Shown here: piece by piece, positions 1 through 64,000 of the stretch
Layout of the letters: every line of letters starts with the position of its first letter
Numbering within the stretch: the stretch's first letter is position 1
NCBI RefSeq assembly: GCF_040364665.1
Contig: NZ_BAABWX010000009.1
Coordinates: 1-64,000 of the forward strand
Reading direction: 5' to 3'
Length of the DNA: 64,000 nt
Origin: Cognatishimia sp. WU-CL00825
Lineage (GTDB): Bacteria; Pseudomonadota; Alphaproteobacteria; Rhodobacterales; Rhodobacteraceae
Translations under genes and position numbers: made by a program
The notes under the pieces: generated by a model
The model's database searches: none
What the model was told of the DNA's origin: nothing
What the model saw: only the letters and a program-made list of their open reading frames with translations

Positions 1-312
1 CGGTTTCATGTTGAAGAAGGTATGCGGTTAAGTTTGCAAAGCGGGGCCTCGGGCATGGTGCTGCGACATTTTACGGGCGATGATGTTGGCGATTTGAGTG
101 CCTTTAATCAAAATGGCACCGCCAGTGCTGTCGGTTCTACCAACCCAAATATTTCCTCGGTCGCCACGCCCGTTTTCTCAAAGAACGGAGAGTTACTGGG
201 TGCCTTAGCGGTGTCCGGATTGGTTAGCCGATTTGACGAAGCAGCCAGAAAAAAGGTGACTCCGCTGTTGGAAAAGCTGGCGCGCGAATTGGGCGAGCGT
301 TCTCTTGGGTGA
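1..312 (+). CDS. IclR-family transcriptional regulator, C-terminal part
   Basis: The frame is open from the first base of the window, so this is the 3' end of a gene that starts upstream; about 103 codons are visible. The segment reads like the end of an IclR effector-binding domain: a stretch ending in SAVGSTNPNISSVATPVF, then a strand-turn-strand (GELLGALAVSGLVSRF) and a final amphipathic helix. The winged-helix DNA-binding domain would lie outside the window, so the family call rests on the effector half only. The next gene starts 77 bases downstream on the same strand, so the regulator may control it, but that is inference. Confidence 0.6.
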   Translation, partial: RFHVEEGMRLSLQSGASGMVLRHFTGDDVGDLSAFNQNGTASAVGSTNPNISSVATPVFSKNGELLGALAVSGLVSRFDEAARKKVTPLLEKLARELGERSLG

Positions 313-389
313 AATTTGCTTCGTGTTGGCTTGTTTCGTTCCCTAGGCTCGGTCAAACAAGCGCCAACTTATGAAATCGAGGATTTGCC

Positions 390-1268
390 ATGCTGAGCCA
401 AGACATCAACAAAGCGTTTCGCAATCGTTTGAACCAAGGCGGTGCCATATTGATGCCAGGGGCGGCCAATGCGTTGGCGGCTCGCGTGATCGCAGATTTG
501 GGGTTTGAAGCGCTTTATATTTCGGGCGCGGGCGTTACCAACACCTATCTGGGCATGCCAGACCATGGATTTATTTCCTTGCCGCAATTGGTGGATCACA
601 CGATGGCCATTCGCAACACGACCGATCTGCCGATTTTGGTTGATGCAGACACCGGATTTGGCAATGCGGTCAACGTTCACCACACCGTCCGTATGCTAGA
701 AGCGGCGGGGGCCAGCGCGATCCAGTTGGAAGATCAAGTGAATCCAAAGAAATGCGGGCATTTTACGGGTAAGGAGGTGGTCGACCTAGATGAAGCGCGC
801 AGCCGGATCAAAGCAGCGGCAGATGCCCGTCAGGACGAAAACTTTCTGATTGTTGCACGGACAGATGCGCGGGCCACACGCGGGTTTAACGAAGCGATCG
901 ATCGCGCTGCCGCCTTTATCGAGGATGGAGCCGACATTACTTTTGTCGAAGCACCACAAAGCGTTGCCGAAATGAAAGACATCCCAGCGCGCTTGCCTCA
1001 AGCGCCGCAACTGTTGAATTTGGTTGTTGGTGGGAAAACACCAATTCTAGATCTGGCGGAGCTGGATACAGCTGGGTTTTCACTGGTGCTTTATGCCAAT
1101 GTTGCCTTGCAAGGTGCGCTAATGGGCATGCAGACTGCTTTGGGCCAGTTGAAAGAACAGGGCCGCATGGACGAGGACGGACCAGTTGCAGGATTTGCCT
1201 TGCGTCAAGCAAGCGTCAACAAGGCGCATTATGATGCGCTGGAAGAAAAATACAGTACAAAAAACTAA
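390..1268 (+). CDS. PEP mutase / (methyl)isocitrate lyase family protein
   Basis: A 292-residue TIM-barrel enzyme of the phosphoenolpyruvate mutase/isocitrate lyase superfamily. The metal-binding segment DADTGFG lies at residues 85-91. The KKCGH motif at 120-124 has Cys122 at the position of the catalytic cysteine of isocitrate and 2-methylisocitrate lyases, which favours a C-C lyase acting on a 2-hydroxy or 2-methyl-malate-type acid rather than a phosphonomutase. The length matches PrpB-like lyases (about 290), but no methylcitrate synthase or dehydratase is nearby, so the substrate is open. The ATG follows a GAGGA ribosome site. The 3' end overlaps the convergent FGE gene by four bases. Confidence 0.8.
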   Translation: MLSQDINKAFRNRLNQGGAILMPGAANALAARVIADLGFEALYISGAGVTNTYLGMPDHGFISLPQLVDHTMAIRNTTDLPILVDADTGFGNAVNVHHTVRMLEAAGASAIQLEDQVNPKKCGHFTGKEVVDLDEARSRIKAAADARQDENFLIVARTDARATRGFNEAIDRAAAFIEDGADITFVEAPQSVAEMKDIPARLPQAPQLLNLVVGGKTPILDLAELDTAGFSLVLYANVALQGALMGMQTALGQLKEQGRMDEDGPVAGFALRQASVNKAHYDALEEKYSTKN

Positions 1269-2218
1269 CGGTCATAGACCACGCGAAACCCGGTATGCGC
1301 TGACGAACTTTCAGGCGTATTACCGGTGCGGGCCGCGATGCGATAGCGGTAGCAATAGCTGATGTGGCACAGAAATGATCCACCTTTGATAAGCTTGTTG
1401 CCCTGTGTAGCTTGCGCATGGCTGCGCGCGGTTTTTTTGAGCGATTTCACTTTGAACGGTTCGGATGTCCATTGCCAGACATTGCCCACCATATGGTGCA
1501 GCCCATAACCATTGGGTTTGAAACTCAGGGCGGGAGCTGCGCCTGAATGGCCATCAAGACACAAGTTGTTATGTGGAAAGTTGCCTTGCCAAATATTGCA
1601 GGGGAAATGGTCGATGTCATTTGGTTCGGTGTCACCCCAAGGAAAGCGCACATCTCCGAGGCCCCCGCGAGCAGCATGCTCCCATTCTGCTTCGCGCGGC
1701 AACCGTCCGCCGGCCCATTTGGCATAGGCCGTTGCGTCGTTCCATGAAACATGTGTGGCTGGCATATCAGGAGCGCCAATGGGGCCATAGGGGCCTTGTG
1801 GGAACTCCCAATTTGCCCCGTCGATGCGCCGCCACCATTCCAATCCATCGACGCCCAGGGTGTCGGGTTGGTCTTTTGGGACATGGCTGTGAAACACAAA
1901 GGACCAGCCAAATTGATCAGCCTCAGTTTGATAGTTTGTTGCTTGCACAAACCGTCGGAACGCCGCGATGGTCACCGTCCCGCGTTCCCAAAGCAGGGCC
2001 TTGACTTTTTTACGTTTTAGCGGCCCTTCGCCATCTACCGGGATCTGAGGATCAGAGGTGCCAATATAGGCGTTGCCGCCAGGGACTTTGACGCAATCGC
2101 GCAAGGCTGGATCCATGCCAGCGGTGATCTTGGCGAGCGCAGGTGCCGGATCCAGAACTGGATCAGTCGGGGTTTGTGCTTTGCGTGCTGCGCAGCAGCT
2201 TGGTTTTTGAAGGGTCAA
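1265..2218 (-). CDS. Formylglycine-generating enzyme (sulfatase-modifying factor family)
   Basis: A 317-residue FGE-sulfatase domain protein. Authentic aerobic FGEs oxidise a cysteine in the CxPxR motif of sulfatases to formylglycine, using a copper-binding cysteine pair. That pair is present here, with the same five-residue spacing, in the segment GGSFLCHISYCYRYR (residues 279-293, Cys284 and Cys289). Supporting landmarks are THVSWNDATAYAKWAGGRLPREAEWEHAARGG and GNVWQWTSE. An N-terminal Cys-Cys pair (residues 8-9) resembles other bacterial FGEs and supports the upstream TTG start, which follows AGGACA. An alternative ATG is at 2116. No sulfatase gene is visible in the window, so the client must be elsewhere. 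Confidence 0.85.
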   Translation of the reverse strand: MTLQKPSCCAARKAQTPTDPVLDPAPALAKITAGMDPALRDCVKVPGGNAYIGTSDPQIPVDGEGPLKRKKVKALLWERGTVTIAAFRRFVQATNYQTEADQFGWSFVFHSHVPKDQPDTLGVDGLEWWRRIDGANWEFPQGPYGPIGAPDMPATHVSWNDATAYAKWAGGRLPREAEWEHAARGGLGDVRFPWGDTEPNDIDHFPCNIWQGNFPHNNLCLDGHSGAAPALSFKPNGYGLHHMVGNVWQWTSEPFKVKSLKKTARSHAQATQGNKLIKGGSFLCHISYCYRYRIAARTGNTPESSSAHTGFRVVYDR

Positions 2219-2300
2219 AACCTTGTCCTAAAGAGAAGTCGCGCATGCGCTGAATATACGCTTTGTGCGCAGAATGAAAATCGGGTTTTGGCACCAAAAG

Positions 2301-2735
2301 TCAAAGGTCGGCAATCTGCGTAAGAATCCGCTGCAGAGTGGCGGCATCTTCGCTACCAAGCTGCGTTTTGATTTTTTCATTAAACGCGCGGGCTTCTTGC
2401 GTCAGGTCCCGAAAAACGGCTTGTCCCTCTGCTGTCAACGTCAGGCTGGCATGCCGTCTGTCTTCTTGGCGTTCAGCGCGGGCCAAAAGGTTTTTTTGTT
2501 CAAGCGCTGTGACGGCACGGGATACTTTGGTTTTGTGCAATCTTGCCCGGTCGCAAATTTCCTTGGCGGTGATGTCTTTGTAGCGTCCAACATGAAACAA
2601 AACGCGCCACTCTGTGCGCAACATGCCGTAGCGATCTTTATAGGCCGGCTGAAACTCTAAACTCAGCGCGTCTGCAGATTGAGTCATCAAGTAAGGCAGA
2701 AAATCTAAGAGATCAAATTTCGCTGTATTGGTCAT
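2301..2735 (-). CDS. MarR-family transcriptional regulator
   Basis: About 144 residues with a central winged helix: ITAKEICDRARLHKTKVSRAVTALEQKNLLARAERQEDRRHASLTLTAEG contains the recognition helix, the wing with the conserved D-R-R, and the following LT-x-EG typical of MarR proteins. Flanking helices would form the dimer interface. The ATG at 2735 is chosen over a GTG one codon upstream. It lies 83 bases upstream of the FGE start in the same direction, so co-transcription is possible. The divergent gene is an ABC importer; the intergenic region carries a repeated CCTAGGGGC element that could be an operator. The ligand is unknown. Confidence 0.85.
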   Translation of the reverse strand: MTNTAKFDLLDFLPYLMTQSADALSLEFQPAYKDRYGMLRTEWRVLFHVGRYKDITAKEICDRARLHKTKVSRAVTALEQKNLLARAERQEDRRHASLTLTAEGQAVFRDLTQEARAFNEKIKTQLGSEDAATLQRILTQIADL

Positions 2736-3124
2736 CACAAGATCCTAAACGCTGGCCTAGGGGCCTGCAACTGAAGTATTGGCTTTTTGCCCTTAACCTA
2801 GGGGCGAAAGCAACCAATATTCGGGCGTTTTCTGGCGTGTCCAGCCTGCTACATGACAGGGTTTGTACAACTGTTCTTACTGTGAAATTGGCTGGACGTT
2901 TGCAGAAAGCGCGTGCGTTAGGGAGGCATATTGCAATGCAAAGATTCGATGCATTAGCCTAGATAATTGATTGATTTGGCGCAAAGTTTAGGCGTGAAGT
3001 TCTGATTAAGCTCATGAAAAAAAAGGACTATTCAAACCGCGCATGGGGTCATGCAAAACCAGCATTTGAACAATTTCGGATCGGCTCGAATACTGCGGGT
3101 AATAAAAACAGAGAGGGTATTAAC
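2736..3124. other. Divergent intergenic region between marR and the ABC importer
   Basis: About 390 bases with no convincing gene. The 9-mer CCTAGGGGC occurs twice in direct orientation (2756-2764 and 2797-2805), just upstream of the marR start. An in-frame extension of the binding-protein gene back to 3014 lacks a ribosome site and would bury the signal peptide, so it is treated as leader. A GAGAGGG ribosome site lies just before 3125. Confidence 0.5.
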
Positions 3125-4684
3125 ATGTTTAAATTTGCTTCCAGTGTGGCCACGGCCGCGCTGATCGCCTCGTTATCAAGCGCTGCTTACGCTGATACTA
3201 CAGTGCGTGTTGCTTATGATGCAGATCCAGTTTCTATGGATCCTTATGAACAATTGTCAGGTGGGACGCTGCAACTGAACCACATGGTATTTGATCCACT
3301 GGTGCGCTGGACCCAAGACTTGCAATTTGAAGCACGTCTGGCAGAAAGCTGGGAACAGATCGATGCCACAACGATGCGCTTCAACCTGCGCAAAGGTGTG
3401 AAATTCCACAGCGGCAACGATTTCACGGCTAAAGACATCGACTGGACTTTTGATCGCATCAAGCAAAGTGACGACTTCAAAGGGGTGTTTGCGCCTTTTG
3501 TTGACGTCGAAGTTGTAGACGATTTCACCATTGATTTGAAAACAGCTGAACCCTTCCCACTTGTTTTGCACACTGCAACTTACCTGTTTGCGATGGACAG
3601 TGCGTTTTATTCGGGCACCACATCTGACGGCAAAGACAAATCCGAGATCGTCAAGCACGGCGACAGTTTCGCGTCGCGCAATATGTCAGGCACTGGTCCA
3701 TTTGTTGTGACCGAACGCGAACAAGGCGTTAAGGTCGTGTTTGATCGTCATGATGGATATTGGGACACAGCTTCTGCGGGCAACGTGGATGAAATTGTTC
3801 TGACCCCGATCAAAGAAGACCCAACACGCGTCGCGGCTTTGTTGTCTGGTGATGTCGATTTCATTGCACCTGTGCCACCTACGGATTTGCAGCGGGTTGA
3901 AGGTGCGGATGGTGTGAACCTGATCACTATGCCGGGTACACGAATTATTACGTTTCAAATGAACCAGAATCGTGTCGAGGCGTTTAAAGATGCGCGCGTG
4001 CGTCAGGCCATTGACTATGCGGTGAACAACGCGGGCATTGTTGATCGTATCATGCGTGGTTTTGGCACCGTGGCTGGGCAGGCATCTCCAGCGGGCTATC
4101 TGGGTCATGACCCAGCACTGACACCCCGCTATGATGTAGAAAAAGCCAAGGCGCTGATGGCGGAAGCAGGGTACGGCGACGGTCTGTCCATCACCATGAT
4201 GGCGCCCAACAACCGCTATGTGAACGATGATCGCATTGCTCAGGCTGTGGCCTCTATGCTGTCACAAATCGGGATCACCGTTGATTTGCAAACCATGCCA
4301 AAAGCCCAGTATTGGCCAAAGTTTGACGAGCGCGCGGCTGACATGATGATGATTGGTTGGCATTCTGACACCGAGGATTCTGCGAATTTCCACCAGTTCC
4401 TGTCAGCGTGCCCGGATGCAGATTCCGGCAATGGTCAATATAACTCTGGCGCATACTGCAACGCCATGACCGATGATCTGATGAATGCTTCCAACACCGA
4501 AACAGATCCCGCGATGCGCGGTGAAGCGCTGCGAAAGTTGGAAGGCATCCTGTATGCGGAATCTGCGTTTATTCCATTGCATTGGCAAAACCTGGCTTGG
4601 GGAGCAAAGGACAATATGAATGCAGGCGACATCGTAAATGCGCTGAACTTCCCGTATTTCGGTGACCTTGTGGTTTCAGAGTAA
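3125..4684 (+). CDS. ABC transporter substrate-binding protein, peptide/oligopeptide (SBP_bac_5) family
   Basis: A 519-residue periplasmic binding protein. A Sec signal peptide covers residues 1-23 and probably ends at the AYA before DTT. The body matches the Dpp/Opp family: VRVAYDADPVSMDPYEQ near the N-terminus, the FNLRKGVKFHSGNDFTAKDIDWTFDR segment that marks this family, and a C-terminal region with RKLEGILYAESAFIPLHW. It is the first gene of a five-gene importer. A strong hairpin follows its stop, a usual way to raise expression of the binding protein over the membrane genes. Substrates of the family include peptides, opines, nickel and glycosides; which applies here cannot be read from sequence. 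Confidence 0.9.
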   Translation: MFKFASSVATAALIASLSSAAYADTTVRVAYDADPVSMDPYEQLSGGTLQLNHMVFDPLVRWTQDLQFEARLAESWEQIDATTMRFNLRKGVKFHSGNDFTAKDIDWTFDRIKQSDDFKGVFAPFVDVEVVDDFTIDLKTAEPFPLVLHTATYLFAMDSAFYSGTTSDGKDKSEIVKHGDSFASRNMSGTGPFVVTEREQGVKVVFDRHDGYWDTASAGNVDEIVLTPIKEDPTRVAALLSGDVDFIAPVPPTDLQRVEGADGVNLITMPGTRIITFQMNQNRVEAFKDARVRQAIDYAVNNAGIVDRIMRGFGTVAGQASPAGYLGHDPALTPRYDVEKAKALMAEAGYGDGLSITMMAPNNRYVNDDRIAQAVASMLSQIGITVDLQTMPKAQYWPKFDERAADMMMIGWHSDTEDSANFHQFLSACPDADSGNGQYNSGAYCNAMTDDLMNASNTETDPAMRGEALRKLEGILYAESAFIPLHWQNLAWGAKDNMNAGDIVNALNFPYFGDLVVSE

Positions 4685-4693
4685 TCCCTGTGC

Positions 4694-4724
4694 GCCCGGG
4701 CTGGCAATCTGTGCTGGCCCGGGC
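4694..4724 (+). terminator. Intra-operon hairpin after the binding-protein gene
   Basis: Perfect 8-bp arms GCCCGGGC (4694-4701 and 4717-4724) enclose a 15-nt loop and are followed by GAATTTTCC. The U-tract is weak, so this is more likely an attenuator or mRNA-stabilising stem than a full terminator. Permease translation resumes at 4810. Confidence 0.6.
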
Positions 4725-4809
4725 GAATTTTCCTAAGGTATAAGCGACCACGACCTTAAGGACCCCGGCACAAGCTGCGGGTTGGTAATATCGAATTTGG
4801 GTGAGAACT

Positions 4810-5790
4810 ATGTTTGCCTATCTCGTCAAACGAGTATTTCAGGCGATTGCGGTGATGTTTGTCATCTCGCTGATTGCATTTGCCATTCAAGGCAATCTTG
4901 GCGACCCCTTGCGGGAACTTGTTGGACAATCTGTGTCCGAAGAAGTGCGCCAGAAACTGCGTGAAGAGTTGGGGTTGAACGACAGTTTTCTGCAGCAATA
5001 TCTGCGGTTTGCAGGCAATGCGTTGCAAGGTGATCTGGGCACATCCTATTTCTTTAAAGAACCCGCCTTGGACGTGATCCTAAAGAAACTTCCCGCAACA
5101 TTGGAATTGGTGCTTGGTGCAACGCTCATCATCGTGGGGCTTTCAGTGCCGCTGGGTGTTTATACCGCAATCAAACCCAACGCGGTATTGTCCCGTTTGA
5201 TTATGGGTCTGTCGATTGTTGGGATTTCGATTCCTGTATTCTTGACAGCAATCTTGATGATTTTTGTATTTTCGGTCGAGTTGGGTTGGTTGCCCAGTTT
5301 TGGCCGCGGAGACGTCGTGCAGGTCTGGGGCTACTGGGAAACCAACTTTGCCACCATTGATGGCTGGCAGCATATTGTTTTGCCTTCGATTGCTTTGGCC
5401 TCGATCATGTTGCCCTTGTTTGTGCGATTGATCCGCGCAGAAATGATGGAAGTGTTGCAAAGCGAATATGTGCGTTACGCCAGAGCCAAAGGCATTCACC
5501 CCTGGCGGATTTATTTTGTTCATGCGTTAAAGAACACATTGCTGCCAGTGATCACGGTTGGCGGCGTTCAGATTGGTACCATGGTGGCCTATACGATCTT
5601 GACCGAAACCGTGTTTCAGTGGCCGGGCATGGGCTTTATGTTCCTAGAGGCTGTGAACCGGGTCGATACACCGCTGATCGTGGCCTATCTGATTGTCGTG
5701 GGTTTCATTTTTGTTGTCACCAATACCATCGTTGATTTGATCTATGGGTTGGTGAATCCAACCGTCAATCTAGCGCGGATGGGAGCCTGA
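4810..5790 (+). CDS. ABC transporter permease, DppB type
   Basis: A 326-residue inner-membrane permease with about six membrane segments. The N-terminal motif MFAYLVKRVFQAIAVMFVIS and the extracytoplasmic LGLNDSFLQQYLRF region are characteristic of DppB/OppB. The cytoplasmic coupling loop EYVRYARAKGIHPWRIYFVHALKNTLLPV contacts the ATPase subunits. The ATG at 4810 is preferred because GGGTGAG precedes it; the in-frame GTG at 4801 has no such site. It pairs with the next permease, whose start is two bases downstream of this stop. Confidence 0.9.
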   Translation: MFAYLVKRVFQAIAVMFVISLIAFAIQGNLGDPLRELVGQSVSEEVRQKLREELGLNDSFLQQYLRFAGNALQGDLGTSYFFKEPALDVILKKLPATLELVLGATLIIVGLSVPLGVYTAIKPNAVLSRLIMGLSIVGISIPVFLTAILMIFVFSVELGWLPSFGRGDVVQVWGYWETNFATIDGWQHIVLPSIALASIMLPLFVRLIRAEMMEVLQSEYVRYARAKGIHPWRIYFVHALKNTLLPVITVGGVQIGTMVAYTILTETVFQWPGMGFMFLEAVNRVDTPLIVAYLIVVGFIFVVTNTIVDLIYGLVNPTVNLARMGA

Positions 5791-5792
5791 TC

Positions 5793-6737
5793 ATGAGCGA
5801 TTTCACAAATCCGAACCAGCAATCACGGCTCGCCAAGATCATGGATTCTGGGATGATGTACAGCTTTCGCCGCAATCCGGTGGCGGTTGGCAGCTTTGCA
5901 GTGTTTTTCCTGATCGCTCTGATGGCGTTTTTAGCGCCAATAATCGCACCATATAATCCTTATGATCCGTCCCAAATTGACCTGATGAATTCTGAATACC
6001 CACCCGCCTGGGTGGATGGTGCCTTGCCGGAATTTGTTCTGGGCACCGATGATCAAGGGCGCGATCTTTGGTCAACCATCCTATATGGCACGCGCTTGTC
6101 CATTCTGATTGGGGTCTGTGCCGTGGCCTTGCAGGCGTTTCTGGGCATCTCCATTGGCTTGATCGCAGGCTATGTTGGCGGGCGCACAGACAATTTGTTG
6201 ATGCGAATGGCCGATATTCAACTGTCGTTTTCCACGTTGATGGTGGCGATTATCTTTTTGGCTGTCACACAGGCCTTGTTTGGATCAGAGACTTTTAACC
6301 GGTATGCGGTGTTTTTCCTGATTGCGGTGATTGGGGTGGCTGAATGGCCGCAATATGCCCGTACTGTGCGTGCCACAGTGCTGGCAGAGAAAAAGAAAGA
6401 ATATATCGACAGTGCGCGGGTTCTGGGGTTTGGGCCTATGCGGATTATGCTGCGGCATATCCTGCCAAATTCACTGTCGCCGATCTTTGTCATTTCGACA
6501 GTGCAAGTTGCCAATGCCATTATTTCTGAAGCCTCGCTTTCATTCCTAGGCCTGGGCATGCCGCCAAGTCAGCCCTCGCTTGGCTCGCTGATTTCGGCAG
6601 GGTTTGACTATATCTATTCGGGAAGTTGGTGGATCACCGTCATCCCTGGCATCGTTCTTGTTGTGCTTGTTTTGGTCATCAACCTGTTGGGTGACTGGGT
6701 GCGCGATGTTCTCAACCCAAAACTTTACAAAGGGTAA
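5793..6737 (+). CDS. ABC transporter permease, DppC type
   Basis: A 314-residue permease. The N-terminus (FRRNPVAVGSFAVFFLIALMAFLAPIIAPYNPYDP) is the usual DppC/OppC pattern of a first membrane helix followed by a periplasmic segment. LGTDDQGRDLWSTILYGTRLSILIG and EYIDSARVLGFGPMRIMLRHILPNSLSPI (coupling loop) are further family hallmarks. Start and stop are packed between dppB-like and dppD-like genes with 2- and 4-base gaps, indicating one transcript. Confidence 0.9.
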   Translation: MSDFTNPNQQSRLAKIMDSGMMYSFRRNPVAVGSFAVFFLIALMAFLAPIIAPYNPYDPSQIDLMNSEYPPAWVDGALPEFVLGTDDQGRDLWSTILYGTRLSILIGVCAVALQAFLGISIGLIAGYVGGRTDNLLMRMADIQLSFSTLMVAIIFLAVTQALFGSETFNRYAVFFLIAVIGVAEWPQYARTVRATVLAEKKKEYIDSARVLGFGPMRIMLRHILPNSLSPIFVISTVQVANAIISEASLSFLGLGMPPSQPSLGSLISAGFDYIYSGSWWITVIPGIVLVVLVLVINLLGDWVRDVLNPKLYKG

Positions 6738-6741
6738 GGCC

Positions 6742-7737
6742 ATGTCATTACTGTCTGTTCGTGACCTGACCGTCAAATTTGCGATGCGGGATCAAACCGT
6801 GTCGGCACTGAATGGGATTTCATTTGATCTGGCCAAGGGCGAGCGTCTTGGCATCGTAGGAGAGTCTGGTGCGGGGAAATCAATCACAGGATTTGCGCTG
6901 CTGAACTTGCTAAGTCGCCCAGGCTATATCGACAATGGCCAGATTATGTTTGATGGCGAAGACGTTGTTCAAATGGACGACAAGGCCCTGCGCAAGGTGC
7001 GCGGCAATCGTATGGCGATGATCTTTCAGGATCCTATGGTGACGCTTAATCCAGTGCTGACAATTGGCCAGCAAATGGTGGAAACCCTGCGCGCGCATCG
7101 CAAACTTAGTGTGGAAGAAGCGCGCCAAATTTCGATCGTCAAGCTTCGCGAGGTGTATATTCCTTCGCCCGAAGAACGACTGGATCAATACCCACACGAG
7201 TTGTCAGGTGGGATGCGACAGCGCATCATCATCGCCATTGCTTTGCTGCTTGATCCGCAATTGATCATCGCTGACGAGCCAACAACAGCGCTGGATGTGA
7301 CAATTCAGGCTGACATTATGGAACTGTTGCTAGAGCTGTGCCAATCCAATCAAGTGGGCTTAATCTTGATCACCCATGACCTAGGCGTGGTCAGCCAAAT
7401 GACTGAACGCACGTTGGTGATGTACGCAGGGCGGATCATCGAAAGCGGCCGCACCAGATCAATTATTAACGACCCGCAGCATCCCTATACTCAGGGGCTT
7501 ATCAATGCATTGCCGCAACAAACCATGCCAGGCGAGCAACTGCGGCAGATTCCAGGCAATATGCCAACGCTGTCACAGGTACCAAATGGCTGTGCCTTTC
7601 ATCCACGATGTGAGTTCGCCACAGACACCTGTCGCAGCCAATTGCCGGAAATTAGCCAATTTGGCGAGGTCGAAGTGGCGTGTCACGAAGTGCGGCGCTT
7701 GCACGTTGACCCTGTGCTTAAGGAAGAAAAAGCATGA
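6742..7737 (+). CDS. ABC transporter ATP-binding protein, DppD type
   Basis: A 331-residue nucleotide-binding subunit. Walker A GESGAGKS is at residues 40-47, with signature LSGGMRQR and Walker B LIIADEPTTALD. The C-terminal oligopeptide-transporter extension carries cysteines (CAFHPRCEFATDTC) that bind an iron-sulfur cluster in characterised members. The ATG at 6742 has GGGTAAGG upstream and lies four bases after the permease stop; a longer open frame from 6604 runs through the permease gene and is discarded. The stop overlaps the next ATPase start by four bases. Confidence 0.9.
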   Translation: MSLLSVRDLTVKFAMRDQTVSALNGISFDLAKGERLGIVGESGAGKSITGFALLNLLSRPGYIDNGQIMFDGEDVVQMDDKALRKVRGNRMAMIFQDPMVTLNPVLTIGQQMVETLRAHRKLSVEEARQISIVKLREVYIPSPEERLDQYPHELSGGMRQRIIIAIALLLDPQLIIADEPTTALDVTIQADIMELLLELCQSNQVGLILITHDLGVVSQMTERTLVMYAGRIIESGRTRSIINDPQHPYTQGLINALPQQTMPGEQLRQIPGNMPTLSQVPNGCAFHPRCEFATDTCRSQLPEISQFGEVEVACHEVRRLHVDPVLKEEKA

Positions 7738-8771
7738 AGGATCTAATACAATCTGAACCCTTACTTGAAATCAAAGGGCTGGAAAAAAAGTTCGATCTGG
7801 ATCGTGGCTTTTTGGAAACTTTGAAATTGCGCGGCGGTAAAATTGTCCGCGAAACGCGCGCGGTTCATGCGGTTAATGGGGTGACGCTAAATGTGCATCG
7901 AGGTGAGGCCCTTTGCGTTGTTGGTGAGAGCGGTTGCGGCAAGTCGACAGTTGCACGGCTGGTCGCAGGGCTTTTGACGCCGACCCATGGTGAAATTCAC
8001 TATGAGGGACGCCGGATCGATAATCTTTCGCGTCAAAGCATGCGACCACTGCGCAAAAAGATCCAGATGATCTTTCAGAATCCCTATGCGTCTTTGAATC
8101 CACGTATGACCATTCTTCAAGCGTTAGAAGAACCTGTGCGCCAGCATAACCCGGGGTTTTCCGCGCAGGAAGTACGTGATCGGGTGGCCGAAGTTATGCG
8201 ATCTGTTGGGGTGGATCCAGCATGGGCGCAACGCTATCCACATGAATTTTCAGGTGGGCAACGTCAGCGGATTGCCATTGCGCGCGCCCTGACTGTTGAC
8301 CCGGAGTTTGTGGTGGCCGACGAGCCAATCAGCGCTTTGGATGTGTCAATTCAAGCCCAAGTATTGAACTTGATGCTAGAGGCCAAAGAAAGCCGTGGCT
8401 TGACATATTTGTTCATTACGCACGATCTTAGTGTTGTCGAACATTTTGGCACGCGGGTCGTGGTGCTGTATCTTGGGTCGATTTGCGAAGTCTCTGATAC
8501 CAAGACTTTGTTTGCCAATCCAAAGCACCCTTATACGCGCGCTTTATTGTCGGCTGTTCCGCAGCTTAAAGACGACCGTCCAAACCACATTCGGCTGAAA
8601 GGGGAGATTCCGACGCCGATCAATCTGCCACAAGGGTGCCCGTTTCAAAGCCGATGTGCTTTTGCCAACACTCGATGTGGTGAAGAGAAGCCAAAGGCGC
8701 TGCAACAACCCGACGGAAGCCTTGTCGCCTGCCACGCAGTCGAAGAAGATCGCATGACATCCCAGGCATAG
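7734..8771 (+). CDS. ABC transporter ATP-binding protein, DppF type
   Basis: A 345-residue second ATPase of the importer. Walker A GESGCGKST, signature FSGGQRQRIAIARAL and Walker B FVVADEPISALD are intact. The C-terminal extension again has the cysteine cluster (CPFQSRCAFANTRC). DppF-type subunits heterodimerise with DppD-type subunits. ATGA overlap with the upstream gene implies translational coupling. The LysR gene follows after 22 bases and may be co-transcribed. Confidence 0.9.
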   Translation: MKDLIQSEPLLEIKGLEKKFDLDRGFLETLKLRGGKIVRETRAVHAVNGVTLNVHRGEALCVVGESGCGKSTVARLVAGLLTPTHGEIHYEGRRIDNLSRQSMRPLRKKIQMIFQNPYASLNPRMTILQALEEPVRQHNPGFSAQEVRDRVAEVMRSVGVDPAWAQRYPHEFSGGQRQRIAIARALTVDPEFVVADEPISALDVSIQAQVLNLMLEAKESRGLTYLFITHDLSVVEHFGTRVVVLYLGSICEVSDTKTLFANPKHPYTRALLSAVPQLKDDRPNHIRLKGEIPTPINLPQGCPFQSRCAFANTRCGEEKPKALQQPDGSLVACHAVEEDRMTSQA

Positions 8772-8793
8772 GCCCAGGTCGTAGGACGCAATT

Positions 8794-9723
8794 TTGGAAT
8801 TCAATTGGCTTAAAGATTTTGAAACTTTGGCGGCGTGTCGAAACTTTTCGCGCGCGGCAGAAGAGCGACATGTCAGTCAGCCGGCGTTTTCGCGACGTAT
8901 TCGTGCGCTTGAAAATGCTGTGGGGGTGCAACTGATCAATCGTGAAACATTGCCGCTTTCCCTAACACCAGCCGGGGATATTTTTGCGACTCAAGCGCGG
9001 ATGATGCTGCAAATGTTGGATGAAACCGTCGAACGTTGTCAGGCCGTGGATGCTGCTGGTGAAAACGTTGTGCGCTTTGCTGCATCGCAATCCTTATACA
9101 CGACCTATTATACCACCCGGATTGCGCCGCTGGTGCCTGCTGGTAATCTGTCGATCGACTTAAACTCTGCTTCCTGGCCCGCCGACAAATTTGTGAATGC
9201 CATGCAGCAGGGTTATTGCGACGTGATCTTGAATTACTGGCATCCTTCGATGTCGTATTTGTCGCCTTTAGAGATGAACCAGTTTGAGTATTTGTCGCTG
9301 GATACAGACGACTTTGTGCTTGTGGCAAAGACTGGTCCAGATGGGCGCGCGATATTTCGATTGGACAGCAATGAAAAAAACCGAGTTCCGCTGTTGTCCT
9401 ATAGTGCCTCTAGTGCGTTTCGCCCGGTTGTCGATGATATGATGCGGGCTCAGATATCAGGCCCAAAAACCCTGATAGTTAGCCAGAATGCACTGGCAAA
9501 TTCGGTTAAGGCGCTGATCTTAGAAGGTTTTGGATTGGGGTGGTTGCCAAAGAAAATGTGCGCCGCAGAATTGGCATCAGGCGAGTTGGCGCTTGCCGGA
9601 AATTCAGGTCATTCCACCAGTTTGGAAGTACGGGTTTACCGACGGCGCGATTCCAGCAAGCCACCACTTGAAGAGCTATGGGGAGGTATTAGGCAAAATA
9701 TGAGTTCCAGCGCGGGTATTTGA
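8794..9723 (+). CDS. LysR-family transcriptional regulator
   Basis: A 309-residue LysR-type regulator. The N-terminal helix-turn-helix reads LKDFETLAACRNFSRAAEERHVSQPAFSRRIRALENAVGVQLINR (about residues 6-50) and is followed by a type 2 periplasmic-binding-like effector domain. The start is a TTG preceded by AGGACG; the HTH register makes a later start impossible. Its position just after the ABC importer suggests it senses the imported compound. It converges with the threonate operon; the 53 bases between them contain no obvious feature. Confidence 0.85.
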   Translation: MEFNWLKDFETLAACRNFSRAAEERHVSQPAFSRRIRALENAVGVQLINRETLPLSLTPAGDIFATQARMMLQMLDETVERCQAVDAAGENVVRFAASQSLYTTYYTTRIAPLVPAGNLSIDLNSASWPADKFVNAMQQGYCDVILNYWHPSMSYLSPLEMNQFEYLSLDTDDFVLVAKTGPDGRAIFRLDSNEKNRVPLLSYSASSAFRPVVDDMMRAQISGPKTLIVSQNALANSVKALILEGFGLGWLPKKMCAAELASGELALAGNSGHSTSLEVRVYRRRDSSKPPLEELWGGIRQNMSSSAGI

Positions 9724-9776
9724 GCCCGATTAGTTCGGCGGTTCCTTGTGGCGAAGCAGGGAAATCTGGCGCATCA

Positions 9777-10577
9777 TCAGCAAGCGCTACGGACTATTGG
9801 GATTGTGGTCAATAACTTGACGTTACCATTCATCCACGCAAGCGTATCATTAGTGTTGCCGCGGGGCTTGTATTCGGCCCCCAAAGGGGCTGTGTAGCCA
9901 AGTCCAGATATCGCCTGAAACACGTGATCGTAGTTGATCTCTCCATGATCTGGTGCACCACGATCCGGGACGGAAGCAAACTGGATATGCCCGATCGACG
10001 GCAAGAGCCGCCCGATTTTGTGGGTCAGATCACCTTCCATAAGTTGAACGTGATAGCAGTCGAACATCAGTTTCAAGTTGGCTTCACCGACCGCTTCGAT
10101 GATCGCCAGAGCTTGATCGGTCGTGGTCAAAAAATAGTCAGGTGCATCGTAGCTGTTGAGCGGTTCGATCAGGATTGTGATGCCGTTTCTGGCTGCGATT
10201 TCGCATGCATACTTTAAATTGCCTACAAAGGTTTGGTGCGCGGCACTACCGCGCGCGAACCCTGCCATGACATGAATGTTCGGCGCGCCGATTGCGGTGG
10301 CATAGGCGATGGCTTCGTCGATTGCGGCACGGGCTTCGGCCTCGCTTCCTGGAATTGCCGAAAGACCGTTGTCCCCAGCGTCAACATTGCCACGCCGAGT
10401 ATTAAGACCCAACATCGTCAAGCCGGTTTCCTCGAGCGCGGCATTCACAGCACTCGTCGGCGTGTCGTAAGGCCAGTGGCATTCCACAGCGTCGAAACCC
10501 GCCGCTTTTGCGGCGCGGATTGCGTCGGGCAGCGGCTTATCATTCCACAAAAAACCCAAATTGGCGGAAAACTTCAT
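9777..10577 (-). CDS. otnI: 2-oxo-tetronate isomerase (hydroxypyruvate isomerase family)
   Basis: A 266-residue xylose-isomerase-like TIM barrel of the Hyi/OtnI family, last gene of the threonate operon. OtnI converts 2-oxo-tetronate (2-dehydro-L-erythronate) to 3-oxo-tetronate. Metal and substrate segments are visible: ILIEPLNSYDAPDYFL, LMFDCYHVQLMEGDL and GHIQFASVPDRGAPDHGEI. The family is usually about 258 residues. The start at 10577 gives an ATGA overlap with otnC; a longer frame to 10640 runs into otnC. Hydroxypyruvate isomerase alone would fit the fold, but the neighbours otnC, otnK and ltnD specify the threonate role. Confidence 0.88.
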   Translation of the reverse strand: MKFSANLGFLWNDKPLPDAIRAAKAAGFDAVECHWPYDTPTSAVNAALEETGLTMLGLNTRRGNVDAGDNGLSAIPGSEAEARAAIDEAIAYATAIGAPNIHVMAGFARGSAAHQTFVGNLKYACEIAARNGITILIEPLNSYDAPDYFLTTTDQALAIIEAVGEANLKLMFDCYHVQLMEGDLTHKIGRLLPSIGHIQFASVPDRGAPDHGEINYDHVFQAISGLGYTAPLGAEYKPRGNTNDTLAWMNGNVKLLTTIPIVRSAC

Positions 10578-11224
10578 CTGGCCCACTCCACGTCGAATTT
10601 CGTGATCAGCGCCTGAACATTGTCTTCGGTCAGGGCACACGGGTTCATTCTGCGTGTCAGCATAGCCAGCCGTGCAGTCTCCTCAAGCTCTTCGATCGCG
10701 TTGCAGGCGGCTTCGATATCCTTGCCCGCCACAACTGGACCGTGGTTGGCCAGCATTACCGCCGATCGCTTTCCCGCAAGACCACGCACGGCTTCTCCCA
10801 TGGCAGGATCACCAGGCAAGAAGAAAGGTAGCAGCTTAACGCGACCCAGTTTCATGATCCCATAGGGTGTCAGCGGCGGCAGGAAATTGTCGGCATTTGC
10901 GTCAGGCATCATCGACAGCGCCACCGAATGGCAGGAATGCAGATGCACCACCGCGCTCGCAGTTGAACGGGTGTCGTAAAACGCTGTGTGTAAGGGCATT
11001 TCCTTGGTTGGATCATCGCCCTCGATATGATTGCCCTGCGCGTCAAATCGGCTGAGCCGTCCGGGATCCAAGCGACCGAAGCTTGCGCCGGTTGGGCTAA
11101 CAAGCAGGCCCCCATCAGAAGTCCGCGACGAGATATTGCCGGTGCTGCCGCCGGTCAGTCCACGGTCGAACATAGACTTTGCAAGCAGGCAGATTTGCTC
11201 GCGTAGTTTGGATTCCTCGCTCAT
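10574..11224 (-). CDS. otnC: 3-oxo-tetronate 4-phosphate decarboxylase (class II aldolase family)
   Basis: A 216-residue class II aldolase/adducin-type enzyme. OtnC decarboxylates 3-oxo-tetronate 4-phosphate to dihydroxyacetone phosphate. Zinc ligands are recognisable as HLHSCH (His94, His96, His99 region) and ANHGPVV (His161), with KEMPLH around Glu75. Substrate-phosphate segment GGSTGNISSR is at 25-34. It overlaps otnK and otnI by four bases each, a fully coupled set. A second very similar copy lies at 61457-62107; by eye about four residues in five are identical. Confidence 0.92.
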   Translation of the reverse strand: MSEESKLREQICLLAKSMFDRGLTGGSTGNISSRTSDGGLLVSPTGASFGRLDPGRLSRFDAQGNHIEGDDPTKEMPLHTAFYDTRSTASAVVHLHSCHSVALSMMPDANADNFLPPLTPYGIMKLGRVKLLPFFLPGDPAMGEAVRGLAGKRSAVMLANHGPVVAGKDIEAACNAIEELEETARLAMLTRRMNPCALTEDNVQALITKFDVEWAR

Positions 11225-12492
11225 AAGAATTCCAGTTTTGTTTGAGCTTCTGAAAAGAATGTCTCGGAGCCAAAATTTCCCGATTTCAGGGTCAGTGCGA
11301 TTTCATGGCCACCCGAATGGCAATAAGTCCAGGGCACTCCCGGTGCGATCTCTGCCCCAATGTCGAGCTGGGTGACGCCAAGCGCCTTGGTGACCGCACC
11401 GGAGGTTTCGCCTCCCGCGACAATCACGCGCCGCGCGCCCCTGTCTCTCGCAGCAACAGCACAAGCTGAAAGCGTTGCCTCAACGATCTCGCCAGCGCCT
11501 GCGACGCCCAGCTTTTCCTGCGCGGCACGAACGCTTGCAGGATTTGCGGTGGCGTAAACCAGCGGCGCGACCTCTAGATCTTGTTTTGCCAGCCAGTCGA
11601 GAGCCTTCTGCGGTCCATTTTCGGCCAAAGCCAATGGGTCCAGCTGGAAGGCAGGCACACCGCGACTTGTGTAATCCGCAACCTGCTTGTTGGTCATGGC
11701 CGAGCAGCTGCCAGACAGCACGATGGTCTTGGTCCCAAGTTTTGGTGTCCGGACTTTTGGCGCATCTGGCGACAGGGTTCCGTCTGCCAGATAACATGCG
11801 GGCAGAGGCATCGCCACGGCGCTGCCGCCGGTCATCAGTTTCATGTTACGGCAGGCTTCGGCGATCACCTCGAGATCGGAATTGGCCACCGCATCTACCA
11901 CGACATGCGCCACGCCACGCGATTTCAACGCCGCTAGTTCGGCTGCAAGCGCCCGCGCGCCGCGCGCCACAGTCAGCCGGTCCGCCAGACCCACCGGTTT
12001 CGTCACCTGAGGCTTCAACAGACGCATCAGGTCGCTATCGCCCATCGGGGTCAACGGGTGATCCTTCATCGGGCTTTCCGCCAGCGGTTGGCACCCGACA
12101 AAGAGGTTGCCCATGAAAATTGACCGCCCATTTTCCGGAAAGGCCGGGCAATAGATCGTCTGATCGGTGCCCAGATCCTGCATCAACGCCTCGGCGACGG
12201 GGCCGATATTGCCCTCTGCTGTGCTGTCAAAGGTCGAACAGTATTTCCAAAAGAACCTTTGTGCCCCTGCGGCCTGCAACCACTTCAATGCCGCTCGGCT
12301 TTCTGCTACGGCTTCCACAACCGGTGCGGTGCGCGACTTCAGGGCGATCACCTCGAAGGCGGCCGGGTCAGTTGGGGGCTCGGATGGCACCCCGATTCTG
12401 AGCGAAACGCGCACCCCGCTTCGAGCCAGCAGGCCCGCCAGGTCAGTAGCACCGGTGAAATCGTCAGCTATACAGCCAAGTACAGTAGTCAT
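11221..12492 (-). CDS. otnK: 3-oxo-tetronate kinase (four-carbon acid sugar kinase, YgbK family)
   Basis: A 423-residue DUF1537-type kinase. It phosphorylates 3-oxo-tetronate at O-4 using ATP. The N-terminal sugar-acid-binding domain begins GCIADDFTGATDLAGLLARSG and contains WKYCSTFDSTAEGNIGPV; the C-terminal nucleotide-binding domain has VLSGSCSAMTNKQ and the glycine-rich VAGGETSGAVTKALG. The length is as expected. It is coupled by four-base overlaps to ltnD upstream and otnC downstream. A paralogue is at about 60.2-61.5 kb. Confidence 0.92.
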   Translation of the reverse strand: MTTVLGCIADDFTGATDLAGLLARSGVRVSLRIGVPSEPPTDPAAFEVIALKSRTAPVVEAVAESRAALKWLQAAGAQRFFWKYCSTFDSTAEGNIGPVAEALMQDLGTDQTIYCPAFPENGRSIFMGNLFVGCQPLAESPMKDHPLTPMGDSDLMRLLKPQVTKPVGLADRLTVARGARALAAELAALKSRGVAHVVVDAVANSDLEVIAEACRNMKLMTGGSAVAMPLPACYLADGTLSPDAPKVRTPKLGTKTIVLSGSCSAMTNKQVADYTSRGVPAFQLDPLALAENGPQKALDWLAKQDLEVAPLVYATANPASVRAAQEKLGVAGAGEIVEATLSACAVAARDRGARRVIVAGGETSGAVTKALGVTQLDIGAEIAPGVPWTYCHSGGHEIALTLKSGNFGSETFFSEAQTKLEFL

Positions 12493-13406
12493 ATGGCTTC
12501 TCCCGGCAATGTCAGCCCGGCAATGCGGGCATAGACCTTGGCCACAGCGGCGTCGTCTTCCCTGCCATGGCCCATTCCGGCGGCGGCAACGAATTGCTGC
12601 AAAGCCGCCGCAGTGATCGGTGCGCTAAACTGGGCAGATTTGGCGACATCAAGCACGATGCCCAAGTCTTTGGGCCAAATATTGACCGAGCTACGAGGTG
12701 TATAGTCACCTGCCACAATATGCGGCGCGCGATTCTCCAGCATCCAGCTGGTACCCGCACATTTGCTGATCACTTCGACGAATTTCTCCGGCGCTACACC
12801 TTGTGTCATACCAAAGGTCAATGCCTCGGCCATGGCGGCGATATGAACTCCGGCCAGAAGCTGGTTCACCGACTTCATAGCGCTGCCCGCGCCGGCTTCG
12901 TCGCCAAGCTCGAATACGGTTTCGGCGATGCTGTCCAGAACCGTCCTTGCTGAGGTAAATGCTTCAGGCGTTCCTGACGCCATGATCGACAACTGCCCGT
13001 TGGCTGCTTTTATGGACCCACCTGATATCGGTGCGTCAAGGTAAAGAACCCCGGTCAGTGCACAACGCGCTGCCATATCCTTGGCGAAGACAGGCGGCAC
13101 CGTGGCACATGCCAGAACCACCGCGCCGGGCTTCAGAGATTTGACAATCCCCTCTGTTCCAAAGAGCACGGTTTCGGTTTGGGCGGCGTTCAGTACCGCA
13201 ACAATGACCACATCCAAATCCCCCGCGACGTCGGACAGCTCCTCTGGTTGACCACCTTCCTCGCGAAACCGGGCAACCTGGTCTGGGTTGATATCAGCGC
13301 CCCAGACCAGGTGGTTGTCTCTAAGCACTGACGAGGCAATCCCGTAGCCCATGGAGCCAAGTCCAATGGCAGCGACATTACTGCGGAGTTGCTTAACTTC
13401 GTTCAT
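12489..13406 (-). CDS. ltnD: L-threonate 2-dehydrogenase (3-hydroxyisobutyrate dehydrogenase family)
   Basis: A 305-residue beta-hydroxyacid dehydrogenase. The NAD-binding motif AIGLGSMG is at 13-20, the substrate-binding signature is APISGGSIKAANGQLSIMASG, and the catalytic lysine lies in GAGSAMKSVNQLLAGVH. In LtnD pathways this enzyme oxidises L-threonate to 2-oxo-tetronate, the first catabolic step. The assignment over other HIBADH members relies on its operon with otnK, otnC and otnI. The TRAP membrane gene ends one base before this start. Confidence 0.88.
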   Translation of the reverse strand: MNEVKQLRSNVAAIGLGSMGYGIASSVLRDNHLVWGADINPDQVARFREEGGQPEELSDVAGDLDVVIVAVLNAAQTETVLFGTEGIVKSLKPGAVVLACATVPPVFAKDMAARCALTGVLYLDAPISGGSIKAANGQLSIMASGTPEAFTSARTVLDSIAETVFELGDEAGAGSAMKSVNQLLAGVHIAAMAEALTFGMTQGVAPEKFVEVISKCAGTSWMLENRAPHIVAGDYTPRSSVNIWPKDLGIVLDVAKSAQFSAPITAAALQQFVAAAGMGHGREDDAAVAKVYARIAGLTLPGEAI

Positions 13407-13407
13407 C

Positions 13408-15423
13408 TTAGTTTCCTTTCACCCACTCGGGCAGCCACAGGGCAACGCCTGGGAAGAACAGCACAATAGCTAGTGCCACGACCTGAATGCAGATGAATGG
13501 GATCAGCGCGCGGAAAATTTCCGACAGGCTCATGTCCTTTGGGGCAACCGATTTCAGATAAAACGCGGCAGGTCCAAAGGGCGGTGACAGATAGCTGACC
13601 TGCATGTTCATTGCAAACAAGATGCCAAACCAAACTGGGTCCATACCCAGTTTAATGATGATCGGAACAAAGATCGGCATGGTCAGCAATGCGATCCCGA
13701 TCCAATCCATGAACAGGCCAAGCACCACCAGAATTCCCATCATCATCAGAACAATGACAAGTGGGGAAGCGCCGCTGTCCAAAATGGTGTTTTCGATAAA
13801 GCGGTTCCCACCCATCAGGTTATAAACACCCACCAAAGCCGCCGCACCAAGGCCGATCCAGATGATCATGCCACAAGTTTCAAGTGTTTGCTTCAGGCTG
13901 TCACGGATCAATGTCCAAGTGACTTCGCGACGGATCAGCGCCGCCAGAAAAACACCGACTACACCCATGGCTGCCGCTTCGGTCACCGAAGCGATGCCGC
14001 CATAGATAGAGCCCAGAACCATCGTCGCCACGCCCACCGGCAGGATAACGCCACGGATTTTGGCAAGCTTTTCGGACATTGGGATGTCCAGCTCTTCTTG
14101 TGAAATTGGCGGGCCCATTTCAGGGTCCATATAGCAGCGCACCAGAATGTAGATGATGTAGAACGACGCCAGCATCAGCCCAGGCGTAACCGTGGCCAAA
14201 AACAGGTCGCCAATCGAGACGCTTGCCGTCAAGCCATAGACGATCAGCACGATCGAGGGTGGGATCATCGTCCCCAACGACCCACCAGCACAGACAGTAC
14301 CAATCGCCAGAGCCCGATTATATCCCAGGCGCAACATCTGTGGTAGGGCGATCAGACCAAGCAAGACGATTTCACCGCCGATAATGCCAGAAATCGCGGC
14401 GAGGAATACCGCTGCCACCAATGTTTGCACCGCCACACCGCCGCGCAGACGACCCGCAATCAGGCGCATCGCGTCATAGAGGTCGCGTGCCATGCCTGAG
14501 CGATCCAGCAATGAAGCCATCAGGACAAACATCGGTATGGCAACCAAAACATATTCATTCACAAAGGAATAGATGCGGCTGGACACCAATGGTACGCCCG
14601 TTGGACCAAACCAGGCGATGGTGAACAGGATGGCGATCAAACCCGTCACAAAAGCCAGTGGGATGCCCGTCAGGATCAGGATCATGATCGACCCAACCAA
14701 CAAAAGGGATCCGGTTTGAATGCCTAGATTGCGGCCTTCGCTAAACAGTGCATAACCACCTATCGCAAGCAGGGCGAAAACAACGCCAATTCCGATAATT
14801 GCATATTTGCTAGGGGACTCGCCGGAGCTTTGACGAAATCCGGTCCCTTTCCAGGCAGTCCAGATATGTCCAACCGATTGGATCGCCAGCACTAGCGCAG
14901 TTATCAGCAACGCCATTTTGATCAAGGCAGGCGTGATCGGGTTCCAAGCGGATCCAGACCGTTCCAACCGGAAATCACCCTGTGGCGTAAACCAGGATTT
15001 ATCGACCATCGTGTAGGCGGCATAGGCAATCGCCACCGCAAAAAACAAGGCCAGCAATCCGTTCACAATGTCCAGCAAACGGCGCGTTCCTCCGCTGGTC
15101 CCAAAGTAGATCAAGCCAATGCGAATATGTTTGTCCGCCGCCAAACACTGCATTCCGCCATAAAGATAACAGGCGGCAATCAGGGCGATTACGGTTTCAT
15201 GGGCCCAGATCGTCGGAGCATTGAAGAAATAGCGCGCTACAATTTCGTAGATCGAAACGGCGGTCGCAATCGCGAATAGAAAACTAAAAATAGTGCCAAA
15301 GGAAACGATTCCTCGATCCAAGGCGTTTTGCGGGCCTCCAGCGTCTTCTTCGTGAACGCGCTTAAGAGCCTCAAGCTGTTCGTCCATCTCAGCCTCGGTC
15401 ATTGCTAAAGTTTCTTGTGCCAT
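13408..15423 (-). CDS. TRAP transporter fused small and large permease (DctQM)
   Basis: A 671-residue inner-membrane protein. The first part (about residues 40-200) is a DctQ-like four-helix domain with the YEIVARYFFNAPTIWAHE segment. A linker and extra helix lead to a DctM/TRAP-T domain (about 235-670) with GIPLAFVTGLIAI, GGSLGTMIPPSIVLIVYG and SYLSPPFGPAAFYLKSVAPK. TRAP systems import organic acids using the sodium gradient; the operon points to threonate or a related sugar acid. The ATG follows GGAGGGGACC. The binding protein gene lies 80 bases upstream. Confidence 0.92.
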   Translation of the reverse strand: MAQETLAMTEAEMDEQLEALKRVHEEDAGGPQNALDRGIVSFGTIFSFLFAIATAVSIYEIVARYFFNAPTIWAHETVIALIAACYLYGGMQCLAADKHIRIGLIYFGTSGGTRRLLDIVNGLLALFFAVAIAYAAYTMVDKSWFTPQGDFRLERSGSAWNPITPALIKMALLITALVLAIQSVGHIWTAWKGTGFRQSSGESPSKYAIIGIGVVFALLAIGGYALFSEGRNLGIQTGSLLLVGSIMILILTGIPLAFVTGLIAILFTIAWFGPTGVPLVSSRIYSFVNEYVLVAIPMFVLMASLLDRSGMARDLYDAMRLIAGRLRGGVAVQTLVAAVFLAAISGIIGGEIVLLGLIALPQMLRLGYNRALAIGTVCAGGSLGTMIPPSIVLIVYGLTASVSIGDLFLATVTPGLMLASFYIIYILVRCYMDPEMGPPISQEELDIPMSEKLAKIRGVILPVGVATMVLGSIYGGIASVTEAAAMGVVGVFLAALIRREVTWTLIRDSLKQTLETCGMIIWIGLGAAALVGVYNLMGGNRFIENTILDSGASPLVIVLMMMGILVVLGLFMDWIGIALLTMPIFVPIIIKLGMDPVWFGILFAMNMQVSYLSPPFGPAAFYLKSVAPKDMSLSEIFRALIPFICIQVVALAIVLFFPGVALWLPEWVKGN

Positions 15424-15503
15424 GGTCCCCTCCCTGGAGCGCCTGGTGTTTGAATGAGCGTGAAGGGGCCAGTTTGGCCCCTTCTTTGAAAAAATGGCTT
15501 AGT

Positions 15504-16538
15504 TCATTCAGCCAAAAGCCCTGCAGAAACAAGGTAGGTCGTAACGCTTTCATAGGCTTTGCCAGCCATTTCCGAGCGGTCGGCCCAATTCGCCCACTGG
15601 GTTTTTGCGATGCCGCGGAATGCTGCGCGCTCTTCGTTGGACCAGTTGATCACGGTGATTTTAGGATCAGCTTCGGCCTCAGAGACCGCGATCTCGTTCT
15701 GTTCATCAAGCTGGCCGACCATGTCACGGGCAAAGACCGATACCGAGTCGTTCAGGATCTCCTGGAGGTCCTCGGACAGTCCGTCATAAATTACCTTGTT
15801 CAGCGAGACTTCAATCACAGGCATCGAGTGGAAGCCGGGGTAGATAGGGTAATTCGCAAATTCGTGCATGCCCTGTGCGTGATTAGTCGAGAAGACCGTG
15901 TAGTCAGCAGCATCGATCACGCCTTTTTCAAGCGCGGTGTAGACCTCCGAACCAGGGAGGTTCACCGGAGCGGCGCCTGCAGCTGCAAAGACTTCCTGCA
16001 CCATGCCTTCGGGTGCACGCAGTTTCAGCCCGTCCAGATCCGCAACGCCGTGCAGCGGTTTGGTAGACAAGAAGGCTTCGACTCCGGTGGCCGACGCTCC
16101 GAGAAACTGGAGCCCGTATGGGTTCACCAACTCGTTGAACAGAGCTTTGCCGCCGCCGTTCTCCATGTAGTCGAACATTTGCTCAGGCGCCGACCAGGCA
16201 CCGACCAGATTGCCCAGCATCGCAAACGCCGGATCCTTGCCCGAGAAATAAGACGGGTCGGTGATGTGGCCTTGCAAAATACCAGCGCCGACAGCGTCCA
16301 GCGTCTCGTTGTGAGCTACTACAGTTCCGACTGGCACAACGGTGATTTCTATGCGGCCGCCAGACAGTTCATTGACGCGATCGGCCCATGCTTCCTCAAT
16401 TGGAAAGAAGTTGTCACCAGCCTGCGCCGAGGTCTGGAAGGTCCATTGATGTTCTTGCGCGATGGCAGTTGTGGCCAACAGCGCGGTGGATGCAAACACC
16501 GCGCTTACCACGGTGGATTTTAGGATTAGAGTTTTCAT
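15504..16538 (-). CDS. TRAP transporter solute-binding protein (DctP family)
   Basis: A 344-residue periplasmic binding protein with a signal peptide ending near TTAIA before QEHQW (about residue 27). Family features are EEAWADRVNELSGGRIEITVVPVGTVVAHNETLDAVGAGILQG and LDGLKLRAPEGMVQEVFAAAGAAPVNLPGSEVYTALEKGVIDAADY, the latter carrying the conserved arginine that grips the substrate carboxylate. The start at 16538 has a GGGAGGAAAT ribosome site. It is the first gene of the leftward threonate operon, just downstream of a LacI-type operator. A long opposite-strand frame over this gene is rejected as a shadow. Confidence 0.92.
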   Translation of the reverse strand: MKTLILKSTVVSAVFASTALLATTAIAQEHQWTFQTSAQAGDNFFPIEEAWADRVNELSGGRIEITVVPVGTVVAHNETLDAVGAGILQGHITDPSYFSGKDPAFAMLGNLVGAWSAPEQMFDYMENGGGKALFNELVNPYGLQFLGASATGVEAFLSTKPLHGVADLDGLKLRAPEGMVQEVFAAAGAAPVNLPGSEVYTALEKGVIDAADYTVFSTNHAQGMHEFANYPIYPGFHSMPVIEVSLNKVIYDGLSEDLQEILNDSVSVFARDMVGQLDEQNEIAVSEAEADPKITVINWSNEERAAFRGIAKTQWANWADRSEMAGKAYESVTTYLVSAGLLAE

Positions 16539-16627
16539 ATTTCCTCCCTTTGGCACCCGACCTGGGTGCAGGACTTTGGCTGATGCGAGCCCCTCTCAGC
16601 TCACGACTAGACCTGTATCGCAAAACT

Positions 16628-16646
16628 GGTATCGATACCGGTATCG
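16628..16646. promoter_or_regulatory. Overlapping palindromes, candidate LacI-family operator
   Basis: GGTATCGATACC (16628-16639) and CGATACCGGTATCG (16633-16646) are both perfect palindromes and share bases; a further TGTATCG half-site precedes them at about 16614. LacI-family regulators bind even-length palindromes with a central CG, so this is a natural site for the divergent regulator that starts at 16781. It sits between the two divergent genes, 90 bases upstream of the dctP start. Confidence 0.65.
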
Positions 16647-16780
16647 GTAGCAGTACTGCAAGCAAGATCAGTCTGTCAACACCCAGTTGGTTTTGCCTTT
16701 CAAAGAGAAACGTCATAGATTGCGCTGAGACGACGCAGGTAATCACCTAGAAACGGGTCAGGCGAAATGGCACCAAGCGC

Positions 16781-17797
16781 ATGAAAAAAAGAAAAACTTT
16801 GATCGATGTAGCCGCTGCCGCAGGTGTCAGTAAAATGACCGCTTCACGGGCACTTCGCGGCGATAAAGATGTGTCTCAGACGAATATCGAAAAGGTACGT
16901 CAAGCGGCGCGCGACATTGGTTATTATGGGAATCACCTCGCGGCGTCGCTTTCCAGCAAACGTTCAGATTTGATTGGCGTTGTTGTTCCAGGCCTATCGA
17001 ATATCGTTTACCCGCAAGTGATGTCGGGGGTAACTGACGCCCTCATGGGAACAGGCTTCCAACCGGTTTTCGGTGTGACTGACTATGATCCGGACAAGGA
17101 ATATGAAATCCTTCGAAGCATGTTATCTTGGCGCCCTGCTGGCTTAATAGTGACCGGATTGGACCAACCGCTAGAAACCAGAAAGCTACTTGCCGATGCG
17201 GACATTCCGGTTGTGCAGATCATGGACTGCGATGGTGACCCGATTGATGCCTGCGTCGGGTTTTCCCATACTCAAGCAGGTTTAGAAATGGCCGAAGCTT
17301 TGCTTGCAGAAAGCAGGACACGATTTGGTTACGTTGGGTGCAACCTCGACAAGGATCATAGGGCCGCAAAGCGCAAAGAAGGCTTTCTTCAAGCGCTACG
17401 GAAACGGCAATTCGATCTGATTGCGTCGGTGGATGAGCAGGGCTTGTCCTCTGTCGAAGCTGGCCGCCGACTGACCGCCGAACTCCTCGCGGGCCATCCG
17501 GAACTCGATTGCATCTATTTCTCAAATGATGACCTCGCGGTCGGAGGGTTGTGTTATTGTATCGACGCAGGAATCTCGATCCCGACGAAGGTGGTTTTGG
17601 CGGGTTTCAACGGCCTTGGCATCATCGAGGGGTTCCCTGGGAAAATTGCCACTTCAATTACTTTGCGCCGCGAGATTGGAGAGACATCAGCCAGAATTAT
17701 CTTAGAGTCGCTCGAAAATTCAGAAGAAGAGAAACAGAAAACCGTTGTCCTTCAACCGACAATCTCACTTGGCGCTTTGGCGAAGGGCGAAAACTAA
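16781..17797 (+). CDS. LacI-family transcriptional regulator of the threonate operon
   Basis: A 338-residue LacI/GntR(gluconate)-type repressor. The N-terminal HTH and hinge are typical: TLIDVAAAAGVSKMTASRALRG (about residues 6-27) followed by NHLAASLSSKRSDLIGVVVPGLSN. The rest is a periplasmic-binding-like effector and dimerisation domain with VVLAGFNGLGIIEGFPGKIATSI near the end. It is divergent from the TRAP/otn operon and shares the operator-bearing intergenic region. Repression relieved by threonate or an oxo-tetronate intermediate is inferred. Confidence 0.9.
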   Translation: MKKRKTLIDVAAAAGVSKMTASRALRGDKDVSQTNIEKVRQAARDIGYYGNHLAASLSSKRSDLIGVVVPGLSNIVYPQVMSGVTDALMGTGFQPVFGVTDYDPDKEYEILRSMLSWRPAGLIVTGLDQPLETRKLLADADIPVVQIMDCDGDPIDACVGFSHTQAGLEMAEALLAESRTRFGYVGCNLDKDHRAAKRKEGFLQALRKRQFDLIASVDEQGLSSVEAGRRLTAELLAGHPELDCIYFSNDDLAVGGLCYCIDAGISIPTKVVLAGFNGLGIIEGFPGKIATSITLRREIGETSARIILESLENSEEEKQKTVVLQPTISLGALAKGEN

Positions 17798-17936
17798 TTG
17801 CCTAAAAAGGACAACTTGGGTGTCTCTCGAAAAGCTGCCGTTGAAACGAATTGCAACAACCTCTTATGAAAACAATGAGCCGGCCCGTTTTCCGTTGAAG
17901 TCCTTTTAAGGAAGGCTTCTGGATCAAACCGAAGAA

Positions 17937-17965
17937 GGGGCGCTTAGCGCCCCTTTGTTTTTTTT
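17937..17965 (+). terminator. Rho-independent terminator after the LacI gene
   Basis: Stem GGGGCGC, loop TTA, stem GCGCCCC (17937-17953), followed by TTTGTTTTTTTT. It is 140 bases beyond the stop and ahead of the convergent rhaI end. Confidence 0.85.
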
Positions 17966-17993
17966 ACATTGGATGATTAGGTTGCGAGGTAAA

Positions 17994-19268
17994 TCAGACG
18001 ATGCCGCCACCAACGCCGCTAGAATCTGGCCGTGCGCCGGAAACTTTTGCTCTGTAGCCAGAAGCCCGATAGGTTCCGATTGGATCAATTGCGCCGCCAG
18101 AAAGGCTCCGCGCTCTTGCAAGGATCGCATCCACATCGGTGCGGAAAGCGCTGCGCAAAGTCGCGGAGGCCATCAATGCGTCGTTGTCAGCCTGATATGC
18201 TGCCAAGGCTTCGCGATCCACCAAAGCGGCCTGAATGTAGGCGCGTTGAATTTCAATGCAGGAAATCATCAGGCTTTCGATTGGATCGGTCACGTTATGT
18301 GACTGATCAATCATATGAGAGAGGTCCAGACCTGGTGTATCCTCTGCGTCGACTAATTCATTCCAAACCAGGAACAGGCGATAGGGATCAATAGTGCCAC
18401 TGTCTAGATCATCGTCGCCGTATTTGCTGTCGTTAAAGTGGAAGCCACCCAGTTTACCCGCATGGATCAGACGAGACACAATCATTTCAATGTTCACGTT
18501 TGGTGCGTGGTGGCCTAGATCGACCAGACATTTGGCCTTTTCGCCGAGCTCCTGTGCTGTCAAAAGAGAGGTGCCCCAATCCTGCACAACGGTTGAATAA
18601 AAAGCTGGTTCATAGATCTTATGCTCAGAGAAAATCTGCCAATCATCCGGGAGACCTGAATAGATTTCCTGCATCGAGGACAGGTAGCGTTCAAACTGGC
18701 GACCCATATGGGTTTGACCCGGGAAATTGGCACCATCGCCAATCCAAACCGTCAACGCCTTTGAGCCAATCTGATCCCCCAAATCGATACATTCTAGGTT
18801 ATGCTCAACCGCTTGGGCACGTGTGGCCTGTTCGGTGTGAGTCAACGACCCGAATTTGTAGGAATGTACTTGATCTGTCTGGTCCTGAAAGGTGTTTGAG
18901 TTCACGGCATCAAAGGTCAGGCCGTGTTCTTCGGCTTTTGCACGAAGATCAGCGGGATCAGTTTTGTCCCATGGGAAATGTAGAGACACTGAAGGCGCGG
19001 CATCTGTCAGCGCGTGGATAACGCCGCAATCATCAAGTTTGTCGAAGATGCTTGCTGGTTCGCCACCACCCGGAAAGCGAGCAAATCGCGTGCCGCCCGT
19101 GCCGGTGCCCCAGGATGGGACAGCCACACCAAAGGCCTGTGCTCGTTTTACCAACGCGGCGATGCTGACGCCGCGGCGATCCAGTTTTTCAGCCAGATTC
19201 GCAAAGTCGATGTTCAAGCCATCTATGTGTTTGGCGTTTTCAGCCTCAATCGTGGACTTATCAATCAT
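17994..19268 (-). CDS. rhaI: L-rhamnose isomerase (RhaI type)
   Basis: A 424-residue xylose-isomerase-like barrel of the Pseudomonas stutzeri/Rhizobium RhaI family; it converts L-rhamnose to L-rhamnulose. Metal-binding segments are visible in IFSEHKIYEPAFYSTVVQDWG, CLVDLGHHAPNVNIEM and GGFHFNDSKYGDDDLDSG. The N-terminal RGVSIAALVKRAQAFGVAVPSWGTGTGGTRFARFPGGGEP is characteristic. The start has a GGAGG site. It lies 55 bases downstream of rhaD on the same strand, matching the rhaDI order of Rhizobium leguminosarum. Confidence 0.93.
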   Translation of the reverse strand: MIDKSTIEAENAKHIDGLNIDFANLAEKLDRRGVSIAALVKRAQAFGVAVPSWGTGTGGTRFARFPGGGEPASIFDKLDDCGVIHALTDAAPSVSLHFPWDKTDPADLRAKAEEHGLTFDAVNSNTFQDQTDQVHSYKFGSLTHTEQATRAQAVEHNLECIDLGDQIGSKALTVWIGDGANFPGQTHMGRQFERYLSSMQEIYSGLPDDWQIFSEHKIYEPAFYSTVVQDWGTSLLTAQELGEKAKCLVDLGHHAPNVNIEMIVSRLIHAGKLGGFHFNDSKYGDDDLDSGTIDPYRLFLVWNELVDAEDTPGLDLSHMIDQSHNVTDPIESLMISCIEIQRAYIQAALVDREALAAYQADNDALMASATLRSAFRTDVDAILARARSLSGGAIDPIGTYRASGYRAKVSGARPDSSGVGGGIV

Positions 19269-19323
19269 GTCTTTCTCCTCCCAAGGAGTTGCTGCGCCAC
19301 CCGATCAAAGCGGCGCAGATATC

Positions 19324-21420
19324 TTAGCGTGTAAATGCTTGAACGTTGCCCGCATCAACATTGACGATATTGCCTGTCGATTTTGCGGATTTGTCTGAGG
19401 CAAAGAAATAGGCTGCTTCCGCTATGTCCTCTGGTAGAACCGAGAGTTTCAACATCGAGCGATTGCGATACATTTCCTCCAAGCCGCCTTTGTCGGTGCC
19501 ATAGGTGCCAGCGCGTTGATCCAGCCAGTCGCCTTCCCAGATTTTGGAGCCACGCAAGACCGCGTCCGGGTTAACCACATTAACGCGAATGCCTGCTTCG
19601 GCGCCTTCGAGAGCCAAACAACGCGCGAGGTGGATTTCCGAAGCCTTGGCCGTGCAATAGGCGGATGCATTTGGAGATGCTGCAAGACCGTTCTTAGACG
19701 CAACAAATACAATCGACCCCCCCATGTCTTGCGTCCGCATCATCTTGAATGCTTCGCGAGAGACAAGGAAATAGCCCGTGGACAGAATGTCCATGTTCAG
19801 GTTCCAGAGTTTCAGGGTTGTTTCTTCGACTGGTGCCGACGAGGCGATACCTGCGTTCGACACAAGAATATCAACGCCACCGAATTCAACAGCGGTATCG
19901 GCAAAGGCTTTGGCTACTGCAGCTTCGCTTGTAACATCCATAATAACTTTGCGCACGGCATCTGCACCAAAGCGGCTGGTCAGGTTATCGTGAGTAGCAT
20001 CTAGGTTTTCCGGGTTGATGTCTGCCAGCATCACGCAGGCACCTTCCGACAGATAGCGTTCTGCAGTTGCAGCCCCGATGCCACCAGCGCCGCCGGTGAC
20101 CAACGCCACGTGGCCAGCCAATGATTTTGGCTTAGGCATACGTTGCAGCTTGGCTTCCTCTAGCAACCAGTATTCGATATCAAAGGCTTCTTGTTCCGGC
20201 AGGCCACAGTATTCTGATACGGCAGAGGCCCCACGCATAACATTAATGGCGTTGATATAGAATTCGCCGGAAATACGCGCAGTTGCACGGTCTTTGGCAA
20301 AAGTGATCATGCCAACACCCGGAATCAGATAGACAACTGCGTTTGGATCACGCAGCGCCGGGCTGTCGTCGTGTTTGCAGCGGTCATAATAAGCCGCGTA
20401 GCCTTCGCGATAGGTTGCGATCTGTGCTTCCAGTCCTGCCAGCACCGCTTCAATATTGTTTTGAGCTGGGTCAAAATTAACCACCAATGGGCAGATTTTG
20501 GTGCGCAGGAAGTGATCCGGGCAAGAGGTACCAAGCGCCGCAAGGGCTGGCATGTCTTTGCCGTTCACAAACTCCAGAACCGTGTCTGTGTCTACAAAGT
20601 TACCGACCATATTCTGTTGACCGGAAATAAAGCCACGGATGGCTGGCATCAGCTTGGCTGCAACACCCCGGCGAGAATCCGCATCGATGCTATTATGGAT
20701 AGCGCCACCAAAGGCTGGAACACCAGCGGTCCTTTCTTCGAAATAGGCAATCGCTTTATTGATGATGTCCAGCGTCAACTCATAGCAAGTATGCGCGTCA
20801 TCTGCCCATGTGAACAGACCGTGTGATTCGAGCACAACGCCTTTGGCATTTGGGTTGTCCAGGCAGAATTTTTCGAGCCACAGACCCAATTCATACCCCG
20901 GTTTTTTCCAAGGCAACCAACCGATGTCATCGCCAAAGATTTCCTGTGTCATCGCTTTGCTGTCTTTTGACGCCGCGATCGCAATGATGGCATCGGGGTG
21001 CATATGATCGACGTGAACCTTTGGCACGTAAGCGTGCAAAGGTGTATCGATAGAAGCCGCGCGTGGGTTCAGGTTGAAGGTACAATGGGGGAGGAACCCA
21101 ACCATTTCATCTTCGAACTCAACACCGCGGTACTTTTCTTTAAGCGCGCGCAGCTTTTCCATATAAAGCGTGGAGAAGCCGTCCATTTTGATAGACCCGA
21201 CGTCACCGCCGGACCCCTTGACCCAAAGTACTTCGACCTCTTTGCCAGACAGGGGGTCTTTTTCGAAAACCTTGGCTGAGGTGTTGCCGCCGCCGTAGTT
21301 GGTTACGCGTTTGTCGGATCCAAGCAGATTCGAGCGATAGAGCAGTTTCTCAGATTCACTCATATGCGCCGCCTTTTCATGGTCCCAAAGGGAATTGAGG
21401 CGGTTTTGGTTGGTTGTCAT
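19324..21420 (-). CDS. rhaD: Bifunctional rhamnulose-1-phosphate aldolase / lactaldehyde dehydrogenase
   Basis: A 698-residue fusion. The N-terminal part (about 1-420) is a class II aldolase that splits rhamnulose 1-phosphate to DHAP and L-lactaldehyde; HVDHMHPDAIIAIAA and VLESHGLFTW supply zinc ligands. The C-terminal part (about 430-698) is a short-chain dehydrogenase with LVTGGAGGIGAATAERY, the SNAGIASS segment and an S...YCTAKASE catalytic stretch, expected to oxidise lactaldehyde to lactate. The GGAGGAGATC ribosome site supports the start. It is divergent from rhaR across an operator-like palindrome. Confidence 0.93.
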   Translation of the reverse strand: MTTNQNRLNSLWDHEKAAHMSESEKLLYRSNLLGSDKRVTNYGGGNTSAKVFEKDPLSGKEVEVLWVKGSGGDVGSIKMDGFSTLYMEKLRALKEKYRGVEFEDEMVGFLPHCTFNLNPRAASIDTPLHAYVPKVHVDHMHPDAIIAIAASKDSKAMTQEIFGDDIGWLPWKKPGYELGLWLEKFCLDNPNAKGVVLESHGLFTWADDAHTCYELTLDIINKAIAYFEERTAGVPAFGGAIHNSIDADSRRGVAAKLMPAIRGFISGQQNMVGNFVDTDTVLEFVNGKDMPALAALGTSCPDHFLRTKICPLVVNFDPAQNNIEAVLAGLEAQIATYREGYAAYYDRCKHDDSPALRDPNAVVYLIPGVGMITFAKDRATARISGEFYINAINVMRGASAVSEYCGLPEQEAFDIEYWLLEEAKLQRMPKPKSLAGHVALVTGGAGGIGAATAERYLSEGACVMLADINPENLDATHDNLTSRFGADAVRKVIMDVTSEAAVAKAFADTAVEFGGVDILVSNAGIASSAPVEETTLKLWNLNMDILSTGYFLVSREAFKMMRTQDMGGSIVFVASKNGLAASPNASAYCTAKASEIHLARCLALEGAEAGIRVNVVNPDAVLRGSKIWEGDWLDQRAGTYGTDKGGLEEMYRNRSMLKLSVLPEDIAEAAYFFASDKSAKSTGNIVNVDAGNVQAFTR

Positions 21421-21503
21421 TGTGATCTCCTCCCGATCGACAGATAGTCTAGTCAGATTTGGTCATAGATTGCGCTTGGTGCGTCTGAATGTCAATCATA
21501 AAC

Positions 21504-21517
21504 GATCATTAATGATC
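21504..21517. promoter_or_regulatory. Palindrome in the rhaD-rhaR intergenic region, candidate RhaR operator
   Basis: GATCATTAATGATC is a perfect 14-bp palindrome about 85 bases from the rhaD start and 90 from rhaR. Related AATGATTG and CAATCAT elements recur around it (21493 to about 21570). Clustered repeats of one motif suit a DeoR-family repressor acting on both divergent promoters. Confidence 0.55.
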
Positions 21518-21607
21518 AAAAGATGACTTAAATCGAGCAAAAATGACAATTAATGATTGACAATGATTGGTTCTTTACGGCATCGTCACTGTCAACGGGA
21601 GGAAAAA

Positions 21608-22408
21608 ATGCACGAGAAGGAACGCCATAGGGTTATTCTGTCAGCGGTTCAGGAGCGTCCGGTTGTGACGGTTTTGGAGCTGTGCAGCATGACTGGCGCT
21701 TCAGAAGCAACCATCCGTCGAGACATTTCTGGGTTACACGCGGAAAACAAACTTCGTCGCGTTCGAGGGGGTGCTGAAGCCTTGCATCCCAATCAGTTCC
21801 CCAGTTTGGCTGGTCGCCCATTTGCTGTGAACGAAGCAATCAATATTGATCAGAAGCAAGCAATTGCGCGCAAGGCGGTAGAACTGTGTGAAGAAGGTGA
21901 GCCGATTATCATCAACGGCGGAACGACGACATTTCAAATGGTGCATCCTTTGGCGACTCGTCGCTGCCAGGTTTTTACCAATTCGTTCCCAATCGCTGAA
22001 CATCTGCTGAAGAACTCAAAAAATACCGTGCTTTTGTCAGGCGGAGTGATCTATCGCGAGCAAAACATCATTTTGTCTCCTTTCGAGAACGATGTGACAC
22101 GTAACTTCTATGCGCGGCGCATGTTCATGGGGGCGCAGGGTGTCGGGCCGCTTGGCGTTATGGAAGGCGACCCGCTGATCATCCAGGCAGAACAAAAACT
22201 GATTGGGCAAGCAGATGAGGTCGTGCTTCTGGTTGATTCCGGGAAATTCGAATCCCGCTCGAGCCTCGTGCTTTGCCCGTTGAAAGATATCGATGTCCTG
22301 ATCACTGATGAAGGTATCAGCGATCGCCACGCCGCGATGGTTGAGGCCGCGGACATCAAACTAATCGTCGCATCCACAATTGGGGCGAAGGAGGAAGCGG
22401 TCTCGTAG
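21608..22408 (+). CDS. rhaR: DeoR-family regulator of rhamnose catabolism
   Basis: A 266-residue DeoR repressor. HTH: RHRVILSAVQERPVVTVLELCSMTGASEATIRRDISGLHAENKLRRVRGGAEAL (about 6-60), with the family IRRD motif. The sugar-phosphate-binding C-terminal domain has IIINGGTTTFQMVHPL and VDSGKFESRSSLVLCPL. The start at 21608 follows GGGAGGAAAAA; a longer frame from 21557 lacks a site. In Rhizobium the rhaR gene occupies the same place, ahead of rhaSTPQUK and opposite rhaDI, which supports the name. Confidence 0.9.
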   Translation: MHEKERHRVILSAVQERPVVTVLELCSMTGASEATIRRDISGLHAENKLRRVRGGAEALHPNQFPSLAGRPFAVNEAINIDQKQAIARKAVELCEEGEPIIINGGTTTFQMVHPLATRRCQVFTNSFPIAEHLLKNSKNTVLLSGGVIYREQNIILSPFENDVTRNFYARRMFMGAQGVGPLGVMEGDPLIIQAEQKLIGQADEVVLLVDSGKFESRSSLVLCPLKDIDVLITDEGISDRHAAMVEAADIKLIVASTIGAKEEAVS

Positions 22409-22465
22409 GGAGCCGATTGGTTACGGCGAGCCGCAATAATTTGGGATAAACATGGAGGAAACCCA

Positions 22466-23455
22466 ATGAAAGTTGCAAAATATATGACATCCGTGGCGAT
22501 TGCCGCGGGCCTGTTCGCCGGACCAGCGGCCGCTGAAGATATGCGGATCGCCTTGGTGGTAAAAGCGTTAGGTATTGGTTTCTTTGAAGCCGCTGCTGAA
22601 GGTGCTCAAGAAGCTGCAGACGAAATTGGCGGAGTGGAGATCATCTACACTGGCCCAACTGACACAACTGCAGAAGGCCAAATCGAGGTGATCAACTCTT
22701 TGATCGCGCAGAAGGTTGATGCGATTGCAGTTTCTGCAAACGACACAGATGCGCTTGTGCCAACATTGAAAAAAGCGATGCAGCGCGGCATCACAGTTGT
22801 GTCCTGGGACTCCGGTGTAGCGCAAGACGGTCGTCAGGCTCACCTGAACCCATCTTCCAACGCTTTGATCGGAAACATGATCATCAAACTGGCGGCGGAT
22901 CACTTGCCAGATGGTGGCGAAGTGGCGGTTCTGTCCGCGACAACAACATCTACGAACCAGAATATCTGGATCGATGAAATGAACAAAGTGATGGGCAACT
23001 ACGAGGGTATCGAAGTTGTTTCTACTGTTTACGGTGACGACCTTGCGGATAAGTCCTATCGCGAAGCAACCGGCCTAATGCAGTCTCATCCGGAGCTAGA
23101 TGCAATCATCGCGCCAACATCCGTAGGTATCGTTGCTGCAGCTCAGGCAGTTGCTGACGCAGGTAAGATTGGTGAAGTTAATGTCACTGGCCTGGGGCTG
23201 CCATCTGAAATGGCCGGCGCAATTGAAAGCGGAGCATCCAAATCCTTCGCGATTTGGAATCCAATTGATCTTGGTTACTCTGCGACCATGTTGGCGCACC
23301 AACTGGCAACCGAAGCGGCCACCGCAGAGCCGGGCGCTGAAATTTCAATTGGCCGGATGGGTACGATCACTTTGGACGATACAAATGCGGCAGCCATGGC
23401 TGATCCGTTTGTTTACGATGCTAGCAACATCGATGCCTTTAAAGAGATCTTCTAA
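22466..23455 (+). CDS. rhaS: Rhamnose ABC transporter, sugar-binding protein
   Basis: A 329-residue periplasmic binding protein of the ribose/rhamnose class. The signal peptide ends after GPAAA (about residue 23). The body has RIALVVKALGIGFFEAAAEGAQEAADEIGGVEIIYTGPTDTTAEGQIEVINSLIAQKVDAIAVSAND, a classic type 1 binding-protein N-lobe. GGAGG ribosome site before the ATG. It heads the transport genes and is followed by a double hairpin that probably raises its expression over rhaT. Confidence 0.92.
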   Translation: MKVAKYMTSVAIAAGLFAGPAAAEDMRIALVVKALGIGFFEAAAEGAQEAADEIGGVEIIYTGPTDTTAEGQIEVINSLIAQKVDAIAVSANDTDALVPTLKKAMQRGITVVSWDSGVAQDGRQAHLNPSSNALIGNMIIKLAADHLPDGGEVAVLSATTTSTNQNIWIDEMNKVMGNYEGIEVVSTVYGDDLADKSYREATGLMQSHPELDAIIAPTSVGIVAAAQAVADAGKIGEVNVTGLGLPSEMAGAIESGASKSFAIWNPIDLGYSATMLAHQLATEAATAEPGAEISIGRMGTITLDDTNAAAMADPFVYDASNIDAFKEIF

Positions 23456-23458
23456 AGA

Positions 23459-23497
23459 CCTCCTTAGTAGGAGGGGCGGGATGTCTAAGCGCTGCCC
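23459..23497 (+). terminator. Hairpins between rhaS and rhaT
   Basis: CCTCCT-TAGT-AGGAGG (23459-23474) is a perfect stem; a second possible stem pairs GGGGC (about 23473) with GCCCC (about 23493). There is no long U-tract, so partial attenuation or 3' protection of rhaS mRNA is more likely than full termination. Confidence 0.5.
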
Positions 23498-23550
23498 CTT
23501 CTGCGAAATTTGAAATGCCCGCTAGAGCCTTATTCTATAGGACCGCGCCC

Positions 23551-25095
23551 ATGCAAACTCTCAAAACTCGATCCACAGAGTCAATTTCGCAAAACCCTGT
23601 ACTTCAATTGGATCAGATCACCAAGACGTTTCCAGGCGTAAAGGCATTGGATGGCGTTCAGCTGTCGCTTTACCCTGGTCAAGTCACCGCGTTGATCGGT
23701 GAAAATGGTGCCGGAAAATCGACCGTCGTTAAAACCTTAACCGGCATTTATCAGCCTGATGGCGGTCAAATCCTGCTTGAAGGGGCAGGGGTTAAATTTG
23801 CCACGCCGCAAGATGCAGCGGATGCTGGTGTTACTGCGATCCACCAGGAAACGGTATTGTTCGACGAGCTCACGGTTGCCGAGAATATTTTCATTGGGCA
23901 TGCGCCCAAAACCAAACTTGGCCTTATCAACAAAACGGCCATGTTTGAGCAAACGACAAAAATTCTTAATGACATCGGAGCAAAGATTGATTCGCGGGTG
24001 AAGTTGAAAGACCTCAGTATTGCGTCACGGCATTTGGTCGCCATCGCGCGCGCTTTGTCCGTTGATGCGCGTGTTGTTATCATGGACGAACCGACGGCGG
24101 CATTGAGCCAAACCGAAATCGAAGAACTCTATGAACTGGTTGATACGCTTAAGGCGCAAGGCAAAGCCATTTTGTTTATCTCCCACAAGTTCGACGAGAT
24201 TTTCCGCATTGCAGACCGCTTCACAGTGTTCCGCGACGGACAATTTGTCGGCGAAGGTCATATTGCAGAAGTGCAGGAATCCGACCTCGTGAAAATGATG
24301 GTTGGCCGGGCTGTGGATCAGCTGTTTCCGAAACGGCATGCTGACATCGGAGAAACCGTTCTGACAGTTGAAAAATATTGCCACCCAACGGAATTTGAAG
24401 ACATCAGTTTCTCTCTACGCAAGGGTGAGATCCTTGGCTTTTACGGGTTGGTTGGTGCCGGACGCTCAGAGTTTATGCAGTCTCTTATTGGCATAACGCG
24501 GCCTTCAAACGGCACTGTCAAATTGGACAATGAAATACAAGTCCTTCGCTCGCCAGCTGCGGCGATCGAAGCCGGTATTGTCTATGTGCCGGAAGATCGC
24601 GGCAAACAAGGCGCAATCACAGATATGCCAATTTTCCAGAACGTAACCCTACCGTCACTGAGTAAAACCTCTCGCAAAGGGTTCCTTCAGATGGCTGAAG
24701 AATTCGCGCTTTCGCGTGAGTATACTGAGCGCTTGGACCTGCGCGCCGCTTCGTTGGATACAAATGTCGGTGCCCTGTCTGGAGGAAACCAACAAAAGGT
24801 TGTCATCGCAAAATGGCTGGCCACCAAGCCGAAAGTAATTATTTTGGATGAACCCACCAAGGGGATCGATATTGGGTCCAAGGCAGCGGTTCACGATTTC
24901 ATGTCTGAACTCGCGTCGGAAGGGTTGTCGGTCATTATGGTAAGTTCGGAAATACCCGAAATTCTTGGCATGTCTGATCGCGTCATTGTCATGCGAGAAG
25001 GACGCATGGTTGCAGAACTGGAAGGCAATGAAATGAATCCTGAATCTCTTGTGCGCCATGCGGTGGGGATTGCGCAAATGGAGAACGTGGCATGA
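23551..25095 (+). CDS. rhaT: Rhamnose ABC transporter, ATP-binding protein
   Basis: A 514-residue protein with two tandem ATPase domains, as in RbsA-type carbohydrate importers. The first domain has Walker A GENGAGKST, LSIASRHLVAIARAL and VVIMDEPTAALS. The second has the degenerate GLVGAGRSE loop, signature LSGGNQQKV and Walker B VIILDEPTKGIDIGSK. The ATG at 23551 is favoured by AGGACC upstream; another ATG at 23515 has no site. The stop overlaps the first permease by four bases. Confidence 0.92.
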   Translation: MQTLKTRSTESISQNPVLQLDQITKTFPGVKALDGVQLSLYPGQVTALIGENGAGKSTVVKTLTGIYQPDGGQILLEGAGVKFATPQDAADAGVTAIHQETVLFDELTVAENIFIGHAPKTKLGLINKTAMFEQTTKILNDIGAKIDSRVKLKDLSIASRHLVAIARALSVDARVVIMDEPTAALSQTEIEELYELVDTLKAQGKAILFISHKFDEIFRIADRFTVFRDGQFVGEGHIAEVQESDLVKMMVGRAVDQLFPKRHADIGETVLTVEKYCHPTEFEDISFSLRKGEILGFYGLVGAGRSEFMQSLIGITRPSNGTVKLDNEIQVLRSPAAAIEAGIVYVPEDRGKQGAITDMPIFQNVTLPSLSKTSRKGFLQMAEEFALSREYTERLDLRAASLDTNVGALSGGNQQKVVIAKWLATKPKVIILDEPTKGIDIGSKAAVHDFMSELASEGLSVIMVSSEIPEILGMSDRVIVMREGRMVAELEGNEMNPESLVRHAVGIAQMENVA

Positions 25096-26069
25096 CCTAT
25101 TTAAAATCCCGTGAAGCCTTGCTTTTTGGTGCGATCATCTTTCTGATGAGCCTTGTTGCTACCAGATTTCCAGGGTTCATTGCGCCGGATAATCTGGTTG
25201 CGGTCTTTACAGACACCTCACCCCTGATGATCCTTGCAATCGGTCAGATGGTTGTCATTTTGACTCGATGCATTGACCTTTCTGTTGCTGCCAATTTGGC
25301 GCTCACAGGTATGGTCTGTGCGATGATCAATGTCGCGATGCCGGATTTGCCAATCGGAGTGATCTTGGCCGTTTCCCTTGTCATGGGGGCGTTTCTGGGG
25401 GCCATCAATGGCATTCTCGTTTGGAAACTGAACATACCGCCAATTGTTGTGACCCTTGGCACGATGACGATTTTCCGTGGCATTATCTTTCTGCTGACTG
25501 AAGGCAAGTGGATCAATGCACATGAAATGAGCGCCCATTTCACCGCGTTCCCTAGGGCGTCTATCCTGGGAATGCCGATTTTGGGATGGTTTGGAATTGT
25601 TGTGGCTTTGGTAGCCGTCATTGCCATGGCGCGGACAACGCTAGGACGGTCCATCTATGCCGTCGGTGGCAACCCGCACGCGGCTGTTTACACAGGAATC
25701 AACGTTGGCCGGACGCAGTTCTACGCTTTTGTCATCTCGGGCATGTTGGCCGGTTTGGCAGGCTATCTGTGGATTGCCCGCTATGCGGTGGCTTATGTTG
25801 ATATTGCTGGCGGGTTCGAGCTGGAGGTCGTCGCAGCCTGTGTGATTGGTGGGGTTTCCATCGCTGGCGGGGCGGGCACGGTTATCGGCACGCTGCTCGG
25901 AGCATTGTTCCTTGGAGTCGTTAAAAATGCATTGCCCGTCGTTGACATTTCACCGTTCTGGCAGCTCGCAATCTCAGGTGCAGCCATCATTATCGCCGTT
26001 GCATTTAATGCCCAATCTGGGCGGTCCAAAGGACGCGTCATTCTAAAATCTGCGGAGCATTCCCAATGA
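25092..26069 (+). CDS. rhaP: Rhamnose ABC transporter permease
   Basis: A 325-residue RbsC-like permease with eight to ten hydrophobic segments. LAIGQMVVILTRCIDLSVAANLALTGM and GLEVVAACVIGGVSIAGGAGTVIGTLLG-like segments are hallmarks of sugar ABC permeases. ATGA overlaps on both sides couple it to rhaT and rhaQ. It is expected to form a heterodimeric channel with RhaQ in the inner membrane. Confidence 0.9.
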   Translation: MTYLKSREALLFGAIIFLMSLVATRFPGFIAPDNLVAVFTDTSPLMILAIGQMVVILTRCIDLSVAANLALTGMVCAMINVAMPDLPIGVILAVSLVMGAFLGAINGILVWKLNIPPIVVTLGTMTIFRGIIFLLTEGKWINAHEMSAHFTAFPRASILGMPILGWFGIVVALVAVIAMARTTLGRSIYAVGGNPHAAVYTGINVGRTQFYAFVISGMLAGLAGYLWIARYAVAYVDIAGGFELEVVAACVIGGVSIAGGAGTVIGTLLGALFLGVVKNALPVVDISPFWQLAISGAAIIIAVAFNAQSGRSKGRVILKSAEHSQ

Positions 26070-27061
26070 GCCTTGCTGAAGCCAATACCCGCCACATCCC
26101 GGACCGTCTCCGTTCTCCGTTGAAAAGCAAGCTGGTGAGCTGGGAAACCCTGCTTCTGGCCGTAGCCATCGGCGTTTTCACCTTCAATTCCCTTGCATCG
26201 CCCTACTTCTTGAATGCTTGGAACCTGTCAGATGCCACATTCAATTTTACCGAAAAAGCAATGATTGCCTTTGCTATGGCTCTGCTGATCATTGCCGGAG
26301 AAATCGATCTTTCCGTCGCCTCTATCATTGCCCTAGCATCTACTGCGATGGGGGTCGCAATGGAATTGGGGGCCGGTACCCCGGTTCTGGTATTGGTAGG
26401 TCTGGGAACGGGTTTGATTTGTGGCGCTTTCAATGGAGCTTTGGTGACCAAACTCGGATTGCCGTCCATTGTTGTGACGATCGGTACGATGAGTCTCTTT
26501 CGTGGGATAAGCTATATCATCCTTGGGGATGGCGCGTTTCGCGGTTACCCAAGTGACTTTTCCTGGTTTGGTCAGGGCTACGTCTTCTGGGTGATTTCCG
26601 TCGAATTTGTGATCTTTGTCATTCTTGCGATCTTCTTCGGCGTTCTGCTTCACAAAACCAATTTTGGTCGCTCTGTTTATGCGATTGGCAACAACCCAAC
26701 TGGGGCGCTGTTTTCGGGCATACGCGTGGATCGGGTTAAAATGCTTCTATTCCTTATGACAGGTCTGATGGCAGGTCTTGCGGCGGTTTGCCTGACGTCT
26801 CGTCTGGGTTCGACCCGCCCTTCCATTGCCACTGGTATGGAGCTGGAAGTTGTCACGATGGTGGTTCTGGGCGGTGTTAATATTCTTGGGGGATCAGGCT
26901 CTATTCCCGGTGTTGTCATTGCAGCCTTTGTCATGGGCTTGGTCACCTTTGGCCTTGGTCTGCTGAATGTTCCGGGGATCGTTATGTCAATCTTCATTGG
27001 CTTGTTGTTAATCGGCGTCATCGCATTGCCGCGCCTTTGGGCAATGTGGCGCAAGTCCTAA
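26066..27061 (+). CDS. rhaQ: Rhamnose ABC transporter permease
   Basis: A 331-residue second RbsC-like permease, related to the preceding one. Family segments: AMIAFAMALLIIAGEIDLSVASIIALAS, LPSIVVTIGTMSLFRGISYIILG and ELEVVTMVVLGGVNILGGSGSIPG. It overlaps rhaP by four bases and ends 15 bases before the mutarotase ATG. Confidence 0.9.
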   Translation: MSLAEANTRHIPDRLRSPLKSKLVSWETLLLAVAIGVFTFNSLASPYFLNAWNLSDATFNFTEKAMIAFAMALLIIAGEIDLSVASIIALASTAMGVAMELGAGTPVLVLVGLGTGLICGAFNGALVTKLGLPSIVVTIGTMSLFRGISYIILGDGAFRGYPSDFSWFGQGYVFWVISVEFVIFVILAIFFGVLLHKTNFGRSVYAIGNNPTGALFSGIRVDRVKMLLFLMTGLMAGLAAVCLTSRLGSTRPSIATGMELEVVTMVVLGGVNILGGSGSIPGVVIAAFVMGLVTFGLGLLNVPGIVMSIFIGLLLIGVIALPRLWAMWRKS

Positions 27062-27076
27062 GTGGGAGCGATACAG

Positions 27077-27391
27077 ATGGAAAAATACACGTTTTGTATG
27101 CAGCTGAAACCGGGCCGGATGGAAGAATACCGCCAGCGGCACGACGAAATTTGGCCGGAATTGGTGGAGCTTCTCAAAGAGACTGGGATCGAGGATTATT
27201 CTATTCACTTCCATCCCACCACAAATCAGCTTTTTGGTGTCCTGCTGAGGACGTCAAACCACTCAATGGCCGCGTTGCCTGAGCACCCGGTGATGAAAGC
27301 ATGGTGGGTCCATATGGCGGATTTGATGGAATGCAACGCCGATAAAAGTCCAGTGGTCCAAGACCTTACTCAAGTGTTTTATTTGCCATGA
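27077..27391 (+). CDS. rhaU: L-rhamnose mutarotase
   Basis: A 104-residue dimeric alpha-beta barrel protein that interconverts alpha and beta L-rhamnose, supplying the anomer used by the isomerase. Tyr18 and His22, the catalytic pair known from E. coli RhaM, are present in EEYRQRHDEIWPEL. MKAWWVHMADLM holds the conserved tryptophans. The ATG at 27077 has GGGAG upstream; the GTG at 27062 would add only five residues. The stop overlaps rhaK by four bases. Confidence 0.92.
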   Translation: MEKYTFCMQLKPGRMEEYRQRHDEIWPELVELLKETGIEDYSIHFHPTTNQLFGVLLRTSNHSMAALPEHPVMKAWWVHMADLMECNADKSPVVQDLTQVFYLP

Positions 27392-28764
27392 CCGCTGTTC
27401 CAAAGTATTCCAATATCGCGGTCATTGATATTGGCAAGACCAATGCAAAACTCGCACTGGTCGATGCCGAGAGAATGATTGAAATCGCTGTTGTAACGCG
27501 GCCCAACAGAATTTTGAACCAAGATCCATATCCGCAGTTTGACCTGGAAGGGCACTGGGATTTTTTGGTAGAAAACCTTGCAAAGTTCCAAGCCAGCCAG
27601 GGCGTGGATGCGATCTCCGTCACGACTCATGGCGCATCCGTTGTATTGCTCGACAAGGACGGAGAATTGGTAACGCCCATGCTCGACTATGAGCACGCGG
27701 CACCAGATGTACTGGCAGAAGACTACAACCGTCTGCGTCCGTCGTTTGACGAAACTGGCTCTCCGCGGTTGAGCGGCGGTCTCAATGTTGGAGCACAGCT
27801 GCACTGGTTGTTTCACTGTGATGTCGATCTACTAGATAAAACCGAACACATCATCACCTACCCGCAGTATTGGGGCTATAAGCTAACCGGTCATCTTGCC
27901 TGCGATGTGACCTCCTTAGGGTGCCATACCGATCTTTGGAACCCAATCTTGGGAGAGCCCTCTTCGCTGGTCAAAAAACTGGGGATCGAAGACAAGCTGG
28001 CGCCGGCGCGAATGTCGTCTGATGTTCTTGGAACTGTGACCCAAGAGGTTTCTGATCAAACTGGGATTCCAACGACGGTTCCGGTTGTGTGTGGTATCCA
28101 TGACAGCAACGCCTCCTTGGTGCCTTATCTCAAAGGCGAAGCGCGGCCTAATTCTGTCGTGTCCACTGGCACATGGGTCATCTGTATGTCGCTGAACGAT
28201 GGCCATGTGCGCTTGGATCCAACCAAAGATTGTCTGGTGAACGTCAACGCAGTTGGGAATGCCGTGTCTTCAGCGCGATTCATGGGGGGACGCGAATTTG
28301 AACTGGTGACGGAGGGGGTATTTGAACCACCAGCTCCAGAGGATCGGCGGGCCGTGTTGCAACAGGGGATCATGCTTCAACCCGCTGTGGTTGCGGAGAG
28401 CGGCCCTTTTGCCGGGAAGTCTGGCGGGTGGAACAAGCAACCGCAAACAGTTGGTGAAAGAAACTATGCACTTTCGCTTTATTTGGCTTTGATGACCAAT
28501 CATTGTTTGGACCTGGCTGGTGCAAATGATCCGGTTGTTGTTGAAGGGCCATTTGCGCAAAATTGCGACTACATTGAGACACTTGCCGCGCTTCGTGCCA
28601 AACCAGTTCACCTTTCAGATTCAGCGACCGGAACAAGTATCGGTGCGGCTATGTTGCTGCAGTCGTCAGACTCTCAGGTGTCTTTGAGATCATGTCCTGC
28701 AAGAAACGATCAAGACCTCCAAAAGTATTGCCAAAACTGGAAAGCGCTGACGTCTGAGAAATAG
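27388..28764 (+). CDS. rhaK: L-rhamnulokinase (FGGY family)
   Basis: A 458-residue FGGY carbohydrate kinase that phosphorylates L-rhamnulose at O-1. N-terminal phosphate motif: AVIDIGKTNAKLALVD. Further family segments are ISVTTHGASVVLLDKDGELVTPMLDYEHAAP, VPVVCGIHDSNASLVPYL and SVVSTGTWVICMS. In R. leguminosarum RhaK is also needed for rhamnose uptake by the ABC system, a coupling that may hold here (known there, inferred here). It closes the operon. Confidence 0.92.
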   Translation: MTAVPKYSNIAVIDIGKTNAKLALVDAERMIEIAVVTRPNRILNQDPYPQFDLEGHWDFLVENLAKFQASQGVDAISVTTHGASVVLLDKDGELVTPMLDYEHAAPDVLAEDYNRLRPSFDETGSPRLSGGLNVGAQLHWLFHCDVDLLDKTEHIITYPQYWGYKLTGHLACDVTSLGCHTDLWNPILGEPSSLVKKLGIEDKLAPARMSSDVLGTVTQEVSDQTGIPTTVPVVCGIHDSNASLVPYLKGEARPNSVVSTGTWVICMSLNDGHVRLDPTKDCLVNVNAVGNAVSSARFMGGREFELVTEGVFEPPAPEDRRAVLQQGIMLQPAVVAESGPFAGKSGGWNKQPQTVGERNYALSLYLALMTNHCLDLAGANDPVVVEGPFAQNCDYIETLAALRAKPVHLSDSATGTSIGAAMLLQSSDSQVSLRSCPARNDQDLQKYCQNWKALTSEK

Positions 28765-29293
28765 GCGTTCTGCAGGTAGGGCAAAGTTTCAACGGTATTG
28801 TCGCAGAGTTTTCCGGTTTCTTGCTGCGAGTTGAAGCTTTGCGCATTGTGAGCCCCTAGCGGTATGACAGCAGTAGCACGGCGTAACGCGAGCGGAATAT
28901 TGCCTGAACTCAAACAAAAATCCAATAAGCTTAGCCGCAGAAATAGTAACGATTAACAGCGACTCGATTGTTGCTCTACGGGATCGACACGGGTACTTCG
29001 ACGAAGAACACAAATGCGGCGGGACGTGCATCGTATTTGATCCGGATTCAACATAATATTGATTATGCGCTACATCCTCGTATTAAGGAGCGCGCTACCC
29101 TCGAAGGCAATAGGAATCGCGGTTCAAGTATCGCTCACACTGAAGTTCGATTTTGATATCTTGCCTAAAAGGTACTGAATCGTGTGGGCGCAGTTGTAGA
29201 ATTCGTTGATTGCCTTATTGCTTTGGTTGAGCAACAATAATCTTACTAATAGATCTGAACAATGATCGCATAATTTGCGAACGAAAGAGACCA
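28765..29293. other. Gene-free stretch after the rhamnose locus
   Basis: About 530 bases without a supported gene. Short open frames exist on both strands, but none has a ribosome site with a recognisable or compositionally convincing product. No clear terminator hairpin was seen directly after rhaK. The last 100 bases are AT-rich and should hold the promoter of the downstream LysR gene. Confidence 0.5.
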
Positions 29294-30268
29294 ATGGCGC
29301 GTCCCTCGGCTCCCAAAGACCTTAGCCTCAAATGGTTAGAGCTCTTCCAGATCTGCGCTCAACGCGGATCGCTGCAAGCGGCATCCGAAGAAACTGGACT
29401 GACGATAAGTACTGTTTCCCACCATCTGCGTAATCTTGAAGAGAATTTGGGCGTTGAACTGTTCAATCATACGCGCAGACCGATGGTTTTGACTCCCAAA
29501 GGGCAAGCTTTTCTAAGAAATATCGATGGCGCCCTGTTCGCCATTCGAAAAGCAAAAGCAGAGGCTTCCGCCGGGAATGTTGCTGAAGCGCGCTCTTTGC
29601 GGATTGGCACCATCGAGGATTTTGACAGCGATATCATTCCGGAGCTGGCTGTATTCTTGTCTGCTCGCATGTCTTCCTGCGAATTTCTGTATCACACAAA
29701 TTCGAGTCACAAGATTATCGAAATGCTGCGCAATCGGAAACTGGATTTGGGTATTTCAACGACGCCTGATGATAAGTTGCGCGACCTGCAAATCCGCCCA
29801 TTGCTGCGCGACCCCTTTGTTGTTGTGCTGCCGCGAGTGCCCCAACATTCGCTGACCGATATCGTCGACGGAAAAACAAAACTACCATTCTTACGCTTTT
29901 CAAATAACTTGATCATTGCCCGTCAGATAGAATCGCAAATGCGGCGATTGGGATTATCGTCATCCTCTAGCTTTGAGTGCAGCAATAATCAGACACTCAT
30001 GGCGATGGTGGCCGCAGGTGCGGGATGGACCATAACTACCCCATTGTTATTTTCACGGGCCAAGCGGTTTCAGCCAAAACTGAAAATGCACAGTTTCCCT
30101 GGTAAACGTTTTTCACGCACCTTGGCCCTTGTCGCAACACCAGATTGCGCTAGCTCGGTGTTGGAATTGGTTGACAGAAAAATGCGAAATTTGCTCAACG
30201 AACACGCTATCTTTCCACTGCACCAGAGCAGTCCTTGGCTGGCGCAGAGTTTTAATCTGGTTAACTGA
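29294..30268 (+). CDS. LysR-family transcriptional regulator
   Basis: A 324-residue LysR regulator. HTH: LKWLELFQICAQRGSLQAASEETGLTISTVSHHLRNLEENLGVELFNHTRRPMVLTPKGQAFL (about 11-75). A periplasmic-binding-like effector domain follows (LRIGTIEDFDSDIIPELAVFL onward). ATG with AAAGAGACC upstream. It reads toward the flavoprotein gene 165 bases downstream, its probable target; the effector is unknown. Confidence 0.87.
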   Translation: MARPSAPKDLSLKWLELFQICAQRGSLQAASEETGLTISTVSHHLRNLEENLGVELFNHTRRPMVLTPKGQAFLRNIDGALFAIRKAKAEASAGNVAEARSLRIGTIEDFDSDIIPELAVFLSARMSSCEFLYHTNSSHKIIEMLRNRKLDLGISTTPDDKLRDLQIRPLLRDPFVVVLPRVPQHSLTDIVDGKTKLPFLRFSNNLIIARQIESQMRRLGLSSSSSFECSNNQTLMAMVAAGAGWTITTPLLFSRAKRFQPKLKMHSFPGKRFSRTLALVATPDCASSVLELVDRKMRNLLNEHAIFPLHQSSPWLAQSFNLVN

Positions 30269-30433
30269 GATGGTCTATTTAGTTGAATTTTTCTTAACTC
30301 GATAAAACTCTCTCAGTCCTTAATTCGATTTTTTGATAAAATAAGTTTAATAAAATAGGAATACTGGCGGTATCATTGCCAACTGTCGCGAAATGCGGGT
30401 GTATCTTAGTCAAATGTCCTCGGAGACCCGGCT

Positions 30434-32869
30434 ATGAAATCTCGAACCAAAGTAGTTGTCATTGGTGGCGGCATCGCTGGATGCTCCACGCTCTATCACC
30501 TGACCCAAGAAGGTTGGAGCGATGTTGTACTTGTCGAACGCAACGAATTGACCAGCGGGACAACCTGGCATTCAGCCGCGCAGGTGACGAATTTTGGCAT
30601 GAATCAAACCATGGTTGGGCTCAAATCACACTCGATCAAACTTTATAAAGCGCTCTCCGAAAATCCAGAATACCCAATCAACTATCACCACGCTGATGGT
30701 GGCATTCGCTTGGCAAATACTGAAGCACAGATGCAAGGATATCGTCATTTCACATCAATGGCGCGTGGTATGGGCGTTGAGCTTGAGGTGATTGACGCCG
30801 CGGAATGCGCGCGCCGGCATCCGCTTATTTCAACATCCAATTTGGCTGGTGGTCTTTGGGACCCGCTTGACGGAGACATTGATCCGGCCCAACTGTGTCA
30901 GGCATTGGCGTATCATGCTCGCAAAGCTGGGGCCGAAGTCTATCGCAATACTCCGGTCACCGCGCTTATTCAGCACAAGGATGACACTTGGACGGTGCAA
31001 ACCGAACACGGTGAAATTGATTGTGACATCGTCGTTAACGCAGGAGGATATCGCGTCAACGAAGTTGGTGCGATGATGGGGGTGCATCATCCAGTGGCCT
31101 CAATGGAACATCAATATTTCTTAACCGAAGACATCCCCCAGATCGCTCATGCCGGTCACCGCATGCCTTTATTGCGTTGCCCGATTTCAGACTACTACTG
31201 CCGCCAAGAAAAGGGCGGCCTGCTGGTTGGTTTCTATGAACAGGATTGCAAGACTTGGGGCATGGACGGGATTGATCCGAATTTCGTAAATGCGTTGTGC
31301 CCGGACGATCTGGACCGTGTCATGAACGTCATGGAAGGAGCGTTTGAGCGCATGCCCGCTCTGGCTGAAACTGGCATTCGGTCAATTGTGAACGGTCCCA
31401 TCACCTACACCATCGATGGCGCGCCGCTTGTTGGCCCGATTCCCGGCAAACGCAACGCCTTTTGCATTATCGGTTTACGTGCTGGCTTAGGAGAAGGTGG
31501 CGGTCACGGCTGGTTACTGGCTCAACAAATTGTACATGGCGAAGCACAATATGACACTTGGTGCATCGACCCGCGACGGTTCGCTACCCACACAAATGTA
31601 GAATTGACCGCGCTGAAAGCCATCGAAGATTACCAAAACGAATTCCGATTTCATTTCCCACACGAACATCGCCCTGCGGGTCGCCCTGCCAAGACCACAC
31701 CCCTTACACCAATCCTAGCTGCCCAAGGGGCTGCGTTCGCCGTGGTAAATGGTTGGGAACGCATGGATTACATCAAGCCTAATTCAGATTTTCATCCCGA
31801 ACTTGGTTTTGACTTTGACGAGACCTTTGATCTTGTGCGGGCAGAGGTTCAAAACGTGCAGCAAAATGTGGGCCTTTGCGAAGTTAATGGGTTCAACCGC
31901 ATCGAGATAACCGGCTCAGACCGCCATGCCTTTCTTGAGCGAATGTTCTGTGGAGCAGTGACCAAGCGCGAGGGGCGCGTCGGCCTAGGCTATATGTTGA
32001 ACGCTCAAGGCATGGTCAAAGGCGAGGCTACATTCGCCAATTTGCCTGCCAGTGACCGCGGTCCAGAGCGCGTTTGGTTTGGGTCGGCCGCTGCGGCCGA
32101 ATTGCATGACATGGATTGGCTTCAACAGAATTTGCTTGACGACGAGGATGTGCAGATAAAATCATTGACCAACGATCAAACCATTCTGGTTCTTGCCGGC
32201 CCAAAGGCCCGCAAAGTCTTATCTGCTTGTGCTCGTGGCGACTGGTCCAAAACTGCCTTCCCCTGGCTCAGCGCCCGTGAATGCATATTGGGATTTGCGC
32301 CAGCAACGGTTCTCGGCGTCAGTTTTTCAGGTGAATTGGCCTATGAAATTCATGTACCAAATGCATCACTTTATGCGGTTTATCTCGCATTGCGTGCGGC
32401 CGGCGACGCTCATGGAATGAAATTGTTCGGTGCCCGTGCCGTAGACTCCATGCGCATGGAAAAAGGGTTTCTGCATTGGAAAGCTGATTTGCTGACAGAA
32501 TTTGACCCGTTGGAAACCGGCTTAGCTCGATTTGTCAAACTGGACAAAGGTGATTTTGTGGGCAAAGAGGCGTTGCTGCGCCGTCAGGCCAAAGGCGAGA
32601 ACAGAAAGCTTGTTACGTTGAAGATCGCTGCAAATAATGCGCCCGCCCAAGGGGGTGCTTCGCTGATGCATGCAAACAAAGTTGTTGGCACGGTCACATC
32701 CGGCGACTGGGGCCATCGTATTGACATGAACCTGGCCTATGCATTTGTAGAACCAGAATTTGCAGCCACAGGGAGCGAAATGCAACTGGATATGTTTGGC
32801 GATTTGGTTCCGGCAACAGTTATTGCAGCGTCACCCTATGATCCTAGTTTTTCTCGTATGCGTGGCTAA
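30434..32869 (+). CDS. FAD-dependent dimethylglycine/sarcosine dehydrogenase-like protein with GcvT domains
   Basis: An 811-residue two-part flavoprotein. Residues about 5-380 form a DAO-type oxidoreductase with VVVIGGGIAGCSTLYHL; the following SGTTWHSAAQV has the histidine that carries covalent FAD in dimethylglycine and sarcosine dehydrogenases. A linker domain (about 385-440) leads to a GcvT-like folate-binding C-terminal half (about 440-811) with GFNRIEITGSDRHAFLERMF, GLGYMLNAQGMVKGEATFA and SFSGELAYEIHVP. Such enzymes N-demethylate methylated glycines and pass the one-carbon unit to tetrahydrofolate. The exact methylamine substrate is not shown. GGAGACC ribosome site. It converges on the Lrp gene 13 bases away. 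Confidence 0.85.
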   Translation: MKSRTKVVVIGGGIAGCSTLYHLTQEGWSDVVLVERNELTSGTTWHSAAQVTNFGMNQTMVGLKSHSIKLYKALSENPEYPINYHHADGGIRLANTEAQMQGYRHFTSMARGMGVELEVIDAAECARRHPLISTSNLAGGLWDPLDGDIDPAQLCQALAYHARKAGAEVYRNTPVTALIQHKDDTWTVQTEHGEIDCDIVVNAGGYRVNEVGAMMGVHHPVASMEHQYFLTEDIPQIAHAGHRMPLLRCPISDYYCRQEKGGLLVGFYEQDCKTWGMDGIDPNFVNALCPDDLDRVMNVMEGAFERMPALAETGIRSIVNGPITYTIDGAPLVGPIPGKRNAFCIIGLRAGLGEGGGHGWLLAQQIVHGEAQYDTWCIDPRRFATHTNVELTALKAIEDYQNEFRFHFPHEHRPAGRPAKTTPLTPILAAQGAAFAVVNGWERMDYIKPNSDFHPELGFDFDETFDLVRAEVQNVQQNVGLCEVNGFNRIEITGSDRHAFLERMFCGAVTKREGRVGLGYMLNAQGMVKGEATFANLPASDRGPERVWFGSAAAAELHDMDWLQQNLLDDEDVQIKSLTNDQTILVLAGPKARKVLSACARGDWSKTAFPWLSARECILGFAPATVLGVSFSGELAYEIHVPNASLYAVYLALRAAGDAHGMKLFGARAVDSMRMEKGFLHWKADLLTEFDPLETGLARFVKLDKGDFVGKEALLRRQAKGENRKLVTLKIAANNAPAQGGASLMHANKVVGTVTSGDWGHRIDMNLAYAFVEPEFAATGSEMQLDMFGDLVPATVIAASPYDPSFSRMRG

Positions 32870-32882
32870 ACACTGGGCTTAT

Positions 32883-33350
32883 TCAGACCGCTGGGTAAAC
32901 TGGAGCGCTTTTGACAACATCATAAGAGATGCTGCTGTCTATCGAAGCGATACCACCAACGGTGTGTAATTTGTTGCGGACAAAGCCGTTGTAACCGTCG
33001 AGATCTGCCACCAAGACATGCAGCAAGTAATCTTGGGTGCCGGTCAGCAAATAACAGGCTTGAACTTCGTCCATCGACTGAATGCGGTGTTCGAAGTTTT
33101 CGACGCATGTCTTTGTGTGAGATTCAAGCTTGATCGAAATAAAGGCGAGGAGAGAAAGACCATATTGTTTGGCATCTATATCTGCGCGAAATCCGCGAAT
33201 GACGCCGGACTTCTCCAACAACCTGAGGCGGCGTAGACAGGGTGTCGCTGACAGACTTACGGCATCGGCAAGCTTTTGGTTGGAAATGCGCCCGTCTTTT
33301 TGCAGCACGCGTAGAATCTGCCGGTCCTTAGAGTCCAATTTGCGCGTCAT
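32883..33350 (-). CDS. Lrp/AsnC-family transcriptional regulator
   Basis: A 155-residue Lrp-type regulator. HTH: LDSKDRQILRVLQKDGRISNQKLADAVSLSATPCLRRLRLLEKSGVIRGFRADID (about 4-58), then an amino-acid-binding RAM domain with VQACYLLTGTQDYLLHVLVADLDGYNGFV. It is divergent from the methionine gamma-lyase gene 165 bases away and is its likely regulator, probably responding to methionine or another amino acid (inference). A run of nine G residues lies 10-19 bases upstream of the start codon on the coding strand. Confidence 0.88.
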   Translation of the reverse strand: MTRKLDSKDRQILRVLQKDGRISNQKLADAVSLSATPCLRRLRLLEKSGVIRGFRADIDAKQYGLSLLAFISIKLESHTKTCVENFEHRIQSMDEVQACYLLTGTQDYLLHVLVADLDGYNGFVRNKLHTVGGIASIDSSISYDVVKSAPVYPAV

Positions 33351-33360
33351 CTTGATTTCA

Positions 33361-33369
33361 CCCCCCCCC
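33361..33369. repeat. Homopolymer C9/G9 tract next to the Lrp start
   Basis: Nine consecutive C on the plus strand, read as G9 on the Lrp coding strand, 10-19 bases before its ATG. It occupies the Shine-Dalgarno region. Long homopolymers are slippage-prone and could tune or switch translation. Confidence 0.6.
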
Positions 33370-33514
33370 GGCTAGCAAACTTCGTATTAGCGTAATCATC
33401 TAATAATTTGTCAAATTATAGCATATTTGTCCAATAGAGTGATTGTTTCTAGGCGATTTTAAACAATACGTACATCTAAGTTGTGTCATTCTTTTAATAA
33501 CAAAGGAGAAGACG

Positions 33515-34720
33515 ATGTCCGACGCAATTCAAGATTTTTCAACGCGTGCCATTCATTTTGGGTATGATCCTCAGGCCAATCAGGGCGCGCTTGCGCCTCC
33601 TTTGCATATGACATCTACTTTTTTATTTGAAACTGCAGAAGCTGGTGGCGAAATGTTTGCGGGTGAACGCGCGGGCCATTTTTATACCCGCATTTCCAAT
33701 CCAACAAACGACCTGCTAGAGCAGCGCATCGCCAGCTTGGAAGGGGCCGAAGCGGGGCTTGCTTTGGCCTCTGGCATGGGGGCAATTTCCTCAACTTTGT
33801 GGACCCTGCTGTCCCCTGGCGATGAATTGATCGTCGATAAAACACTATACGGCTGCACATTTTCGTTCATGCAGCATGGGTTGCAAAAATTTGGTATCAA
33901 AATCACCCCTATTGATCTGACAGAGGCCACAAATCTTGAGTCCGTGATCAGCGACCGTTGCAAAGTCGTGTATTTTGAAACCCCAGCAAATCCAAATATG
34001 CGCTTGGTGGACATTGCAGCCGTTTCTGCAATTGCCAAACGCCATGCAGCCACTGTTGTCGTTGATAACACCTATGCCACACCTTATTTGACGCGACCCA
34101 TCGCATTTGGGGCAGACATTGTTTTGCATTCAGCGACCAAGTATTTGGGTGGTCACGGCGATTTGGTGGCAGGGTTGGTCGTCGGCCGTGCTGACATGGT
34201 TCAAGAAATTCGCCTCTTTGGTATGAAAGATATGACCGGTGCAGTGATCTCTCCGTTTAATGCCATGTTGGTGCTGCGCGGTATAAAGACCTTAGCCTTG
34301 CGCATGGAGCGTCATTGTCAGAGTGCACTTCATGTCGCGCAGGCGCTTGAAGCGCATCACAGCGTTGAAAAAGTGTATTTCCCGGGCTTGGAAAGTTTTG
34401 AACAACATGATTTGGCGCGGCGCCAAATGTCTGATTTTGGCGGTATGATTGCCTTTGAATTGTCGGGGGGGCTGGACGCGGGGCGCACCATGATGAACCG
34501 TTTGAATATGATTGGTCGTGCGGTGTCGCTTGGCGATGCAGAGACACTTATTCAGCATCCAGCCAGCATGACTCATTCAACCTATACACCAGAAGAACGG
34601 GCCGAACATGGGATCAGCGACGGGCTCATTCGCTTGTCTGTGGGGCTTGAGGGGCTGGGCGATATTTTGGCAGATTTGGAAAATGCCCTGCCGCCGCGAC
34701 ATGCGGTTGCTGTGGAATAA
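33515..34720 (+). CDS. megL: Methionine gamma-lyase
   Basis: A 401-residue PLP enzyme of the Cys/Met metabolism family. It cleaves L-methionine to methanethiol, ammonia and 2-oxobutyrate. The PLP lysine is Lys209 in HSATKYLGGHGDLVAG. Cys114 in LYGCTF aligns with Cys116 of Pseudomonas putida methionine gamma-lyase, a residue that separates these lyases from cystathionine enzymes. The tetramer segment ERAGHFYTRISNPT is intact. AAGGAG precedes the ATG at 33515; a longer frame to 33443 is leader. It is divergent from the Lrp regulator; a terminator follows. Confidence 0.9.
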   Translation: MSDAIQDFSTRAIHFGYDPQANQGALAPPLHMTSTFLFETAEAGGEMFAGERAGHFYTRISNPTNDLLEQRIASLEGAEAGLALASGMGAISSTLWTLLSPGDELIVDKTLYGCTFSFMQHGLQKFGIKITPIDLTEATNLESVISDRCKVVYFETPANPNMRLVDIAAVSAIAKRHAATVVVDNTYATPYLTRPIAFGADIVLHSATKYLGGHGDLVAGLVVGRADMVQEIRLFGMKDMTGAVISPFNAMLVLRGIKTLALRMERHCQSALHVAQALEAHHSVEKVYFPGLESFEQHDLARRQMSDFGGMIAFELSGGLDAGRTMMNRLNMIGRAVSLGDAETLIQHPASMTHSTYTPEERAEHGISDGLIRLSVGLEGLGDILADLENALPPRHAVAVE

Positions 34721-34763
34721 TGTCGCAAAGACACCTCTTAACTTAGTGCTTTAGCCTAACTGC

Positions 34764-34796
34764 ACTGCACCCAAACTTTGGGTGCAGTTTCGTTTT
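34764..34796 (+). terminator. Rho-independent terminator after megL
   Basis: Perfect 11-bp stem ACTGCACCCAA / TTGGGTGCAGT with a 3-nt loop (34764-34788), followed by TTCGTTTT. Confidence 0.85.
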
Positions 34797-34878
34797 GACC
34801 TTTGCCCGAACACGTGGATAACTGTAACGTCACCGCGCCTCTGCGCGCAGACAATGACAATACAGATTGGAAGCCTAG

Positions 34879-36615
34879 ATGCGCTATAGCCGCCGCGCCC
34901 TTGCGTTTTTGACCGTTTTGGCCGCTGCTATCGGTATTTTCTGGCTGTCATTCAACTATTTTCTATCCGAAGAGCAAGCCAAGGCGCAGGGCCGATTGTC
35001 TTTGTATCGCAGTACAGTTGTGGCAGAACTGGATCGGTTCTCACATCTGACCTATATTTTGGCACGCGACCCCTATGTCGTGGCCACTGCAGAAGGTGCA
35101 TCCACCGATCTGCTTGATGTCCGCCTATCGGCCTTTGCTGATCAGGCCGGATTAGATGCGATTTATCTGATGCAACCAGATGGGGTGACCATTTCGGCGT
35201 CAAACGCAAGGACCAATGGCAGTTTTGTGGGCCACAATTATTCTTTTCGTCCCTATTTTCAGGATGCTTCCGCCGGGGCTCAAGGGCGGTTTTATGGGAT
35301 TGGAACCACAACCGGTCTTCCTGGTTACTTTATCGCCGATGCTGTGCGGGACCCTCAGAACCAGATTGCGGGTGTCATAGCAATCAAACTTGATCTCTCC
35401 AAACTCGAAGAAAGCTGGCGCGTTGCCGGCGAGCAAGTTCTGCTGACCAACAAAGATGGTGTGGTGCTTTTGGCCTCAAACCCCGCTGTTAGATATCAAG
35501 TTCTGTCACCCCTAACGGACACGCAACGCGCAGACATCGACAAAGCGCGGCAGTTTACCGGTCAAGCGCTGTTGCCTTTGGATTGGTCGCAAACTGGTGA
35601 TGGGACCGCGACCATTGATGCAAAAGAACGTATGTATTTGAGGGCCGGTGACCTGCCACATGATTGGCAATTGCACTATTTTGCCGATCAGACTCAGGTG
35701 CGCACCCGCAGCTGGCTGGTGACCGGGCTTTTCACGATCTTGGCCTCTGCGGTGCTGATATTCACACAATTTCGCAAAACCCGGCAAATTGGGGCCGCCC
35801 TAAGGCGATCAGAAGCAGAAGAAGCGCAACTACGGCAGGCCAACGAACGTTTGGCAGTGGAAATCGAAGACCGGCGTACAGCAGAGCGGCGTTTGAAACG
35901 CACGCAGGACGAGTTGGAGCGCGCCGGACGTCTGGCCGCTTTGGGGCAGCTGTCTGCCTCGGTGACTCATGAACTCGGGCAACCAATCGCAGCGATGCGC
36001 AATCATCTGGCCGCGGCAGAAATGAGCCCAACAGGCCCCAAACGGTTGATGCCCCGACTGGCAGATTTGGTGGACCGCATGGAAGGTATCACGCGGCAGC
36101 TCAAATTTTTTGCACGCACCGAAGGTAACGGGTTTTCCCAAGTGGATCTGCGTCAGGCAATGCAAGCCTCACTCGCCCTGGTCGAGCCAAACTTGACGAC
36201 CAGCGAGACAACGCTGGACTTAGAACAGCCTGACGCGCCTGTTCTGGTTTTTGGTGACAAATTACGTCTGGAACAAGTCCTGACCAACCTGCTGCGCAAT
36301 GCGATTGATGCGATGCAAGACGAAGACCCGCGTCATATGCGCATTGCGATTGGCAGCTTCGATGGCATGGGCTGGTGTCGCATTCAAGACGAAGGTCACG
36401 GGCTTGGCGACGCAACCCTAACTGACCTACAAGAACCCTTTGTGACGACCCGCGAAAGTGGGCATGGTATGGGTTTGGGATTGGCCATTTCTACCAATAT
36501 CGTGGCAGAACACCACGGCAGATTAAGCGCACAGAACGGGCCAAGCGGTGGCGCGGAGTTTCGGGTTGAAATACCTTTGTACAAACCCAGCGAAGATAGG
36601 GATTTCCATGAGTGA
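34879..36615 (+). CDS. dctB: Sensor histidine kinase, DctB type
   Basis: A 578-residue membrane sensor. A first membrane helix (about 8-28) and a second (about 280-298) bracket a periplasmic PDC/Cache domain containing AIYLMQPDGVTISASNARTNGSFVGHNYSFRPYFQDA, typical of DctB dicarboxylate sensors. A coiled coil (about 310-350) precedes the H-box ASVTHELGQPIAAMRNH. The catalytic part has VLTNLLRNAIDAM (N box), DEGHGLG and GHGMGLGLAIS. The stop lies eight bases inside the response-regulator gene. The downstream TRAP operon is the probable target. The signal may be a dicarboxylate or another organic acid. Confidence 0.88.
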   Translation: MRYSRRALAFLTVLAAAIGIFWLSFNYFLSEEQAKAQGRLSLYRSTVVAELDRFSHLTYILARDPYVVATAEGASTDLLDVRLSAFADQAGLDAIYLMQPDGVTISASNARTNGSFVGHNYSFRPYFQDASAGAQGRFYGIGTTTGLPGYFIADAVRDPQNQIAGVIAIKLDLSKLEESWRVAGEQVLLTNKDGVVLLASNPAVRYQVLSPLTDTQRADIDKARQFTGQALLPLDWSQTGDGTATIDAKERMYLRAGDLPHDWQLHYFADQTQVRTRSWLVTGLFTILASAVLIFTQFRKTRQIGAALRRSEAEEAQLRQANERLAVEIEDRRTAERRLKRTQDELERAGRLAALGQLSASVTHELGQPIAAMRNHLAAAEMSPTGPKRLMPRLADLVDRMEGITRQLKFFARTEGNGFSQVDLRQAMQASLALVEPNLTTSETTLDLEQPDAPVLVFGDKLRLEQVLTNLLRNAIDAMQDEDPRHMRIAIGSFDGMGWCRIQDEGHGLGDATLTDLQEPFVTTRESGHGMGLGLAISTNIVAEHHGRLSAQNGPSGGAEFRVEIPLYKPSEDRDFHE

Positions 36616-37948
36616 ACCTGCAAGCCAAAGCATTCTGTTGGTCGAAGACGATAGGTCAATGCGGACGTCGCTAATCGAATTGCTAGAGGCAGCCGGGTGG
36701 CGGGTTCAGGCTTTGTCTCGAGCAGAAAAAGTAGCAGATCGCTTGGTCGAATTTCAACCTGACGTGATCTTGTCAGATGTGCGCATGCCCGGCATGTCGG
36801 GGTTGGAATTGCTGGAATCGCTTACACCAGACATTTCACCACCGTTGGTTCTTATTTCTGCGCATGGCGACATTCAAATGGCGGTGCAGGCCATCAAAGA
36901 TGGGGCCTATGGCTTTGTCGAAAAACCTTATGAACCGCGGCGGCTATTGAACATACTTAAACATGCCGCCGACCAAAGCCAAATGCGCCGAACGTCTGAG
37001 CGCCTAAAGGGACGATTGCTGCAATTGTCCGGTTTGGACCGCATCCTGTTGGGAGAAAGCAAAAGTATCAAAGCTCTGCGCGAAGACATTCTTGATCTGG
37101 TCGAAACTGAAGCTCCGGTGTTTTTGCAAGGCGAGACGGGCACAGGAAAAGAACTCGTGGCGCGCGCGTTACACGATCTTGGCCCCAATCCCGACAGTCC
37201 GTTTCTGGCACTCAACTGCGCGGCGTTAACAGCTGAGACTTTCGAGACAGAGATGTTTGGTGCCCAAGGTGGGCAAGACGGGCGTCTGTTATCCGTAGAT
37301 GGCGGCACGTTATTTCTGGACGAAATCAGCAGTTGCCCCTTGCCGGTTCAAGCCCAATTGTTGCGGGTGATCGAAGACAAACAAATCCTGCCACTCGGGG
37401 CCACCAAGCCCCTACCCCTGCAATTTCGGGTGATTTCCGCAACCAACGAAAACGTAGAGAAGGCAGTGGCCGAAGGACGGTTGCGGTCCGATTTGCTATT
37501 CCGACTCAACACGTTTGCCTGCACTCTGCCAACCCTGCGCGAGCGCCGCGAAGATCTGATCTTATTGACAACTTATTTTCTTGCAGAATTTGCCACGCTT
37601 TATGAAACAGCAGCGCCCGAATTAACCCAAGACGATATTGCGGCATTGATAGCCCACGATTGGCCCGGAAATGTACGCGAACTTCGCAACGTTGCAGAGC
37701 GTCGTTTGTTGTCTGCACGGCGGGGTTCTGGGTCTATGGCTCAGGCCTTACAAACGGACCATTCGCTCGACGATGTTCCGGTGACACTGCGCGAAGCCGT
37801 GGCTGCGTTTGAACGCGAATTGATCGCCAAAGCTATCAAAGCCAATGAGGGGCGCATGGATGCCGTCGCCGAAGCTTTGGGAATTGGTCGCCGTACCCTG
37901 AACGAAAAAATCGTTAAATTGGGTCTGGATAAAGGCGCTTTATTATAG
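36608..37948 (+). CDS. dctD: NtrC-family response regulator, DctD type, lacking the GAFTGA motif
   Basis: A 446-residue regulator with receiver (about 8-122; phospho-Asp in DVILSDVRMPG), AAA+ (about 145-370) and Fis-type HTH (RMDAVAEALGIGRRTLNEKIVKLG) domains. Walker A GETGTGKE and Walker B GGTLFLDEI are intact. Around residues 215-225, however, EMFGAQGGQDGRLLSVDGG replaces the usual stretch holding GAFTGA, the loop that contacts sigma-54. This factor is therefore unlikely to work as a canonical sigma-54 activator. R. capsulatus NtrC is a known relative that lacks the loop and acts with sigma-70. The start at 36608 overlaps the kinase stop. Confidence 0.88.
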   Translation: MSEPASQSILLVEDDRSMRTSLIELLEAAGWRVQALSRAEKVADRLVEFQPDVILSDVRMPGMSGLELLESLTPDISPPLVLISAHGDIQMAVQAIKDGAYGFVEKPYEPRRLLNILKHAADQSQMRRTSERLKGRLLQLSGLDRILLGESKSIKALREDILDLVETEAPVFLQGETGTGKELVARALHDLGPNPDSPFLALNCAALTAETFETEMFGAQGGQDGRLLSVDGGTLFLDEISSCPLPVQAQLLRVIEDKQILPLGATKPLPLQFRVISATNENVEKAVAEGRLRSDLLFRLNTFACTLPTLRERREDLILLTTYFLAEFATLYETAAPELTQDDIAALIAHDWPGNVRELRNVAERRLLSARRGSGSMAQALQTDHSLDDVPVTLREAVAAFERELIAKAIKANEGRMDAVAEALGIGRRTLNEKIVKLGLDKGALL

Positions 37949-37973
37949 GTCAAAAGGGGGGCTAGAACCGCCT

Positions 37974-37987
37974 TGCGGATTTCCGCA
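37974..37987. promoter_or_regulatory. Palindrome upstream of the TRAP operon, candidate DctD site
   Basis: TGCGGATTTCCGCA is a perfect palindrome about 97 bases upstream of the dctP ATG. It resembles the upstream activator sites known for rhizobial DctD (GCGGAAATCCGC core). A partial second site, ACCGCATGCG, lies near 38000. No correctly spaced -24/-12 promoter was found between here and the ATG. Confidence 0.6.
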
Positions 37988-38083
37988 TAGGCTTCCAATT
38001 ACCGCATGCGTTTTTCTTCATAGGCAGGTTCATCGCAATAACTCATGCTGTGGCCAGACTGCATGCACATTTGGGAGGTTCAC

Positions 38084-39094
38084 ATGCGCAATCTTTTTGG
38101 AAAAACGGCTGTAACAGCTTTGGCGATCGCTTTTGCAGGCGAAGCCATGGCGACAGAATGGAATGTTTCTTTATGGGGTAAGCGCCGCGCGTTTACAGAG
38201 CACGTAGAGAAACTCGCCGAGTTGGTCAGCGCAAAAACCAACGGCGAATTTACTCTGAATATCAGCTACGGCGGCCTGTCTAAGAACCGCGAAAACCTTG
38301 ACGGAATTTCCATCGGCGCGTTTGAAATGGCGCAATTTTGTGCCGGTTATCACCGTGACAAGAACCCATCAATCACTGTCCTAGAGCTGCCTTTCCTTGG
38401 TGTTTCTTCGCTAGAACAAGAGGTTGAGTTGTCGATGGCGGTGTATAACCACCCTGCGGTACAAAAGGACCTTGGGCGTTGGAACGCAACACTGCTGATG
38501 CCGTCACCTTTGCCACAATATAACTTGGTTGGGGTTGGCGATGCACCTGCAACTTTGGCTGATTTCGAAGGCCTAAGCGTGCGCGCAACAGGTGGTATCG
38601 GGGCTGCGATGAAGACCGTTGGCGCCGTTCCAACATCGATGTCCGCAACAGAAGTTCGTCAGGCGATGGACAGTGGTGTAGTCAAAGCTGTCAGCTTTGC
38701 ACCTCACGCACATATGTCTTTTGGCACAATCGAAAACGGCAAATGGTGGACCACAAACCTGAACCCAGGCACTGTGAACTGCCCAGTTGTGGCGAACACC
38801 GATGCATTGGCTGATTTGTCTGACGCCCATCGTGATGCCCTGTTGGGATCGATCGACGAAGCGCTGGATCATTATGTGGACAGCTATAATAACAAAACGA
38901 TGTCTGCCTGGGGCCCTGCCCTAGAAGAACGCGGCATCATGGAAGTGACCTTTGCAGACGGGGAAATTGCTGCTTTCAAAGATGCTGCCGCAGCCCCAGC
39001 CGCAAGCGCTTGGATCGAGGAAAACACCTCGCGTGGGCTGCCAGCCCAAGAGCTGTATGACCTTGTGACCGGCATGATCGCAAAAGGCATGTAA
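38084..39094 (+). CDS. TRAP transporter solute-binding protein (DctP family)
   Basis: A 336-residue periplasmic binding protein; the signal peptide ends near GEAMA before TEWNV (about residue 23). Family features are HVEKLAELVSAKTNGEFTLNISYGG and FEGLSVRATGGIGAAMKTVGAVPTSMSATEVRQAMDSGVVKAVSF, which includes the substrate-anchoring arginine. GGGAGG precedes the ATG at 38084. It sits just downstream of the dctBD-like pair. The ligand is not identifiable; C4-dicarboxylates are only one possibility. Confidence 0.9.
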   Translation: MRNLFGKTAVTALAIAFAGEAMATEWNVSLWGKRRAFTEHVEKLAELVSAKTNGEFTLNISYGGLSKNRENLDGISIGAFEMAQFCAGYHRDKNPSITVLELPFLGVSSLEQEVELSMAVYNHPAVQKDLGRWNATLLMPSPLPQYNLVGVGDAPATLADFEGLSVRATGGIGAAMKTVGAVPTSMSATEVRQAMDSGVVKAVSFAPHAHMSFGTIENGKWWTTNLNPGTVNCPVVANTDALADLSDAHRDALLGSIDEALDHYVDSYNNKTMSAWGPALEERGIMEVTFADGEIAAFKDAAAAPAASAWIEENTSRGLPAQELYDLVTGMIAKGM

Positions 39095-39103
39095 TCTGAA
39101 ACT

Positions 39104-39132
39104 GATCTCTGGCGACATGTTTGCCAGAGATC
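39104..39132 (+). terminator. Hairpin between TRAP dctP and dctQ
   Basis: Perfect 10-bp arms GATCTCTGGC and GCCAGAGATC with a 9-nt loop, followed by TTCCCTTTCCC. Probably an attenuator that keeps binding-protein mRNA in excess. Confidence 0.65.
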
Positions 39133-39159
39133 TTCCCTTTCCCATGAAAGGAGATCGCC

Positions 39160-39798
39160 ATGGCTGGCGCATCTTTGGTTTTATCGGACGACAGCACCCT
39201 GTCCCGCATCGACCAATCCCTTAATAAATTCGAAAAAATTCTGGCTCTTCTCAGTGGTCTGGCGGTGTTTTCGCTTATGGTTTTGGCGGTGTTCTCTGTC
39301 AGCGGCCGAAACTTTCTGAACCAACCCCTGCCCGGTTATGTGGACTGGATCGAACAGGCAATGCCGCTGATCGCCTTTATGGGCATCTCATTTACGCAGC
39401 GCGATGGTGGGCACATTCGCATGGATATGCTGGTCGGAAAACTGCGCGGCCGCCTGCTGTATGTGGCTGAATTCTTTACGACTTTTGCGGTCCTTGTACT
39501 TATGATCCTATTGGTTTGGGGCACCTGGGCGCATTTCCAGCGCAGTTTCGACTTTGCCGCACCGATGTGGAGCCGCGACAGTTCCATGGATATCGCTCTG
39601 CCTATTTGGCCTGCTAAGTTGTTGGCACCAATCGCCTTTTCGGTCCTGTGTATTCGGCTGGTCTTACAGCTTTGGGGATATGCACGGGCATTTGCAGAAA
39701 ACACAGACACACCCGTTGCGGTGCCTTTGATTGCAGATGCTGCAACGCAGGCCGCAATGGAGGCCGAGCACGTCTCGGGCCTTGAGTCAGAGAAGTAA
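39160..39798 (+). CDS. TRAP transporter small permease (DctQ family)
   Basis: A 212-residue membrane protein with four predicted helices. The family segment RNFLNQPLPGYVDWIEQAMPLIAFMGISFTQRDGGHIRMDMLVGKLRGR places it in DctQ. AAAGGAGATC ribosome site. It lies between the binding-protein and large-permease genes; the large permease starts 10 bases downstream. Confidence 0.9.
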   Translation: MAGASLVLSDDSTLSRIDQSLNKFEKILALLSGLAVFSLMVLAVFSVSGRNFLNQPLPGYVDWIEQAMPLIAFMGISFTQRDGGHIRMDMLVGKLRGRLLYVAEFFTTFAVLVLMILLVWGTWAHFQRSFDFAAPMWSRDSSMDIALPIWPAKLLAPIAFSVLCIRLVLQLWGYARAFAENTDTPVAVPLIADAATQAAMEAEHVSGLESEK

Positions 39799-39808
39799 GG
39801 TAATAATC

Positions 39809-41209
39809 ATGGAACCTATTGAAATTGGCCTGATTGTCTCTGGCGGAATGTTGGTGATGGTCGTGCTGGGTATGCGTGTTGCTTTTGCGGCGGGTTTGGC
39901 AGGTATGATTGGCTTGATTTGGATCTTTTGGTCCAAAAAAGGCTATGATCCAGAAGACTTTAGCTGGGCTTTGACCGTCGCGGTAAAAACCGCAGGGCAA
40001 GTCCCACACTCCAAAATTTCGTCTCAGGCCCTCAGCCTGATTCCGACATTTATTCTAATCGGCTATCTGGCTTATTACGCTGGCCTCACCAAAGCGCTGT
40101 TTGAAGCAGCCAAACGTTGGTTGGCCTGGGTGCCCGGTGGCCTGGCTGTATCCACCGTCTTTGCGACCGCAGGTTTTGCTGCAGTTTCAGGGGCTTCGGT
40201 GGCAACCTCCGCGGTCTTTGCGAGGATCGCGATCCCTGAAATGTTAAAAATTGGCTATGATAAACGGTTTGCAGCAGGGGTGGTCGCTGCGGGGGGGACG
40301 CTTGCATCTTTGATCCCTCCCTCAGCGATCCTGGTAATATATGCCATCATTGTGGAACAGGACGTGGGTAAATTGCTGCTGGCGGGCTTTATTCCTGGGG
40401 CGTTTTCAGCCTTGGTCTATGGCTTGCTAATTATCGGGTTGGCACTGTCAATCAAGGGCTTTGGGCCGCCAGTCTCTGGCTTTACGTGGCGTGAAAGGTT
40501 CGCATCTTTGCCGCCTGCGCTGCCCATCCTGTTTGTTGTCGCGACGATTATTCTGTTTGTTTACAACCCTTTCGGCGGAGACGCTTGGGGGACGCCAACA
40601 GAGGGTGGCGCGATTGGGGCCTTTGTGGTCTTTCTGATGGCGCTGTATCAAGGCATGCGTTGGTCACAGCTGAAAGATGCTTTGCTGGAGACCGCAAAAC
40701 TGGCCGTGATGATCTTTACTATCATCTGGGGTGTGTTGATTTACGTGCGTTTTTTGGGCTTTGCCCAGTTGCCAGCCGCGTTTTCAGACTGGATCACCAG
40801 CCTAACAATGTCGCCCATGCTGATCTTGGTGTGCATCCTGTTGGCCTATGCGGTCTTGGGCATGTTCATGGACGCGATCGGTATGCTTTTGCTAACGTTG
40901 CCAGTGGTTTACCCAGCTGTGATGGCTTTGAACGGTGGTGAAACCGTGGCCGCCATAGACAGCTCATTTGGCATGAGTGGCCCGATGTGTGCCATTTGGT
41001 TTGGGATTTTGGTGGTGAAAATGGCAGAGTTCTGTCTGATCACACCGCCAATTGGCCTGAACTGTTTTGTGGTTGCTGGCGTGCGTGATGACCTGAGCGT
41101 GCAAGATGTGTTTAAGGGCGTGACGCCGTTCTTTATCGCTGATGCAATCACCATCGCTTTGCTTGTGGCCTTCCCGCAGATTGTGCTGTGGTTGCCATCT
41201 TTGGCCTAA
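39809..41209 (+). CDS. TRAP transporter large permease (DctM family)
   Basis: A 466-residue membrane protein with about 12 helices. Family landmarks: VLGMRVAFAAGLAGMIGLIW, GAVSGASVATSAVFARIAIPEM-like segment, AAGGTLASLIPPSAILVIYAIIVEQDVGKLLLAGFIPG and CLITPPIGLNCFVVAG. The ATG at 39809 is chosen; a longer open frame from 39731 lies inside dctQ. A terminator follows the stop. Confidence 0.9.
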   Translation: MEPIEIGLIVSGGMLVMVVLGMRVAFAAGLAGMIGLIWIFWSKKGYDPEDFSWALTVAVKTAGQVPHSKISSQALSLIPTFILIGYLAYYAGLTKALFEAAKRWLAWVPGGLAVSTVFATAGFAAVSGASVATSAVFARIAIPEMLKIGYDKRFAAGVVAAGGTLASLIPPSAILVIYAIIVEQDVGKLLLAGFIPGAFSALVYGLLIIGLALSIKGFGPPVSGFTWRERFASLPPALPILFVVATIILFVYNPFGGDAWGTPTEGGAIGAFVVFLMALYQGMRWSQLKDALLETAKLAVMIFTIIWGVLIYVRFLGFAQLPAAFSDWITSLTMSPMLILVCILLAYAVLGMFMDAIGMLLLTLPVVYPAVMALNGGETVAAIDSSFGMSGPMCAIWFGILVVKMAEFCLITPPIGLNCFVVAGVRDDLSVQDVFKGVTPFFIADAITIALLVAFPQIVLWLPSLA

Positions 41210-41281
41210 GAGCGCTCGGCGCTTTAATGTCTGGCTAATTGTACAATTTGTACGTTTCAGCCGCTGAATTGTACGATTCGA

Positions 41282-41311
41282 AAGGCCCCTGACGTGTTGG
41301 GGGCCTTTTTA
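41282..41311 (+). terminator. Terminator after the TRAP operon, overlapping the Anbu stop codon
   Basis: Stem AAGGCCCC / GGGGGCCTT around a GACGTGTT-type loop (41282-41308), followed by a run of T. The T run contains the complement of the TAA stop of the convergent Anbu gene, so the two convergent genes share this element. Confidence 0.8.
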
Positions 41312-42049
41312 CTTTTCCGGAAACTCAAATCCGGGCAGCTGACCAAAGGCGTCGCGCAGGGCGTGGCCCCAGCCTTCGGAGATTTTCTGGTAATAGGGAT
41401 CATCGTGTTCGATGCGGAAACTGCGACCAGATGTCAGGCTGTCGGTTTCATAGATTTGCACATCCAGCGGCAAATCAACACCAAGGTTCGCTTTGATGGT
41501 CGAGTCAAACGACACCATCAAAAGTTTGATCGCGTCTTCAAAGCTCATCTTGGGGTCAAAGGCCCGCACCAAAATGGGTTTGCCGTATTTGGTTTCGCCG
41601 ATTTGCAGGAAAGGCGTGTCGGGGCTGGCCTCGATAAAGTTGCCCTCGGGATAGACCAGAAACAGCCGCGGTTCGCCGTCACCCACTTGGCCGCCCACCA
41701 GCACGCTGGCGTTAAAGGCGCTGTCGGCCCGTTGACCGGCCTCGGCATGGGTGCAGATGACCTCTTTCAGAGTATCGCCCACAAGGGTCGCGACCTGAAA
41801 CATCGACTCGGCCTGCAGAATGCCGGGGTTGCGATCACCAGTGGCTTTGCTGCGTTCATCCAGCAGGCTGATCACCGATTGCGTGGTGGCCAGATTGCCC
41901 GCCGTCATCAAGGTGATGGACCGCTCGCCGGGAACGTCCCAGGAAAACATCTTGCGAAAGGTCGAGATGTTATCGACACCCGCGTTGGTGCGGGTATCGG
42001 ACATGAACACAAGGCCTTTGTGCATCATCAGGCCAACGCAATAGGTCAT
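41309..42049 (-). CDS. Anbu: proteasome-like peptidase
   Basis: A 246-residue Ntn-hydrolase, the ancestral beta-type proteasome subunit Anbu. The N-terminus MTYCVGLMMHKGLVFMSDTRTNAG is diagnostic: Thr2 becomes the nucleophile after Met removal, and Asp18 and Lys33 match the proteasome catalytic Asp and Lys. Anbu is longer than HslV and has no ATPase partner gene here. It is the last gene of a leftward cluster with a transglutaminase, an alpha-E protein and a circularly permuted ATP-grasp enzyme, the conserved Anbu neighbourhood. Its biological substrate is unknown. Confidence 0.92.
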   Translation of the reverse strand: MTYCVGLMMHKGLVFMSDTRTNAGVDNISTFRKMFSWDVPGERSITLMTAGNLATTQSVISLLDERSKATGDRNPGILQAESMFQVATLVGDTLKEVICTHAEAGQRADSAFNASVLVGGQVGDGEPRLFLVYPEGNFIEASPDTPFLQIGETKYGKPILVRAFDPKMSFEDAIKLLMVSFDSTIKANLGVDLPLDVQIYETDSLTSGRSFRIEHDDPYYQKISEGWGHALRDAFGQLPGFEFPEK

Positions 42050-42088
42050 GAGCTTTCCAACGTGTCTATTTGCGGGCTTTGAAGCAGG

Positions 42089-42907
42089 CTATTGCTGTAC
42101 TTGCAAGGCAACTTGCAGGTTTTCTATGCCATCCCCCTGACGAATACCCAATATCGGGGCTGAATCGCGGTAATCGCGCCCAGTGGCAATGCGCACATAA
42201 CGTGCGTCGGGCGAGATGCCATTGGAGACATCAAAGCCAACCCAACCCAGATCTTTGGTGTACACCTCGCACCACGCATGGGTGGCGTCTTGGTCGATGC
42301 GGTCATCCATCAGCAAATAGCCTGACACATAGCGCGCTGGAAAGCCCAGCAAACGTGCGGTCGAAATCATGATTTGCGCATGATCTTGACAGACCCCCCG
42401 CCCCGCGGCCAGCGCGTCTTCTGCCTGAGTATCGCTGGTTGTGCTGCCAATTTCATAGACCACGGCCTTGGTGATTTCAGCAGACAGCGCATGTAACAAC
42501 GCGATGTCATCAACGTCTTGTTGATAGGTCTTGATACGGGTCGCCAGTTCAGTGATCGCGGGGCCCGGTTGGGTCAACACACTGTCTTGCATAAAAAGCC
42601 ACAGCGGCGCATAGCCCCGGTGTTTGCCAATCACGCCTGCATTGTCTTCGACTTCCACCACGCCTTCGCATTGAATTTGTACTTCGGTGGCGTTCTGGTC
42701 GACTTTGACAAGTTCGGTGTGGTTCAAGAAATGATCGTCAAAAACCACCTGGCTAGTGCCCCCAGTAAAGGTGCAGTTCCACTCTAACACGGTCTGCCCA
42801 TTGCCGTTGCGCGGTGTCAGGCGCAACTGTTGCAATGCATAATGCACCGGCGTGTCATAGCGATAGGTTGTGACATGGCGGATATTTAATCGTTTTGCAT
42901 CAGCCAT
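42089..42907 (-). CDS. Transglutaminase-like cysteine protease family protein
   Basis: A 272-residue protein. The N-terminal domain begins RLNIRHVTTYRYDTPVHYALQQLRLTPR, standard for this bacterial subgroup. The core has the catalytic triad: Cys in GRGVCQDHAQIMISTARLLGFPARYVSGYL, His in DATHAWCEVY and Asp in VGFDVSNG. Such proteins are predicted peptidases or amidotransferases. The start at 42907 overlaps the alpha-E gene stop by eight bases; a longer frame to 43006 lies within that gene. Confidence 0.9.
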   Translation of the reverse strand: MADAKRLNIRHVTTYRYDTPVHYALQQLRLTPRNGNGQTVLEWNCTFTGGTSQVVFDDHFLNHTELVKVDQNATEVQIQCEGVVEVEDNAGVIGKHRGYAPLWLFMQDSVLTQPGPAITELATRIKTYQQDVDDIALLHALSAEITKAVVYEIGSTTSDTQAEDALAAGRGVCQDHAQIMISTARLLGFPARYVSGYLLMDDRIDQDATHAWCEVYTKDLGWVGFDVSNGISPDARYVRIATGRDYRDSAPILGIRQGDGIENLQVALQVQQ

Positions 42908-43847
42908 AAAACCGGAAATCCTCTTCGATGTGGCCAGCCAGCTTGGCGTTGTCGGCGATAAAACAACTGAGAACCTCGTGCAGCCCCTCTTCGAAAATCG
43001 TGTCAATCGAATGGGTCTTCAGCCGATGACACATGGCTTCGGCCTGAACCTGCGCCTCGGCGCGGTGGTTGTATTCGGTCTCCAGCAGCTCCAGGCTTTC
43101 GCCGATTTCGCGGGCGCAATGGGCCAGTGACCTGGGCATACGCGCATCCAACAGCAGGAAATTGGCGATGGTCAGCGGTGTGCTTTCGCCGCCATAAAGC
43201 CAGCGATAAGAATTGCGGGCTGAAACAGAGCGCAAGATCACTTCCCATTGGGCGTTGTCGATGGTGGTGCCGACATAGGCTGCAGAGGGCAGCAGCACAT
43301 AGTATTTCACATCCAGAATGCGCGCGGTGTTATCGGCGCGTTCGATGAAGGTTCCAAGCCGCGAAAAGGCAAAGATATCATTGCGCAGCATGGTGCCGTG
43401 CAGCGCACCGCGCACCACCGAAGTGCGAAAACGGATCTGTGTCAGCGTGTCATGCAAGCTGCGTTCGCTGACCGGTTTTGACAGCAAATCTTTCAGTAGC
43501 ATCCAACATTCATTGGTGGCTTCCCAGACTTCGGAACTGAGCGCGGTGCGTACAAGCCGCGCGTTGCTGCGGGCGGCATCGATGGCGGCCATCACACTGG
43601 ATGGGTTTTGCTTGTCGCGCAGCATGAAATTGATCACCTGCGCCGGTTCATAGCTGTCGTGTTGGGCTTGATAGGCCTGTGTCATGCCTGCAGTTGCAAT
43701 GATTGATTGCCATTCGTTTGACGACCCATCGGCGGCGCGCGTGAGGGCAATGTGCCAGCCTGCCTCCAGCAAACGTGCAGTGTTTTCGGCGCGTTCAAGA
43801 TAACGGAACATCCAGAACAGACCGCCTGCGGTTTTTCCCAGCATCAT
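42900..43847 (-). CDS. Alpha-E domain protein (DUF403)
   Basis: A 315-residue all-helical protein opening MMLGKTAGGLFWMFRYLERAENTARLLEAG, the conserved start of alpha-E domain proteins. A second repeat-like helix pair FSRLGTFIERADNTARILDVKYYVLLP occurs near residue 165. No catalytic motif is known. The domain is nearly always coded beside circularly permuted ATP-grasp and transglutaminase proteins and is thought to assist a peptide-ligating complex. It is three bases from the ATP-grasp stop. Confidence 0.9.
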   Translation of the reverse strand: MMLGKTAGGLFWMFRYLERAENTARLLEAGWHIALTRAADGSSNEWQSIIATAGMTQAYQAQHDSYEPAQVINFMLRDKQNPSSVMAAIDAARSNARLVRTALSSEVWEATNECWMLLKDLLSKPVSERSLHDTLTQIRFRTSVVRGALHGTMLRNDIFAFSRLGTFIERADNTARILDVKYYVLLPSAAYVGTTIDNAQWEVILRSVSARNSYRWLYGGESTPLTIANFLLLDARMPRSLAHCAREIGESLELLETEYNHRAEAQVQAEAMCHRLKTHSIDTIFEEGLHEVLSCFIADNAKLAGHIEEDFRFYG

Positions 43848-43850
43848 ATC

Positions 43851-45263
43851 TTAATCTCCCAGCACCCAAGTGTCTTTGGTGCCTCCGCCCTGAGACGAGT
43901 TCACCACCAGCGATCCCTTTTTCAACGCAACACGAGTCAGGCCACCGGGGGTCAGATCGATCCGGTTGGGCGACATCAGCGCAAAGGGGCGCAAATCGAC
44001 GTGGCGCGGTGCCAGTCCTGATTTGGCAAGGATGGGCACCGTCGAAAGCGCCAAGGTGGGCTGGGCGATGTAGTTGGATGGGTTCGCGCACAGTTTCTTT
44101 TCAAAGGTTGCCAGTTCTTTTTTGCTGGCAGCCGGGCCAACAAGCATGCCGTATCCACCCGAGCCATGCACCTCTTTGACCACCAGCTCTGCCAGATTAT
44201 CCAGCACATATTTCAGACTGTCAGATTCAGAACAGCGATAGGTTGGCACGTTTTTCAAAATGGCCTGTTCGCCGGTATAGAATTCGACGATGTCCGGCAT
44301 GTAAGAATACAGAGCTTTGTCATCCGCAATGCCAGTGCCGGGGGCATTGGCGATAGTGATATTGCCCGCACGATACACATCCATGATGCCCGGCACGCCC
44401 AGCATTGAATTTGGATTGAATGTAAGCGGATCAAGAAAGTCATCATCGACACGGCGATACAGCACATCAATCGATTGATAGCCCTGGGTGGTGCGCATGG
44501 CAACGCGGCCGTCTTCGACGCGCAAATCATTGCTTTCCACCAGCTCTACGCCCATTTGATCCGCCAAAAACGCATGTTCGAAATAGGCCGAATTGTGGAT
44601 ACCGGGCGTTAGCACCGCGACAATAGGTTTGGCATTTGGCGAGTCAGCCGGGGCGCAATCTGCCAGCGAGCGGCGCAACAGTGAAGGATAGGCGCTGACC
44701 GGCCGGACCTTTAGTTTGGTGAACAGTTCCGGGAACATATGCTGCATGGTTTCGCGGTTTTCCAGCATATAGCTGACACCGGACGGTGTGCGGGCATTGT
44801 CTTCGAGCACAAAGAATTCGTTTTCTCCGGTGCGCACCAGATCGGTGCCCACAATATGGGTATAGACGCCGCCCGGAGGCTTTACGCCAATCATTTCAGG
44901 CAGAAAGGCTTCGTTGCCGGCGATCAACTCGCGGGGAATACGGCCTGCGCGCAGGATTTCTTGGCGGTGATAGATATCGTGTAAAAAGGCATTGATGGCG
45001 CGTACGCGCTGTTCGATGCCCCGTTCCAACGTGCGCCATTCCTTGGCAGCGATGATCCTTGGGACAATGTCAAAGGGTATCAGACGTTCGTCTGCCTCCT
45101 CTTGTCCGTACACGTTAAAAGTAATGCCGATACGACGAAAAAAGGTCTCTGCTTCTTGGGATTTGCGCTTAAGCGCTTTTATGTCCTCTTGGCGGAACCA
45201 GTCGTAATAGGCTTCGTAAGGTTGCCGGGGCTGATCCGCGCCCGCCAACATCTCATCAAACAT
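43851..45263 (-). CDS. Circularly permuted ATP-grasp protein (DUF404/DUF407 family)
   Basis: A 470-residue circularly permuted ATP-grasp enzyme. Landmarks: FDEMLAGADQPRQPYEAYYDWF at the N-terminus, GITFNVYGQEEADERLIPFDIVPRII, GTDLVRTGENEFFVLEDNARTPSGVSYMLENRE (metal-ATP site) and LVVKEVHGSGGYGMLVGP. These enzymes are predicted to form amide or peptide bonds. The ATG at 45263 has a GGGGAA site; an ATG six codons upstream (45281) is possible. First gene of the cluster, divergent from an AsnC regulator. Confidence 0.9.
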   Translation of the reverse strand: MFDEMLAGADQPRQPYEAYYDWFRQEDIKALKRKSQEAETFFRRIGITFNVYGQEEADERLIPFDIVPRIIAAKEWRTLERGIEQRVRAINAFLHDIYHRQEILRAGRIPRELIAGNEAFLPEMIGVKPPGGVYTHIVGTDLVRTGENEFFVLEDNARTPSGVSYMLENRETMQHMFPELFTKLKVRPVSAYPSLLRRSLADCAPADSPNAKPIVAVLTPGIHNSAYFEHAFLADQMGVELVESNDLRVEDGRVAMRTTQGYQSIDVLYRRVDDDFLDPLTFNPNSMLGVPGIMDVYRAGNITIANAPGTGIADDKALYSYMPDIVEFYTGEQAILKNVPTYRCSESDSLKYVLDNLAELVVKEVHGSGGYGMLVGPAASKKELATFEKKLCANPSNYIAQPTLALSTVPILAKSGLAPRHVDLRPFALMSPNRIDLTPGGLTRVALKKGSLVVNSSQGGGTKDTWVLGD

Positions 45264-45571
45264 TTTTTTGTTCCCCGTCATGTCAAAACGGTGACACAGA
45301 GAATTCCGAGCGCAACCAATTGCCCGGTTTTTGAGACAAATTTGCGTGAAATATTTGGAAATAATAAAGGTCAATGGCGAAACTTTCCGAAACCTGCCTA
45401 AAAAATAGGCAGATAATCGAGTTTTCTGCGATGCAGCGTGCCGAGTCGCAAAACCAAGGCCAGCCTAAAATTGAAATTGATTCCCCCGTGCTGCTTTCAG
45501 GTCACATATACAGAGGGTTTTTTTGGCCTCGCAAAGAGGCTAGACAAAAGGACCCATGCAAGGATTGCTTT
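45264..45571. other. Divergent intergenic region between the ATP-grasp cluster and asnC-like gene
   Basis: About 310 bases with no supported gene. An in-frame extension of the AsnC gene back to 45374 has no ribosome site and non-family residues, so it is treated as leader. A small stem GCCTC-GCAAA-GAGGC lies near 45525-45540. Confidence 0.5.
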
Positions 45572-46003
45572 GTGAAAGACAGTTTAGATCGAAAAATCAT
45601 CGCCGTTTTGCAAGCCAATGCACGGCAATCTACTTCAAAAATCGCAGAGACATTGGGGGTTGCGCGCACCACCGTGCACGAGCGCATCGCGCGGATGGAG
45701 GACCGGGGCGAGATCACCGGTTATACGGTTGTGCTTGGGCACCCGAATGATGCGCCAATGGTGCAGGTGATTGTCTCTCTGTCGGTGCAACAACCGGAAA
45801 CCAAACGCATTATCACCCGATTGAAATCTTATCCCGAGATTAAGCTTTGCCTGTCGGTCAATGGTGAATTTGACCTGCTGTTGTCCGCCGAGGCACCGCG
45901 CATCGAAGATTTGGACATTATGGTGGATGAAATCGGGGCCATTCCCGGTGTCAACCGCACCAAAACATCCGTTGTCTTTGGACGTCGGATCGATCGCACC
46001 TAA
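45572..46003 (+). CDS. Lrp/AsnC-family transcriptional regulator
   Basis: A 143-residue Lrp-type regulator starting at GTG with AAGGA upstream. HTH: LDRKIIAVLQANARQSTSKIAETLGVARTTVHERIARMEDRGEITGYTVVLG; RAM domain: VQVIVSLSVQQPETKRIITRLKSYPEIKLCLSVNGEFDLLLSAEA. It lies just upstream of the lysine-dehydrogenase-like gene and is divergent from the Anbu cluster, so it could regulate either. TGACGAA repeats directly after its stop are a likely operator for the next gene. Confidence 0.88.
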   Translation: MKDSLDRKIIAVLQANARQSTSKIAETLGVARTTVHERIARMEDRGEITGYTVVLGHPNDAPMVQVIVSLSVQQPETKRIITRLKSYPEIKLCLSVNGEFDLLLSAEAPRIEDLDIMVDEIGAIPGVNRTKTSVVFGRRIDRT

Positions 46004-46004
46004 C

Positions 46005-46058
46005 AAAGTGACGAAAACCTCATCAATATGACGAAATTACCAGTCAATTCGTCACTTT
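46005..46058. promoter_or_regulatory. Inverted and direct TGACGAA repeats, candidate Lrp-type operator
   Basis: AAAGTGACGAA (46005-46015) and TTCGTCACTTT (46048-46058) are perfect inverted copies, and a third TGACGAA lies between them at 46029-46035. Centres are about 20-22 bases apart, two helical turns, which suits wrapping by an Lrp octamer. The array is 60 bases upstream of the dehydrogenase ATG. Confidence 0.65.
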
Positions 46059-46117
46059 GCTCTCTTTCAGATGAACAGCTGCCTCTGCATTCTTGTTAAA
46101 AAACAATGGAGTGCATT

Positions 46118-47224
46118 ATGCAGTGGAACATTTGCATTATTGGTGCGGGCAAAATCGGTCAGATGATCGCGAGCCTCTTGCGGCAATCGCCAAATTATTC
46201 GGTCACCATCGCGGATCATGATCTAGGCGCCCTTGGCAAAATGCGCGCCAAAGGCTTGGCAACCGCGCAAATCGATGCGGATGATAAAACGGCGCTGACC
46301 AAAACGCTGACCGGGTTTAACGCGGTGATTTCCGCCGCCCCGTTCTTTCTGACACCAAAAATTGCCGCTGCGGCCAAAGCGGCGGGCGCGCATTATTTTG
46401 ATCTGACAGAAGATGTGGCTGCGACGAATGTGGTGCGGGATCTGGCGACCAACAGCAAAACGGCCTTTATGCCGCAATGTGGCCTGGCACCTGGGTTTGT
46501 TGGCATTGCGGGCGCTGCATTGGCCGATAAGTTTGACAGTTTGGACAGTCTGCATATGCGCGTGGGCGCCTTGCCGCTGTTTCCCACCAATGCGCTGAAA
46601 TACAACCTAACTTGGTCCACTGATGGGTTGATCAACGAGTATTGTAATCCGTGTGACGCAATTGTCGGGGGAAAATTGACCCAAACGGCGCCCTTGGAAG
46701 ATTACGAGATTCTGGGGCACGACGGGGTGGAATATGAATGCTTTAACACATCCGGCGGGTTGGGCACTTTGCCCGAAACGCTGGAAGGCAAGGCCCAAGC
46801 GGTGTCGTATCGGTCGATCCGCTATCCTGGCCATCGTGATATCTTAAAGCTTTTGCTGCATGATCTGGGCCTGGAACGGCGCCGGGATCTGCTGAAGGAA
46901 ATCTTTGAATCCGCCCTGCCCCGCACCGATCAGGATGTGGTGCTGGTCTATTGCACGGCCAAAGGCATGAAAGACGGCAGTCTGCGCGAAGAAAGTTACA
47001 TCAACAAATCGTTTTCGCGCGAAATCGATGGTCGGATCTGGAGCGCGATCCAGGTCACCACCGCTGCGGGAGTTTTGGGTGTGGTTGACCTGATGCGGCA
47101 AGGGAAATTGCCAACCGCGGGGTTTGTGCGCCAAGAGCAGGTGGATCTAGAGGCGTTCTTGAACACCGAATTTGGCCGCCTGTATCAAGACGGCAATGTC
47201 AGGGCCCATCATCAGGCAGCTTGA
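46118..47224 (+). CDS. L-lysine 6-dehydrogenase-like protein (saccharopine dehydrogenase family)
   Basis: A 368-residue oxidoreductase. The N-terminal Rossmann motif is [51 protein letters not shown] and [24 protein letters not shown] are typical of bacterial lysine 6-dehydrogenases, which form allysine from lysine with NAD. A saccharopine-type role or another amino acid substrate remains possible. The ATG at 46118 follows GGAG; one 12 bases upstream is less well placed. The Lrp/AsnC neighbour fits amino-acid control. Confidence 0.72.
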
Positions 47225-47349
47225 AATAGGCAAAAAAAGCAGGCGCGAGCTGTTTGACATTCAGCGCGCCTCAAGCAACTCTGATGTCATAAAACTGTTA
47301 CAAGCTATTCCGGCGCATCAGGGATTTGGAGGATGACGCCGGAATTTCT

Positions 47350-47378
47350 AGGGTCGCACAGACATGTGCGGCCCTTTC
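47350..47378 (+). terminator. Terminator after the lysine-dehydrogenase-like gene
   Basis: Stem AGGGTCGCAC / GTGCGGCCCT with one mismatch and loop AGACAT (47350-47375), followed by TTCTCGTTCT. It is 125 bases beyond the stop. Confidence 0.65.
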
Positions 47379-47581
47379 TCGTTCTAATTTCGCGTGTTTT
47401 TTAAGCAACTTAGCAGGCAGATTAACTCTCAAACTGAAACTTATCCAAACGATAAAATTTCACTAAAATCATACGAATCACGGCGAAAGCTTTGATTCTT
47501 TTGAAAGATTTTCTAGCGGGGCTTTGGACGCTAACAATGCGGCGAGGCCCGCGAGGGACGACCAAATTTTGTACATCAAAC

Positions 47582-47608
47582 AAAAAACGGGCCATCTGGC
47601 CCGATTTT
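47582..47608 (-). terminator. Terminator after glpD
   Basis: Stem CGGGCC / GGCCCG with 4-nt loop (47588-47603). On the minus strand it is followed by TTTTTTG, 27 bases past the glpD stop; on the plus strand by ATTTTTA, so it may act both ways. Confidence 0.85.
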
Positions 47609-47630
47609 TAAGATTTATTTTTACCCAACT

Positions 47631-49208
47631 TTAAGCCGCCTGAGCCTTGCCATCAACATAGCTGGCAATCGCAGATTTTTGCGCGTCATTGAGGCGCAGA
47701 CCAAGTTTGGTGCGTCGCCATAGAAAATCATCGGCATCGCGCACCCATTCGTTTTGCATGGCCCAATTCAGTTCGGCCTCGGTGATGCCCGCGCCAAAGG
47801 ATTGCCCCAGATCCTCTGCGGATGTGGCCGCACCCAGAACCGCAAATGTATCTGTGCCATAGATGCGCACCAAACGCTGCGCCTGCCCCGGTTCTAGAAA
47901 GCCGTATTTGGCTGCGACCCGCGCGATCAGATCCGCGACGCCCTCGACCGGGAAGTCCCCGCCTGGCATCGGCACGCCTGCGGTCCATTTTCCGGGCAGG
48001 TTGGGGAAGAATTTGGCGATTTCGTCCAGCGCGCTTTCCGCAAGCCGGCGATAGGTGGTGATTTTGCCGCCAAACACATTCAAGATTGGTGCGCCGCCAT
48101 CGGTATTGACCCGCAGCACATAATCGCGCGTGGCCGCCGTGGCGCTGGAGGCACCGTCATTGTACAGCGGGCGCACGCCGGAATAGGTCCAAACCACATC
48201 GTCTTGGCTGAGTTGCTGGTTGAAATAGCCATTGGCGAATTTCAGCAGGTAATCACGCTCATCATCCGTGCACACCGGTTTGACATTGGCATCCGTGTGA
48301 TCGGCATCGGTTGTGCCGATCAGGGTGTAATCTTGTTCATAGGGGATCGAAAAAATAATGCGCCCGTCTTCGCCCTGGAAGAAATAGCATTTGTCATGGT
48401 CATACAGTCGTTTGGTCACAATATGGCTGCCACGCACCAAACGCACGCCCTCTTGCGAGTTGATGCCTGCCACGCCGCTGATCACATCCATCACCCAGGG
48501 ACCGCCCGCGTTAATCAACATGCGCGCCTTGAATTCTTTGACTGCCCCTGTTTCGGTGTCAGCGGTCTGGATTACCCACAGGTCGCCCTCGCGCCGCGCC
48601 TGGGTCACTTTGGTGCGCGTCATGATTTTCGCGCCACGGCTTTCGGCATCGCGGGCGTTCAAAACCACCAAACGGCTGTCTTGCACCCAACAATCTGAAT
48701 ATTCATAGGCCTTGGCAAAACGATCATCTATTGGCGCGCCTTCGGGACCAGAAGATAGATCAACGGTAGAGGTGCCCGGCAGAATTTTGCGCCCGCCGAG
48801 GTGGTCATACATAAACAGCCCCAAGCGGATCAGCCATGCGGGGCGTCGGCCCTTCATCCAGGGCATAAACAGGGTCAAAAGCTTGGAAGTCGGCGTTTCA
48901 GCGTCAAACCGCATGTCTTTGTGATAGGGCAGCACAAAGCGCATGGGCCAACTGATGTGGGGCATGGCGCGCAGCAGGGTTTCGCGTTCGACCAAGGCTT
49001 CGCGCACCAGACGGAATTCAAAGAATTCCAGATATCGAAGACCACCATGGAACAGTTTGGTGCTGGCCGAGGATGTGGCAGACGCCAGATCGTTCATTTC
49101 CGCCAAAGCCACGGTCAGGCCGCGGCCTGCCGCGTCGCGGGCGATGCCGCAGCCATTGATGCCGCCGCCGATGACAAAGAGATCAAGAGTGTCGGAGGTG
49201 TCAGACAT
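47631..49208 (-). CDS. glpD: Glycerol-3-phosphate dehydrogenase, FAD-dependent
   Basis: A 525-residue membrane-associated flavoenzyme that oxidises sn-glycerol 3-phosphate to DHAP with electrons to quinone. FAD motif LFVIGGGINGCGIARDAAGRGLTVALAE is followed by LASATSSASTKLFHGGLRYLE. Later landmarks: LINAGGPWVMDV, YTLIGTTDADH and VFGGKITTYRRLAESALDE, then the C-terminal GlpD helical domain. The start at 49208 overlaps glpR by eight bases; a longer frame to 49523 lies inside glpR. No glpF, glpK or glycerol-phosphate transporter is in the window. Confidence 0.93.
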   Translation of the reverse strand: MSDTSDTLDLFVIGGGINGCGIARDAAGRGLTVALAEMNDLASATSSASTKLFHGGLRYLEFFEFRLVREALVERETLLRAMPHISWPMRFVLPYHKDMRFDAETPTSKLLTLFMPWMKGRRPAWLIRLGLFMYDHLGGRKILPGTSTVDLSSGPEGAPIDDRFAKAYEYSDCWVQDSRLVVLNARDAESRGAKIMTRTKVTQARREGDLWVIQTADTETGAVKEFKARMLINAGGPWVMDVISGVAGINSQEGVRLVRGSHIVTKRLYDHDKCYFFQGEDGRIIFSIPYEQDYTLIGTTDADHTDANVKPVCTDDERDYLLKFANGYFNQQLSQDDVVWTYSGVRPLYNDGASSATAATRDYVLRVNTDGGAPILNVFGGKITTYRRLAESALDEIAKFFPNLPGKWTAGVPMPGGDFPVEGVADLIARVAAKYGFLEPGQAQRLVRIYGTDTFAVLGAATSAEDLGQSFGAGITEAELNWAMQNEWVRDADDFLWRRTKLGLRLNDAQKSAIASYVDGKAQAA

Positions 49209-49977
49209 TGTTGTCTTCCAAATTGATAAGTTTCGTTCCACCCGCCTGCGCCGCTTGGACAAAGGGCAGCGGCGGGCGTTTGTCGGTGATGACATAGTCA
49301 AGGTCAGCCACATCACAGATGCGCACTGGCGCATTGCGATCAAACTTGCTGACATCCGCCACCAGAATTTTTGTACGGGCATTGCGCAGAATGGCGCGAG
49401 CCACAGCAACTTCGCGTTCGTCAAAATCCAGCACAGCACCGTCTTCGTCCAAAGACGAGGTGCCGATGATCGCGAAATCTGCTTTGTAGCGTTGAATGAA
49501 TTCCACCGCTTCAGCGCCCACAACCGCCCCGTCGCTTTGACGCACAGAGCCGCCCGCTATCACCAAAGAGTTCAAACGCGCGCCGCGCAGAATGTGAATA
49601 ACGTTGATATTATTGGTGATCACCCGCAGGTCTTCGTGGGTGGCCAGCGCCGCAGCCACCAGTTCCGTAGTGGTGCCGATGTTGAGTAAAATCGAGCTGC
49701 CATTGGGGATAAGGCTGGCGGTGCGCTTGGCAATGGATTCTTTTTCAGCAGATTGGCGGAGGCGGCGTTCTTCGTACCCAAAGGAGGAAGCTGATACGAG
49801 ATTGCGCGCGCCCCCATGCGTGCGCGTGGCCAAGCCCCGCTCGCATAGTTCTGTCAAATCGCGTCGCACGGTTTGCGTGGTCACAGCAAAGCGCACCGCG
49901 AGGTCGTCGACTTCGACGCGCCCTTGATCACGCAAAAGGCCCAAAATATCTTCTTGGCGTTGATTTAACGGCATCAC
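49201..49977 (-). CDS. glpR: DeoR-family regulator of glycerol-3-phosphate metabolism
   Basis: A 258-residue DeoR repressor. HTH: RQEDILGLLRDQGRVEVDDLAVRFAVTTQTVRRDLTELCERGLATRTHGGARNL, with the family VRRD motif. The sugar-phosphate domain has ILLNIGTTTELVAAAL and ILVADVSKFDRNAPVRI. Its stop overlaps glpD, so both are on one transcript and it probably autoregulates; glycerol 3-phosphate is the expected inducer by analogy with GlpR. Confidence 0.88.
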   Translation of the reverse strand: MMPLNQRQEDILGLLRDQGRVEVDDLAVRFAVTTQTVRRDLTELCERGLATRTHGGARNLVSASSFGYEERRLRQSAEKESIAKRTASLIPNGSSILLNIGTTTELVAAALATHEDLRVITNNINVIHILRGARLNSLVIAGGSVRQSDGAVVGAEAVEFIQRYKADFAIIGTSSLDEDGAVLDFDEREVAVARAILRNARTKILVADVSKFDRNAPVRICDVADLDYVITDKRPPLPFVQAAQAGGTKLINLEDNNV

Positions 49978-50255
49978 GACATTCCATTATTTTCGATTTG
50001 CGCTCAAAATAGCGCGAATGAACATTTCATGTCCAGTAAAATATGGAAATATCCCGATTCTCGGGCCATTTCGGCAACACATATGTTCAAACGAGTTCGC
50101 ATATTGCCCAAGCTTACCCAAAAGAGGCAGATCGGAAACCTTGGTGCCCCCCTGCCCCACAGATTGGCCGAAACGACGGCTTATTCGTCGCTTTCGAGTG
50201 GGCATCGATATGGCGGCTGGGTAGATTGGCAAAAAGAACCGGACGCGCAAAGCCT
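49978..50255. promoter_or_regulatory. Divergent glpR-tup intergenic region with a long hairpin
   Basis: About 280 bases. A stem of 10 bp with one bulged C (CGAAACGACG, 50169-50178, pairing with CGTCG-C-TTTCG, 50186-50196) and loop GCTTATT lies about 60 bases before the tupB-like ATG. It is not followed by a U-tract, so it is a candidate leader structure or protein-binding site rather than a terminator. An in-frame extension of the permease gene through this region is rejected. Confidence 0.45.
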
Positions 50256-50960
50256 ATGAACGAGTTGCTCGAAGGTCTGCTGGCTGCCATGCGATTGATC
50301 GTGTCGTTGGATGCTGACCTGATCGAAATATCCCTGCGGTCGCTTTATGTGACCACCAGCGCGGTGGTGATCGCGGCTCTCATCGGTTTGCCGATTGGCT
50401 GCTGGTTGGCGGTTAGACGTTTCCGCTTTCGCCGCGCTGTTATTGCCCTATTAAACGCCCTGATGGGACTGCCGCCGGTTGTGGTTGGCCTTATTGTCTA
50501 TCTGTTGCTGTCGCGCTCTGGTCCATTTGGGGTGTTTGGTTTGTTGTTTACGCCCTGGGCGATGATCATTGCCCAAGTTGTGATTATCACGCCGCTGATT
50601 GCCTCGATCGCTCATCAGGCCATTCGGGATTTGTGGGCAGAATATCATGATTTGCTTATTTCATTGAACACCACACGCAGCCAGCGCATGCGTACCCTTT
50701 TGTGGGACGGCCGCCGCGCGCTGTTGACCGCGGCTTTGGCAGGCTTTGGGCGTGGCATCGGCGAGGTGGGGGCAATCATGATTGTAGGCGGCAATATCGA
50801 CCATGTGACCCGCGTCTTAACCACCGCCATTGCTCTGGAAACCGGTAAAGGCGACTTTGCGCTGGCGCTGGGGCTGGGGTTTGTTCTGATCTTTCTGGCC
50901 ATCGCCATCAACCTGCTGATTCACAGCCTGTCCAAAACCGAGGTAAGCGGCAGATGGTAG
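50256..50960 (+). CDS. tupB: Tungstate-type ABC transporter permease
   Basis: A 234-residue permease of the Tup/molybdate class with about five membrane helices. The coupling loop EYHDLLISLNTTRSQRMRTLLWDGRRALLTAALAGFGRGIGEVGAIMIVGGNID carries the EAA-like G-R-x-I-G-E-V-G-A signature of TupB and ModB proteins. The ATG at 50256 begins the family-typical first helix. It overlaps the ATPase gene by seven bases. Operon order is permease, ATPase, binding protein. Confidence 0.85.
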   Translation: MNELLEGLLAAMRLIVSLDADLIEISLRSLYVTTSAVVIAALIGLPIGCWLAVRRFRFRRAVIALLNALMGLPPVVVGLIVYLLLSRSGPFGVFGLLFTPWAMIIAQVVIITPLIASIAHQAIRDLWAEYHDLLISLNTTRSQRMRTLLWDGRRALLTAALAGFGRGIGEVGAIMIVGGNIDHVTRVLTTAIALETGKGDFALALGLGFVLIFLAIAINLLIHSLSKTEVSGRW

Positions 50961-51670
50961 AGACACTGTTTCCCCTGCTGGTGCGCGACATCGTTGTGCG
51001 CAAACGCAAGCAACGCCTGTTGGGGCCCTTGTCGCTGCAACTTGATGTCGGCGGCGTGACCATGGTTATGGGTCCCAATGGGGCCGGAAAATCGACCCTT
51101 CTAAAGGCGCTGCACGGGATGGAGCGGCTGTCTGACGGGCAGATGCAATGGAACATCGGCAAAACGGCGGCGCGCGCGCGTCAGGCCTTTGTGTTTCAGA
51201 CCCCAACCGTGATGCGACGCAGCACCCTGGACAATGTGGCCTATCCGTTGATTTTACAGGGCATCAAGCGAGCCAAAGCGCGGCAAGAGGCCATGCATTG
51301 GCTGACCCAGGTTGGTCTGGCGCAGGCGGCACAACGCCGGGCCAGCGTGTTATCTGGCGGCGAGCGGCAAAAAATGGCCTTGGCGCGGGCTTTGATCCGC
51401 AAGCCAGAGCTTCTGTTTCTGGACGAGCCCTGCGCCAACCTGGATGGGCGCGCGACCCGCGAAATTGAAGCGCTGTTGCGTCAGGCCAGCGCGGCCGGCA
51501 CGCGGTTGATCATGGCCACACATGACATTGGTCAGGCCCGCCGCCTTGCGGATGACGTCTTGTTTATTCACAAGGGCGCGCTCGTAGAGCACAGCCGTGC
51601 AACCACGTTTTTTGACACCCCAAAATCCCCGCAAGCCATGGCCTATTTGAACGGAGATATCATCGAATGA
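50954..51670 (+). CDS. tupC: Tungstate-type ABC transporter ATP-binding protein
   Basis: A 238-residue ATPase: Walker A GPNGAGKST, signature LSGGERQKMALARAL and Walker B LLFLDEPCANLD, followed by the switch histidine in LIMATHDIGQARRLADD. It lacks the C-terminal TOBE/MOP domain of ModC, consistent with a TupC assignment. It overlaps both neighbours by a few bases. Confidence 0.85.
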   Translation: MVETLFPLLVRDIVVRKRKQRLLGPLSLQLDVGGVTMVMGPNGAGKSTLLKALHGMERLSDGQMQWNIGKTAARARQAFVFQTPTVMRRSTLDNVAYPLILQGIKRAKARQEAMHWLTQVGLAQAAQRRASVLSGGERQKMALARALIRKPELLFLDEPCANLDGRATREIEALLRQASAAGTRLIMATHDIGQARRLADDVLFIHKGALVEHSRATTFFDTPKSPQAMAYLNGDIIE

Positions 51671-52473
51671 TTTTGCGCATTGCAACCTTGATTGTTGGCG
51701 TGGCCATCGGAGCCGGGGCCATGGCCCAAGAGGTAAAACTTGCGGTCACCACGTCGTTTCACAATTCAGGATTGTCAGAGGTCTTGTTGCCAGAGATCAA
51801 GCAGGATCTGGGGTTGGACGTGCATCTGTTGGTGGTCGGTACTGGACAGGCGATCCGTCTTGGCAAAGCTGGTGACGTCGACGCCATTTTAGTACATTCG
51901 CGCAGCGCCGAACAGGCCTTTGTGGAACAAGGGTTTGGCACCCATCGCACCGAAATAATGTATAATGATTTTGTGATTGTCGGGCCGGGCTCGGACCCGG
52001 CGCAGCTTCGGGATGCCAATACGGTTGTAGAGGCACTGCAAAAAATTCATTCTATAAACAGCGCTTTTGTGTCGCGTGGTGATGACAGCGGCACCCACAA
52101 GGCCGAACAGGCGCTTTGGCGGGCTGCCGGCATAGACCCGCAAGATTTGAGCACGCCCTGGTATCGCTCTGCGGGCGCTGGAATGGGGGCTGCTTTGAAT
52201 GTGGCCTCTGGCATGAACGCCTATATTCTGAGTGACCGGGCCAGCTGGTTGAACTTTGGCAACAAGGGCGACCTGACGTTGCTGTTCTCTGGCGATCCAG
52301 GTCTGTTCAATCAATATGCGTTTTTGCCGGTGAACCCTGCAAAACACCGCCACGTGGCCCAACGTGAGGTTGCCAAACTAGAGGCATGGCTGACCAGCCC
52401 GCGCGCCAAAACGCTGATCAACGGTTATCGGCTGCACGGCGAGGCTTTGTTCTTTTTTAACGCACAGCCATAA
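51667..52473 (+). CDS. tupA: Tungstate-binding periplasmic protein
   Basis: A 268-residue binding protein with a signal peptide ending at GAMA before QEVKL (about residue 20). The TupA pattern is clear: VTTSFHNSGLSEVLLPEI (TTTS-like oxyanion site), VGTGQAIRLGKAGDVDAILVHSR, EIMYNDFVIVGPGSDPA and SRGDDSGTHKAE. Molybdate is a possible alternative ligand. The start overlaps tupC by four bases. Confidence 0.9.
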   Translation: MILRIATLIVGVAIGAGAMAQEVKLAVTTSFHNSGLSEVLLPEIKQDLGLDVHLLVVGTGQAIRLGKAGDVDAILVHSRSAEQAFVEQGFGTHRTEIMYNDFVIVGPGSDPAQLRDANTVVEALQKIHSINSAFVSRGDDSGTHKAEQALWRAAGIDPQDLSTPWYRSAGAGMGAALNVASGMNAYILSDRASWLNFGNKGDLTLLFSGDPGLFNQYAFLPVNPAKHRHVAQREVAKLEAWLTSPRAKTLINGYRLHGEALFFFNAQP

Positions 52474-52556
52474 TAATTTCATCAATGCTTTGATCGTTGG
52501 AATTTGTTGTGGTTGATATCAGGCTAAGTTGAACGCACTTGCCTGAGGATAGCCAG

Positions 52557-52976
52557 ATGACAGCCCCCTCCCCTGCCCCCAAACTGGGCGCCATAGCAGT
52601 GGTGCTATACGAGGCTCGTTTTTTGCTGGTGCAACGCGGCAAAGATCCGGGGCGCGGGCTGTGGGGGTTTCCGGGCGGACATGTTGAGCTTGGCGAAACT
52701 GGATTGCAGGCCGCGATACGGGAATTGGCGGAAGAAACCGGCGTGGTTGCTACTGCGGATCGATATTTGACCAATGTGGATGTCATTGTGCATTTGGACG
52801 GCGCAGTTGCGTATCAATATCTTGTGGCAGCCGTCGCTTGTACTTATGTCAGCGGTGATCCGGTGGCGGCGGATGATGCAGCAGATGCACAATGGGTGCC
52901 GATCGCAGAAGTGCTTGCCGGAACCCGCGCGATGAACGACGATGTGATCCGCGTTGCAAAACTGATGCTTGCGTAA
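52557..52976 (+). CDS. NUDIX hydrolase
   Basis: A 139-residue Nudix protein. The Nudix box reads GGHVELGETGLQAAIRELAEETGV, containing the G-x5-E-x7-RE-x2-EE-x-G-V metal and pyrophosphate-binding pattern. It opens with KLGAIAVVLYEARFLLVQRGKDPGRGLWGFPGG, as in ADP-ribose or nucleotide pyrophosphatases. The start at 52557 follows GAGGATAG. It lies 83 bases after tupA, perhaps separately transcribed. The substrate is not predictable. Confidence 0.88.
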   Translation: MTAPSPAPKLGAIAVVLYEARFLLVQRGKDPGRGLWGFPGGHVELGETGLQAAIRELAEETGVVATADRYLTNVDVIVHLDGAVAYQYLVAAVACTYVSGDPVAADDAADAQWVPIAEVLAGTRAMNDDVIRVAKLMLA

Positions 52977-53107
52977 AACCAAGCTTGGCGGCTGGGTCAA
53001 CGCTGGGATTTGGGTATTTTTGTCAAGAACAAGGGCTAAGCCTTGCGCAATTTTCAGAATGTGGTAGCGCTAACAGGGAAATTCGGCTGTGTTTAGGGGA
53101 TAACAGC

Positions 53108-54355
53108 ATGCCAGAACTGCGTCAGATCGCAACGAATGTCTTCAAAGCGGCCGTCGACCGCGCGGATCCGGAACAGGCCGTACGGCGGGCGTTGACGACG
53201 CACCCCCTGCCCGACATGCAGGCTGGGCGCTGTTTTGTGCTTGCCATTGGCAAGGCCGCAGTGCCCATGATGCGCACAGCGCTTGATCAGATCCCCGAGG
53301 TGCATCGCGCCTTGGTGGTGACAAATCCCGAAAACCTGTGTGACCTCGATGGGGCCAAAGTTATGGCCGGATCGCACCCGGTACCAGATGAAGCCTCTGC
53401 TGAAGCGGGTCGGGCGGTTTTGAATTTGCTGGCGGAAACCAAATCGGGCGACCGTGTGGTGGCCTTGATCTCTGGTGGTGGCTCGGCGCTGATGGTGGCC
53501 CCTGCCCCGGGGTTGACCCTAGCTGACAAAGCCAAGGTAAATGCCCTTTTGCTGGCCAGCGGTCTGGAAATCAATGATATGAATTTGATCCGTCAGCAAT
53601 TGTCTGACAGCAAAGGCGGCGGGCTGCTGCGCCATGCGGCCCCGGCTGAGGTTTTTAGCTATTTGCTGAGCGACGTGATCGGTGATGATCTGCGGGCGAT
53701 TGCGTCTGGCCCCACTGTGGCTCCCATCGGCACGCGTGCCCAGGCTGTTGAAATGCTTAGATCTGTCAATCTGTGGGATGTGATCCCCGAAGTTGTGCGC
53801 AAACATTTGGCGACGGGCCAGGACACGGCCGAAAACCTTCCCGCGGCGCAGAACCACCTGATTGGGTCCAACCGTCACAGCTTGCAGGCGATGCTGGATG
53901 CGGTGCCCGAAGGATTTGACGCCCGCATTGTCAGCGATGCCCTTGTGGGGGACGTGCATGCAGCGGCCGAGGAAATTTTACAGGCCGCAGAGGCGACCCA
54001 AGGCCCGGTGGCTTTGATTTTTGGCGGCGAAACAACCGTACAGCTGAAAGGCAGCGGGCGCGGTGGCCGAAACCAAGAACTGGCGCTATTGGTTGCGCAA
54101 GGTGCCGCTGGACGATTGCCACCAAATTGGGTCTTCCTAAGTGGTGGCACCGATGGGCGCGATGGGCCAACTGATGCTGCCGGTGGTCTTGTTGATTCTG
54201 ACACGCTGGGTCGGATTTCAGCGGCAGGAGGTGACTTTGCGGCCCTGCTTGGCAACAATGACAGCTATGCGGCGCTTGACCTTGCTGGTGATCTTTTGGT
54301 GACCGGCGGCACTGGGACCAATGTTGCTGATGTACAGATCTTCTTAAGATCCTAG
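53108..54355 (+). CDS. Glycerate kinase, type 2 (MOFRL family)
   Basis: A 415-residue MOFRL/DUF4147 glycerate 2-kinase; it phosphorylates D-glycerate, linking tartrate, hydroxypyruvate or serine-cycle metabolism to glycolysis. Landmarks: FVLAIGKAAVPMM, GSHPVPDEAS, ALISGGGSALMVAPAPGLTL, LSDSKGGGLLRHAAPAEVFSYLLSDVIGDDLRAIASGPT and the C-terminal MOFRL segment GRNQELAL...LSGGTDGRDGPTDAAGG. AGGGGATA precedes the ATG at 53108; a longer frame from 52892 overlaps the Nudix gene and is rejected. Older annotations call such proteins TtuD or hydroxypyruvate reductase. Confidence 0.9.
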   Translation: MPELRQIATNVFKAAVDRADPEQAVRRALTTHPLPDMQAGRCFVLAIGKAAVPMMRTALDQIPEVHRALVVTNPENLCDLDGAKVMAGSHPVPDEASAEAGRAVLNLLAETKSGDRVVALISGGGSALMVAPAPGLTLADKAKVNALLLASGLEINDMNLIRQQLSDSKGGGLLRHAAPAEVFSYLLSDVIGDDLRAIASGPTVAPIGTRAQAVEMLRSVNLWDVIPEVVRKHLATGQDTAENLPAAQNHLIGSNRHSLQAMLDAVPEGFDARIVSDALVGDVHAAAEEILQAAEATQGPVALIFGGETTVQLKGSGRGGRNQELALLVAQGAAGRLPPNWVFLSGGTDGRDGPTDAAGGLVDSDTLGRISAAGGDFAALLGNNDSYAALDLAGDLLVTGGTGTNVADVQIFLRS

Positions 54356-54411
54356 TTACGCGGCTGTGCCTTATAAAATCGAAATACCCATTGTATCAGC
54401 CACTTGTTGTG

Positions 54412-54427
54412 GTTGACAGCTGTCAAC
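54412..54427. promoter_or_regulatory. 16-bp palindrome, candidate centromere (parS-like) site 1
   Basis: GTTGACAGCTGTCAAC, a perfect palindrome, occurs three times in the window: here, between repB and repC, and on the repC stop. Nothing else in the window carries it as far as I could see. repABC plasmids use such repeated palindromes as RepB-binding partition sites. It contains TTGACA on both strands, a consensus -35 element. Confidence 0.8.
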
Positions 54428-54475
54428 GATCGGGTTGGCAGATGCGTTGCGCCATCGTTGCAAGATAGGCAATTT

Positions 54476-54514
54476 GGGCCTTAACAGAGTCTATATTAGA
54501 CTCTGTTAAGGCCC
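54476..54514. repeat. 39-bp perfect palindrome upstream of repA
   Basis: Arms of 18 bases (GGGCCTTAACAGAGTCTA and its exact complement) around TAT. It lies 217 bases before the repA ATG, between the partition palindrome and two DnaA boxes. No U-tract follows. A role as a RepA/RepB operator, replication-associated cruciform or insulating terminator are all possible. Confidence 0.75.
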
Positions 54515-54525
54515 CTTTCAGACAG

Positions 54526-54556
54526 TTATCCAAACCTGGTCTTAAACTTATCCACA
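54526..54556 (+). promoter_or_regulatory. DnaA boxes upstream of repA
   Basis: TTATCCACA at 54548-54556 matches the consensus DnaA box exactly; TTATCCAAA at 54526-54534 differs at one position. They are in the same orientation 22 bases apart. Confidence 0.65.
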
Positions 54557-54730
54557 GGCACCTGTAGAAAACACTTGCCAGAATCTGATTGAGCAGGCAA
54601 ATAATTACGGTAATAAGTGAATAAAACGGCTTTCTCCGTAACAAACGGAATTAGGCCAAGAAATTTTGGGGCGCAACGTCTACCCCGAGCGGTAAAAGTC
54701 AGAGGGCACTATGACCACAGTGCAAACAGG

Positions 54731-55951
54731 ATGAATTCTGTACAAGAGCGTCTCAATATTGGGCGCCCATTGCAAGAGCGTATCGATCAGCTGGTGGGCG
54801 AACACGCCCTAAAGCTGTCAGAACGGCTGCAAGCACACCGGGAACAGTTGTTCCCACCAGATGCCAGCAAAATGCTGCGCAAATTTACATCCGGGGAAGC
54901 CGCAGACCTATTGGGGGTCAAAGACGCCTATTTGCGCAAGCTGCATTTGGATGGCAAAGGCCCGGAGCCCGAAATTCGAGCCGGGGGCCGCAGGTATTAT
55001 TCGCCAGAAGACATTCAGGCGTTGCGTGATTTGCTGGAACAAGGGGCAAAAGTTCCGGGCACTTATCTGCCTGGACGGCGCGAAGGCGACCATTTGCAGG
55101 TGATCACGGTGATCAACTTCAAGGGTGGGTCCGGTAAAACCACAACTTCTGCGCATCTGGCCCAGAAAATGGCGCTTGATGGCTATAAAGTGCTGGCGGT
55201 GGACCTTGACCCACAGGCCAGCCTGAGCGCGTTGCATGGGTTTCAGCCGGAATTTGATCTGCTGGATGGCGGCACGCTGTATGATGCCATTCGCTATGAT
55301 GATCCGGTGCCTGTGCAAGATATCATTCAGAAAACCTATTTTACCAACCTTGATATCATTCCGGGCAATCTGGACCTGATGGAGTTTGAACACGAAACAC
55401 CGCGGGCGATTGCAGAGCGCAGTGGCAACCTGTTCTTTACCCGTGTTGGTGACGTTTTGGCGGAAATAGAGTCTGATTATGACGTTGTTGTCATTGATTG
55501 CCCACCGCAATTGGGCTTTTTGACGATGAGCGCCTTATCCGCGGCCACAGCTGTATTGGTGACGGTGCATCCGCAGATGCTGGACGTGATGTCGATGTGT
55601 CAGTTCTTGTTGATGACGTCAAATTTGCTGGGCGTCGTGGCAGAGGCAGGCGGCGATATGACCTATGATTGGCTGCGCTATGTTGTGACGCGCTATGAAC
55701 CGGGAGATGGACCGCAAAACCAAATGGTAACCTTTATGCGTTCGATGTTTGGTGACCATGTGTTGAACAATTCTGTGCTGAAATCTACCGCTATTTCGGA
55801 CGCCGGCATCACCAAACAGACACTTTATGAGGTGGAAAAGTCTCAATTCACCCGGGCGACCTATGATCGGGCCATTGAATCGCTGAATGCGGTAAACGGA
55901 GAGATTGAAGGCTTGGTGCAACAGGCATGGGGACGAATAGATGGCGCGTAA
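54731..55951 (+). CDS. repA: Plasmid partitioning protein RepA (ParA-type ATPase)
   Basis: A 406-residue RepA of a repABC operon. An N-terminal helical/HTH region (FTSGEAADLLGVKDAYLRKLHLDGKGPEPEIRAGGRRYYSPEDIQALRDLL, about 52-105) gives DNA binding and autorepression. The ATPase core begins ITVINFKGGSGKTTTSAHLAQ (deviant Walker A, about 134-147), then VLAVDLDPQASLS and VVVIDCPPQLGFLTMSAL. Length and layout match RepA of Rhodobacterales repABC plasmids (about 400). The ATG at 54731 has a weak ACAGG site; a frame from 54617 extends the leader without family residues. It overlaps repB by 11 bases. Confidence 0.93.
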   Translation: MNSVQERLNIGRPLQERIDQLVGEHALKLSERLQAHREQLFPPDASKMLRKFTSGEAADLLGVKDAYLRKLHLDGKGPEPEIRAGGRRYYSPEDIQALRDLLEQGAKVPGTYLPGRREGDHLQVITVINFKGGSGKTTTSAHLAQKMALDGYKVLAVDLDPQASLSALHGFQPEFDLLDGGTLYDAIRYDDPVPVQDIIQKTYFTNLDIIPGNLDLMEFEHETPRAIAERSGNLFFTRVGDVLAEIESDYDVVVIDCPPQLGFLTMSALSAATAVLVTVHPQMLDVMSMCQFLLMTSNLLGVVAEAGGDMTYDWLRYVVTRYEPGDGPQNQMVTFMRSMFGDHVLNNSVLKSTAISDAGITKQTLYEVEKSQFTRATYDRAIESLNAVNGEIEGLVQQAWGRIDGA

Positions 55952-56918
55952 AAACCTGCTGAAAAGTTTGATGGAAACTGCGGAAGAACCCAATGCTGGG
56001 CAAAGCCCCCCTGCCCCATCGCAGACAAAGAAAGCTGCAACCCCGCGCTATACCAAGGGCGCAATTGGTGCTGTTAGCCAATCCATTGCAGAGCTTAAAA
56101 GCCGCTCGGTGATGGAGGTCGATGTCGCATTGGTGGATTGGGCCGGCAATGTTGACCGGCTGGAACATAATGACGCCGACCATCAGGCCTTGATGCAATC
56201 CATTCAAGAGTACGGCCAACAAGTGCCGGTGCTATTGCGACCGAACCCGAATGATCCAGAGCGCTATCAAGTGGTCTATGGTCGGAGGCGACTGCGCGCC
56301 TTGCGTGATTTGGGCCTGACGGCCAAAGCGCTGATCCGCGACCTAGATGATCGGGCTTTGATTATCGCGCAGGGCCAGGAAAACTCGGCTCGTAAGGACC
56401 TGACCTTCATCGAGCGCGCAAATTTCGCCCGGCAAATGCGCGAGGCAGGCTATGATCGCAAAGTGATTGGCGATGCGTTGCATGTGGATAAAACCGTGAT
56501 TTCACGCATGCTGAGCGTCGCTGACCTGATACCGGTTACGTTGATCGAAGCCATTGGCCCAGCACCTTCGGTTGGTCGCGATCGTTGGTTGGCTTTGGCG
56601 GCGGGGTTGGAGAAATCTGCCGCGAACCTGCAAGATGCGGTGTCTTTGGCGGCGGCAACGGGCGGCGGATCGGATCTGCGGTTTAAGGCTGTGTTTGATA
56701 TGATTGAAAAATCATCAAGCGGGCAGGGGGCAGCACAAAAGCGCCCAAGTTCCCACGCCATGAAGACCAAAGACGGGGCCGAACTGGGGCGGGTGACCTG
56801 GAAGGCCGGGCAGATGATTATGACATTAAGCGAAGGTGCTGGCGACGGGTTTAACACTTGGTTGCTTCAGAACTTTGCAGAGATTCATCAGAACTGGAAA
56901 AACCAGACTGACGAATAG
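55941..56918 (+). CDS. repB: Plasmid partitioning protein RepB (ParB-type)
   Basis: A 325-residue ParB-family centromere-binding protein. The N-terminal region is basic and low-complexity. The ParB/Sulfiredoxin-like domain has ADHQALMQSIQEYGQQVPVLLRPNPNDPERYQVVYGRRRLRALRDLG (about 73-117) and QGQENSARKDLTFIERANFARQM, followed by the HTH YDRKVIGDALHVDKTVISRMLSVADLIP. It should bind the 16-bp palindromes. The stop is followed three bases later by the first of two covarying hairpins. Confidence 0.93.
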   Translation: MARKNLLKSLMETAEEPNAGQSPPAPSQTKKAATPRYTKGAIGAVSQSIAELKSRSVMEVDVALVDWAGNVDRLEHNDADHQALMQSIQEYGQQVPVLLRPNPNDPERYQVVYGRRRLRALRDLGLTAKALIRDLDDRALIIAQGQENSARKDLTFIERANFARQMREAGYDRKVIGDALHVDKTVISRMLSVADLIPVTLIEAIGPAPSVGRDRWLALAAGLEKSAANLQDAVSLAAATGGGSDLRFKAVFDMIEKSSSGQGAAQKRPSSHAMKTKDGAELGRVTWKAGQMIMTLSEGAGDGFNTWLLQNFAEIHQNWKNQTDE

Positions 56919-56920
56919 GC

Positions 56921-57020
56921 GTGGCCTTTGGCGAGGTCACAAAAACGAGCAGTAAAACCAAGGAGGCACAAACGACAGAGTAAAAATTAAAGCCCCCCAA
57001 GTGATCTTTGGCGAGATCAT
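56921..57020. ncRNA. repB-repC intergenic hairpins, candidate counter-transcribed RNA region
   Basis: Two stem-loops share the hexaloop TTGGCG: GTGGCCT/AGGTCAC (56921-56940) and GTGATCT/AGATCAT (57001-57020), with compensating stem changes. In repABC replicons this interval codes a small antisense RNA that limits repC expression. On the minus strand TTGACA (57085-57080, inside the palindrome), an 18-base spacer and TAGATT (57061-57056) form a possible promoter; a T-rich stretch follows the second hairpin near 56980. The RNA itself is inferred from family knowledge and these signals. Confidence 0.45.
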
Positions 57021-57070
57021 CCCGAGAGGCCCTAATTCGTGTCTTAGCAGTTTCGAATCTAATGGGTTGC

Positions 57071-57086
57071 GTTGACAGCTGTCAAC
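57071..57086. promoter_or_regulatory. 16-bp palindrome, candidate centromere site 2
   Basis: Second exact copy of GTTGACAGCTGTCAAC, 48 bases before the repC ATG. Its minus-strand TTGACA could serve as the -35 of the antisense RNA, so partition-protein binding may affect copy control. Confidence 0.8.
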
Positions 57087-57134
57087 AGGCGTCGGACTCC
57101 GGCGGGCGGAAATTCTTTGTCTCGTGGCAAATAG

Positions 57135-58310
57135 ATGGAAGTTTTAACAACGACGCCCTTTGGGCAGCGGCCGGTAACGGCTGGATTGATCAAACGTGCC
57201 AAGGCAACACGTGCCGGCGCGGCCTTGGCCGAGGTCAGCAAATGGGACATCATGCGCGAATTGACTGTGGCCAAAAAACACTTTGGCTTAAACGCATCCG
57301 CATTGACCGTGCTGAACGCTTTGCTCAGTTTTCATCGTGGCGACATTTTGGCGGATACCGGGGCTTTGGTGGTGTTTCCCTCAAACCGCACTTTGGCGGG
57401 CCGGGCACACGGCATGCCAGAGAGCACTTTGCGGCGAAACCTAAACGTGCTGATCAAGGCCGGATTGATTGCGCGCCACGACAGCCCAAATGGCAAACGC
57501 TATGCCGTAAGAGGGCAGGGGGGTGACATCACACGCGCCTTTGGATTTGACCTGCGCCCGCTTTTGGTAAAGGCCGTCGACATTCACACAGCCGCCACAG
57601 ATGCTTTGAAACTGGCAGCAGAAACCAAGCGCCGCCGTGAAAAAACGGCCCTGATGAAGCGCGACTGCTGGAAGCTGCTGGAGTTTGCCCGCACCGAGGG
57701 CCTAAAGGGCGACTGGAACGCGCTGGAGGAGGCCCTGACAGCCGCTGGCAAGCAAATGCGCCGCGTCTTAACCATTGCCCAGCTGGACGCTTTGTGTGGG
57801 GCCTTAAGTGAAACACTGGAACGCTTTGAAATACTGTTTCAATTAAAACCAACAAAAACAGACGAAATGACTGCCTGTGACACCCAAAATGAGCGCCACA
57901 TACAGAGTTCAAATAAAGATAAATTTGATTCTGAAACAGGCATAGGAAACGCAAAGCAACCGGAAGCCACAGCTTCGGAACCGGAAACCATTCCTATCGC
58001 ATTGGTGTTGCAAGCTTGCCCAGATATCACTCCATATTCGGCGACGCCGATACAAAGAAAGCACGAATTGGTTGAAACGGCCCATTTCTTGCACAGCATG
58101 ATGGGAATCACGTCAGAGGTTTGGCAATCAGCCATGAAAACCATGGGATCAGAAGCCGCTTCGGTAGCATTAGCCTGCATACTGCAACGTATCGATAAAA
58201 TCAAAAACCCAGGTGGATATCTGCGCGTATTGAGCCAAAAAGCCGAAAATGGGGCCTTTAGTGTCTGGCCAATGATCCGAGCTTTGTTGGGAAAAGAAAT
58301 GCGCTGTTGA
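57135..58310 (+). CDS. repC: Replication initiator RepC
   Basis: A 391-residue RepC, the initiator found only with repABC replicons of alphaproteobacteria. The N-terminal segment (ALAEVSKWDIMRELTVAKKHFGLNASALTVLNALLSFHRGD) and the winged-helix region (LVVFPSNRTLAGRAHGMPESTLRRNLNVLIKAGLIARHDSPNGKRYAVRG) are diagnostic. The C-terminal domain (about 285-391) has PETIPIALVLQACPDI and IDKIKNPGGYLRVLSQKAENGAFSVWPMI. Residues about 235-285 are polar and low-complexity and coincide with an AT-rich stretch. The TGA stop lies within the third palindrome. Confidence 0.93.
   Translation: MEVLTTTPFGQRPVTAGLIKRAKATRAGAALAEVSKWDIMRELTVAKKHFGLNASALTVLNALLSFHRGDILADTGALVVFPSNRTLAGRAHGMPESTLRRNLNVLIKAGLIARHDSPNGKRYAVRGQGGDITRAFGFDLRPLLVKAVDIHTAATDALKLAAETKRRREKTALMKRDCWKLLEFARTEGLKGDWNALEEALTAAGKQMRRVLTIAQLDALCGALSETLERFEILFQLKPTKTDEMTACDTQNERHIQSSNKDKFDSETGIGNAKQPEATASEPETIPIALVLQACPDITPYSATPIQRKHELVETAHFLHSMMGITSEVWQSAMKTMGSEAASVALACILQRIDKIKNPGGYLRVLSQKAENGAFSVWPMIRALLGKEMRC
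57835..57950. other. AT-rich stretch inside repC, candidate replication origin
   Basis: In repABC replicons the origin maps inside repC, to an AT-rich portion. Here the stretch coding the polar linker is visibly richer in A and T than the rest of repC (for example AATTAAAACCAACAAAAAC and AAATAAAGATAAATTTGA). The assignment is inference from family knowledge and composition. Confidence 0.45.
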
Positions 58311-58321
58311 CAGCTGTCAAC
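58306..58321. promoter_or_regulatory. 16-bp palindrome on the repC stop, candidate centromere site 3
   Basis: Third exact copy of GTTGACAGCTGTCAAC; its TTGA contains the repC TGA stop (58308-58310). Confidence 0.8.
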
Positions 58322-58405
58322 TCTGTATAAGTATATGAAATAAAACCGAAAAGAGAAGGCGTTCAAGAATTTATAAAAAAAATGCGGTTTTGTGAAAAAG
58401 GTGAC

Positions 58406-58434
58406 TTGCGTCAACCTGCAGCTTGGTCTAAATC
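58406..58434 (+). promoter_or_regulatory. Promoter of tRNA-Thr
   Basis: TTGCGT (58406-58411), 17-base spacer, TAAATC (58429-58434), then 10 bases to the first tRNA base. Spacing is ideal for a housekeeping-sigma promoter. Confidence 0.65.
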
Positions 58435-58444
58435 ACCGCACAGT

Positions 58445-58520
58445 GCCCCTATAGCTCAGCTGGTAGAGCAACTGATTTGTAATCAGTAGGTCCGCGGTTC
58501 GAGTCCGTGTGGGGGCACCA
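58445..58520 (+). tRNA. tRNA-Thr (anticodon UGU)
   Basis: Complete cloverleaf. Acceptor stem GCCCCTA / TGGGGGC with discriminator A and encoded CCA; D-arm GCTCAGCTGGTAGAGC; anticodon stem ACTGA/TCAGT with loop TTTGTAA (anticodon TGT at 58478-58480); T-arm around GGTTCGAGTCC. It follows repC by about 135 bases. The 3' half overlaps the end of a recombinase remnant on the opposite strand, the usual sign of a tRNA attachment site. Confidence 0.95.
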
Positions 58521-59205
58521 TTTCAAACTTTCCCAGGCGAAAGTCCTCCAAGGCCTTGAAAGGTAAGGAGGTTTGAGCGGTTCGATAACCCTCATATCGG
58601 GTATAGGGTAACCTCTCCGCAAATACCAATTTCAGTACCGCTCGCTTGTCTTCAAAGCGCTCAGAAGTCCATAGTTTACTGGGGGTTCCGAGGAAATCAA
58701 AAGCGGTTCGATAAACTTGGTCAAAGGGGGCAATTGGTTTGCCACATTTCTGGATTTTCTCAGTCAGAAATGTGTTTTGTTCTTCAATCTCGCGCAACCG
58801 CTCCTCGTAGGCAGAGATAAGCGTGTCGCTGTTCGTATCAATCAAGCGGTCCAGAATCTGGGCTGACTTGCGATCCATCTGAGACAACTGCTTCTGCATC
58901 GATTGCTTGTCATCTTCGGCAGATTGAAGGCGTGCCTGCCACAGGTCACGAAACATGTCGAAGGCCATGGTAAAGAGATTGGCGCTTGGCCGCATATCTT
59001 TGAGCAACAGTTCAAACGCGTCTTCGAGCTTTTCCCTGCGGAAGGATTTTCGATATTCGATGCAGCCCTTTGTGTCACACAAATAGTATGGATATTTGGC
59101 GCTACGCCCTTTGGACCAACAGGCCGTCATAGGCTGTTCACAGTGCCCAAAGCTGACAAAACCACGCAAAGGGAAGTCTTCGTTCAAGTCTTTGTGTGCG
59201 GGCAC
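58483..59205 (-). pseudogene. Serine recombinase/integrase, C-terminal remnant
   Basis: About 240 codons of the C-terminal part of a large serine recombinase: a zinc-ribbon-like segment (GFVSFGHCEQPMTACWSKGRSAKYPYYLCDTKGCIEYRKSFRREKLEDAF), a long coiled coil (about residues 90-150) and a basic tail. The catalytic resolvase domain is missing; the homologous frame continues about 15 codons further upstream and then meets a TAG near 59250. One zinc-ribbon cysteine position (VSFGHC) appears substituted, consistent with decay. The last 13 codons (VPPHGLEPRTY) are read from the complement of the tRNA-Thr 3' half, so the gene end was formed by integration at the tRNA. Confidence 0.8.
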
Positions 59206-59344
59206 GTAGGCGGCTTCATTGAGGCGTTTGTGGACGGTTTGGCGTGTCTCCTAACTGATAAGCGCTTCATGCTTTGCCGGAACCAAATGCAGCCCCCAGT
59301 CTTTGTGCGAGATGTCACCCGCATAAGATCGGGCGATTGAACAG

Positions 59345-59819
59345 TTCCACCGCGCGCGTGAGGATGCGCGTCAGACGATGCTGCTCAAAGAGGCGTGGCA
59401 AGGTAGTGGAAAGGTCTACGGCTATCGCAAACTGCATGATGATTTGGTCAAACAAGGTGAGACCAGTTGCCCTAACCGCGTTGCTAGGCTGACCCGTCTG
59501 GCAGGTATCCGCGCTCAGATCGGCTATAAGCGCAAGCCTGGGAAGTATGGTGGCAGACCATCTGTTGTGGTCGATAATACGCTGGATCGGCAGTTTGAAG
59601 TAACCGAGCCGGACACGGCTTGGGTCTCAGATATTTCATACATAAAAGCTACGAGGGCTTCCTGTATCTGGCCGTTGTCATCGACCTTTACTCACGCCGT
59701 GTTATTAGCTGATCCACACCGATCAAGGTTCGCAATATACGAGCCGAAATTGGGCGGCGTTTCTGCGAGCCCACAACATCAAGCATTCAATGAGCAGACG
59801 TGGAAATTGTCATGAATGA
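59345..59819 (+). pseudogene. IS3-family transposase OrfB remnant, frameshifted and deleted
   Basis: Pieces of an IS3-type OrfB are recognisable in three frames: QFHRAREDARQTMLLKEAWQGSGKVYGYRKLHDDL and DTAWVSDISYIK; then, after a lost base near 59647, YEGFLYLAVVIDLYSRRVI; then, from 59711, LIHTDQGSQYTSRNWAAFLRAHNIKHSMSRRGNCHE ending at TGA. The DDE core between RRVI and HTDQGSQY is deleted, so no active transposase can be made. OrfA is absent. It abuts the broken recombinase, so this is an old mobile-element scar. Confidence 0.85.
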
Positions 59820-60144
59820 GACCTAGTCCGCCATTGGTCCGAGGACAACAGTCGAATGCCGGTGCCCGTCGACTTCGAAAACAGACAGCGCAATGTGAAC
59901 CAAGAAGGTGTCTAGGAAACTAGGGGTACTTCACAGATACCGTGTCTTCTGCACTTTGAACGTTTTTTGGTAATAGTAATGCATACAGGAATTGGTCGCT
60001 TATTCTCCGGATGACTTGGAATGGTTTAATGGGCTTCGCCTTGGTCAGGGCGATATGGCGCGACGTGATCCGAGACAAGAACGGAGTTCGCAGCATTCTT
60101 ACGGCTGAATAAAGGAAAAGGGGGCTGTTGAATTTTTTTAATGT
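59820..60144. other. Gene-free mobile-element scar
   Basis: About 325 bases without a supported gene. A segment TCTAGGAAACTAGGGG (from 59911) ending in TACTTCA resembles an IS3-family terminal sequence and may be the right end of the decayed element; no matching left end was found. Short open frames here have no ribosome site. Confidence 0.45.
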
Positions 60145-60161
60145 ATGCATTAATGCATTAA
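60145..60161. promoter_or_regulatory. Overlapping palindromes before the second otnK, candidate operator
   Basis: ATGCATTAATGCAT (60145-60158) and TTAATGCATTAA (60150-60161) are perfect and overlap. They end next to an ATG at 60165 but 31 bases before the GTG that is the more likely otnK start, which would suit a repressor site over the promoter or leader. Confidence 0.5.
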
Positions 60162-60191
60162 TTAATGAGTGAATTGGAAGGGCCTACAACC

Positions 60192-61460
60192 GTGACTTAT
60201 TTTGGAGCAATTGCTGATGACTTAACGGGCGCTACCGATTTGGCGGGGTTGATGGCTCGTGCGGGGGTTGCCGTTTCTTTGCGCATAGGGGTGCCTGAGG
60301 ACCTGCCAGAGCATGGGTCTGCTATTGAGGTGATTGCGCTGAAATCTCGGACGGAACCAGTGCAATCCGCACTGGCCGAGACCAAGGCGGCTTTGCGTTG
60401 GCTGCAAGCGGCGGGAACGCAACGATATTTCTGGAAGTATTGCTCGACATTTGACAGCACCGCAGAGGGTAATATTGGACCGGTTGCGGAAATGCTGATG
60501 GCTGAAATTGGTGCGGATCAAACTATCTATTGCCCAGCCTTTCCTGAAAATGGTCGTAGTGTATTTATGGGCAACCTGTTTGTTGGCCAGCAGCCCTTGT
60601 CCGAAAGCCCGATGCAGCATCACCCGCTGACCCCAATGACCGACAGTAATTTGATGCGATTGCTAGAACCTCAGGTGACCCGAAAAGTAGGGTTGTTGGA
60701 TCGGTTGCAAGTGGCGCAGGGGCCAGAGGTGGTGACCGAAGGCTTGGCAGCCTTAGAGGCCCAAGGCGTGGCGCATGTTATTGTCGATGCCGTGGCCAAC
60801 AATGATCTCTATTCGATCGCAGAAGCGTGTCGGCACATGCCGTTATTGACTGGCGGATCGGCTTTGGCGATGGCCCTGCCACATCTTTATATGGGGGATG
60901 GTTCGCTTGAGACCAGCGACACGCGGAGGCAATTCCCCGCGACGTGCGCGAGGGGCGTGGTTCTGTCGGGCAGTTGCTCGGCGATGACCAATCGGCAAGT
61001 CGCAGAATATTTGGCGCAAGGCCGCCCGTGTTACAAAGTCGATCCATTGGAATTGGCCCAGAATGGGCCGTCTGAGATATTGGATTGGTTGTCTAGGCAG
61101 GACTTGGACCAAATGCCTTTGGTCTATGCCACGGCCAGGCCAGACTCGGTTAAAGCGGCGCAAGAATTGCTAGGTGTGGCCGAAGCTGGTGCGATGGTAG
61201 AACAAGTGCTTGCCACTTGTGCAACGGTTGCGCGTGATTTGGGCGCGCGGCGTATTGTGGTGGCAGGGGGCGAAACCTCTGGGGCTGTCACCAAGGCTTT
61301 GGGAGCAGATCAACTGGACGTCGGCCCGGAAATTGCGCCAGGTGTGCCATGGTGTTTCTGCAAATCAGATGGTCATCAGATGGCTTTGACGTTGAAATCA
61401 GGGAATTTCGGGGCCGCGGGATTTTTTAGCGATGCCATTAAGAAATTGGACAGCCAGTGA
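60192..61460 (+). CDS. otnK: 3-oxo-tetronate kinase, second copy
   Basis: A 422-residue YgbK-type four-carbon acid sugar kinase, paralogous along its whole length to the copy at 11221-12492 (for example IADDLTGATDLAGLMARAGVAVSLRIGVP, FWKYCSTFDSTAEGNIGPVAEML and VAGGETSGAVTKALG). All expected motifs are intact. The GTG at 60192, with GGAAGGG upstream, gives a product matching the paralogue N-terminus; an ATG at 60165 adds nine residues, has no ribosome site and lies against the palindromes. It overlaps otnC by four bases. No dehydrogenase or isomerase gene accompanies this pair. Confidence 0.9.
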   Translation: MTYFGAIADDLTGATDLAGLMARAGVAVSLRIGVPEDLPEHGSAIEVIALKSRTEPVQSALAETKAALRWLQAAGTQRYFWKYCSTFDSTAEGNIGPVAEMLMAEIGADQTIYCPAFPENGRSVFMGNLFVGQQPLSESPMQHHPLTPMTDSNLMRLLEPQVTRKVGLLDRLQVAQGPEVVTEGLAALEAQGVAHVIVDAVANNDLYSIAEACRHMPLLTGGSALAMALPHLYMGDGSLETSDTRRQFPATCARGVVLSGSCSAMTNRQVAEYLAQGRPCYKVDPLELAQNGPSEILDWLSRQDLDQMPLVYATARPDSVKAAQELLGVAEAGAMVEQVLATCATVARDLGARRIVVAGGETSGAVTKALGADQLDVGPEIAPGVPWCFCKSDGHQMALTLKSGNFGAAGFFSDAIKKLDSQ

Positions 61461-62107
61461 GTGAGGAAACGCACCTGCGCGAGCAGATCTGTCTTTTGGC
61501 CAAATCGATGTTTGATCGCGGACTGACCGGAGGCAGCACAGGAAATATTTCGTCGCGCACCCCTGATGGCGGTCTGTTGGTGTCGCCAACTGGCACGTCA
61601 TTTGGAAGGCTTGATCCGGGGCGGCTAAGTCGTTTTGATGCGCGGGGCAGGCTGTTGGATGGCGATCGGCCAACCAAAGAGATGCCATTGCATGCGGCGT
61701 TTTATGAAACACGCAGCCGCGCAGGCGCTGTTGTGCATTTGCATTCTTGTCATGCGGTGGCATTGTCGATGATGCCAGATGTGGATGCAGATAATTTTCT
61801 GCCACCGTTGACGCCTTACGGCATAATGAAACTGGGCAAGGTCAAACTGTTGCCGTTTTTCCTGCCGGGTGATCCAGAAATGGGCGCGGCGGTGCGCGGT
61901 TTGGCTGGCAAGAGAAGTGCTGTGATGTTGGCCAACCATGGGCCGGTTGTGGCAGGAAAGGATATTGAAGCGGCTTGTAATGCGATTGAAGAGCTGGAAG
62001 ACACCGCGCGTTTGGCAATGATGACTCGTGGGCTGCAGCCAAAGATCCTGAATGACGCCGCCATTCGCGGATTGGTCGACAAATTTGACGTCGAGTGGGA
62101 TGACTGA
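61457..62107 (+). CDS. otnC: 3-oxo-tetronate 4-phosphate decarboxylase, second copy
   Basis: A 216-residue class II aldolase-family protein, the same length as the copy at 10574-11224 and by eye about 80% identical; HLHSCH and ANHGPVVAGKDIEAACNAIEELE are unchanged. Zinc ligands are intact, so it should be active. Coupled to otnK by a four-base overlap. Without ltnD and otnI nearby it must draw on 3-oxo-tetronate made elsewhere or serve a different upstream dehydrogenase. Confidence 0.9.
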   Translation: MSEETHLREQICLLAKSMFDRGLTGGSTGNISSRTPDGGLLVSPTGTSFGRLDPGRLSRFDARGRLLDGDRPTKEMPLHAAFYETRSRAGAVVHLHSCHAVALSMMPDVDADNFLPPLTPYGIMKLGKVKLLPFFLPGDPEMGAAVRGLAGKRSAVMLANHGPVVAGKDIEAACNAIEELEDTARLAMMTRGLQPKILNDAAIRGLVDKFDVEWDD

Positions 62108-62306
62108 GGTCTGAGTGCATACCCGCTAAGACGTATTGAACTTGCAAGGGTTCCGCCCAAATATTGCGCAACTTTTGAATAAAACGCCTTTTGCCATTGG
62201 TATCAGTGTGATTTTTAAGCGGATGGTCACATCAATGACACGCTTGAGTGGTTGGTTCGCGGCCGCTGATCGCATAGACAAGATCTATTGGCAAAGGGAC
62301 CCCGTG

Positions 62307-63320
62307 ATGACAAATGACAACCACCTGACGTTTCGACAATTTATGTTACGCGAATATCGCGCGCATGGAACGTCAAAAGATCTGATTTTTCTCTTAGAAG
62401 ACATCGCGACCGCTTGTCGGACGATTTCACATAAAATTCGCAGTGGCGCCTTTGCGGGGACCCTTGGGGCGACCGATGACACAAATGTGCAAGGCGAAAC
62501 TCAAAAAGAGCTCGATGTGATCGCCAATGATCAATTTATGCTGCATTGCGCTAACTGTAGCCGTGTTGCGGCGCTGGTGTCTGAAGAGTTGGACAACGTT
62601 GTTTGGCTAAAGGACAAGGCAGAAGCTGGCGACTATATTGTTTACTTTGATCCTTTGGATGGATCATCCAATCTGGAACTGAACATTTCTGTTGGTTCTA
62701 TTTTTTCGATTGTTGAATTGAAAGAGCCCCTGGCGGAACTGACCGATGAAGCGGTTTTGATTGCGGGTACAGAACAGATTTGTGCGGGCTATTCTTTGTT
62801 TGGGCCGTCGACGTCTTTGGTGGTGACAACGGGGCAGGGCGTGAATGGATTTACGCATTTGAACGGCACCGGCGAATTTCTTTTAACTTTCCCGGATATG
62901 ATGGTGCCTGCCAGCACGCAGGAATATGCGATCAATGCCAGCCGCCAGAATTATTGGGACGCACCAGTGCAGCGTTATGTCAGCGAATGTTTGCAAGGTT
63001 CCGAGGGACCACGTGGCAAAAAATTTAACATGCGTTGGGTGGCATCTATGGTGGCCGAAGTGCACCGTATTTTGACCCGTGGCGGTGTGTTTATGTATCC
63101 AAAAGATAGCGACAATGCTGCGATGGGTGGTCGTTTGCGGTTGCTGTACGAAGCCAATCCCATGGCCTTTATTATCGAGCAAGCTGGCGGCAAGGCCACA
63201 ATCGGTGGCGGGCGTATTATGGATGTTGATCCCAGCAGTCTGCACCAGCGGGTGGGGGTTATTTTGGGCTCTGCGGAAGAAGTTGACCTGCTAGAGAGCT
63301 ATTACGCAGAGGCGCAATAG
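62307..63320 (+). CDS. fbp: Fructose-1,6-bisphosphatase, class 1
   Basis: A 337-residue class 1 FBPase that hydrolyses fructose 1,6-bisphosphate to fructose 6-phosphate in gluconeogenesis. Metal site segments: NVQGETQKELDVIAND (about 60-75), VSEELDN and DPLDGSSN (115-122). Substrate segments NISVGSIFSIVELKEP, RWVASMVAEVHRILTRGGVFMYPKD and LRLLYEANPMAFIIEQAGGKA follow. The start at 62307 has AAAGGGA and gives the usual length (E. coli about 332); an open frame from 62136 would add 57 non-family residues. A terminator lies between it and pgm. Confidence 0.92.
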   Translation: MTNDNHLTFRQFMLREYRAHGTSKDLIFLLEDIATACRTISHKIRSGAFAGTLGATDDTNVQGETQKELDVIANDQFMLHCANCSRVAALVSEELDNVVWLKDKAEAGDYIVYFDPLDGSSNLELNISVGSIFSIVELKEPLAELTDEAVLIAGTEQICAGYSLFGPSTSLVVTTGQGVNGFTHLNGTGEFLLTFPDMMVPASTQEYAINASRQNYWDAPVQRYVSECLQGSEGPRGKKFNMRWVASMVAEVHRILTRGGVFMYPKDSDNAAMGGRLRLLYEANPMAFIIEQAGGKATIGGGRIMDVDPSSLHQRVGVILGSAEEVDLLESYYAEAQ

Positions 63321-63336
63321 GCCTTGAACCCTACCG

Positions 63337-63372
63337 AAAGGCCGCCGTTATCGGGCGTGCGGCCTTCCTTTT
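63337..63372 (+). terminator. Terminator between fbp and pgm
   Basis: Stem AAGGCCGC (63338-63345) / GCGGCCTT (63359-63366), followed by CCTTTT. It may let some transcription read into pgm, whose ribosome site AAAGGA lies 28 bases further. Confidence 0.7.
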
Positions 63373-63397
63373 GAAAAATGCACAGTCAAAGGATTAA

Positions 63398-64000
<603 letters not shown>

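Follow-up and report, generated by a model that had tools for sequence, protein, structure and literature searches.

Within the window, the whole 64,000-nt stretch of Cognatishimia sp. WU-CL00825 DNA analyzed here, the reverse strand carries four closely adjoining genes in the order ATP-grasp, alpha-E, transglutaminase-like, and Anbu (Table 1), the second and third of which overlap by 8 nt. Gene coordinates and Pfam matches bore out the first-pass annotation in the place, strand, and operon-like packing that it gave to the four genes. The 3' end of the operon is likely a terminator-like hairpin located where the Anbu stop faces the convergent dctM gene; over the entire stretch, the number of such matches (4 found versus 5.9 expected in shuffles) was not above background.

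Table 1. Features of the Anbu operon and its upstream region (positions in the window)
Feature	Coordinates	Strand	Details
Operator, perfect palindrome	45395..45411 (extends to 45394-45412)		TGCCTA-N5-TAGGCA; 131 bp ahead of the ATP-grasp start
ATP-grasp gene	45263..43851	-	470 aa; circularly permuted ATP-grasp ligase
Alpha-E gene	43847..42900	-	315 aa
Alpha-E first repeat	43440..43802	-	Residues 16-136; ER motif E18-R19
Alpha-E second repeat	42966..43349	-	Residues 167-294; ER motif E169-R170
Transglutaminase-like gene	42907..42089	-	272 aa; triad C173-H210-D226
Anbu gene	42049..41309	-	246 aa; proteasome-like Ntn hydrolase
Terminator-like hairpin	41280..41309	Listed on +	13 pairs

The ATP-grasp protein covered the full profiles of PF14403 (2e-167, positions 1-374 of 374) and PF04174 (2.9e-149, positions 1-332 of 332), and its residues 2-470 matched PDB 3n6x_A (1.4e-194, phmmer), a structure that bears the name glutathionylspermidine synthetase as a putative label. 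GSP_synth and CHAP, the domains of glutathionylspermidine synthetase/amidase, were both missing among the Pfam matches up to 0.001, and this identity is not supported. The transglutaminase-like protein combined Transglut_core (PF01841, 9.4e-22) and Bact_transglu_N (PF08379, 3.5e-21) with a fold match to 3isr, and its catalytic Cys, His, and Asp were near-invariant in 80 aligned sequences (window included). Anbu matched PF00227 (1.6e-8), and its best PDB matches by phmmer were five designed or solved Anbu chains (5loy, 5.1e-86; 5nyw, 1.4e-71; 5nyj, 5nyf, and 5lox) spanning 5e-86 to 1e-67, followed by a proteasome beta chain at 0.0073. Judged by these similarities, it is Anbu proper, nearer to Anbu than to HslV or the proteasome. 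An Anbu protein should have a Thr nucleophile following the initiator Met, together with Asp17 and Lys32/33 (mature numbering); here, T2, D18, and K33 were near-invariant (at least 98.5%) among 73 aligned sequences. Loss of active-site residues was looked for in both alignments and not found, in keeping with the earlier description of these sites as intact. The Ntn fold and the Thr-Asp-Lys residues are common to Anbu, HslV, and the 20S proteasome beta subunit, but no unfoldase gene is present among the window's four. A separate proteasome-family gene elsewhere in the genome (C5:58325) is probably HslV.

The alpha-E protein (PF04168, 4.5e-89; 299.5 bits versus a cutoff of 20.8) is an internal duplication. 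Local alignment of its halves scored 95, compared with a mean of 28 (standard deviation 5, maximum 54) in 300 shuffles, and both ER motifs were near-invariant among 81 sequences. An AlphaFold2 model contained only helices (pLDDT 88.9, pTM 0.88), and no confident match of alpha-E to any solved fold was obtained.

To place the operon among its relatives, we used the best 80 of at least 590 confirmed places retrieved by ATP-grasp similarity. The order ATP-grasp, then alpha-E and transglutaminase, was kept in 80/80 of these loci, and Anbu then followed, with all four genes present, in 73/80, so the arrangement is not due to chance. The four-gene set belongs to a known bacterial system, of which it is an intact copy. 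The same families in the same conserved order have been described for Yersinia bercovieri and other Anbu operons in two papers (PMC5666114 and PMC6376114, with reference to Valas & Bourne 2008 and Iyer et al. 2009), and its first-pass designation as an undescribed system was therefore wrong.

Co-occurrence was also found at the level of whole genomes. Among 299 Pseudomonadota genomes, ATP-grasp and alpha-E were present in an identical set of 156, with 0 discordant, and therefore look like an obligate pair; the window genome has a single one of each above the cutoffs. Anbu was present in 101 of the 299 genomes, 100 of which had alpha-E. As a control we used urease at E < 1e-40, a limit that dropped 16 of 117 genomes with weaker matches (106 pass the family cutoff) and left 101, of which 81 had alpha-E. 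The numbers of genomes without alpha-E, 1 for Anbu versus 20 for urease, differed with a p value of 8e-6, kinship being ignored. Anbu, which needs the ligase pair while the pair does not need Anbu, looks like a dependent, dispensable hydrolase. It co-occurred with alpha-E at a distance in 13 of the 99 genomes compared (one of the 100 was missing from the distance table), an upper bound because the table takes only listed alpha-E places. Neither this nesting nor the alpha-E duplication was described in the available portions of the literature on the Anbu operon.

These counts bear on general proteolysis for nitrogen recovery, in which Anbu would be a bulk peptidase that supplies amino acids during starvation, its neighbors being simply coregulated. 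The proteasome-like fold with its intact active site and the nitrogen-starvation control considered below would suit such a role, but Anbu is almost never found in a genome that lacks the ligase pair (1 of 101), whereas urease, an equally frequent nitrogen gene, is in 20 of 101. In addition, three proteasome substrates were all left uncleaved by the Anbu proteins of Y. bercovieri, Hyphomicrobium, and P. aeruginosa (PMC6376114), and according to PMC5666114 and PMC6376114 no AAA+ partner is associated with Anbu. Both papers put it forward as a possible proteasome ancestor. We regard bulk proteolysis as quite unlikely.

The first-pass annotation had missed the palindromic operator upstream of the ATP-grasp gene and the link to nitrogen. 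The palindrome was found by an unguided k-mer search and is also the longest inverted repeat of that region. TGCCTAA was the most enriched k-mer in 81 operon upstreams (15 versus 1.5 expected), and the palindromic box recurs before the Anbu operon in other Alphaproteobacteria. The same element was recovered from glnB/glnK (PII) genes of mutual relatives, for which 25 of 30 loci remained after dropping 5 whose start was not recognized. In an unguided dyad search of these upstreams, TGCCTA with a gap of 5 ranked first of 4096 half-sites x 5 gaps; it was present in 18/25 (0.0 in three shuffle rounds) and in 17/80 operon upstreams with the window excluded (shuffles 0.0). Using a matrix trained on the PII sites, 49/81 operon upstreams scored above the 98th percentile of the controls, as did 7/339 of the control upstreams themselves (to which some divergent pairs, such as locus L033, contribute twice, once from each side), and the window had the top score. 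The matrix is partly circular because its PII sites were picked with the operon-derived consensus, a problem from which the unguided dyad search is free. The other 32/81 upstreams fell below the threshold; therefore, control through this NtrC-type box is not universal.

The window box has one mismatch in 11 specified positions to the published NtrC site of Paracoccus denitrificans, YGCMNNNNTTNNTRGCA, whose mutation in the nasT copy reduced reporter activity on nitrate from 14500 to 220 (PMC5424462). With at most one mismatch, this site was found in 21/81 operon upstreams, the window among them, versus 8/339 controls (p = 1.2e-10). Within its own genome, the only zero-mismatch copy of the palindrome is the one before the Anbu operon. 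Allowing one mismatch gave 7 sites versus 5 for the reversed control pattern, so the genome count alone is no evidence; those that also have an AT-rich core precede the Anbu operon, glnB-glnA, uvrC, and a MatE gene. In two genomes of the same genus the box was also located between ispDF and dusB-ntrB-ntrC, and the NtrC proteins of both lack the GAFTGA motif. The box shared with glnB/glnK upstreams and its fit to the Paracoccus site point to an operon that, as predicted from these motifs, is very probably switched on by NtrC under nitrogen starvation.

No convincing sigma-54 -24/-12 element was detected in the window upstream (best score 17.5 of 22.5, equaled in a fraction of 0.14 of 50 shuffles), which fits an NtrC without GAFTGA; across the operon upstreams 7/81 reached 0.02 or less, at scattered positions. 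Compared with the Y. bercovieri operon, that of the window comes from another species and combines an NtrC-type palindrome with the lack of a convincing sigma-54 element. Searches of one open-access library, in which PMC5491218, PMC13207237, PMC3597751, PMC10274813, PMC7801951, PMC3325844, PMC4999443, and PMC5343134 were also consulted, showed no published account of the box before the Anbu operon.

The palindrome might instead serve a different regulator, such as NtrX or the divergently encoded Lrp/AsnC-type protein (45455-46003). In the window and in locus L184 the box lies between the operon and an Lrp-type gene, the NtrC cluster also encodes another NtrC-like regulator (probably NtrX), and uvrC, which the box precedes as well, would be an unexpected NtrC target. 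However, the flanks of the best 80 of at least 590 loci, where the box is common, held no close homologue of the Lrp-type protein (two distant 26% matches), and the box both matches a published NtrC site and precedes the nitrogen-control genes glnB/glnK and dusB-ntrBC, making another regulator improbable.

A nitrogen response of such genes is already in print. In Pseudomonas putida, PP_2686-2688 were 11-15 fold up under N limitation (RNA-seq, first strain column), with Anbu up only 1.12-fold in the same column, while a second data set gave 11.1 for PP2685, 6.6 for PP2686, and 7.1 for PP2687. The related cluster I35_5080-83 of Burkholderia cenocepacia is strongly NtrC-dependent (log2 of -8.2, -9.4, -9.4, and -6.0). 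The box would extend this link to Alphaproteobacteria with an NtrC devoid of the sigma-54 contact motif, and, since a nitrogen-starvation-type switch precedes the operon, its role becomes testable under a definite condition, ammonium starvation.

As to function, we give an even chance to a nitrogen-starvation module that makes and hydrolyzes an amide-linked compound. Once ammonium is exhausted, phosphorylated NtrC would bind the palindrome and, without a sigma-54 contact motif, activate the four genes, presumably as one transcript. ATP-grasp and alpha-E, paired throughout the genome sample, probably act as one ligase; the former would activate a carboxylate with ATP and join it to an amine, and the latter would be a partner it cannot do without, perhaps the subunit that holds the substrate. 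The Y. bercovieri ATP-grasp protein released phosphate from ATP (PMC6376114). The transglutaminase-like cysteine enzyme and Anbu would open or exchange amide bonds in the ligase product, so that amide nitrogen may be stored or masked and recovered later. We slightly favor Anbu acting on the product of this ligase; as Anbu is nested in ligase-bearing genomes, that product, rather than bulk protein, is what to look for.

The proposal that such gene sets make and break a peptide tag or small peptide is upheld as a fair hypothesis only. Reversible protein tagging, ascribed to Iyer et al. 2009 (as cited in PMC5666114 and PMC6376114), would have ATP-grasp and alpha-E attach amino acids or a peptide to proteins, with Anbu and the transglutaminase-like enzyme trimming or removing them. 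Two predicted bond formers or exchangers do adjoin a proteasome-like hydrolase, and the nesting of Anbu agrees with this idea, but Y. bercovieri Anbu pull-downs gave no specific partner among its own operon proteins (PMC6376114). Moreover, no small ORF, peptide, tag, or carrier gene conserved across genera was detected in the gaps or flanks examined (best 80 of at least 590 loci), which supports the earlier remark that no substrate peptide gene lies beside the operon; a free-amino-acid tag would need none. We consider protein tagging rather unlikely. A small molecule (a peptide- or amine-amide) seems a somewhat better guess than a protein tag for two reasons: the loci examined yielded no conserved tag gene, and glutathionylspermidine synthetase/amidase follows the same logic. 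That enzyme, which joins an ATP-grasp ligase to an amidase of papain fold, is the works-like candidate.

More tentatively, this could be a nitrogen-starvation response widespread in Pseudomonadota: ATP-grasp and alpha-E, as an obligate ligase, would build a novel amide-linked nitrogen compound or tag, with Anbu as dedicated optional hydrolase and a switch shared with glnB and ntrBC. A proteasome-fold enzyme would then serve small-molecule or tag metabolism, not bulk proteolysis.

A sister operon with DUF2126 (compare B. cenocepacia I35_5080-83, of which we infer I35_5083 to be the DUF2126 type) shares the ATP-grasp, alpha-E, and transglutaminase families with the window, but it encodes large proteins in which ATP-grasp and alpha-E are fused (seen in locus L138), whereas in the window they are unfused.

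All four genes of the complete Anbu, transglutaminase, alpha-E, and ATP-grasp cluster claimed by the first-pass annotation were found intact at that position, leftward and tightly spaced (3 and 39 nt apart at two junctions, overlapping by 8 nt at the third), with a terminator-like hairpin immediately 3' of the Anbu stop codon. In sequence comparisons, the ATP-grasp protein matched the solved chain 3n6x over almost its full length and the Anbu protein matched solved Anbu chains; the model of the transglutaminase-like protein has the fold of 3isr. The catalytic residues described as intact, T2, D18, and K33 of Anbu and C173, H210, and D226 of the transglutaminase, were near-invariant in alignments. 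The label of an undescribed system was not sustained: the four-gene system is already known and the window copy is an ordinary member. The present analysis contributes the operator, the nesting of Anbu within alpha-E genomes, and the alpha-E duplication. In the genome (GCF_040364665.1), such an ATP-grasp occurs once, as does alpha-E above the cut-off; a different contig carries a separate proteasome-family gene. The operon shares its intergenic region with a divergent regulator of Lrp/AsnC type and with a saccharopine-dehydrogenase-like gene; both recur in the same-genus locus L184 and are absent from the 80 related loci (best 80 of 590).

Features of the operon, its surroundings, and related loci
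Feature	Location	Strand	State
ATP-grasp	window 45263..43851	-	intact
alpha-E	window 43847..42900	-	intact
Transglutaminase-like gene	window 42907..42089	-	intact
Anbu	window 42049..41309	-	intact
Palindromic NtrC-type box	window 45395-45411		
Lrp/AsnC-type and saccharopine-dehydrogenase-like genes	window 45455-47224		
glpD-like gene (operon flank)	window 47631-49523		
glpD-like gene, other loci	L005, L039, L055, L057, L058, L062-L065, L068, L069, L071, L081		
GQS.FQSV protein	L067:13314-13820; L077:13263-13760; L082:15424-15891		

The 200 nt upstream of the ATP-grasp gene were examined by k-mer enrichment in the window together with 80 related loci (best 80 of 590 confirmed places, picked by ATP-grasp similarity). 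TGCCTAA was the top enriched k-mer (15 versus 1.5 expected), and in the window it sits inside a perfect palindrome, TGCCTAAAAAATAGGCA, with the start codon 131 bp downstream. PII genes (glnB/glnK) are classical nitrogen-control targets, and 25 of their upstream regions were scanned without a preset pattern (4096 half-sites by five gaps). The best dyad was TGCCTA with gap 5 (18/25; 0.0 in three shuffle rounds). The same search of the 80 operon upstreams, window excluded, returned this dyad in 17/80 (shuffles 0.0), tied with CTGCCC gap 7, another register of the same palindrome (20/80; shuffles 0.3). A matrix built from the PII sites was also run on 339 control upstreams: 49/81 operon upstreams exceeded the 98th percentile of these controls, whose top scorer was the uvrC upstream of the related locus L033, where a palindrome similar to the NtrC-type box occurs. 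The published Paracoccus denitrificans NtrC site, YGCMNNNNTTNNTRGCA, was found with at most one mismatch in 21/81 operon upstreams versus 8/339 controls; the nasT copy in that species, once mutated, lost induction (PMC5424462). We conclude that, within this lineage, the operon is very probably an NtrC regulon member.

Across 24 related genomes, copies of the palindrome lie before uvrC, before a PII gene, before the Anbu operon, and between ispDF and dusB-ntrB-ntrC; others fall within genes or beside unrelated genes. In the window's own genome, boxes that are AT-rich in the core and deviate at one position at most precede the Anbu operon (perfect), glnB-glnA, uvrC (one mismatch; C4:87388, L229), and a MatE gene. 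Since the count at this mismatch level (7) is near that of the reversed control pattern (5), the evidence lies in the positions and the AT-rich core, not in the number. Another palindrome, TGCCCAATTATTGGGCA (C4:131461, L153/L192), lies between a thiolase and a short-chain reductase gene (Pfam), which we assume may be the polyhydroxybutyrate pair phaA-phaB. The operon's NtrC-type palindrome also stands upstream of uvrC, a DNA-repair gene, in seven related genomes; uvrC was identified by Pfam in L180 and by eye in L176, L177, L179, L183, L186, and L187. Judged by this box, nitrogen control may, unexpectedly, be linked to excision repair. No convincing -24/-12 element was found upstream of the operon. 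NtrC of two same-genus genomes lacks the GAFTGA motif, as reported for Caulobacter NtrC (PMC10274813).

Published work on other bacteria agrees with nitrogen control. Pseudomonas putida PP_2685-PP_2688, whose named members are a proteasome-like protein and a transglutaminase, is induced under nitrogen limitation, attributed to NtrB/NtrC (PMC7801951, PMC3325844), although a single column of one of these studies shows Anbu itself up by only 1.12-fold (PMC7801951). We infer that the remaining two members are alpha-E and ATP-grasp. A related cluster is down by log2 6.0 to 9.4 in a Burkholderia cenocepacia ntrC mutant (PMC5491218), a predicted RpoN site precedes a CP_ATPgrasp gene in Bradyrhizobium (PMC13207237), and in marine metagenomes the operon's domain families are associated with urea-metabolism domains (PMC3597751).

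Co-occurrence in related genomes was borne out: ATP-grasp, alpha-E, and transglutaminase keep the window order in 80/80 loci (best 80 of 590), followed by Anbu in 73. The seven Anbu-less loci are of Rhizobium/Agrobacterium type (the sequence of L073 stops before the Anbu place), and an Anbu search of their genomes gave no match, while the single positive control matched. Among 299 genomes of the phylum Pseudomonadota, used for all families, alpha-E and ATP-grasp each occur in 156, the identical genomes with zero exceptions. Anbu occurs in 101, of which 100 carry alpha-E, and 56 genomes have alpha-E without Anbu. The control family urease (E < 1e-40) also occurs in 101 genomes, only 81 of them with alpha-E, so that carriers without alpha-E number 1 for Anbu versus 20 for urease (p = 8e-6, kinship ignored). 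An association with alpha-E holds for urease too (p 2.6e-12, kinship ignored), a measure of what common descent or genome size can produce by themselves; that of Anbu is stronger (phi 0.67 versus 0.40, kinship ignored). Relative to the listed alpha-E in 99 genomes, Anbu was close and on the same strand in 63, otherwise within 10 kb in 23, and far or on another contig in 13; its dependence on alpha-E is thus probably not only due to operon linkage. In the sole exception (G102), Anbu adjoins a short-chain dehydrogenase gene and an ATP-grasp search gave no match.

The closest named relative of the alpha-E protein is from Cognatishimia, with other Rhodobacteraceae next, and on this ground Pseudomonadota was taken as the phylum. 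Its sequence found no relative among solved structures (best E 0.019), and its confident, all-helical predicted model had no convincing match among solved folds. Its halves align with a score of 95 (300 shuffles: mean 28, maximum 54), each with an ER motif. Because of its exact co-occurrence with ATP-grasp and the natural fusion of the two in the sister operon of L138, alpha-E is probably a ligase subunit together with ATP-grasp. The operon is best read as a module for nitrogen starvation: ATP-grasp and alpha-E would form an amide bond, and the transglutaminase-like enzyme and Anbu would act on the product.

In L138 (genome G034), the Anbu operon genes lie beside the sister set (DUF2126 and the ATP-grasp-alpha-E fusion), with Anbu adjoining the DUF2126 gene. 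No fifth gene conserved across genera was seen at the related loci (best 80 of 590), nor a small peptide gene kept across genera, in agreement with the earlier remark that no substrate peptide gene stands beside the operon. Three Anbu-less rhizobial loci encode, near the operon, a protein that is ~155-168 residues long and carries GQS.FQSV close to the start; its end looks J-domain-like by eye, and Pfam searches of the L067 and L082 copies gave no match. A glpD-like gene flanks the operon in 14/81 loci, including the window, in three different arrangements, and in L039 it lies directly 3' of Anbu.
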